This document shows, in pieces, positions 1-23,070 of a stretch of 23,070 bases of DNA. Source of the DNA: a virus; the IMG/VR virus record IMGVR_UViG_3300008629_000038, positions 1 to 23,070 of that record, one strand, 5' to 3'. The position numbers and the translations under genes were made by a program. Positions within the stretch are counted from its first letter, which is position 1. Every line of letters starts with the position of its first letter. The notes beneath the pieces were generated by a model that was not told where the DNA came from, did not search any database, and saw nothing but the letters and a program-made list of their open reading frames with translations.

Positions 1-533
1 GGAATCCTTCTGTATAAAGTTTGAATATTTCCTATCACAATAGGACTATTTATATCAAATTTTCCACTACCTATGACTCCAGGCTCAATTCCAAATACTT
101 TTCTAACTTCATTTTCCCATTGTTTTCTTAATGTTAAAGTATGCGTTACTACTAAGGTTTTCTGACCTAGCTTAGCAGCTATTGCTAAAGCTGTAAATGT
201 CTTTCCCCAACTTACCCAAGCGTTAATTATACTACTATCATTTACTTCATCATATACTGATTGCTGACTTGGTCGTAATTCATACTTAAATGAAGGAAAT
301 TCTACAGGTTTAGTAATTCGTTTGTCCTTAATCTCATGGTCAAATGGGATTAAATCTATTCTTCCCGAAGGAATTGTTACCAAATCTTCTCGAATAGTCC
401 CCATATTTTTAATTATTATAGGCGGGTCTGAAAACTTAAATGATGGGATAGCATAAGTAAGCTCCTCATCAATTTTCTTTTTTGTATGAGGTAAAACGTC
501 TAAATATATTCTATCACTTATTACTGCTTTCAT
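1..533 (-). CDS. SF2 (DEAD/DEAH-type) helicase, N-terminal part; runs off the window
   Basis: Only the first 177 residues are in the window. After about 85 residues of N-terminal extension comes a Q-motif-like LRPSQQ (86-91), then a P-loop VSWGKTFTA (107-115, K111/T112), motif Ia-like LVVTHTLTLRKQW (127-139), and a strand with IVIGNIQTL (165-173). This order matches phage SF2 helicases of the UvsW/SSL2 type, which remodel forks or recombination intermediates. The W before GKT replaces the usual small residue of the P-loop. The start ATG overlaps the stop of the small upstream gene as ATGA. The DEAx box and C-terminal RecA lobe lie outside the window, so the exact subfamily is open. Confidence 0.85.
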   Translation of the reverse strand, partial: MKAVISDRIYLDVLPHTKKKIDEELTYAIPSFKFSDPPIIIKNMGTIREDLVTIPSGRIDLIPFDHEIKDKRITKPVEFPSFKYELRPSQQSVYDEVNDSSIINAWVSWGKTFTALAIAAKLGQKTLVVTHTLTLRKQWENEVRKVFGIEPGVIGSGKFDINSPIVIGNIQTLYRRI

Positions 534-625
534 ACTAAATAATTAATTAATGACATAAATGCATATATAAGAAACATACAAAAGAAAGGTGTTATAAAAG
601 CTAAATATAATATCGTTTTATTCAT
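530..625 (-). CDS. 31-aa single-span membrane protein
   Basis: A short ORF of 31 residues, almost entirely hydrophobic (ILYLAFITPFFCMFLIYAF) after a MNKT start. It begins inside the end of the oxygenase gene (8-nt overlap), uses that gene's GGAG as ribosome binding site, and its TGA overlaps the helicase ATG (ATGA). The tight coupling on both sides makes it a believable gene. It is one of many tiny membrane proteins in this genome. No function is recognised. Confidence 0.6.
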   Translation of the reverse strand: MNKTILYLAFITPFFCMFLIYAFMSLINYLV

Positions 626-1133
626 CTCCTTTAAACCACCATTTATGTCCTTTAAACCATTGTACTAATGAATATCTCATTCCTACAGTTACAGGTGTAA
701 CTTCATGATATAGATTAGAAGGAAAAATTATAACAGTTCCTTGTGCTCTTTCTATAGGGTGTCTATCATAATCAAATATTAAATCTCCGCCCTCATAATC
801 TTCTGATTTAGAAAGTTGAACACTTACACTTAATACTCTATTATTCTCTTCGTCTGCGTCTTTATGTAGCCCATAAAAATCATCTTTTCTATAGATTGCA
901 AACTGTAAATCTTCAGCCTCTTCTATTACATAATTATCATAGTGTGTTGTAACCAATTCATGTATGTAACTTTTAAGAAAATGATTATCTATAAAAGATA
1001 TATTTGTAGACCTTCCTTTAGATTTTGTATTATTTTTACCAATACCTGCGTCTATTAAAGGGCGAGTTAATCCCTCTCGAATAATAGTAGTACAAGCCAT
1101 TTTTGGTATAATTCCTTTAAATATTTTTATCAT
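618..1133 (-). CDS. 2OG-Fe(II) oxygenase (prolyl 4-hydroxylase-like)
   Basis: 171 aa. The double-stranded beta-helix signature is complete: iron ligands H90 and D92 in the HKD triplet, the third ligand H143 in LYHEV, and R153 in GMRYSLVQW, the usual 2-oxoglutarate-binding arginine ten residues later. EGGDLIF (114-120) and QGTVIIFPS (131-139) are typical core strands. Such enzymes hydroxylate protein, nucleotide or small-molecule substrates using O2 and 2-oxoglutarate; they are common auxiliary genes in marine phages, and the substrate here is unknown. It has a good AAGGA site and lies 12 nt downstream of tRNA-Ala. The length is normal for the phage members of the P4Hc family. Confidence 0.9.
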   Translation of the reverse strand: MIKIFKGIIPKMACTTIIREGLTRPLIDAGIGKNNTKSKGRSTNISFIDNHFLKSYIHELVTTHYDNYVIEEAEDLQFAIYRKDDFYGLHKDADEENNRVLSVSVQLSKSEDYEGGDLIFDYDRHPIERAQGTVIIFPSNLYHEVTPVTVGMRYSLVQWFKGHKWWFKGDE

Positions 1134-1145
1134 AGTTTCCTTACT

Positions 1146-1221
1146 TGGTGGAGCTGATAGGAATCGAACCTACGACCTACTGGATGCAAACCAGTTGCTC
1201 TCCCTACTGAGCTACAGCCCC
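1146..1221 (-). tRNA. tRNA-Ala (anticodon UGC), CCA encoded
   Basis: The minus strand folds as a full cloverleaf: acceptor GGGGCTG paired to CAGCTCC, D stem GCTC/GAGC, anticodon loop TTTGCAT (UGC), T arm with TTCGAAT, then A73 and an encoded CCA. The acceptor carries the G3:U70 wobble pair that AlaRS recognises, which confirms the identity. Its first base is also the last base of the TAG stop codon of the preceding gene, so it is probably cut out of the operon mRNA. Confidence 0.96.
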
Positions 1222-1541
1222 TATTTATTAAAAGTGTATCTAATTTCTGTTTGGATTTTACTTTTATGTTCAAGTTGATGTTTAAATTCCCATTTTCCTT
1301 TAAATGTCCAATTATCTTTATTAAATTTATAGCCTATCTCTCCTGACTCGCCATGCCCTGATAGGATTCCTGCTTCTATAAACATAAAACCTTTGTCCAT
1401 TTTAAATTGATAACCTGTTCTGAAATGATTTAAGTTTTTAATATAATTATTATATTTAAACTCTACCTCATTTTTATACTCTATATAGGGAGCAGCCGCT
1501 AATTGCGACACCATACCTATTAGTAAAATTATTATTTTCAT
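1221..1541 (-). CDS. Small exported protein with signal peptide, beta-strand rich
   Basis: 106 aa. I chose the ATG at 1541 (MKIIILLIGMVSQLAAA) over a TTG four codons upstream, because GGAG sits six bases before the ATG and the ATG overlaps the previous stop as ATGA. The N-terminus is a clear signal peptide with an AAA cleavage site near residue 17. The rest alternates aromatic and charged residues (YKNEVEFKYNNY, GEIGYKFNKDNWTFKG, IQTEIRYTF), which suggests a short outer-membrane-like beta barrel or beta sheet. The final aromatic-rich strand fits that idea. No family is recognised. Its TAG stop shares a base with tRNA-Ala. Confidence 0.75.
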   Translation of the reverse strand: MKIIILLIGMVSQLAAAPYIEYKNEVEFKYNNYIKNLNHFRTGYQFKMDKGFMFIEAGILSGHGESGEIGYKFNKDNWTFKGKWEFKHQLEHKSKIQTEIRYTFNK

Positions 1542-2017
1542 ATCTTTCTCCAAGTATCTTTTTTCTTTTCCTTCGAAATATCATATAAAACCCAAGGGAT
1601 TCCTTCTCTATAAAGAACTCCTGCCCAAGACGAATCTTCGGGCAGGGGTCTCCTAAGAGTGAAAGGGAAAGGGCAATCTTTAAGCCATAACACGCTTGCT
1701 ATGGTCTTTTTTTCCACTCTCAAAATCTTATGATATTTTAAATCGGCTTTATACTTTTTTTCTTTTGTAAAAAAGAAGCCTAAATTGTCAATGTAATGCT
1801 TTCCTTGATGATTTAATAAAGACGGTATATCATCAATCATATACTTTAAAGGGTATATACTTTTCATCGGGCTTTGTAATCTTCTTATCCCGATTGTCTT
1901 CCCCCTCATATTAGTATCATCTAGGACTTGGTCTTCTATCCATAAAATTCCATCTATTAATTCCACATTGTCTGTATGTACAACGAATAGAGGGAATTCT
2001 AATGCATCATAAATCAT
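1538..2017 (-). CDS. Conserved-looking hypothetical protein, 159 aa
   Basis: Start placed at the ATG at 2017, which overlaps the end of the polymerase gene by 11 nt and follows a GAGG ribosome binding site inside the last polymerase codons. The protein (MIYDALEFPLFVVHTDN...) is soluble, with mixed alpha/beta character and a WIEDQVLDD segment near residues 32-40. A Cys is present in WLKDCPFPF. No motif I can assign to a catalytic family is visible. The position directly behind PolA and the overlap suggest co-translation with the polymerase and perhaps a replication-linked role, which is inference only. Confidence 0.75.
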   Translation of the reverse strand: MIYDALEFPLFVVHTDNVELIDGILWIEDQVLDDTNMRGKTIGIRRLQSPMKSIYPLKYMIDDIPSLLNHQGKHYIDNLGFFFTKEKKYKADLKYHKILRVEKKTIASVLWLKDCPFPFTLRRPLPEDSSWAGVLYREGIPWVLYDISKEKKKDTWRKI

Positions 2018-4277
2018 ACTTATCCTCAAACTTTCCAAATGAATAGTCATCACCTACATCAAAGTCACAACCTACTGGAGAGCCTGGGATACTTAATCCT
2101 CTGTCTTTTTGTACACATTCTCTTACTAAATAACAATAAGCATCTATTGCTGTTTCTGATACTTCTGCTAATATCGAGTCATGTACTAATGCAAATATTC
2201 TTGCTTCCGAACCCCACGGCATACGTTTTAATTCATTGTGGGTATCAATCGCGCCTAATAAATTTATATCTGAAGCTATAGACTGTACTAGGAAATTTAG
2301 TCCTGACCTAACTTCATGACTGGCAACTCCTTTATTGTCTGATTTAACATTTGGTAATCTTCGCTTTCTTCCAAAGTGAGAGTAAATAAATCCATTATCC
2401 ATAATATATCTTGAAGATTTATCAATCCATGCTCTTAATTTAAAGAACTGTCTAAAATAATCATCAATAACTTCCTGTGCTTCATTTACACTAAAATACT
2501 TTCCAGAGTCTTGAGTTACTTGCTGAGATATTTTATTAGCTCCAGCTCCATACATTATTCCAAATGTTACAGCTTTTGCCATCTGTCTTTCAGTTTTATA
2601 ATCATCTGCAACTTTATCCACTTCACAAGGTAGATTGAATACTAACTTAGCAATACTACTATGAAAGTTTCCTCCATCTTGAAAGACTTTTTGTAAATTT
2701 TTATCCTCTGATAGCACAGCAGCTACATATACTTCTGCTGTTGTTAAATCCATAGCAACAATTTTATTCCCTTCTTTAGCCCTAATACAACCTTTTACAA
2801 TAGGATTATCTCTAGGAATTTGTTGCATATTCATTTTCCCACTAGAAGATAATCTTCCAGAAGTGGTACTATGAATATTGAAGCCTGTTCTTAATCTATC
2901 ATCTCCATCAAGCTGTGGTAAAATCTTATCCAAATAAGTATTCTTAATTTTTGACTTTTGTCTAATACTAAGAATATGTTTTGGGATATCATGTACTTCA
3001 GCTAATTTCTTTAATACTTCTGCATCTGTTGAATAAGCTCCTGTAGCAGTTTTCTTACTAGGTTTTAACCCTACATAATCAAATAATAATTCTCTTAGTT
3101 GAACTGTACTATTTGGATTAAATTCTTTTTGTTTTATTCTTTCGAAGTTTTCTACTTCTTCAAAATCATATAATTTATTTACTGCTTGGTCTATATCTTC
3201 TTGCATGAGAACCCCAGCTTTTGCTAGTCTATCTCTATCGAAGGGAACTCCTGCATCTTGAACATCTGTTAAAAATCTACACGCTGGAATTAATATATTT
3301 TCATATACTGACCATAGTTTTGGATTCTTTTTAACTGCTGGGTATAATTTTTCAAATATCAATAGAGTACAAACTGCGTCCATCGCAGCGTAATCTTTCA
3401 TTATTTCATAAGGTACAGAATCCCAAGTAAAATCATCTTTGAGTATTCTATGTGCTTTTCTATACCCATCTATCCAATCATGTAAAGGTTTTTCATAGTC
3501 TCCATAAGGAGTATATTTCATTGCAAGTTGTTTTAATCCGTGTGTTCCAGGCTGTTCTTCAAGACAATAATGAAGAAGCATTGTATCATGAAAGTGTGGA
3601 AATTTAAAATTGAAATGATACTCAAAGAAAGCTAAATCAAACTTTGCATTATGAAATACTACTGCTTTTCTATCAAAAAGCTCTTGCATCATTCTTTCTG
3701 CTCTTTCATCTATTATGTCTGTAAGTATATATGCGCCTTTATTCTTTTCATAGGACATACTGAATCCTATCATATATCCATCTCTAGGGTATAATCCTGT
3801 GGTTTCTGAGTCAAGTCCTATAAATTGATTATCGTGTGTAAGAGCATTGTCCAGAAATATATACAGGTCTTGCACATTATCAATTCCTTTTGCATTATCT
3901 TCAGTTACTTTTACTACTTTTAATTCTCCTTTTATAAACTTAATTATATTATTCTTACTCTCGTCCCATAAAGGCTGAGCTTCGGGTTTAAAAGAAAGCA
4001 TAGCAGGGTTAATAACAGGCAGAAACTTGTCATCTATAACCCTGCCGCTGTACTCTGTAACGGAAGTAGCTTTTGTGTAATTCTTTAGTGCCTCAGAACC
4101 AACCAATATGACCCAGTCATATTCATCTATGTTAACTTCTATATCAACATCTGCTTTTAAAACTTTCTTTTTACTACTGTCTGAGCATAGTGCAAATCTA
4201 TCAAATTCAAAGGCGTTTTCGAACCTGTCTTTGAAGTTTGTTCTGCTTGGTTTGGTTTCTATAAGTGCAATTTTCAT
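2007..4277 (-). CDS. polA: Family A DNA polymerase with 3'-5' exonuclease and N-terminal UDG-like domain
   Basis: 756 aa. Residues 1-118 look like a degenerate uracil-DNA-glycosylase fold (ILVGSEAL at 57-64, then PVINPAMLSF where UDGs have a HPS-type motif), so probably not an active glycosylase. The proofreading exonuclease is intact: D156/E158 (LDSETT), D214 (HNAKFD), Y296 and D300. Polymerase motifs: TSGRLSSSGK (472-481); motif A D510 with E515; motif B R564, K568, F572, Y576, G577; motif C H699 D700 S701. The residue matching E. coli Phe762 is Phe. Motif C is HDS instead of HDE, and motif A reads DLTTAEVY rather than DYSQIELR. A consensus promoter ends six bases before the ATG, so the mRNA is predicted to be leaderless. 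Confidence 0.96.
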   Translation of the reverse strand: MKIALIETKPSRTNFKDRFENAFEFDRFALCSDSSKKKVLKADVDIEVNIDEYDWVILVGSEALKNYTKATSVTEYSGRVIDDKFLPVINPAMLSFKPEAQPLWDESKNNIIKFIKGELKVVKVTEDNAKGIDNVQDLYIFLDNALTHDNQFIGLDSETTGLYPRDGYMIGFSMSYEKNKGAYILTDIIDERAERMMQELFDRKAVVFHNAKFDLAFFEYHFNFKFPHFHDTMLLHYCLEEQPGTHGLKQLAMKYTPYGDYEKPLHDWIDGYRKAHRILKDDFTWDSVPYEIMKDYAAMDAVCTLLIFEKLYPAVKKNPKLWSVYENILIPACRFLTDVQDAGVPFDRDRLAKAGVLMQEDIDQAVNKLYDFEEVENFERIKQKEFNPNSTVQLRELLFDYVGLKPSKKTATGAYSTDAEVLKKLAEVHDIPKHILSIRQKSKIKNTYLDKILPQLDGDDRLRTGFNIHSTTSGRLSSSGKMNMQQIPRDNPIVKGCIRAKEGNKIVAMDLTTAEVYVAAVLSEDKNLQKVFQDGGNFHSSIAKLVFNLPCEVDKVADDYKTERQMAKAVTFGIMYGAGANKISQQVTQDSGKYFSVNEAQEVIDDYFRQFFKLRAWIDKSSRYIMDNGFIYSHFGRKRRLPNVKSDNKGVASHEVRSGLNFLVQSIASDINLLGAIDTHNELKRMPWGSEARIFALVHDSILAEVSETAIDAYCYLVRECVQKDRGLSIPGSPVGCDFDVGDDYSFGKFEDKYDL

Positions 4278-4283
4278 TATTAT

Positions 4284-4312
4284 ATTATATCAAATTTTAA
4301 GTGCCATGTCAA
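4284..4312 (-). promoter_or_regulatory. Sigma70-type promoter for polA
   Basis: On the minus strand: TTGACA (4307-4312), 17-bp spacer, TATAAT (4284-4289), all consensus. The predicted start of transcription is the A of the polA ATG at 4277. The TGA inside TTGACA is the stop codon of the primase gene. Confidence 0.85.
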
Positions 4313-5148
4313 GAACTATATAACCGTTCTCTTAAACTGTGTACCTTTGACTCAGCAAGTGCGCCAGGATCGATGTTGGCACCTAAATTAACATTTCTAG
4401 CTATCAATCCTAGTCTATCCGCTAACCCTTTAATATTTTCAGCGGCTTTTTGTCCTGCTTCATCTCCATCAAATACTATATCTACTCCATCAATGTTTTG
4501 CATTTTTAGTATTGCTAATTTATCTTCATCTACATTGTTTGTTCCAAAACAACAAACTGCATTAGATAAACCCTTGTCGAAAAGATTTATCATATCAAAA
4601 ATCCCTTCGACAAGAATTACCTTGCCTTTTATAGGTTTTACACTAGAGGGGAAAAGAGGCATAATGGCTTGGGGAGGATATATTAAGTACTTTGGCGTTT
4701 CCGTCATAGTCATATGTCTACCATTAAATGCTACTACTTTTCCCGTAATGTCACGAACAGGAAAAACAATTCTTCCATTAAAACTCCTGTCGTGGTGTAA
4801 AAAAGCTTCAAAATGTTTATAGGTTTCAGGTTTAATCCCTCTCCAATTTCCAACATAAGGGGTAAATCCTTTTGGAAATTCCAACCCTATACTAGAAGCT
4901 CTTGTTTCTTCGATTCTTTCTTTAAGTTTTTGTCTTTTAATTTCTAAGTAGTTGGCAGCGGCTCCAAAGTGCTTAAATAAGTTTCCTCTAAAGCCACAAG
5001 AAAAACAATGAAAAATCCCAGTTACATTATCAATTCTCATACTAGGGTTAGTATCTTCGTGTTCAGGATTTAAACATTTAACTAATAAGTCTCTGCCAGA
5101 AACTTTAAAGTCTAAATTCTTTTCTTGTAGTAGTTCTTCTACTCTCAT
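4309..5148 (-). CDS. DNA primase (zinc-binding plus Toprim), without helicase domain
   Basis: 279 aa. An N-terminal CHC2-type zinc site is visible (C25, H30, C48, C51). A primase core follows (NGRIVFPVRDITGKVVAFNGR, about 124-144), then a Toprim domain with ILVEG (E181) and VFDGDEAG (D227, D229), the metal-binding acids. It makes RNA primers for the lagging strand, presumably working with the separate DnaB-like helicase at 5918-7279; the T7-style primase-helicase fusion is absent. The length is short compared with bacterial DnaG (about 580 aa). Its ATG overlaps the upstream stop (ATGA), and its own stop lies within the -35 box of the polA promoter. Confidence 0.93.
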   Translation of the reverse strand: MRVEELLQEKNLDFKVSGRDLLVKCLNPEHEDTNPSMRIDNVTGIFHCFSCGFRGNLFKHFGAAANYLEIKRQKLKERIEETRASSIGLEFPKGFTPYVGNWRGIKPETYKHFEAFLHHDRSFNGRIVFPVRDITGKVVAFNGRHMTMTETPKYLIYPPQAIMPLFPSSVKPIKGKVILVEGIFDMINLFDKGLSNAVCCFGTNNVDEDKLAILKMQNIDGVDIVFDGDEAGQKAAENIKGLADRLGLIARNVNLGANIDPGALAESKVHSLRERLYSS

Positions 5149-5702
5149 TTTAGCTTGTTATTATTGTTGCTATTATTATTACTGCTATCACTATTATCCA
5201 TATCGTTTTTTGGCTCATCATGTTTCCATTTTAATTCTTCGCCTAAATCTTCATAGTCAGTCATCTTTCTTCCTTGCCCATCAACTTCATGTCCATAGTA
5301 TAGGCTTTTAAATACTAATTCTTGAAGCTGGAACCAGATGGCTATTGCTTTTTTTCTAAATTCTTCATCTGCCCATAAATAAAATACATTATGGTAATCA
5401 GCTAAGAATCTATGAACTGTTATATTTAAATCAAAATCTGGGTCAATCTCTTCTTTGATATGTGCTACTGCACGAATTCTTTGACTGCCTGCTAAAGGAT
5501 ACCAATTTGCCATAGTTAATATTGGGTTTTTCATACCTTCTTTTAGTAGACTTTCGACTAAAGGTTCATTAAGCGGTACACCATGTATGTTTCTATCCAC
5601 AGTTTCTTGTTTTAAAATAAAATCAGTAGTTACTTTTCTTACTTCAAAAGGTGGAACTGCTACTAAATTAGCAGATTTTACTCCTATTCTATCACTTACC
5701 AC
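5145..5702 (-). CDS. ParB/sulfiredoxin-fold domain protein with Asn-rich tail
   Basis: 185 aa, GTG start, overlapping the previous gene by 11 nt. Residues about 40-82 (VPLNEPLVESLLKEGMKNPI, then PLAGSQRIRAV with GSQR at 72-75) match the ParB N-terminal fold, whose GxxR loop binds nucleotide or phosphate. There is no ParB HTH domain. The middle is helical and aromatic. The last ~20 residues are a low-complexity Ser/Asn run encoded by AAT/AAC repeats, likely a disordered tail. Lying between helicase and primase, it may be a replication accessory protein or NTP-binding regulator; this is inferred from position only. Confidence 0.7.
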   Translation of the reverse strand: MVSDRIGVKSANLVAVPPFEVRKVTTDFILKQETVDRNIHGVPLNEPLVESLLKEGMKNPILTMANWYPLAGSQRIRAVAHIKEEIDPDFDLNITVHRFLADYHNVFYLWADEEFRKKAIAIWFQLQELVFKSLYYGHEVDGQGRKMTDYEDLGEELKWKHDEPKNDMDNSDSSNNNSNNNNKLK

Positions 5703-5931
5703 GATAACCTGCCTGCCATCTTAAAAACTTATCTACTAAATTTCTAGGCTCTTCTGCATATATTGTCCAGCTTTTTCCGCCTTCCCAATTTTCTTGTATA
5801 TGCACATCTCCGTTAAAAAAAGCGGTTTCAATTAAGCCATTACTACCATGTATGTATTTTACTCCTTTACCCCACTTTTCTGCGTCTTGTTTAAGTCTCG
5901 CTTCTTCTACTAAATCACTATACTGCGTCAT
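5692..5931 (-). CDS. Hypothetical protein, 79 aa
   Basis: Overlaps the helicase gene by 14 nt and has a GGAG site inside the helicase's last codons. The first 20 residues are a charged helix (SDLVEEARLKQDAEKWGKG), followed by a beta-strand-like segment with several tryptophans (ENWEGGKSWTIY) and a short C-terminal helix (NLVDKFLRWQAGYRGK). No family recognised. It is soluble and translated in a chain with helicase and the ParB-like protein. Confidence 0.75.
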   Translation of the reverse strand: MTQYSDLVEEARLKQDAEKWGKGVKYIHGSNGLIETAFFNGDVHIQENWEGGKSWTIYAEEPRNLVDKFLRWQAGYRGK

Positions 5932-7279
5932 GTATTTCTTCTCCTGTTGCTAAACTGTCTTTGATTGCGTCCCGTTCTTTCGGGTTCATTGTTGACTGAG
6001 GGCCTATTTTAAGTGTTTCCCAGTCCATAACACTTGTGAATCCTTCCATCTTTGCTGCACGCATTTTAGTACAATTAAATGTAATACATTCATCTTCTGG
6101 AGCCCAAGTCTCTATAGTGAATGCCGCATCTGCTGCGTCTAAGATACCTTTCGCAAATCTTGCCTCTCCTGTATTATCAGTTTGATAAGGAGAGAATACA
6201 GGAACTTCATATTCCTGTGCTATTGATTTTAAAGTTTTACTAACTTCAATTTGCTCTGTCCAATCATATTGTCCAGAGCGGCTTGGTACATTGCTTCGTT
6301 TTACTTGATTTATATAGTCTACTATTATAACACCAACATCTGTTTGATTAAGTTTACTCTCTAATTCTTTGCGAATACGAGATAGACTTAATACTGGGTC
6401 ATAGACTACATCAAGTTGTCGGTCTTTTGTGAGCTTTTTCTTCGTGAGAGTTTTATGAAACTCATCAAAGTCTCTATCTTCATAAAAAGCTGGTAAGTCT
6501 TCGTGTCCTTCTTCAAATCTTGAAGCCCACCATTCTGCTACTCTATTCCACTCAACATCTGTAAGATTTCGAGTAGTTAGTCTACCTACTGGTACCCTAG
6601 CTCCTAGTGCGCACATTCTTTGAAGTATAGAACGACTATCCATTTCTATTGTAAAATAGATAGAGCTTCTACCTTGATTATAAACATTACTTGCAATATT
6701 GACACAAGTAAGTGTTTTACCTGCTCCTCTGCGTCCCCCTACAAGTACCAAGTCTCTGGGGGAGAATTTCATTGATTGGTCATAATCATCATTAAGACCA
6801 AGTGGCAAGTATTTTTTCAAATTCTTTTCAGAATCAAATAAATTAATACTTGACATATCTTCTTCAGGTGGTTTTAAGTCCACTCTATCTCCAATATCTA
6901 AAACTATTTGTTGTAGAGCTTCTACATTCTCTTCAGCAGCTGATATAGCTACTGTTTTTTCTATAAACTTATCTAACTCATCTAAGATTTCCCCTTGTGC
7001 GTATTCATTTTTTAAATACTCCAAGAGAAGCCAGGCGTCAACATCAATATCGACAGCCTCAATCGCAAAAATCTTTTCTTGTAGTTTTCTATCACGAACG
7101 GATAGTTTTAAGTCTTCAAATGTAGGTAACTGATTGAAGTTCTTCAGATGTGTACTTATTAATCTGTGGAGAGCTTGGTATTCCGCAGGTAAATAATTCT
7201 CCCTTAGGCTACCCCAAGTGTCGAAATCTTCCTGTGTTATAATTTGCTTCAACAGAGCTGAAGTCAAGTTCATACTCAA
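5918..7279 (-). CDS. DnaB-like replicative DNA helicase
   Basis: 453 aa. An N-terminal helical domain (about 1-130) is followed by a RecA-like motor with Walker A GRRGAGKT (182-189), the H1a-like IYFTIEMDSRS (207-217), Walker B VGVIIVD (315-321), and a DnaB-type SPYQTDNTGEAR segment (363-374). This is the hexameric 5'-3' helicase that unwinds the fork. The TTG at 7279 lies eight bases after GGAGG, whereas the next ATG (7273) is 14 bases away, so TTG is preferred. An intrinsic terminator lies just upstream, so transcription either reads through it or starts at a promoter I cannot see. Confidence 0.93.
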   Translation of the reverse strand: MSMNLTSALLKQIITQEDFDTWGSLRENYLPAEYQALHRLISTHLKNFNQLPTFEDLKLSVRDRKLQEKIFAIEAVDIDVDAWLLLEYLKNEYAQGEILDELDKFIEKTVAISAAEENVEALQQIVLDIGDRVDLKPPEEDMSSINLFDSEKNLKKYLPLGLNDDYDQSMKFSPRDLVLVGGRRGAGKTLTCVNIASNVYNQGRSSIYFTIEMDSRSILQRMCALGARVPVGRLTTRNLTDVEWNRVAEWWASRFEEGHEDLPAFYEDRDFDEFHKTLTKKKLTKDRQLDVVYDPVLSLSRIRKELESKLNQTDVGVIIVDYINQVKRSNVPSRSGQYDWTEQIEVSKTLKSIAQEYEVPVFSPYQTDNTGEARFAKGILDAADAAFTIETWAPEDECITFNCTKMRAAKMEGFTSVMDWETLKIGPQSTMNPKERDAIKDSLATGEEIHDAV

Positions 7280-7296
7280 TGTGTTATCCTCCCAGA

Positions 7297-7332
7297 CAAA
7301 AAAGGCAGAAGAACTTAATTGTTCCTCTGCCT
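7297..7332 (-). terminator. Intrinsic terminator after the HTH-repeat gene
   Basis: Minus strand: a 12-bp stem (AGGCAGAGGAAC with GTTCTTCTGCCT, one G-U), loop AATTAA, then six T. It begins 15 nt after the stop of the 242-aa gene and ends just before the helicase ribosome binding site. It should give that gene a much higher transcript level than the replication genes behind it. Confidence 0.88.
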
Positions 7333-7347
7333 AGTTATTAACGAAAT

Positions 7348-8076
7348 TTAGCTAGAAGCTTTTTCTTTTCTAGCAGCGCCATCGTAATCAGCACAAGTTA
7401 AGCCTCTTCTGGTTAACATTGTTTTAACGCCTCTTACGGTTTTGCCGATTTCATCAGCGATAGCTTCAACAGTCATGTCTCCGATATCACCATTTAATTC
7501 AGACAAAGGGTCGGCTTTACTTGAGCCTTTTGTAACCTTTTGTCTAGGTATAGCGTTAATGTCGCCAGACCTAAGCAAGCTAAGAGCCTTTCCTCTTATT
7601 GAATTAACAGTCTTGCCAAGTGCATCTGCGATTTCTTCAACAAATGCTCCGTCATTTACCATAGAAGTAAATGTGGCTTCTTCTTCGGGAGAGTAAGTTC
7701 TGACTGATTCAGGCTTCTCAGCTGGTTTAACATGGGAAGTTAATTCCATTGAAAGAATTTTCCCTTGTATTGACTTAGCAGAGAATTGTCCGCCTTCGAA
7801 AGAAGACGCAATGTCTGCGTAAGTGTACTGACCGCTGTTGTCAGTAACGAATTGTGATAGAGTAGCTTCTTGCTCATCAGAAAAAGTTCTGTGAGATACT
7901 GAAGATGCTAGCTCTACATCAAATCCCATTTTTCTCAATTTGCTAGATACACTTCTTGTAGAAGTTTCTAGGTGCTCAGCTGCAGCGGCAACTGTTGCTT
8001 GAGAGATTGGGCTTTCTGAACCCACGAAGTCTGTGAGACTTTGAGTTCTGTCATCTGTCCATTTAGGTAATGCCAT
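7348..8076 (-). CDS. Four-repeat HTH (Myb/SANT-like) DNA-binding protein
   Basis: 242 aa built from about four copies of a 45-residue helix-turn-helix module: residues 5-51 (WTDD...SVSSKLRKMGF), 64-110 (FSDEQEATLSQF...SIQGKILSM), 127-170 (YSPEEEATF...IADALGKTVNSIRGKAL) and about 200-226 (AIADEIGKTVRGVKTMLTRRG). The modules resemble the small HTH proteins at 10939, 17032 and 20164. It probably binds DNA repeatedly, as a nucleoid-like or transcription-regulating protein. It has a strong GGAG site and its own terminator, and its base composition is less AT-rich than its neighbours, consistent with high expression. The exact function is unknown. Confidence 0.8.
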   Translation of the reverse strand: MALPKWTDDRTQSLTDFVGSESPISQATVAAAAEHLETSTRSVSSKLRKMGFDVELASSVSHRTFSDEQEATLSQFVTDNSGQYTYADIASSFEGGQFSAKSIQGKILSMELTSHVKPAEKPESVRTYSPEEEATFTSMVNDGAFVEEIADALGKTVNSIRGKALSLLRSGDINAIPRQKVTKGSSKADPLSELNGDIGDMTVEAIADEIGKTVRGVKTMLTRRGLTCADYDGAARKEKASS

Positions 8077-8091
8077 GTTTTTCTCCGTAAT

Positions 8092-8850
8092 TTATAAAAT
8101 TGTTTTTAGGTTTGTTATTATTTGAACACCCCGTTCTCGGGCTGCTTGTGTTTTTGCGGATTCAATTCCGCTTTCGTTTACTAAGATGGTTACATCTTTT
8201 GTTAAACTATTTTTGACAAGGTAGCCCATTTTTTCTAATACTTCTTTTGCGGCTGCCTTTGTTCTATAGCTTTTTAGTTTTCCTGTAATACAGACAATCC
8301 CTTTTGTTTGTTCTGTTTTTTCTTGAACTGTAGTTTTCCAACTAAAAGGTAATCTATCGTACCCGTCTGTCCATTCTTCGTAAAACCAATCTAGTAAGTT
8401 ATCTGTTGCTTTGGGGCCTAGTCCTGCTTCACTACATACTTGCTCGTTCAACTCTAAAAGCGAGTTAACCTTTTCACATACTTTTTGAGAAGCCGTAGTC
8501 CCAATTAACTTTATCGAGAAAGCTGGTAATAGGTCTACTAAGTCCACTCTCTTACTAGCTTGAATTTCTCTGTGCAGTTTAACTGCCAATTTCTCGGATT
8601 GAAGTGCGTCTATCATCATTTCAAGAGGCAGCTCGTATAAATCAAAGAATGTTGTAATCTTTAACTTCTCTACAGTTCTAGGGCCGAGTCCCTTAATTTT
8701 GAGTGTCTTTGCAAAGTGTTCAATCTTTTTTGATGTCTTTCCAGAACAAGCTGGATTATTACAAAAAAGCTGGTCTTTCTCCCAAATCAATGTCGTACTA
8801 CAAGTAGGACAATGTGTTGGGGGTTTTATCGTTTGCAATTCTTCTCTCAT
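8092..8850 (-). CDS. ligB: NAD+-dependent DNA ligase, C-terminal subunit (zinc finger, HhH, BRCT)
   Basis: 252 aa matching the C-terminal half of LigA: a four-cysteine zinc finger (C14, C17, C30, C35), helix-hairpin-helix segments (KIKGLGPRTVEKLKI, about 51-65, and GLGPKATDNLL), and a BRCT domain from about residue 175 (GIVCITGKLKSYRTKAAAKE...). The adenylation and OB domains are encoded separately at 9327-10280. I moved the start from an in-frame ATG at 8889, which lies inside the promoter spacer, to the ATG at 8850. That gives a leader of about nine bases without a Shine-Dalgarno sequence. The symbol follows the two-gene ligase naming used for phage T5, from memory, and this is not the bacterial LigB family. 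Confidence 0.88.
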   Translation of the reverse strand: MREELQTIKPPTHCPTCSTTLIWEKDQLFCNNPACSGKTSKKIEHFAKTLKIKGLGPRTVEKLKITTFFDLYELPLEMMIDALQSEKLAVKLHREIQASKRVDLVDLLPAFSIKLIGTTASQKVCEKVNSLLELNEQVCSEAGLGPKATDNLLDWFYEEWTDGYDRLPFSWKTTVQEKTEQTKGIVCITGKLKSYRTKAAAKEVLEKMGYLVKNSLTKDVTILVNESGIESAKTQAARERGVQIITNLKTIL

Positions 8851-8865
8851 TTTTTCACTATATAT

Positions 8866-8894
8866 ATTATAACAAATTTGAGATGCCATGTCAA
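8866..8894 (-). promoter_or_regulatory. Sigma70-type promoter for the ligase C-terminal subunit
   Basis: TTGACA (8889-8894), 17 bp, TATAAT (8866-8871) on the minus strand. Transcription should start near 8859, nine bases before the ATG at 8850. The TGA stop codon of the GIY-YIG-like gene is inside the -35 box. Confidence 0.85.
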
Positions 8895-9256
8895 GAATTA
8901 TTTTTCGGGAAGTCCGAGAGAATCAACGAATCAATTTTGAAACACTCTGTATGACCTCCAAACTTGATTTTTGGTTCATATTTGTCATGTGTATAAATTT
9001 CGTGTAAATACTGTTCTTGTATCCACACATGGTAAAGGGTATCAGTCCAAGTTCTTTGAATACGGATATCGTATCCTTTAAAACCTCTGCTACGCTTTAC
9101 AATGTGTCTCCAGTCCTTCCCTGAAGCTATTCCTACTTTAATACACTCTCTTTCAAATGTTTTTCTATTTACTAAGATAATTCCGTACAATACACCCTCT
9201 TTTTCCATTTCTTCGGGGTGATTACGAAAATATGTTTCGTTATATACACCTGCCAC
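8891..9256 (-). CDS. GIY-YIG-like nuclease domain protein
   Basis: 121 aa, GTG start. The order of motifs fits the GIY-YIG fold: LYGIILV (23-29) as the GIY strand, CIKVGIA (38-44) as the YIG strand, basic residues in HIVKRSRG (51-58), a glutamate in WIQEQYLHEI (E81) at the place of the catalytic acid, and GGHTECF (100-106), like the GxTEwF end seen in related phage proteins. The match is partial, since the tyrosines of the motif are incomplete. It sits exactly between the two halves of the split ligase, where a free-standing homing endonuclease would be expected. It has no visible separate DNA-binding domain. Confidence 0.6.
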   Translation of the reverse strand: MAGVYNETYFRNHPEEMEKEGVLYGIILVNRKTFERECIKVGIASGKDWRHIVKRSRGFKGYDIRIQRTWTDTLYHVWIQEQYLHEIYTHDKYEPKIKFGGHTECFKIDSLILSDFPKNNS

Positions 9257-9330
9257 TATGCATAGTATCCCATTAAGAATCCTATGAATAATACTAAAAA
9301 TGTATATGCTATTAATTGATATGCGTTCAA
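9256..9330 (-). CDS. 24-aa membrane peptide between ligase halves
   Basis: A TTG-started ORF (NAYQLIAYTFLVLFIGFLMGYYA) with GGAG six bases upstream. Its TTG overlaps the ligase stop (TTGA), and its TAG overlaps the following GTG by one base. The body is one hydrophobic span. Perfect coupling on both sides supports a real gene despite the size. Confidence 0.55.
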   Translation of the reverse strand: MNAYQLIAYTFLVLFIGFLMGYYA

Positions 9331-10280
9331 TCTGCTCTCCTTACTATTCTTGGGATTATTTCTCCACTTCTTATTACTTCTACTTGACAACCTATCTCTA
9401 GACCTAACCCTTCAATATGTGCCATATTATGTAGAGTTGCTCTACTTACCATAGCATCATCAATCTCTACAGGTTCTAGAATAGCTACTGGAGCGACTAC
9501 TCCTGACTTTCCTACATTCCATAGAACATCTACTAAGGTTGTTATAACTCCTTTTTGCCTTCGTTTAAGAGCATAAGCTCCTTTAGGGTGTCGTGAAGTG
9601 TACCCCATTTTCTCAAAATCTTCATAGTTATCTACTCTGAATACTAACCCATCTTGTGGGTATTCATTCCAATCTGCATCTAATACTGTGCTAAGCCCTA
9701 AGGCATTTTTTAACACAGACATAGCTTCTGAATGACTCCGAGTTAAATGGGGTTCTGCATTGTATGCAATAAAATGAAGGTCTCTAGTTTGGAATTCTTC
9801 TACATCTTTCAGATTAAGTGCTCCAGCAGCATAGTTTCTTGAGTTCTTAATAGTTTTTGGAGCGACTATTTCCCCTGTTATTTGTAATACTTTTGGAAGT
9901 GTATGAAAACTGTGTCTATTCGGTACTAAATGTTTTACTAAATCCGTAACATCTAGTCCCTTCTTTCCATCTCCTCTTGTTAAAACTTTATGTAGGTTTC
10001 CCTCTAAATAAGTTAAAGCCACCGCTGCGCCGTCCAATTTAGGACTAACAATTACGGGTTTTTTATATAATTTAAAGGGGTCTTTTTCGTTTAATTCATT
10101 ATCAAAGATTTTCTGTAATGAATACATACGAAATGTGTGGGGAAATCTGCCATCAGCACTTCCGACTTCTTCAAAGTTATGCAACTCTGCAAGTCTATCA
10201 AATTCTTCATCTGACATAAATGGTTTACCATTATAATATGCCATTGCTGCTCGCCTTAGTAATGCTTTTACATTTTCCAT
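9327..10280 (-). CDS. ligA: NAD+-dependent DNA ligase, N-terminal subunit (adenylation and OB)
   Basis: 317 aa. Domain Ia, which binds the NMN part of NAD+, is recognisable (AYYNGKPFMSDEEFDRL, 14-30). The nucleotidyltransferase motif I is SPKLDG with K81 as the adenylated lysine. Further motifs are TRGDGKKGLDVT (101-112), ITGEIVAP (134-141), NSRNYAAGAL (146-155), DGLVFRVD (210-217) and YALKRR (236-241). The OB fold ends the protein (SRATLHNMAHIEGLGLEIG, 279-297, then RSGEIIPRI). The zinc finger, HhH and BRCT domains needed for nick sealing are in the separate gene at 8092-8850, so the two probably assemble. A promoter ends six bases before the ATG, predicting a leaderless mRNA. Confidence 0.93.
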   Translation of the reverse strand: MENVKALLRRAAMAYYNGKPFMSDEEFDRLAELHNFEEVGSADGRFPHTFRMYSLQKIFDNELNEKDPFKLYKKPVIVSPKLDGAAVALTYLEGNLHKVLTRGDGKKGLDVTDLVKHLVPNRHSFHTLPKVLQITGEIVAPKTIKNSRNYAAGALNLKDVEEFQTRDLHFIAYNAEPHLTRSHSEAMSVLKNALGLSTVLDADWNEYPQDGLVFRVDNYEDFEKMGYTSRHPKGAYALKRRQKGVITTLVDVLWNVGKSGVVAPVAILEPVEIDDAMVSRATLHNMAHIEGLGLEIGCQVEVIRSGEIIPRIVRRAD

Positions 10281-10286
10281 TTATAT

Positions 10287-10315
10287 ATTATAACAAATTT
10301 GTAAAGTAAAGTCAA
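10287..10315 (-). promoter_or_regulatory. Sigma70-type promoter for the ligase N-terminal subunit
   Basis: TTGACT (10310-10315), 17 bp, TATAAT (10287-10292) on the minus strand. Six bases separate the -10 box from the ATG, so +1 is the A of the start codon. Confidence 0.83.
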
Positions 10316-10324
10316 GAAATAAAT

Positions 10325-10627
10325 TTAACTGAGGTAAATTTCATCTAAAATATCTTTGAAGTGTGTTTCTAGGATACCCTTACTTTCTGCTAGCGATAAA
10401 ATCTCGACTAAGCCTTCGAACAATGCTTTAGAGTTTTGAAAATCTAAAGGCATGGCTACGCCGTCCTTCGTAGGCTTGAAATCTCCGTCAAAATCTAAGT
10501 AGTATTTTCTAAGATGTATGTACTCTACATCTCGAAATTCATTTATAGTTAATCTAACCTGCTCTGTACCATCAGCATTTTCATAAATTAACTTTTCATA
10601 AACTTCTGGGGCTTCGTATATTTTCAT
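10325..10627 (-). CDS. PC4-like single-stranded DNA-binding protein
   Basis: 100 aa. Residues 23-80 follow the PC4/Sub1 pattern: a first strand with VRLTINEFRDVEYIHLRKYY (24-43), a turn DFDGDFKPTKDGVAMPL with the typical PTKxG (52-56), then an amphipathic helix (NSKALFEGLVEILSLAE). PC4 dimers bind ssDNA and unwound DNA; phage T5 encodes a similar protein. The gene lies next to the replication block, so it may act as the phage SSB-like factor or a late transcription cofactor. Its ATG overlaps the upstream stop (ATGA). Confidence 0.8.
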   Translation of the reverse strand: MKIYEAPEVYEKLIYENADGTEQVRLTINEFRDVEYIHLRKYYLDFDGDFKPTKDGVAMPLDFQNSKALFEGLVEILSLAESKGILETHFKDILDEIYLS

Positions 10628-10887
10628 TTGTTTTTAAGTATTGTACTTAAAGGTACAACACTCGTAACATTAGAGGGCTTTAATAGCCTATACGAATCAG
10701 TATCCCAACAAAATAAAAGAACTGTATCATTAGCTTCTCTCGCTCTATTCTTTTTATTTTGGATATACTTATTATCAAAGTCTAGGGTACAGACATTATA
10801 CTTGATTTTTCTAGAATTTGTGCTTCTGTATGTTATTACTGCGTCACCGCAGTTTTTAACTGAGTCTTTAAACTCGTCTTTTTTCAC
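10624..10887 (-). CDS. Conserved small phage protein, 87 aa
   Basis: GTG start seven bases after a GGAG site. A basic N-terminal half (KIKYNVCTLDFDNKYIQNK) is followed by a hydrophobic strand and a DTDSYRLLKPSNVTSVVPL segment. I recall similar proteins in marine phages but know no function. The Shine-Dalgarno sequence lies at the foot of the hairpin at 10896-10933, which may limit its translation. It is coupled by overlap to the PC4-like gene. Confidence 0.75.
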   Translation of the reverse strand: MKKDEFKDSVKNCGDAVITYRSTNSRKIKYNVCTLDFDNKYIQNKKNRAREANDTVLLFCWDTDSYRLLKPSNVTSVVPLSTILKNK

Positions 10888-10895
10888 TAATATAC

Positions 10896-10933
10896 TCCAT
10901 TACTATTAAGAAAACTCTTTCTTTAGTAATGGA
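10896..10933 (-). promoter_or_regulatory. Intergenic hairpin covering a ribosome binding site
   Basis: Minus strand: 10-bp perfect stem TCCATTACTA/TAGTAATGGA with further A/T pairing inside (AAGAAA/TTTCTT). It starts five bases after the stop of the 118-aa HTH gene. No T-tract follows, so it is not a standard terminator. The GGA of the next gene's GGAG lies in the 3' arm, so it could mask that site, or serve as a processing or 3'-protecting stem. Confidence 0.6.
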
Positions 10934-10938
10934 AGTAT

Positions 10939-11295
10939 TTAGTTATTTAATGCGTTAATAACACCTGCAAAATAAACAGCAGCTTTACCAGTCAGTTTAT
11001 CAATAATGTCATCATCAATATTCTGTCCAGCATCACTTAAAGCATCTTTTAAAGATTGCTGTGAGTCTGCTTTACTTACTCTAGCGCCACCACCATTTGA
11101 TGATTTAGCGGAACTAGTTGCAGGAGCTTTTTTAACATATACACCAGCTTTAGTTAAAATCATTCTAACACCATTAGGGCTTTCTCCTAAAGTGTCAGCT
11201 ATTTCTTTAACAATCTCCATACTTGTTTCTGGAGTTGGTTCTTCTGCTGTGTATAAGCTAACGGCTTCGGCTTTACTTTCGTCAGTCCATGCCAT
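10939..11295 (-). CDS. Small HTH (Myb/SANT-like) protein, 118 aa
   Basis: Residues 1-52 form one copy of the same module as in the 242-aa protein: AWTDESKAEAVSLY at the start, then IVKEIADTLGESPNGVRMILTKAG. A Ser/Ala/Gly-rich linker (about 56-75) leads to a C-terminal helical segment (SLKDALSDAGQNIDDDIIDKL, AAVYFAGVINAL). It is probably a DNA-binding protein that oligomerises through its C-terminus. It has a strong AAGGAG site and is followed by a hairpin, like its larger relative, suggesting strong expression. Confidence 0.72.
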   Translation of the reverse strand: MAWTDESKAEAVSLYTAEEPTPETSMEIVKEIADTLGESPNGVRMILTKAGVYVKKAPATSSAKSSNGGGARVSKADSQQSLKDALSDAGQNIDDDIIDKLTGKAAVYFAGVINALNN

Positions 11296-11461
11296 CGTTT
11301 TTCTCCTTATTTGTTGTTGTTGTAAATTCTCGCTCTATCTCAGTAATAAGTTGATTACATTGGTCAATTTTATCCTGAGTTAAAGGTTGCCCAAAATTCA
11401 TTTTTAAATAGGTTCTTAACCCATTTATTTTTTGTTTTACTTGTTCTTTCGAATGTATCAT
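11282..11461 (-). CDS. 59-aa helical protein
   Basis: Begins at the ATG at 11461, which shares one base with the preceding TAA (TAATG), and overlaps the next gene by 14 nt. The sequence (MIHSKEQVKQKINGLRTYL...) is charged and helical, with a possible short coiled coil at LTQDKIDQCNQLITEIEREF. The AAGGAG in its 3' end is the ribosome binding site of the HTH gene. Unknown function. Confidence 0.65.
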   Translation of the reverse strand: MIHSKEQVKQKINGLRTYLKMNFGQPLTQDKIDQCNQLITEIEREFTTTTNKEKNDGMD

Positions 11462-11661
11462 TATTCTAGGTCATTTTCGACATACTCAAGTTTTTCTTGA
11501 GCGTGTGCTGCTTTTTCTATTTCAGAATCTATTGCAGCCATTATATCGGGGTGCTCTCCAATACCTACAGACTTTCGCATATATACTTCTATATTTGCGT
11601 TAGCTCTAGCTATTTCACCTTGATAGCCCATTATTAGGGCGTCTTTAATTTGGTCTCTCAT
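11461..11661 (-). CDS. 66-aa coiled-coil-like conserved phage protein
   Basis: A small, mostly helical protein: MRDQIKDALIMGYQGEIARA, then GIGEHPDIMAAIDSEIEKAA and a final acidic helix (AQEKLEYVENDLE). I recall similar proteins, including the GIGEHPD segment, in marine cyanophages, function unknown. It starts at an ATG behind GGAAT, three bases after the previous stop, and overlaps the following gene by one base. Confidence 0.78.
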   Translation of the reverse strand: MRDQIKDALIMGYQGEIARANANIEVYMRKSVGIGEHPDIMAAIDSEIEKAAHAQEKLEYVENDLE

Positions 11662-11663
11662 TT

Positions 11664-11921
11664 TTATTCCTTAGTTACTGCATTTACATATGCGATACAA
11701 AAATTCTTTCTAGCCTTATTACTTACTGCTATATGCGGTATGAATGGTACTAATGGTATCATACAAAACGCATAGATAATAAAAGCTAAAACCCTTCGTT
11801 TTATCATTAGATTACTCGGTTGTTTGTTTTCTATCATATACATACTAATAGACCATGTACGAAAAATCATCATAATCCAAGTACTAACATATGCAGAAAC
11901 TATGACTGTCCATAGTCCCAT
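11664..11921 (-). CDS. 85-aa membrane protein, two or three spans
   Basis: Hydrophobic segments at about 4-20 (WTVIVSAYVSTWIMMIF) and 45-65 (VLAFIIYAFCMIPLVPFI) with a basic loop IKRR between them. It is probably an inner-membrane protein. A good GGAGAAGTT site precedes the ATG. No family recognised; the position upstream of a small helical protein gives no clear clue. Confidence 0.7.
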   Translation of the reverse strand: MGLWTVIVSAYVSTWIMMIFRTWSISMYMIENKQPSNLMIKRRVLAFIIYAFCMIPLVPFIPHIAVSNKARKNFCIAYVNAVTKE

Positions 11922-11936
11922 AACTTCTCCTTTTAC

Positions 11937-12632
11937 TTAAAGTTTAACGCCGTATTGTTCTAAGTGCTTTAAACTTCCTAAGTCGTAGGCTAATTGATGT
12001 GCGTTGAATCCTCCTGTCATATAACCAAAGTGGTCACTCCATTCAGTTTCGCCCTCAATTACCCAAATACTATATAAGCTACAACCATATTTTTCTTCAT
12101 AGTTTACATACTTAATACCTGCATTTGCATTTTGGTACTCTTTAGTATATTTCTTTTTAATTACAGCTGGAGCGTGATAACTTGCTGACCAGACTTTTTC
12201 TCCTTCTTCAAAATTTTCACTTACACACTCATCTGGTAAGTAGGCGGGGCCTTTTCGTTTTGTTTTAGGTAGTTTCTCTGGTACTCCTACTCTGTCTAAT
12301 ATATTCTTAACAAAGGTAGTGCTTCTAAATAATCGTTTTGATATATCCGATATTGTTTCTCCATTCAAATAAGACTCAATAGCATCTTTAATTTCTAAAG
12401 TTGTAGCTTTCTTGCCTCTATTTTGAGATTTTCGTACTTCTCGGAAAGATACTGTTTCATTAAATTCATTTAATATTCTACCCAATCTCGTAGTATTATA
12501 ACTTATATTTAACATTTCACAGGCTTCCTTTTTAGTTATCGGATTATCTTGATTAAGTAATGCTGATACTCTAGTAAGGTTTGCCTCGTCTAGTTTCTCT
12601 CCTGCTTTCTTTCTTATTCCTCTGACTGCCAT
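11937..12632 (-). CDS. Two-HTH DNA-binding protein with unknown C-terminal domain
   Basis: 231 aa. Two helix-turn-helix segments are visible: ITKKEACEMLNISYNTTRLG (32-51) and, after a basic linker (RKSQNRGKKAT), GETISDISKRLFRSTTFVKN (about 95-114). The C-terminal ~95 residues hold several aromatic and charged strands (EEGEKVWSASYHAPAVIKKK, SLYSIWVIEGETEWSDHFGY) ending in a helix. The two HTHs suggest a specific DNA-binding regulator. The ATG overlaps the previous TAA by one base. The C-terminal domain family is not recognised. Confidence 0.75.
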   Translation of the reverse strand: MAVRGIRKKAGEKLDEANLTRVSALLNQDNPITKKEACEMLNISYNTTRLGRILNEFNETVSFREVRKSQNRGKKATTLEIKDAIESYLNGETISDISKRLFRSTTFVKNILDRVGVPEKLPKTKRKGPAYLPDECVSENFEEGEKVWSASYHAPAVIKKKYTKEYQNANAGIKYVNYEEKYGCSLYSIWVIEGETEWSDHFGYMTGGFNAHQLAYDLGSLKHLEQYGVKL

Positions 12633-12760
12633 TATAGTACCTGTGCCAGAATTATTACTTGCATAAATAAAACTATGACTGGTACTACAGTCCTCACTAA
12701 CTCTAGTGAATATTTTATTCTGCTAATGTCTTTTTCTAGCCTTTTAATTCTCTTTGTCAT
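12632..12760 (-). CDS. 42-aa single-span membrane protein
   Basis: MTKRIKRLEKDISRIKYS is a basic helix that leads into a hydrophobic span (TVVPVIVLFMQVIILAQVL). AGGAG lies upstream at good spacing, and the TAA overlaps the next ATG (TAATG). The layout, cytoplasmic basic helix then one span, resembles small phage membrane effectors or spanin/holin accessory peptides, but no function can be assigned. Confidence 0.65.
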   Translation of the reverse strand: MTKRIKRLEKDISRIKYSLELVRTVVPVIVLFMQVIILAQVL

Positions 12761-12772
12761 TAATCTCTCCTG

Positions 12773-13117
12773 TTAATCTGCGTCGTAATTAAGTTGTCTA
12801 TCGTATTCTATATCTTCTTCTTTTGCTTTTATTCGTTGTCCTATTAAAATAATTGCATAATGCATTATCTTATATAAGTCTCTGTCATCATATCCGTTTT
12901 TCTTTCCGTATCTCTGTGCATATTTCATAATGTTTCCTATACAGAAACCTTCTCCATGTTGTGCATCAAAAATAACTTCAGTTGCTTGAATTTTTCCTGA
13001 GCCATAATGCTTTTCATAAGTTGCATCAATATACTCTTTTAAGGACTCTATTACCTTGTCCTCTTTAAATTCGTATATCATTTTTTTCGTTTTTAAATTT
13101 AAAAATTCGTAGTTCAT
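12773..13117 (-). CDS. DUF3310-like protein (T7 gp1.7 nucleotide kinase-like)
   Basis: 114 aa. The central part ATEVIFDAQHGEGFCIGNIMKYAQRYG followed by KNGYDDRDLYKIMHYAIIL fits the DUF3310 pattern (a short P-x-E-V/I segment, then GN-x-x-KY-x-x-R and a helix of DL-x-K-x-x-Y). The family includes T7 gp1.7, a nucleotide kinase. Residues 1-40 are an extension. The start at 13117 is chosen because it overlaps the upstream stop (ATGA); there is no good Shine-Dalgarno, and a second ATG lies 12 codons on. Confidence 0.6.
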   Translation of the reverse strand: MNYEFLNLKTKKMIYEFKEDKVIESLKEYIDATYEKHYGSGKIQATEVIFDAQHGEGFCIGNIMKYAQRYGKKNGYDDRDLYKIMHYAIILIGQRIKAKEEDIEYDRQLNYDAD

Positions 13118-13281
13118 TTTTTTCTATTTCTTAATTCTCGGTATCTTTCTGATATAGTCTGGCTTACTTCAAAGTACCAGTCTGTCATCATTACCCAAGA
13201 CACTAGAAATAACCATGCCATAAGTGAGAATATATACTCAAATATAGTGAATGGAAATAAAAATATGTCTAAAAAATTCAT
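13114..13281 (-). CDS. 55-aa membrane protein
   Basis: One long hydrophobic stretch (FLFPFTIFEYIFSLMAWLFL and on to residue 33), then a charged tail (SQTISERYRELRNRKK). AAGGAG precedes the ATG. ATGA overlaps join it to both the MazG-like gene before it and the DUF3310-like gene after it. No function recognised. Confidence 0.65.
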   Translation of the reverse strand: MNFLDIFLFPFTIFEYIFSLMAWLFLVSWVMMTDWYFEVSQTISERYRELRNRKK

Positions 13282-13694
13282 ATATCTCCTTCTGCTCTAA
13301 TCTCGCTTCTAACTACTTCAAAGCCCTCTGGGTATCTAGCTTCTAGTTTTCTGATATTTTCTTCCATAACTTGTTGTGGTGTATATCCTAGAGCTGTACA
13401 ACCTTGTACCCAATACCAAAGCACATCTCCAAGCTCTCGCATGAGATGAAATCTTTCTTCTTCGGTAAATTCTTTTCCTTGAAAGACTATCTTTTTGATA
13501 ATCTCGGAAAATTCTCCAGATTCGGCTTGCATGCCGATAGATGCTGTTAGGAGTTGAGAGAACTCTGCTTGATGATGTACATGTAAGTCCATTAGTCTAT
13601 CAACTAATGTTTCTGTATGCAGACTTTCGTCAGATGTTGTAAATTTTACAAATTTACCATACTCGTCTAATCTTGCTTTTTCGTCTATAGTCAC
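13278..13694 (-). CDS. mazG: MazG-like nucleotide pyrophosphohydrolase
   Basis: 138 aa, GTG start behind AGGAG. The all-helical MazG core shows the metal-binding acids: E58/E61/E64 in AESGEFSEIIKK (57-68) and E87/D90 in RELGDVLWYW (86-95), separated by an LVFQGKEFTEEE-type loop. These enzymes cleave NTPs to NMPs and pyrophosphate. Phage versions are common in marine viruses; they were first proposed to lower ppGpp, and later work favoured deoxynucleotide substrates for recycling host DNA. The neighbours in the operon are a DUF3310-like protein and small membrane proteins. Confidence 0.88.
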   Translation of the reverse strand: MTIDEKARLDEYGKFVKFTTSDESLHTETLVDRLMDLHVHHQAEFSQLLTASIGMQAESGEFSEIIKKIVFQGKEFTEEERFHLMRELGDVLWYWVQGCTALGYTPQQVMEENIRKLEARYPEGFEVVRSEIRAEGDI

Positions 13695-13702
13695 TAAATC
13701 TC

Positions 13703-13825
13703 CTAATGTGTTGTGTTATTGTATTTGTGCCATTTGGCTAACCAAATGTTTTGTTTTTCTTCCGACCAATGTGGTGGAAAACAAACTGTTAAATCGTCTC
13801 GTAATCTAAATTTAACTTTTTTCAT
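13703..13825 (-). CDS. 40-aa protein from a leaderless promoter
   Basis: MKKVKFRLRDDLTVCFPPHW and on to residue 40: a basic start, a Cys-Phe-Pro-Pro segment and a Trp/His/Lys-rich end. It is the first gene after a consensus promoter, with six bases between TATAAT and the ATG. That placement is the main evidence that it is real. It is followed eight bases later by the MazG gene, whose AGGAG lies just past the stop. No family recognised. Confidence 0.72.
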   Translation of the reverse strand: MKKVKFRLRDDLTVCFPPHWSEEKQNIWLAKWHKYNNTTH

Positions 13826-13831
13826 TATTAT

Positions 13832-13860
13832 ATTATACTAAAATATGGAAGCTATGTCAA
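13832..13860 (-). promoter_or_regulatory. Sigma70-type promoter for the mazG operon
   Basis: TTGACA (13855-13860), 17 bp, TATAAT (13832-13837) on the minus strand. +1 is predicted at the A of the ATG at 13825. Confidence 0.85.
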
Positions 13861-13873
13861 GAACTATTTTAAC

Positions 13874-14011
13874 CTATGGTTTAAATGGATAGCTATATGG
13901 TTGAGGTGGTGAATGAAAATGGTGAAAGTGAGGGTTAGGATATATTAGCGGAAGAGCTATTAATGCTCCCGCTATTATAATTACTATTGTAACTCCTAAC
14001 CATTCTTTCAC
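13874..14011 (-). CDS. 45-aa membrane protein with His/Pro-rich tail
   Basis: A GTG start overlaps the stop of the holin-like gene (GTGA). The N-terminal half is a hydrophobic span (WLGVTIVIIIAGALIALPLI). The tail PNPHFHHFHSPPQPYSYPFK is rich in His, Pro and aromatic residues. Next to the lysis genes it may be an accessory lysis or envelope protein. The ribosome binding site is weak, so translation probably relies on coupling. Confidence 0.55.
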   Translation of the reverse strand: MKEWLGVTIVIIIAGALIALPLIYPNPHFHHFHSPPQPYSYPFKP

Positions 14012-14391
14012 TTCTTATCTTGTCCTGCTGTTGGTGCTTTGTGTGTTCCTGCATATAGTCCAAACCAAGCTGCGCCTGCTCCGACTAATACTGAAATTAA
14101 GCCTGACTGCTCTAGACTTGGTGTTGGTAAGTCCATAAACCAAAATGTTGCAAAATATAATAAAAACATATAAATACTTAAAAATATTCGAGGGAATATT
14201 CTCCAACTGTCTACCATTTGTGCTAGGAATATCCATTTTTGAAACGGATTTACGTTGCTAATATCCTCTAGTTCTCGTATTCTGTCTTTTAATTCCGACT
14301 TTTCTTGTAACAAAGCCATGAATTTATTAAGGTCAATTTCAACCTCATTTCTATCCATGTCTCCGCTGAATTGTCCTGGTGGCATTGACAT
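14008..14391 (-). CDS. Putative holin (coiled coil plus two membrane spans)
   Basis: 127 aa. Residues 17-45 form a charged heptad-rich helix (EIDLNKFMALLQEKSELKDR...), followed by NVNPFQKWIFLAQMVDSW, then two hydrophobic spans (about 67-85, FPRIFLSIYMFLLYFATFWF, and 98-114, LISVLVGAGAAWFGLYAG). I recall this architecture in cyanophage proteins often annotated as holin-like. The endolysin lies upstream in the same operon, supporting a lysis role. It overlaps the previous gene by 41 nt. A holin function is inferred from topology and context. Confidence 0.65.
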   Translation of the reverse strand: MSMPPGQFSGDMDRNEVEIDLNKFMALLQEKSELKDRIRELEDISNVNPFQKWIFLAQMVDSWRIFPRIFLSIYMFLLYFATFWFMDLPTPSLEQSGLISVLVGAGAAWFGLYAGTHKAPTAGQDKK

Positions 14392-14554
14392 TTCTTTTTT
14401 CTCCCAATCTAAAATGATATTCTCTTGATATCAAATTAGCCTCTTCCTCACTCATTCTGTAATACTGTATTAGAACTGCTACTGCTTGTGAGGGATTGTA
14501 TTCTTGTTCTAATAGTAAAGTTTTGTATAACTGACTCGGTTCGCCGTCGTCCAT
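14351..14554 (-). CDS. 67-aa hypothetical protein
   Basis: Starts behind CAGGAG with seven-base spacing and overlaps the holin-like gene by 41 nt in another frame. The helical sequence (SQLYKTLLLEQEYNPSQAV, then MSEEEANLISREYHF) suggests a small soluble helical protein with a repeated Y-x-x-S/M-x-x-x-A pattern. Function unknown. Confidence 0.65.
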   Translation of the reverse strand: MDDGEPSQLYKTLLLEQEYNPSQAVAVLIQYYRMSEEEANLISREYHFRLGEKRNVNATRTIQRRHG

Positions 14555-14569
14555 CTTTCTCCTGTTATC

Positions 14570-14770
14570 TTAGCCACTAGCATCAATATCGTTTATATAT
14601 TTATTACTAGAATCGCTTCTGTCGATGGGCTCAATTTCTGTACTATAAATTTTTGTTAATTTATATCCAAAATCCCCCTCTTGTAAGGCTTGTGGTAACC
14701 AATCTTTTACCGCCTTATCGGTAACATCAGCTTTAGCTGTTATTGTTATTTTGTAGTCTTGTGTTTTCAT
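14570..14770 (-). CDS. 66-aa hypothetical protein
   Basis: The ATG overlaps the upstream stop (ATGA). KTQDYKITITAKADVTDKAV looks like a beta strand and helix, followed by GYKLTKIYSTEIEPID and an Asp/Asn-rich end. Similar to small single-strand-rich phage proteins; no family assigned. Confidence 0.65.
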   Translation of the reverse strand: MKTQDYKITITAKADVTDKAVKDWLPQALQEGDFGYKLTKIYSTEIEPIDRSDSSNKYINDIDASG

Positions 14771-15051
14771 ATGATTGATATATCTACTGTTTGTTTTAAT
14801 AAAAATTGTTTAACTAACCAGCTTTCATACTTAGTCATATATTCTTGTTTAGATAGTCTATTTCCTGCGGCATGAGGCGAAAGATTTTCTTCCTCATGGT
14901 CTAGCCACATACGACTACAAAAGCTTTCAAAGTCTTTTTCCCATTTTAAAAGGGCTTCCCAACCTTGAAAATCTTTTATATGCCTATTCCAGAATTTTCC
15001 TTTATAAGCATTATGTGATTTATCTACTATCTCTTTAATCGTCTTTTCCAA
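14767..15051 (-). CDS. 94-aa hypothetical protein, Trp-rich and helical
   Basis: TTG start behind AAGGA at seven-base spacing; no upstream ATG fits. Helical, with several Trp (FWNRHIKDFQGWEALLKWEK, SRMWLDHEEENLSPH). It overlaps the previous gene by 17 nt. No motif recognised. Confidence 0.65.
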   Translation of the reverse strand: MEKTIKEIVDKSHNAYKGKFWNRHIKDFQGWEALLKWEKDFESFCSRMWLDHEEENLSPHAAGNRLSKQEYMTKYESWLVKQFLLKQTVDISII

Positions 15052-15256
15052 TTTTCTTTCCTTCTGCGTTTAATCCTGCTGTACTTTGATACAACATTTT
15101 ATCGTTAATTATTGTTACTGGCTTGTTTTCCAGCATTGAAAATGCTTCTGCTATGTACTCCTCTAAAGTCATTCCTCTTTGAGCGGCGTGCATACCACAA
15201 TCATTTATAAAGTTATTTGATACTTCTATCATTTTGCCTTTGTATTTAAGTTTCAT
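15035..15256 (-). CDS. 73-aa hypothetical protein
   Basis: Overlaps the end of the lysozyme gene by 11 nt. It has a beta-hairpin-like start (MKLKYKGKMIEVSNNFIND) and a helix GMTLEEYIAEAFSMLENK, then a charged end. The pattern somewhat resembles short ribbon-helix-helix proteins, but the match is too weak to claim. Confidence 0.68.
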   Translation of the reverse strand: MKLKYKGKMIEVSNNFINDCGMHAAQRGMTLEEYIAEAFSMLENKPVTIINDKMLYQSTAGLNAEGKKIGKDD

Positions 15257-15734
15257 TAAATAAATTGGCCTCTGCTTCCCTTCTTTTTACTAAACCTGCG
15301 AGTACTTTTCCGCCTGCTTTGTTCCATCTTTTTATTTCTGTGCTTGCTGCGTTGTAGTTGCCTGCGTTTAGTTCTTTCAGTAAGGTACTGTTTTTGAAAT
15401 TGGTTGGACCGAGATTGTATACCCATACTACTAGGGCATCAAATTGATTTTGTGTAAGTGGTACTGTTACCATGTTTTCTATGTAGCCTTCATACTCTTC
15501 AAGCTCTGTCAGTAACATTTGCTCTGCTTGTTCTTGAGTTATAGTCATGCCATCATAGACACCTTTTGTGTGTCCATAGCCTATAGTCCATACTCCTACA
15601 CTATCTTGATAAGCTGTAAGTTTACAACCCTCAAAGTATTTGAGTATCTCTGTCCCTTTTTCTCCTAATTTCATTAAAATTCCTATTCCTATTGCGAGTA
15701 GTATTATTGCTACCCATTGTAAAACATTGTTCAT
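15246..15734 (-). CDS. Endolysin: GH24 (T4-type) lysozyme with N-terminal signal-anchor (SAR-like)
   Basis: 162 aa. The catalytic triad has the exact E-8aa-D-5aa-T spacing: E35 in FEGC, D44 in YQDSVG, T50 in VWTIGYGHT. It is a muramidase that cuts the glycan backbone of peptidoglycan. Residues 4-22 (VLQWVAIILLAIGIGILMK) form a weakly hydrophobic, Gly/Ala-containing N-terminal span, as in signal-anchor-release endolysins, which reach the periplasm through Sec and are freed when the membrane depolarises. C37 is the only Cys. AGGAG precedes the ATG, and a long RNA helix lies just upstream. Confidence 0.92.
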   Translation of the reverse strand: MNNVLQWVAIILLAIGIGILMKLGEKGTEILKYFEGCKLTAYQDSVGVWTIGYGHTKGVYDGMTITQEQAEQMLLTELEEYEGYIENMVTVPLTQNQFDALVVWVYNLGPTNFKNSTLLKELNAGNYNAASTEIKRWNKAGGKVLAGLVKRREAEANLFNET

Positions 15735-15751
15735 GACATCTCCTAAAAAGA

Positions 15752-15838
15752 GAAATGCCCCGAGTCGGCTGTAGTTGCTCTCTTATTACTGAGACTTAAT
15801 CTACAGACTTAGAATTTATCGAGCTGCGGGGTCATTTC
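15752..15838 (-). promoter_or_regulatory. Long RNA helix in front of the lysozyme gene
   Basis: On the minus strand GAAATG-a-CCCCG pairs with CGGGG-CATTTC (11 bp with one bulged A). Inside are CTGTAG/CTACAG (6 bp) and a TCTC/GAGA stem. TCTTTTT follows the outer helix immediately, then the lysozyme AGGAG. It could be an attenuator, a late-expression control or a processing stem. I do not recognise the family. Confidence 0.6.
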
Positions 15839-15846
15839 AAAAACTT

Positions 15847-16011
15847 CTACCAGTAGAGTATTGGATATAAAAGTATAAATACATTTGCCAATACTAATAC
15901 TGCAAAAAAGCTCCATTCAACTGCCTCTTCGGCAGTCTTTTTTGTTTTAAAGATTTCTTGAACCGCTCGCAAACCTGCATAACGATTCAAGAATCGCAAT
16001 GCTGTTTGCAT
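15847..16011 (-). CDS. 54-aa membrane protein downstream of hsp20
   Basis: A basic N-terminal helix (QTALRFLNRYAGLRAVQEIF, then KTKKTAEEAVEW) leads into a C-terminal hydrophobic span (FFAVLVLANVFILLYPILYW). GGAG lies seven bases before the ATG, 12 bases after the hsp20 stop. Tail-anchored topology; function unknown. On the plus strand the TAEEAV codons look like a terminator hairpin, probably by chance. Confidence 0.65.
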   Translation of the reverse strand: MQTALRFLNRYAGLRAVQEIFKTKKTAEEAVEWSFFAVLVLANVFILLYPILYW

Positions 16012-16023
16012 AGTCTTTCTCCT

Positions 16024-16458
16024 CTAACCTATTTGTATATTTTTAGGTTTTTCTGCCTCAGGGGTGTTTACCTCTAAGTTAATTACTAATAGTCCGTCTT
16101 TGAAGCCAGCGTCCTGAACTTCAACCCAATCGCCAAGAGTGAAAACTCTTTTAAATACTTTTCCGCTAAGCCCTTTATAAATATAGCGTTCTTCTTCTGA
16201 GTCCAACTCTTGCTTTTCCTTACCTTCTATGGTAAGCTCGTTTTTGTGTTGTTTAATTTCTATGTCCTGTTTCTTCCAACCTGGCAATGCCAATTCAATT
16301 CGGTAAGCCTCCTCTCCTATAGCAACTAGATTATATCTAGGATAATTAGTAATGGGTAAATCTGTCACCCTATTCGCTAGCTGATTGTGCAAGCGATCAA
16401 AACCGACAAATAATTTGTCGAAATCATTAAAATTTAATGCAGTTTGTAAACCTGTCAT
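16024..16458 (-). CDS. hsp20: Small heat-shock protein, Hsp20/alpha-crystallin family
   Basis: 144 aa. The alpha-crystallin domain spans about 38-135: YRIELALPGWKKQDIEIKQH (52-71), NELTIEGKE (73-81), and the closing strand DGLLVINLEV. The C-terminal NIQIG carries the I-x-I motif that links dimers. It is an ATP-independent holdase. Phage copies are common in marine myo- and podoviruses and may assist virion folding. AGGAG is at good spacing. The gene is the first after a promoter with an unusual 223-nt structured leader, so expression is likely controlled through RNA structure, possibly temperature-sensitive. Confidence 0.93.
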   Translation of the reverse strand: MTGLQTALNFNDFDKLFVGFDRLHNQLANRVTDLPITNYPRYNLVAIGEEAYRIELALPGWKKQDIEIKQHKNELTIEGKEKQELDSEEERYIYKGLSGKVFKRVFTLGDWVEVQDAGFKDGLLVINLEVNTPEAEKPKNIQIG

Positions 16459-16681
16459 TTCGTTTCTCCTGTTAGCCCCTTACGGCGGCTGATGTGAGTT
16501 CCTTTCGGCAACTCGGTTATTAAATAAAGTCTGTACACTAAAACCCGACCACTGGTGGAAGTGGTACTCCTAACCTCGCCCTCGGAAAGCTCTGTTTCCT
16601 ACTCGTGCCAGACATAAGCGTGGGTTTGGTTATGCAGTCCCACTTCTGCGTATTCTTTATGTGAAACTTTTAAAATTTCAC
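16459..16681 (-). promoter_or_regulatory. Structured 5' leader of hsp20 (candidate riboregulator or RNA thermometer)
   Basis: From the predicted +1 at 16681 the RNA has a chain of hairpins. GTGAAA/TTTCAC (16661-16681) lies at the very 5' end. Then come AAGTGGG/CCCACgCTT (16616-16645), GGAAA/TTTCC (16584-16599), ACCACT/AGTGGT (16548-16565), GAGTT-g-CC-GAAA-GG-AACTC (16496-16514) and AGCC-g-CC-GTAA-GG-GGCT (16474-16490). The last two share one design: a bulged G, two C-G pairs and a GNRA loop. A UAACC loop sequence in the second hairpin could pair with GGUUA near 16571, a possible pseudoknot. The hsp20 AGGAG is just past the last hairpin. A 27-codon GTG ORF (16538-16455) overlaps the hsp20 ATG but lacks a ribosome binding site. 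The RNA class is not recognised. Confidence 0.65.
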
Positions 16682-16687
16682 TCTATT

Positions 16688-16716
16688 ATTATATCAAATT
16701 TAAACCAGCATGTCAA
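16688..16716 (-). promoter_or_regulatory. Sigma70-type promoter for hsp20
   Basis: TTGACA (16711-16716), 17 bp, TATAAT (16688-16693) on the minus strand. Unlike most copies in this window, it is followed by a long leader instead of an abutting ATG. Confidence 0.85.
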
Positions 16717-16726
16717 GAACTATTTT

Positions 16727-16876
16727 TCAGTCCTCATCTAGTTCAAGCAATCCTTCTTTTTGTAAATAATCTATCGTTGACGAGATTCCATGTCTTTTTG
16801 CTAGAATCCAAGTCATATTTATCGAAAATAACAAAAACATGATATAAATAATACTCCATTGTGTTTGTAAGTCCAT
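16727..16876 (-). CDS. 49-aa single-span membrane protein
   Basis: MDLQTQWSIIYIMFLLFSIN begins a hydrophobic span reaching residue 25. A soluble tail follows (KRHGISSTIDYLQKEGLLEL) ending in acidic residues. The tail motif GI-x-x-T-I-DYL-x-x-EGL is one I remember from other marine phage membrane proteins. AAGGAG precedes the ATG. It is the only gene between its own promoter and the hsp20 promoter. Confidence 0.75.
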   Translation of the reverse strand: MDLQTQWSIIYIMFLLFSINMTWILAKRHGISSTIDYLQKEGLLELDED

Positions 16877-16936
16877 AAGCTCTCCTTCATTGCTCAATCT
16901 GGTTAGCCCTTTCCTATGAATTTTTTCAATATATAC

Positions 16937-16965
16937 ATTATATCAAAAATGAAGCGCCAGGTCAA
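16937..16965 (-). promoter_or_regulatory. Sigma70-type promoter, leftward, for the 49-aa protein
   Basis: TTGACC (16960-16965), 17 bp, TATAAT (16937-16942) on the minus strand. The leader is about 54 nt with a good AAGGAG. Its -35 box is 31 bp from that of the rightward promoter, so one regulator bound between could affect both. Confidence 0.8.
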
Positions 16966-16996
16966 GATTTATTTTCTACTTACCTAAAAATAGTTC

Positions 16997-17025
16997 TTGA
17001 CTTTGAGAGGTTAATTTGTTATAAT
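16997..17025 (+). promoter_or_regulatory. Sigma70-type promoter, rightward, for the HTH-bS21 operon
   Basis: TTGACT (16997-17002), 17 bp, TATAAT (17020-17025). Six bases later is the ATG at 17032, so +1 is the start codon. It is the only plus-strand copy of the shared promoter. Confidence 0.85.
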
Positions 17026-17031
17026 ATAAGT

Positions 17032-17211
17032 ATGAAAAAATCTCAATCAAGTAGATGGAGCGATAAAGAAATTCGCCTACTGAATCAATGGTATGGCGAT
17101 ATTAGTATAGAAGAAATGAGCATTATGCTAGGTAAAACTCCTAGTGCAATTCGTTCTAAAGTCCACTACTTAAGGAAGCGCGGTTGGGCTTTTGATACCA
17201 CGCGCAGATAG
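17032..17211 (+). CDS. Single-module HTH (Myb/SANT-like) protein, 59 aa
   Basis: The whole protein is one HTH module: RWSDKEIRLLNQWYG (8-22), then ISIEEMSIMLGKTPSAIRSK (24-43) and a basic end HYLRKRGW. The WSDKE start and the LGKTPSAIRSK recognition helix match the modules of the 242-aa and 118-aa proteins. It is the first gene of the plus-strand operon and has a leaderless start. It may autoregulate the divergent promoter pair, or act as an early phage regulator; both are inference. Confidence 0.78.
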   Translation: MKKSQSSRWSDKEIRLLNQWYGDISIEEMSIMLGKTPSAIRSKVHYLRKRGWAFDTTRR

Positions 17212-17220
17212 GAGAATATC

Positions 17221-17490
17221 ATGAACGGAAAGGTTATACCTTTTCCCAAACCTTATATGACGACTAAAGACAAGTCGGATATAATTGTGAACGACATCTC
17301 TCTAATTTTATTAGATTTGCTAGAGAGAAATGGAATTAACACCGCCGACAAAGATTTTGTCTTTGATATGGCATGGGTTGTCAAATTTTTAGAGGTAACA
17401 GTCGACAACTCGCTAGGGGTAGCAAATCCCCTTTCTAAACACATCAGGCAATTTGTGCCTACGGACTTATATGAGAAAACGCAGAAATGA
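17221..17490 (+). CDS. 89-aa conserved marine-phage-type protein
   Basis: MNGKVIPFPKPY gives a short basic/proline start. It is followed by helical segments (IIVNDISLILLDLLERNGIN, KDFVFDMAWVVKFLEVTVD) and a NPLSKHIRQF end. I recall cyanophage proteins with the same VIPFPKP start and a GVxNPLxK ending, function unknown. AGGAG lies seven bases before the ATG. The 3' end overlaps the bS21 gene by 20 nt. Confidence 0.78.
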   Translation: MNGKVIPFPKPYMTTKDKSDIIVNDISLILLDLLERNGINTADKDFVFDMAWVVKFLEVTVDNSLGVANPLSKHIRQFVPTDLYEKTQK

Positions 17491-17716
17491 TAACTACAAC
17501 TTTGACCGCCTTCTTAGGCAATTTAAAAGAAAAATGCAAAGAAGCGGTAAGCTAGAAGATTATCGTAATAAGCAGTATTATAAAAAGCCATCAACACGCA
17601 GACAAGAGAAAATGAACGCTGCGAAGCGCAGAGCAGTAGCTCTCGAAAAGAAAAATCAACTTGGCCCTGAGCCAAAACTCCCAAAAATATCCAGCAATTA
17701 TCAACCACCAGAGTAA
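17471..17716 (+). CDS. rpsU: Ribosomal protein bS21 homologue
   Basis: 81 aa. FDRLLRQFKRKMQRSGKLED (about 12-31) aligns with the bS21 [20 protein letters not shown] helix, and YRNKQYYKKPSTRRQEKMNA continues with the [20 protein letters not shown] part, followed by KRRAVALEKKN. A Pro/Lys tail (about 20 aa) follows, longer than the bacterial end. bS21 sits on the 30S platform next to the anti-Shine-Dalgarno end of 16S rRNA. Phage copies are known from marine phages and can enter host ribosomes. I chose the ATG at 17471, six codons after a possible upstream ATG, because the family N-terminus fits there. Translation is probably coupled to the previous gene. Confidence 0.9.
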   Translation: MRKRRNDNYNFDRLLRQFKRKMQRSGKLEDYRNKQYYKKPSTRRQEKMNAAKRRAVALEKKNQLGPEPKLPKISSNYQPPE

Positions 17717-17742
17717 TAATTACACTTTTTTATGTTAAATAA

Positions 17743-17759
17743 AACGGCCACAGACCGTT
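17743..17759 (-). terminator. Possible intrinsic terminator (leftward) for the ncRNA
   Basis: Minus strand: AACGG-TCTGTGG-CCGTT hairpin, followed by TTATTT. The stem is short (5 bp) and the tract is broken by an A, so the call is moderate. It would stop leftward transcripts from the promoter at 18009-18037 before they run into the plus-strand bS21 operon. Confidence 0.4.
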
Positions 17760-17787
17760 CACAAGATGACCTACTCAAAAATTTTAG

Positions 17788-17816
17788 TTGCGATTTTGTT
17801 AAAATTATGGTATAAT
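17788..17816 (+). promoter_or_regulatory. Rightward promoter facing the ncRNA promoter
   Basis: TTGCGA (17788-17793), 17 bp, TATAAT (17811-17816), with TGG just before the -10 (extended -10). +1 near 17823. It lacks the shared TCTTGAC context of the other promoters. It would produce RNA across the hairpin in the sense opposite to the candidate ncRNA. Confidence 0.55.
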
Positions 17817-18008
17817 ATATACATAAATTGGAAATAAACAAGGCTAGCAGCTGTTAATCAACTCCAATAAAACTCAAACAAACAGCATCACCCGAATGAC
17901 AGCTCTCCGAAGGAGAGATGGCATGAAGGCTGATGTCTGGTTATGTTTATTTTATTGATTCAATTCTAAGCAACTAATTTTACTACTTGAATTAAAACGG
18001 CTAAGCGA

Positions 18009-18037
18009 ATTATATCCAATTTAAAGCCAAAAAGCAA
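18009..18037 (-). promoter_or_regulatory. Leftward promoter of the candidate ncRNA
   Basis: Minus strand: TTGCTT (18032-18037), 17 bp, TATAAT (18009-18014), +1 near 18002. The -10 is consensus, the -35 a 4/6 match. The start is about 180 bp from the facing rightward start. Confidence 0.5.
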
Positions 18038-18058
18038 GTTACTACACTTGCGTCAATT

Positions 18059-18099
18059 TTTTCGGTTAAGTTTTTTGTATAACTTCTGCCAACCGAAAA
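18059..18099. repeat. 9-bp inverted repeat in the non-coding region
   Basis: TTTTCGGTT (18059-18067) and AACCGAAAA (18091-18099) are perfect inverted arms; AAGTT/AACTT pairs inside. No T-tract follows on either strand, so it is not a terminator. It could be a protein-binding site, an origin hairpin or part of an RNA. The rest of 18100-18179 shows no further structure I can support. Confidence 0.5.
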
Positions 18100-18179
18100 T
18101 ATCTAATTACTCATTATAACCTATCTACTTGGTGCTGGTATGCATTCAACTTTTACAAATTTCCCCTAGATTATTTAAA

Positions 18180-18201
18180 CCCCGTTGCGGTTTAGTTTAA
18201 G
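18180..18201. repeat. 22-nt direct repeat, copy 1
   Basis: CCCCGTTGCGGTTTAG followed by TTTAAG. It differs at one position from copy 2, 47 bp to the right. With its flanks it forms an AAACC/GGTTT hairpin around CCGTTGC. It covers the end of the 52-aa gene and the bases beyond its stop. Confidence 0.7.
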
Positions 18202-18350
18202 TACTGTAAGGTATTTGGATTGACTTCCCCGTTGCGGTTTAGTATAAGATAGAGCTGAAATGCAGTAGCCGATATCCTTTTTCCATTATCTAGTTTTACT
18301 ACTGCACGCCCTTTATAAGGCAGGCTTGAAATGCTGCCTAGAATAGTCAT
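18192..18350 (-). CDS. 52-aa hypothetical protein at the end of the operon
   Basis: MTILGSISSLPYKGRAVVKL and DNGKRISATAFQLYLILNR make a small, probably beta-strand plus helix protein. The ATG overlaps the preceding TGA (ATGA). Copy 2 of the 22-nt repeat lies inside the codons for ILNRNG and copy 1 spans the stop. It is the last gene of the leftward operon. No family recognised. Confidence 0.62.
   Translation of the reverse strand: MTILGSISSLPYKGRAVVKLDNGKRISATAFQLYLILNRNGEVNPNTLQYLN
18227..18248. repeat. 22-nt direct repeat, copy 2
   Basis: Same core CCCCGTTGCGGTTTAG, then TATAAG. It lies within the coding region of the 52-aa gene, in a reading frame different from copy 1. The two copies are separated by 25 unrelated bases. 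Confidence 0.7.
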
Positions 18351-18442
18351 CTTACCATAACCCATATATTGATTAATGCCAGTATTACTATACTAGCAAA
18401 AAAGAACTGGACAAAATATTTCTCAAATTTTTCTTTAGTCAT
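18347..18442 (-). CDS. 31-aa single-span membrane protein
   Basis: MTKEKFEKYFVQFFFASIVI is the first two-thirds: a charged start, then one hydrophobic span to the end (LALINIWVMVR). It overlaps the previous gene by 8 nt and the next as ATGA. Its place in an unbroken chain of overlapping genes is the main support. Confidence 0.58.
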   Translation of the reverse strand: MTKEKFEKYFVQFFFASIVILALINIWVMVR

Positions 18443-19013
18443 ATTTCTTTTCCCACTTCTCATTAGGTCTAAAATACTTCTCTGCTGTTTCTCTCAACCT
18501 ATCTGGGCCTGCTAAAATTTCTTTTTTAGTTACTGGTTTTCTTTTATATTGATATAGGCCAGGTCCTATCTTTATTTCTACGACTTCTTCCTCAGTTGTT
18601 TTATTTACAGGCTTTCTAATAAAGCCTCCACCCTCTAGTTTAGATATTTTCCATTCTACATCTTCCTTAGGCACTTCTCTTTTCCAATAGCCATCTGTAT
18701 AATCAGCTTCCTGCTGCTTAGCTGCTTCAATATCATCACTTTCATCATGCTCTGTGCTTTCCCACAGCGGCTGTTCTCTAATTTTTCTTCGTTCATCTAC
18801 TGCTTTTCTCAAGCTCTCTCTACTTTCTTCTTTCACAATCCATTCTTTTAAATCAAGTAGATACCATTTTAGTACTCTAGCTTGTCTTCTATGAAACTTG
18901 TCATTTACAAACGAGTTATGGTAATCAATGATATGAAGTATCAACGCTACAGCGTCTTGAAAAGGTTGTCTAACTTTTGTACTAAAGTCTCTTTTAATTT
19001 TACTTTCTTTCAT
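18435..19013 (-). CDS. 192-aa hypothetical protein, charged
   Basis: The N-terminal third is helical and basic (FQDAVALILHIIDYHNSFVN, then FHRRQARVLKWYLLDLKEW). The middle is acidic and probably disordered (STEHDESDDIEAAKQQEADY). The C-terminal third is Lys/Glu-rich with a strand-like IKIGPGLYQYKRKPV. No enzyme motif is visible. The start lies four bases after the bL33 stop with a modest AGGA. It is the largest unknown in this operon. Confidence 0.75.
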   Translation of the reverse strand: MKESKIKRDFSTKVRQPFQDAVALILHIIDYHNSFVNDKFHRRQARVLKWYLLDLKEWIVKEESRESLRKAVDERRKIREQPLWESTEHDESDDIEAAKQQEADYTDGYWKREVPKEDVEWKISKLEGGGFIRKPVNKTTEEEVVEIKIGPGLYQYKRKPVTKKEILAGPDRLRETAEKYFRPNEKWEKKYD

Positions 19014-19017
19014 TTTC

Positions 19018-19221
19018 CTACTTAGTATGTCGCGGCAATTTTACTTCTACAAACCACTCATGCTGCCGCTTCACGGGGTTGTATTTCCTTAGTCTTAATT
19101 TTCTCTGCTCAGAAATCATTTTAGCTGATTTCTCAGCTGGATAAGCATATGTATAACAACTTCTGCTTTCTCCTTCAGGTATAAGATTTACCTTTTGCTT
19201 TTTTCCTTTTTTTCTTGCCAT
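19018..19221 (-). CDS. rpmG: Ribosomal protein bL33 homologue
   Basis: 67 aa. KLRLRKYNPVKRQHEWFVEV (about 41-60) matches the bL33 signature KLELRKYDPVVRKHVLFKEA almost position by position. The first part, KVNLIPEGESRSCYTYAYPA, fits the IVRLVSTAGTGYFYTTTKN strands, with an insertion of a few residues before the signature and a Lys-rich start (MARKKGKKQK). bL33 binds 23S rRNA near the ribosomal E site and contacts deacylated tRNA. AGGAG precedes the ATG. The gene lies 19 bp downstream of tRNA-Asp, in one transcript with two tRNAs, suggesting a translation-directed cassette. No zinc-binding cysteine pairs are present. Confidence 0.85.
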   Translation of the reverse strand: MARKKGKKQKVNLIPEGESRSCYTYAYPAEKSAKMISEQRKLRLRKYNPVKRQHEWFVEVKLPRHTK

Positions 19222-19240
19222 GTCTCTCCTTTTTTAAATC

Positions 19241-19315
19241 TGGCGGTCTAACGGAGAATTGAACTCCGACTTCAAGCGTGACAAGCTTGCGTGTTAACCA
19301 TTACACTATTAGACC
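19241..19315 (-). tRNA. tRNA-Asp (anticodon GUC), CCA encoded
   Basis: Minus strand cloverleaf: acceptor GGTCTAA/TTAGACC, D stem GTGT/ACAC, anticodon stem CAAGC/GCTTG around TTGTCAC (GUC), T arm CGGAG-TTCAATT-CTCCG, discriminator G73 as usual for tRNA-Asp, and an encoded CCA. Six bases separate it from tRNA-Gly. Confidence 0.96.
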
Positions 19316-19321
19316 ATGTTT

Positions 19322-19395
19322 TGGAGCGGGATAGGAGAATCGAACTCCTGTTCTCAGCTTGGAAGGCTGTGGTAATACCATTATACTAATCCCGC
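19322..19395 (-). tRNA. tRNA-Gly (anticodon UCC), CCA encoded
   Basis: Minus strand: acceptor GCGGGAT/ATCCCGC, anticodon loop CTTCCAA (UCC), T arm AGGAG-TTCGATT-CTCCT, U73 and encoded CCA. The outer pair of the anticodon stem is an A-A mismatch (27-43). The stop codon of the 64-aa membrane protein gene lies within its D arm, so gene and tRNA overlap by 15 nt. Confidence 0.94.
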
Positions 19396-19575
19396 AAATG
19401 TTCCACTATAATAATGCCATATAGGTACCATACTTATATAAAATAATATGAAGCCTAGAGATATCCAATCTCTTCTTAGCCATATAAACCAAAAGAGAAC
19501 TACTAGTATAGCGAATACAATATCGGCAATCAGAACATTAGTATAATCAACTGTCCAAACTAGCTGTTCCTTCAC
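19381..19575 (-). CDS. 64-aa membrane protein overlapping tRNA-Gly
   Basis: GTG start coupled to the previous TGA (GTGA). Two hydrophobic spans (VLIADIVFAILVVLFWFIWL and LGFILFYISMVPIWHYY) joined by LRRDWIS. The last five codons and the stop are shared with the 5' part of tRNA-Gly. Cleavage of the tRNA would cut this mRNA at its 3' end. Unknown function. Confidence 0.7.
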   Translation of the reverse strand: MKEQLVWTVDYTNVLIADIVFAILVVLFWFIWLRRDWISLGFILFYISMVPIWHYYSGTFAGLV

Positions 19576-19790
19576 CTTTTCACCATTCTACCATTCCATA
19601 ATCTCTCATGCCAATAGTATAAAACAAGTTTTGTTAAAACTTCTACACTAGCTATAGAGCCTGCAAATACTAAATTGCCTGTTATAAAAAAGCTCAATAC
19701 AAATGTATCTGTTGTTGCTAATACTCTCCAAGTCATTGTTTTGAAAAAACTTCTCTTTCTACTATTAAATTTTCTACTCATGTCTACCAT
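19572..19790 (-). CDS. DUF2061 membrane protein
   Basis: The sequence follows the DUF2061 pattern well: RSFFKTMTWRVLATTDTFVL (13-32), then FITGNLVFAGSIASVEVLTK, and the ending YYWHERLWNGR, with the family's TWR-x-x-A-x-x-DT and HERLW features. It is a small inner-membrane protein with two spans; the family's role is not known. Marine phages and proteobacteria both carry it. The start may be the ATG at 19790 or the ATG at 19781; both fit the upstream GGAG imperfectly. Confidence 0.82.
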   Translation of the reverse strand: MVDMSRKFNSRKRSFFKTMTWRVLATTDTFVLSFFITGNLVFAGSIASVEVLTKLVLYYWHERLWNGRMVKR

Positions 19791-20167
19791 TTCTCCATTG
19801 GTTTTTTATTCGGGTCTGCATAATCATGTGGTAATGATATGCGATAAGGGTTATGCCCTTTTCCAACCCACTTAAAATGACGAGAAACCATAAAAGGACT
19901 TATTTCGTATGCATAATCACATACAGCTAAATCATCTCCTAATACGCCTCCGTCACAATACTTATCTATTTCATCTTCGTTATTTGCTGACAAATACTGA
20001 ATTTTTCCAAATTTGTCAATCACTTTAGCGAAAACATGAAATGTTTTTTTATTTTTTGTACACAAACTACTTTCCCTGAAGTAAGTCGGCACAATCTTTT
20101 TCTCCGCTTCTTTTAGAGTTCTTTCAATCATTCCTTTCATGAACTCGCCTTCAGGGTCTATAGTCAT
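19784..20167 (-). CDS. 127-aa hypothetical protein
   Basis: Start taken as the ATG at 20167, which overlaps the previous stop as ATGA, in preference to a GTG six codons earlier. The N-terminus is helical (MKGMIERTLKEAEKKIVPTY). The middle looks like a beta-rich fold (KTFHVFAKVIDKFGKIQYLS), and the end contains CDGGVLGDDLAVCDYAYEIS, with two Cys, then a SRHFKWVGKGHNPYRI segment. No family recognised. Confidence 0.75.
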   Translation of the reverse strand: MTIDPEGEFMKGMIERTLKEAEKKIVPTYFRESSLCTKNKKTFHVFAKVIDKFGKIQYLSANNEDEIDKYCDGGVLGDDLAVCDYAYEISPFMVSRHFKWVGKGHNPYRISLPHDYADPNKKPMEKW

Positions 20168-20484
20168 GTTATAGCCCCCACACACATCTGTAGATGTTTT
20201 AAGTCTTGTTTAGGGGATTTCTCTAACCCTGCCAATCTACTATACTCTGTATCTAAAAGTTTAGCAATATCCAATATAATTTCTGCTTTAGTCATTGGAA
20301 TTTCGCCTGTTTTAGTTCTGTAGATAGCTTTTTGATACACACCTTCTCTCGAAAGTTTGCCAATTATAGATTTTATACTCTTATTTAATGTTTGAGCAAG
20401 TTCATCTACTGTATCTCTATTTGGCTGTGCAGTATATTTATTAACCATATACTCAACTTGCTCGTCTGTATAGTTTGCTGCCAC
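20164..20484 (-). CDS. 106-aa HTH protein of a marine-phage family
   Basis: GTG start behind AGGAG. Residues 4-51 are an HTH module (NYTDEQVEYMVNKYTAQPNR, then VDELAQTLNKSIKSIIGKLS), related to the modules at 7348, 10939 and 17032. The second half (TKAEIILDIAKLLDTEYSRL, then AGLEKSPKQDLKHLQMCV) is helical. I recall very similar proteins from cyanophages. It is presumably a DNA-binding regulator. Confidence 0.78.
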   Translation of the reverse strand: MAANYTDEQVEYMVNKYTAQPNRDTVDELAQTLNKSIKSIIGKLSREGVYQKAIYRTKTGEIPMTKAEIILDIAKLLDTEYSRLAGLEKSPKQDLKHLQMCVGAIT

Positions 20485-20558
20485 TATAATACTCCTATCA
20501 TTATAATAATAAAGATCGCCGCTAATACTAGCATTAGTCGCGGGTCATTATCATACAT
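20484..20558 (-). CDS. 24-aa membrane peptide
   Basis: MYDNDPRLMLVLAAIFIIIM and four more residues: an acidic start and one hydrophobic span. The TAG shares a base with the next GTG, and the gene encodes that gene's AGGAG. The upstream site is weak. Plausible but small. Confidence 0.45.
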   Translation of the reverse strand: MYDNDPRLMLVLAAIFIIIMIGVL

Positions 20559-20783
20559 TTACTTATAATATAGGTTTAATCCCAAAAAGGCTTCTCTATC
20601 GCCACTTATTTCATTACCTATATTTATTTTAGCGTTACCACTTGAGCTAGCAATTAGGGTAGTTTTACCACTAGCGCTAGGCCCAATATCCTTGCTGGTA
20701 TCTATCTTAATTGTTAGCATACCTGCATCATCAACGAAATATTCTAGGCTTTCGTTTTTACCTATTTTTTCAAATTCTTCCAC
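20559..20783 (-). CDS. 74-aa protein with GPSASGKTTLIASS motif
   Basis: GTG start behind AGGAG. The short protein has LEYFVDDAGMLTIKIDTSKD, then GPSASGKTTLIASSSGN, then LGLNLYYK at the end. It belongs to a widespread small phage/bacterial protein type that ends in a similar strand. The GKT stretch is not a P-loop ATPase: the protein is too short and lacks a Walker B. It is probably a small beta-barrel or binding protein; function unknown. Confidence 0.72.
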   Translation of the reverse strand: MEEFEKIGKNESLEYFVDDAGMLTIKIDTSKDIGPSASGKTTLIASSSGNAKINIGNEISGDREAFLGLNLYYK

Positions 20784-21094
20784 TAATCTTCTCCTTTATC
20801 GTCTGGGTTAAAATCTAAATCAAAATCGAAGTCGAAATCAAAGTCAGACTCAAAATCTGGCTCAAAATCTACAACTTCCTCCTTCTCTGGTTCTACTAGC
20901 TTCCACAGAGCCGCTAGTTCTTTTACTAATTTTCCGTATTCATCTAAATTTTTAGCTAGAGTTACATTTAAAAGGTCTATGTCCGATTTAATATAATCAT
21001 TCTCGATTTCTACTTCTCTTAACCTAGCTTGCTTCATTTCAATACGCTGTTCTACATTTGGAGATTTTGGAAATTTTACTACATTATTTGCCAT
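20783..21094 (-). CDS. 103-aa protein with coiled coil and Asp-Phe repeat tail
   Basis: ATG at 21094 behind GGAGG. It starts MANNVVKFPKSPNVEQRIEM, followed by a coiled coil (about residues 16-62, RLREVEIENDYIKSDIDLL...). The tail is a strongly acidic repeat of Asp-Phe pairs (FEPDFESDFDFDFDF...). Such DF-rich tails can mimic DNA or bind basic partners, and the GAY TTY codon repeats may change in length by slippage. Function not known. Confidence 0.72.
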   Translation of the reverse strand: MANNVVKFPKSPNVEQRIEMKQARLREVEIENDYIKSDIDLLNVTLAKNLDEYGKLVKELAALWKLVEPEKEEVVDFEPDFESDFDFDFDFDLDFNPDDKGED

Positions 21095-21347
21095 GATATT
21101 CCTCCACAGGCAGACTCCATTCAATATACATAGGCCCTAGCTCTAAATCTTGTTTTCTAGCTATACCTGCCATCACTTCAAATGCTCTCTCCTCAAATTC
21201 TTCTTTAGACGCTGCGTTTAGTATAATTTCTTTACTTAGTGAGAAATCAGCTACTGCTTCTCCAACCCACTTTCGTTTTCCTACTGTTAGCCCGTCTACT
21301 AATGTTTCACCTGTCTTTTGGCTAATTTCTATTCTTTCTCTTGCCAC
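21084..21347 (-). CDS. 87-aa hypothetical protein
   Basis: Start chosen as the GTG at 21347, eight bases after GGAGG and overlapping the previous TAG (TAGTG). Two upstream in-frame ATGs lie at or inside that Shine-Dalgarno. The sequence (ARERIEISQKTGETLVDGLT, SLSKEIILNAASKEEFEERA) suggests an alpha/beta fold. No family recognised. Confidence 0.68.
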   Translation of the reverse strand: MARERIEISQKTGETLVDGLTVGKRKWVGEAVADFSLSKEIILNAASKEEFEERAFEVMAGIARKQDLELGPMYIEWSLPVEEYHGK

Positions 21348-21694
21348 TACCATAACCTCCATTTTTTCTTTTCTGATGTTTTTTCGAGAACAGCTATTTC
21401 TTCTTGTAGGTTAGCTACTTCTTTCTGTTTCTTACTTATAGCTATTTCGTATTTTTTAGACTCATGCACTTGTTCCCACCATTTTCGCACTAAAATCCAT
21501 GCGTCTTCTGGCTCCAGAGGTTCATAGCCCTTTGTTATATACTCTAGCAAATCTTGAACTTTTAACTCGCCGTTTACTACTTCAAAACTTAAACCGAAAT
21601 CATCAAAGCCGCAATCTAGTAGAGTTTCTCTTTCTAAAATCTCACAAACATCAGCTGGAATAGTTAATGTTTGTTCTGTATATTCTACTGCCAC
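21347..21694 (-). CDS. 115-aa protein with C-terminal coiled coil
   Basis: GTG start behind AGGAG. The N-terminal part is acidic (TLTIPADVCEILERETLLDC), with a central DLLEYITKGYEPLEPEDAWI. Residues about 78-110 form a coiled coil (KKYEIAISKKQKEVANLQEE and on). Possibly a structural or adapter protein; no family recognised. Confidence 0.7.
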   Translation of the reverse strand: MAVEYTEQTLTIPADVCEILERETLLDCGFDDFGLSFEVVNGELKVQDLLEYITKGYEPLEPEDAWILVRKWWEQVHESKKYEIAISKKQKEVANLQEEIAVLEKTSEKKKWRLW

Positions 21695-21789
21695 TACTTT
21701 ACTCCTTTTAAGATTACTAAAATTACTATGCCAAATATTGCACTAACAATCGATGTTGCTAGTATAGCTGGTAATATAATTATTTCCAT
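21694..21789 (-). CDS. 31-aa membrane peptide
   Basis: MEIIILPAILATSIVSAIFG then VILVILKGVK: one or two hydrophobic helices with a basic end. GAGGAG is ten bases upstream. The TAG overlaps the next GTG (TAGTG), and its last codons supply that gene's AGGAG. Likely translated as part of the chain. Confidence 0.5.
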   Translation of the reverse strand: MEIIILPAILATSIVSAIFGIVILVILKGVK

Positions 21790-21989
21790 ATTAGTTTTAC
21801 TCCTCTCTTTGCGAGTTCTTTTAATGCTTTAGCCCTCATTTTAGGCTTAGCATTATGTTTGTTTAAATAAGCTATTAGTTCCTCTTTTGAAACCATAGCC
21901 ATCGTTCTAAATTTTTCATAAGTTTTAGCTGACTGACCCCATCTGCCTGATTCAACTACTTTATGTCTTTTTTCCCACATTTCTGCCAT
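21780..21989 (-). CDS. 69-aa basic helical protein
   Basis: ATG at 21989, eight bases after GGAG, preferred over an in-frame start 15 codons upstream without a site. It reads MAEMWEKRHKVVESGRWGQS and KTYEKFRTMAMVSKEELIAY, ending in a basic helix (MRAKALKELAKRGVK). It may bind nucleic acid. No family recognised. Confidence 0.65.
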   Translation of the reverse strand: MAEMWEKRHKVVESGRWGQSAKTYEKFRTMAMVSKEELIAYLNKHNAKPKMRAKALKELAKRGVKLIWK

Positions 21990-22167
21990 GTGCTTTTCTC
22001 CAATGTCTGTCTTGCAACTCACTTTCGAGCGCAAATATTAATAATTTAGCAAATGCTTCATCATTTGCCACCTGTGATATGAGCTTTTTAAAATACTCTG
22101 TATCTTCTGCTGAGTTCTTTAGTTTTACTACTAAATCCCTTAAGCTTATGTTTTCTTCCCAATCCAT
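21961..22167 (-). CDS. 68-aa hypothetical protein
   Basis: AAGGA lies upstream of the ATG at 22167. An acidic, helical protein (SLRDLVVKLKNSAEDTEYFK, FAKLLIFALESELQDRHWRK). It overlaps the next gene by 29 nt and the preceding ORF by 80 nt, both in other frames. The length of the second overlap leaves some doubt about which of the two overlapping ORFs is used along its whole length. Confidence 0.6.
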   Translation of the reverse strand: MDWEENISLRDLVVKLKNSAEDTEYFKKLISQVANDEAFAKLLIFALESELQDRHWRKAHGRNVGKKT

Positions 22168-22276
22168 CTATTTTCCTTATACTATAATAGCATACTATAA
22201 CAATAATCATGTATAATAGCTCATTAAATAATTTTTTTACTTCGTTTTTATACTTAGTTTTACTACTTGCTTTCAT
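22088..22276 (-). CDS. 62-aa membrane protein, overlapping its neighbour
   Basis: MKASSKTKYKNEVKKLFNEL gives a basic start, followed by one span (LYMIIVIVCYYSI) and a basic tail. Its ATG lies 14 nt inside the upstream gene, behind AAGGA. Only this ORF fills 22168-22262, which supports it, but its last 26 codons overlap the next gene out of frame. Confidence 0.45.
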   Translation of the reverse strand: MKASSKTKYKNEVKKLFNELLYMIIVIVCYYSIRKIDGLGRKHKLKGFSSKTKELSRRYRVF

Positions 22277-22532
22277 TCGTATCCTTCTTCGCTTGTAGTT
22301 TATCTACTAAGTCTATTTCGAAATAGCTTGTTGTTTCGCTTTGCCTTGCGTTAAAGTGTATTGGCCTTCCGTCTTCCCATGTGCCATTTAAAATATCGCT
22401 AACATGCGGGTCATAATACGCAAGAACAGGCTCGGGTTTTTCCTCCGCCTGTTCTCCTTTTCTTGCCCTGTGAAACCAAGTCATTCTTCTTCGCCATTGT
22501 CGCATTCGGTTATTCCCTCTCCTTCTTGCCAA
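22263..22532 (-). CDS. 89-aa protein with Arg-rich N-terminus
   Basis: TTG start seven bases after AGGAG. The first 26 residues are very basic (ARRRGNNRMRQWRRRMTWFH), likely nucleic-acid-binding. Then come a Glu-rich linker and a more ordered AYYDPHVSDILNGTWEDGRP segment. No family recognised. It directly follows the previous stop. Confidence 0.65.
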   Translation of the reverse strand: MARRRGNNRMRQWRRRMTWFHRARKGEQAEEKPEPVLAYYDPHVSDILNGTWEDGRPIHFNARQSETTSYFEIDLVDKLQAKKDTNESK

Positions 22533-22757
22533 CTATGTTCTCCTTACGCCAGGAGCATAAACATACTCCTCTTTTTTGTCTAATGCAGCGTCAATTACTT
22601 CCTTGCTATCGATTACTACTGCGTTTGTTCCGTCCCAAAAGCCTATGTCTTTTCTTCTTTTGATTTCTTTTCTGGCAGCTTTTCCCCAACTATCTTGCCT
22701 ATCTGAAAGCACAGCTAATTGTTTGTCTGTTGTGCCAATTAATAATAATTTTGTCAT
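22533..22757 (-). CDS. 74-aa hypothetical protein
   Basis: ATG at 22757 behind GGAG; an ORF extension upstream of it overlaps the first gene of the operon and is not used. It starts with a hydrophobic strand (TKLLLIGTTDKQLAVLSD), followed by a basic helix (WGKAARKEIKRRKDIGFWD) and a NAVVIDSKEVIDAAL segment: a small alpha/beta protein. Function unknown. Confidence 0.68.
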   Translation of the reverse strand: MTKLLLIGTTDKQLAVLSDRQDSWGKAARKEIKRRKDIGFWDGTNAVVIDSKEVIDAALDKKEEYVYAPGVRRT

Positions 22758-22761
22758 TCCG

Positions 22762-22911
22762 CTACTCCTGTTCGTCTGTTCTGTTAATAAATTTTCTTTT
22801 GCGATAATACTTTTTCCTGTCGCGAAATCTTCTTCCACGCTGGAACCTTGAAGCAAATTTTGCTACTATGTTCCGATTTTTTCTCTTCGCATTTTTTGTT
22901 GATTTTTTCAT
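22762..22911 (-). CDS. 49-aa very basic protein, first gene of the operon
   Basis: About half of the residues are Lys or Arg (MKKSTKNAKRKNRNIVAKFA, then SRFQRGRRFRDRKKYYRKRK). No acidic cluster except at the last few residues. It probably binds nucleic acid or ribosomal RNA. It starts one base after the predicted transcription start, so the mRNA is nearly leaderless. It is followed four bases later by a gene with its own GGAG. Confidence 0.75.
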   Translation of the reverse strand: MKKSTKNAKRKNRNIVAKFASRFQRGRRFRDRKKYYRKRKFINRTDEQE

Positions 22912-22918
22912 TGTTTAT

Positions 22919-22947
22919 ATTATATCACGCCATAACAAAATTGTCAA
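22919..22947 (-). promoter_or_regulatory. Sigma70-type promoter for the 22.9-18.2 kb operon
   Basis: TTGACA (22942-22947), 17 bp, TATAAT (22919-22924) on the minus strand. Seven bases separate the -10 box from the ATG at 22911, giving a leader of about one base. Confidence 0.85.
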
Positions 22948-22968
22948 GAAGTATTTTATGCAAGGCAT

Positions 22969-22996
22969 AAAAAAACCCTGCCGCTGGGCAGGGTTT
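22969..22996 (-). terminator. Strong intrinsic terminator
   Basis: Minus strand: AAACCCTGCC-CAGC-GGCAGGGTTT, a perfect 10-bp GC-rich stem with four-base loop, followed by TTTT past the stem (seven T in all). It ends the upstream transcript 12 bases after its stop codon and separates it from the promoter at 22919-22947. Confidence 0.92.
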
Positions 22997-23008
22997 GAAA
23001 AATAACTT

Positions 23009-23070
23009 CTAAGCTGTTTGCCTTTTTCTAGAGTAATGAGCCGTAGGAGCCCGTTTATAGCGATGTCCTT
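23009..23070 (-). CDS. 3' end of an upstream gene (19 codons)
   Basis: Only the final residues are in the window: GHRYKRAPTAHYSRKRQTA and a TAG stop. It is strongly basic and aromatic, like a C-terminal tail of a nucleic-acid-binding protein. Other frames contain stops or run through the terminator, and this frame stops 12 bases before it. Identity cannot be judged. Confidence 0.65.
   Translation of the reverse strand, partial: GHRYKRAPTAHYSRKRQTA

Follow-up and report, generated by a model that had tools for sequence, protein, structure and literature searches.

The family-A DNA polymerase encoded in the virus record analysed here (hereafter the window, a stand-alone record of 23,070 bases) carries ahead of its catalytic domains a stretch of 118 residues, and the question raised by this locus is what these residues are and what they contribute to the enzyme. 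The DNA polymerase of phage T5 is a classic enzyme, which is processive and displaces strands unaided, and its N-terminus has been called unique; the enzyme shortened by 30 residues at this end is reported to retain its polymerase activity and to lose some of its exonuclease activity. An earlier note on the window had likened residues 1-118 of its polymerase to the second half of the family 4-like uracil-DNA glycosylases (UDGs) and had suggested a non-cleaving domain that could sense uracil or modified bases in the template, with the polymerase of SPO1 as a parallel. The interval it singled out (3924-4277, minus strand) corresponds exactly to residues 1-118 of the open reading frame at 2007..4277, and the motifs it quoted are present there.

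The polymerase gene (2007..4277, minus strand) encodes a T5-like phage protein of 756 residues, in which the UDG-fold N-terminal domain (N-domain; 3924..4277, minus strand) is followed by a 3'-5' exonuclease domain at residues 151-314 (3336..3827, minus strand; Pfam PF01612, E 1.9e-23) and a DNA polymerase A domain at residues 377-731 (2085..3149, minus strand; Pfam PF00476, E 1.1e-76). The protein shares 45.7% identity over its whole length with the polymerase of a Proteus phage and aligns end to end, through the N-domain and the core, with T5 polymerase; in a tree of polymerase cores, the window sequence and six other T5-like polymerases form one clade with a support of 100/100. T5 polymerase (Demerecviridae) is longer (855 residues), and the window protein, whose C-terminus is encoded at 2007-2100, lacks its C-terminal extension and internal insertions. 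The extension is also missing from the open reading frames of close relatives whose ends were printed, and its absence is treated here as a lineage difference which does not define the T5-like clade. Removal of the extension abolishes strand displacement by T5 polymerase, according to PMC3303844, and the window lineage, which naturally lacks it, thus constitutes a natural experiment on polymerase processivity.

Structure prediction for the N-domain was based on an alignment (A2) of the window domain and 50 non-redundant T5-like domains (51 in all), which are 28 to 88% identical to the window domain. The AlphaFold2 model of residues 1-118 reached a pLDDT of 90.6 and a pTM of 0.85. When the model was compared with the PDB using Foldseek, the top 14 rows were all family-4 UDG or UdgX (E 1.4e-3 to 1.3e-2, no row reaching 0.001), followed by TIR domains at E 0.016-0.022. 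VIA-align gave the family-4 UDG of Thermus (1ui0) as the best match (Z 12.7, rmsd 2.1 Å over 116 residues), with model residues 1-117 equivalent to residues 34-187 of the UDG chain; the family-4 UDGs of Sulfolobus and Thermotoga and UdgX followed at Z 12.6 to 10 (UdgX alone at 10-11), and MUG and TDG came next at Z 8 to 9. Matches in a viral structure library were phage polymerases and phage UDGs. We therefore predict with high confidence, on the strength of this model, that residues 1-118 form a complete but trimmed UDG fold minus the N-terminal Fe-S segment, and no sign of an unrelated fold was seen. The description of the region as the second half of a UDG holds for the sequence, in which similarity is clear only over residues ~48-123, and does not hold for the structure, in which the whole fold is represented. 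A model of the full-length polymerase (pLDDT 87.2, pTM 0.83) was also compared with solved polymerases, and the best 50 matches listed were all PolA chains, covering residues ~121-749 of the model.

Standard family models gave no direct sequence link, since PF03167, TIGR00758 and TIGR03914 did not match the window N-domain in a Pfam/NCBIfam scan and the first two did not match the N-domain of T5. The link was provided by a profile of 13 N-domains of phage UDG-polymerases (A3), against which A2 scored 80.7 in hhalign (Prob 97.9), as compared with a maximum of 19.0 in 200 column shuffles and a maximum of 18.2 for A3 against 12 unrelated targets (four other polymerase segments and eight other window proteins). 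The window sequence alone scored 54.7 against A3. A2 scored only 20.6 against 16 cellular family-4 UDGs, which is at the level of noise (maximum of 100 shuffles 19.6), and A3 scored 227 against cellular family-4 UDGs. The profile comparison and the predicted fold thus show homology between the N-domain and the family-4 UDG domains that the SPO1-type phage family-A polymerases carry; the kinship of the N-domain with UDGs is transitive, running through the SPO1-type polymerases, since the direct score against the cellular enzymes does not rise above noise. In a search of 50,697 phage records, residues 1-125 of the polymerase found matches in 908 at E<=1, and 902 of these span at least 80% of the query. 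The polymerase of Vibrio phage D294 found no match in the viral contigs searched. A PDB sequence search with the N-domain returned matches at E 0.013 and 0.48, which were rejected as unrelated chains.

Residues responsible for catalysis and base recognition were examined in a joint alignment of the 51 T5-like domains, the 13 phage UDG-polymerase domains and the 16 cellular sequences. We take the acidic residue and the His-Pro motif of family-4 UDGs to be catalytic, the Phe to stack on uracil and the Asn to read the base. In the window domain E7-T8-K9-P10 aligns with the G-E-G-P of the UDGs, such that T8 (4254..4256, minus strand) occupies the catalytic acidic position of the GE(x)PG motif, where none of the 51 T5-like domains has an acidic residue; the catalytic N-terminal motif is missing, as had been noted earlier. 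N90-P91 (4005..4010, minus strand), within I89-N90-P91, occupies the position of the His-Pro motif, and the reported replacement of the key His by Asn extends across the family, with Asn in 45 domains, Ser in six and His in none, the next Pro being kept in all 51. The first, second and fourth Fe-S cysteines are missing from all the T5-like domains; 43 of the 51 have a Cys near the third position, without a partner. The segment with the uracil-stacking Phe is deleted in 51/51. At the Asn column, where the alignment is uncertain, the window domain has Arg, and the six commonest residues (R, Q, V, T, S or K) account for 50 of the 51 domains. The T5-like N-domain thus lacks the Fe-S ligands, the catalytic acid, the His and the uracil pocket, and it differs in these respects from the Thermus enzyme 1ui0 and UdgX, with which it shares its predicted fold. 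Structural Gly and Pro residues are kept in 51/51 at four of the columns read, and nine positions are invariant across the 51 domains. The domain has shrunk from ~175 residues to ~118 in the T5-like form. As judged from these residues, the domain is probably non-cleaving, as the earlier note had it.

We consider it probable that the N-domain is a catalytically dead UDG module serving as a fixed, non-catalytic part of a self-sufficient replicase. T5 polymerase is named, in PMC12230644, as an exception that unwinds long stretches without a helicase. The N-domain may help to hold the template and primer, or a replisome partner, and could thereby support processive synthesis as well as the exonuclease, in a manner akin to D4 of vaccinia, a UDG that forms part of a processivity factor. 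According to PMC5682278, D4 is a UDG and the DNA-holding subunit of the A20/D4 processivity factor. Its likeness to the window domain is one of role only, a UDG serving a replicative polymerase, whereas D4 is a separate protein, works with another polymerase family and is an active uracil-DNA glycosylase. Holding of DNA and docking of a partner are both candidate roles for the N-domain. Its net charge (-1 in the window; median -2 over 51 domains, about neutral to acidic) gives no hint of a generic DNA clamp.

This near-neutral charge is also consistent with the N-domain being mainly a docking interface, either for another T5-like replisome protein, such as primase, helicase, SSB or D5, or for the polymerase's own exonuclease domain, which we regard as rather unlikely to be its principal role. 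In the window, as in T5-like phages, the genes for a primase and a DnaB-like helicase adjoin the polymerase gene. K41 and K97/E99 are among the new invariant positions of the T5-like domains, absent from UDGs; the second lies in K97-P98-E99 (3981..3989, minus strand), which is invariant among the T5-like domains and whose Pro is also present in UDGs (RNPS). Such residues are in keeping with a protein interface, but they could equally be internal.

The proposal of the earlier note that the domain senses uracil or modified bases fares less well. On this view the dead domain would still bind a template base, be it uracil or a 5-modified pyrimidine, and slow or direct the polymerase, a behaviour comparable to the read-ahead of the archaeal family-B polymerases; the UDG fold speaks for it. 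We consider it improbable, as the stacking segment is deleted from 51/51 T5-like domains, all of which have other residues in place of the catalytic Glu and the His, and the base-reading Asn is not found in the window domain; with three of the four cysteines also gone, a uracil sensor is unlikely and glycosylase activity would be less likely still. Gene context points the same way for the T5-like phages. Among nine T5-like records, dUTPase (PF00692) and TS were each found in four, and both occur in 4/4 of those on the T5 side, which thus have an ordinary TS and dUTPase; Thy1 and dCMP deaminase were found in none of the nine, nor was dUTPase_2, for which the positive control was weak. TS and dUTPase were not found in 5/5 contigs of the window clade, all of them partial, so that this absence proves little; no thymidylate-synthase-family or deaminase gene was found among the window open reading frames scanned with Pfam, and no separate UDG gene in the seven records searched.

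The sensing of modified bases finds better ground among the SPO1-type polymerases, in which TS-family or dCMP/cytidine-deaminase genes adjoin the fused UDG domain in 8/11 annotated loci (the loci without such neighbours being those of the Desulfofustis phage, LP-066 and RcKickapoo, with the unannotated SBSphiC left out of the count). A PDB entry, 9qhs, bears the title 'phiLo family-A DNA polymerase with modified template'; this protein of 1142 residues has an N-terminus which matches UDG domains weakly (E 0.0041 and 0.025), and it aligns with the N-domain model at Z 9.1, the aligned range being spread across the chain such that the correspondence is not clean. Modified-thymine sensing is weakly placed for the window protein and has more to be said for it among the SPO1-type relatives.

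The parallel drawn with SPO1 is itself borne out, since the N-terminus of SPO1 polymerase matches PF03167 at 4e-23 and TIGR00758 at 2.7e-31. The SPO1-type polymerases, such as SPO1 gp31 and those of Lysinibacillus phage LysYB1, Listeria phage LP-066, Pseudomonas phage Lebethron and Serratia phage Serbin, have the same order of UDG fold, exonuclease and PolA as the window protein, and the LysYB1 polymerase matches it across residues 44-746. Their UDG domains are larger than the T5-like ones and mostly recognised by PF03167, which exceeded the cut-off in eight of the 16 polymerases tested, T5-like ones included: SPO1, LysYB1 (3e-27), Lebethron (5e-25), Serbin (1e-20), the Desulfofustis phage (1e-10), Huwbert (4e-9), KimJongPhill (2e-7) and LP-066 (2.5e-6). 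The Rhodobacter phage RcKickapoo fell below the cut-off (0.0046), and the scan found no PF03167 match in ctuI7215, Rhizobium phage I1_6, T5, Bennett, D294, PL1 and the window. Within A3, all four cysteines are present in 5/13 domains and the His in 8/13, the catalytic position is acidic in 11/13, and the Phe is kept in one domain and the Asn in none. The SPO1-type domains (L081, L084, L170, L172, L239, L240 and others of A3) may bind some other base in place of uracil. The T5-like polymerases, the SPO1-like polymerases and a group from Pseudomonas, Serratia and actinophages form separate clades in the polymerase tree, which was built to look for a single origin of the fusion and in which the backbone is without resolution and several branches are long. 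The polymerase of RcKickapoo (L330, 421-4164), besides its faint N-terminal UDG domain, has a polymerase domain interrupted by an intein that includes an HNH domain. Another sequence, L241 (MT836347.1, 'Bacteriophage sp.'), is probably bacterial DNA, the stretch with its UDG gene being 100% identical at the protein level to an Oscillibacter contig.

A domain that has lost every catalytic residue and shrunk by so much might also be a functionless relic, retained through its fusion to an essential enzyme. This was assessed with 30 polymerase genes, restricted to the 172 pairs, out of 435, in which identity was 72% or higher. The median pN was 0.145 for the N-domain, 0.144 for the exonuclease domain and 0.142 for the polymerase domain, the corresponding median pS values being 0.708, 0.646 and 0.651; the pN/pS of 0.206, as against 0.218 and 0.214, is a guide only, with synonymous sites near saturation in most of the pairs. 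The N-domain is thus under purifying selection equal to that on the exonuclease and polymerase domains, and its invariant positions persist across T5-like phages at ~30% identity. A domain as constrained as the catalytic ones is not a decaying relic, and we hold this explanation to be very unlikely. Least credible of all is a chance resemblance between a Rossmann-like alpha/beta sandwich and the UDGs, which could call on the silence of the standard UDG models, the shuffle-level score against the cellular-UDG profile and the TIR domains next in the Foldseek rows, but which is countered by the profile score against A3 far above its controls, by the 14 leading rows being uniformly family-4 UDG or UdgX and by a Z of 12.7 over the whole domain.

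The fusion of a UDG domain to PolA is already known in kind, as is evident from 9qhs and from the PDB, where bacterial family-4 UDGs are named 'Phage SPO1 DNA polymerase-related protein'. An NCBI CDD family groups the Thermus UDG with 'SPO1dp'. No description of the disarmed T5-like form was found in the literature searched, which did not extend to subscription papers, and an earlier description is possible; term look-ups in PMC7886860, PMC11348598, PMC9324360, PMC6302109, PMC7824862, PMC12386605, PMC9023294, PMC8775771 and PMC10684548 found no T5-like polymerase described as carrying a UDG domain. Its identification as a disarmed UDG gives a testable idea of the nature and the origin of the N-terminus of T5 polymerase. 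Extending the preferred reading, we suggest tentatively, and as a possibility we would not yet favour, that the N-domain of the T5-like polymerases, T5 included, is a repurposed dead UDG which acts as the built-in DNA-holding module of a single-chain replicase and is an independent parallel to poxvirus D4. If this is true, the phage UDG-polymerases would form a series with a near-intact UDG (LysYB1) at one end, SPO1 in between and the T5 form, fully disarmed, at the other, and would provide a phage case of a repair enzyme turned into a part of a replicase, with living intermediates and a parallel in the poxviruses.

Several other genes of the window were recorded in the course of the analysis. 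An open reading frame of 185 residues at 5145-5702, with the primase and the helicase on either side, has no Pfam match and only marginal PHROG matches. An NAD-dependent DNA ligase (8092-10280) is divided between two open reading frames, of which 9327-10280 carries the adenylation and OB domains and 8092-8889 the zinc-finger and BRCT domains, and an endonuclease-like open reading frame (8891-9256; phrog_681) lies between them. Also present are a PC4-like protein (10325-10627), a 2OG-Fe(II) oxygenase resembling the PKHD-type hydroxylases (618-1133) and a small heat-shock protein of the HSP20 type (16024-16458).
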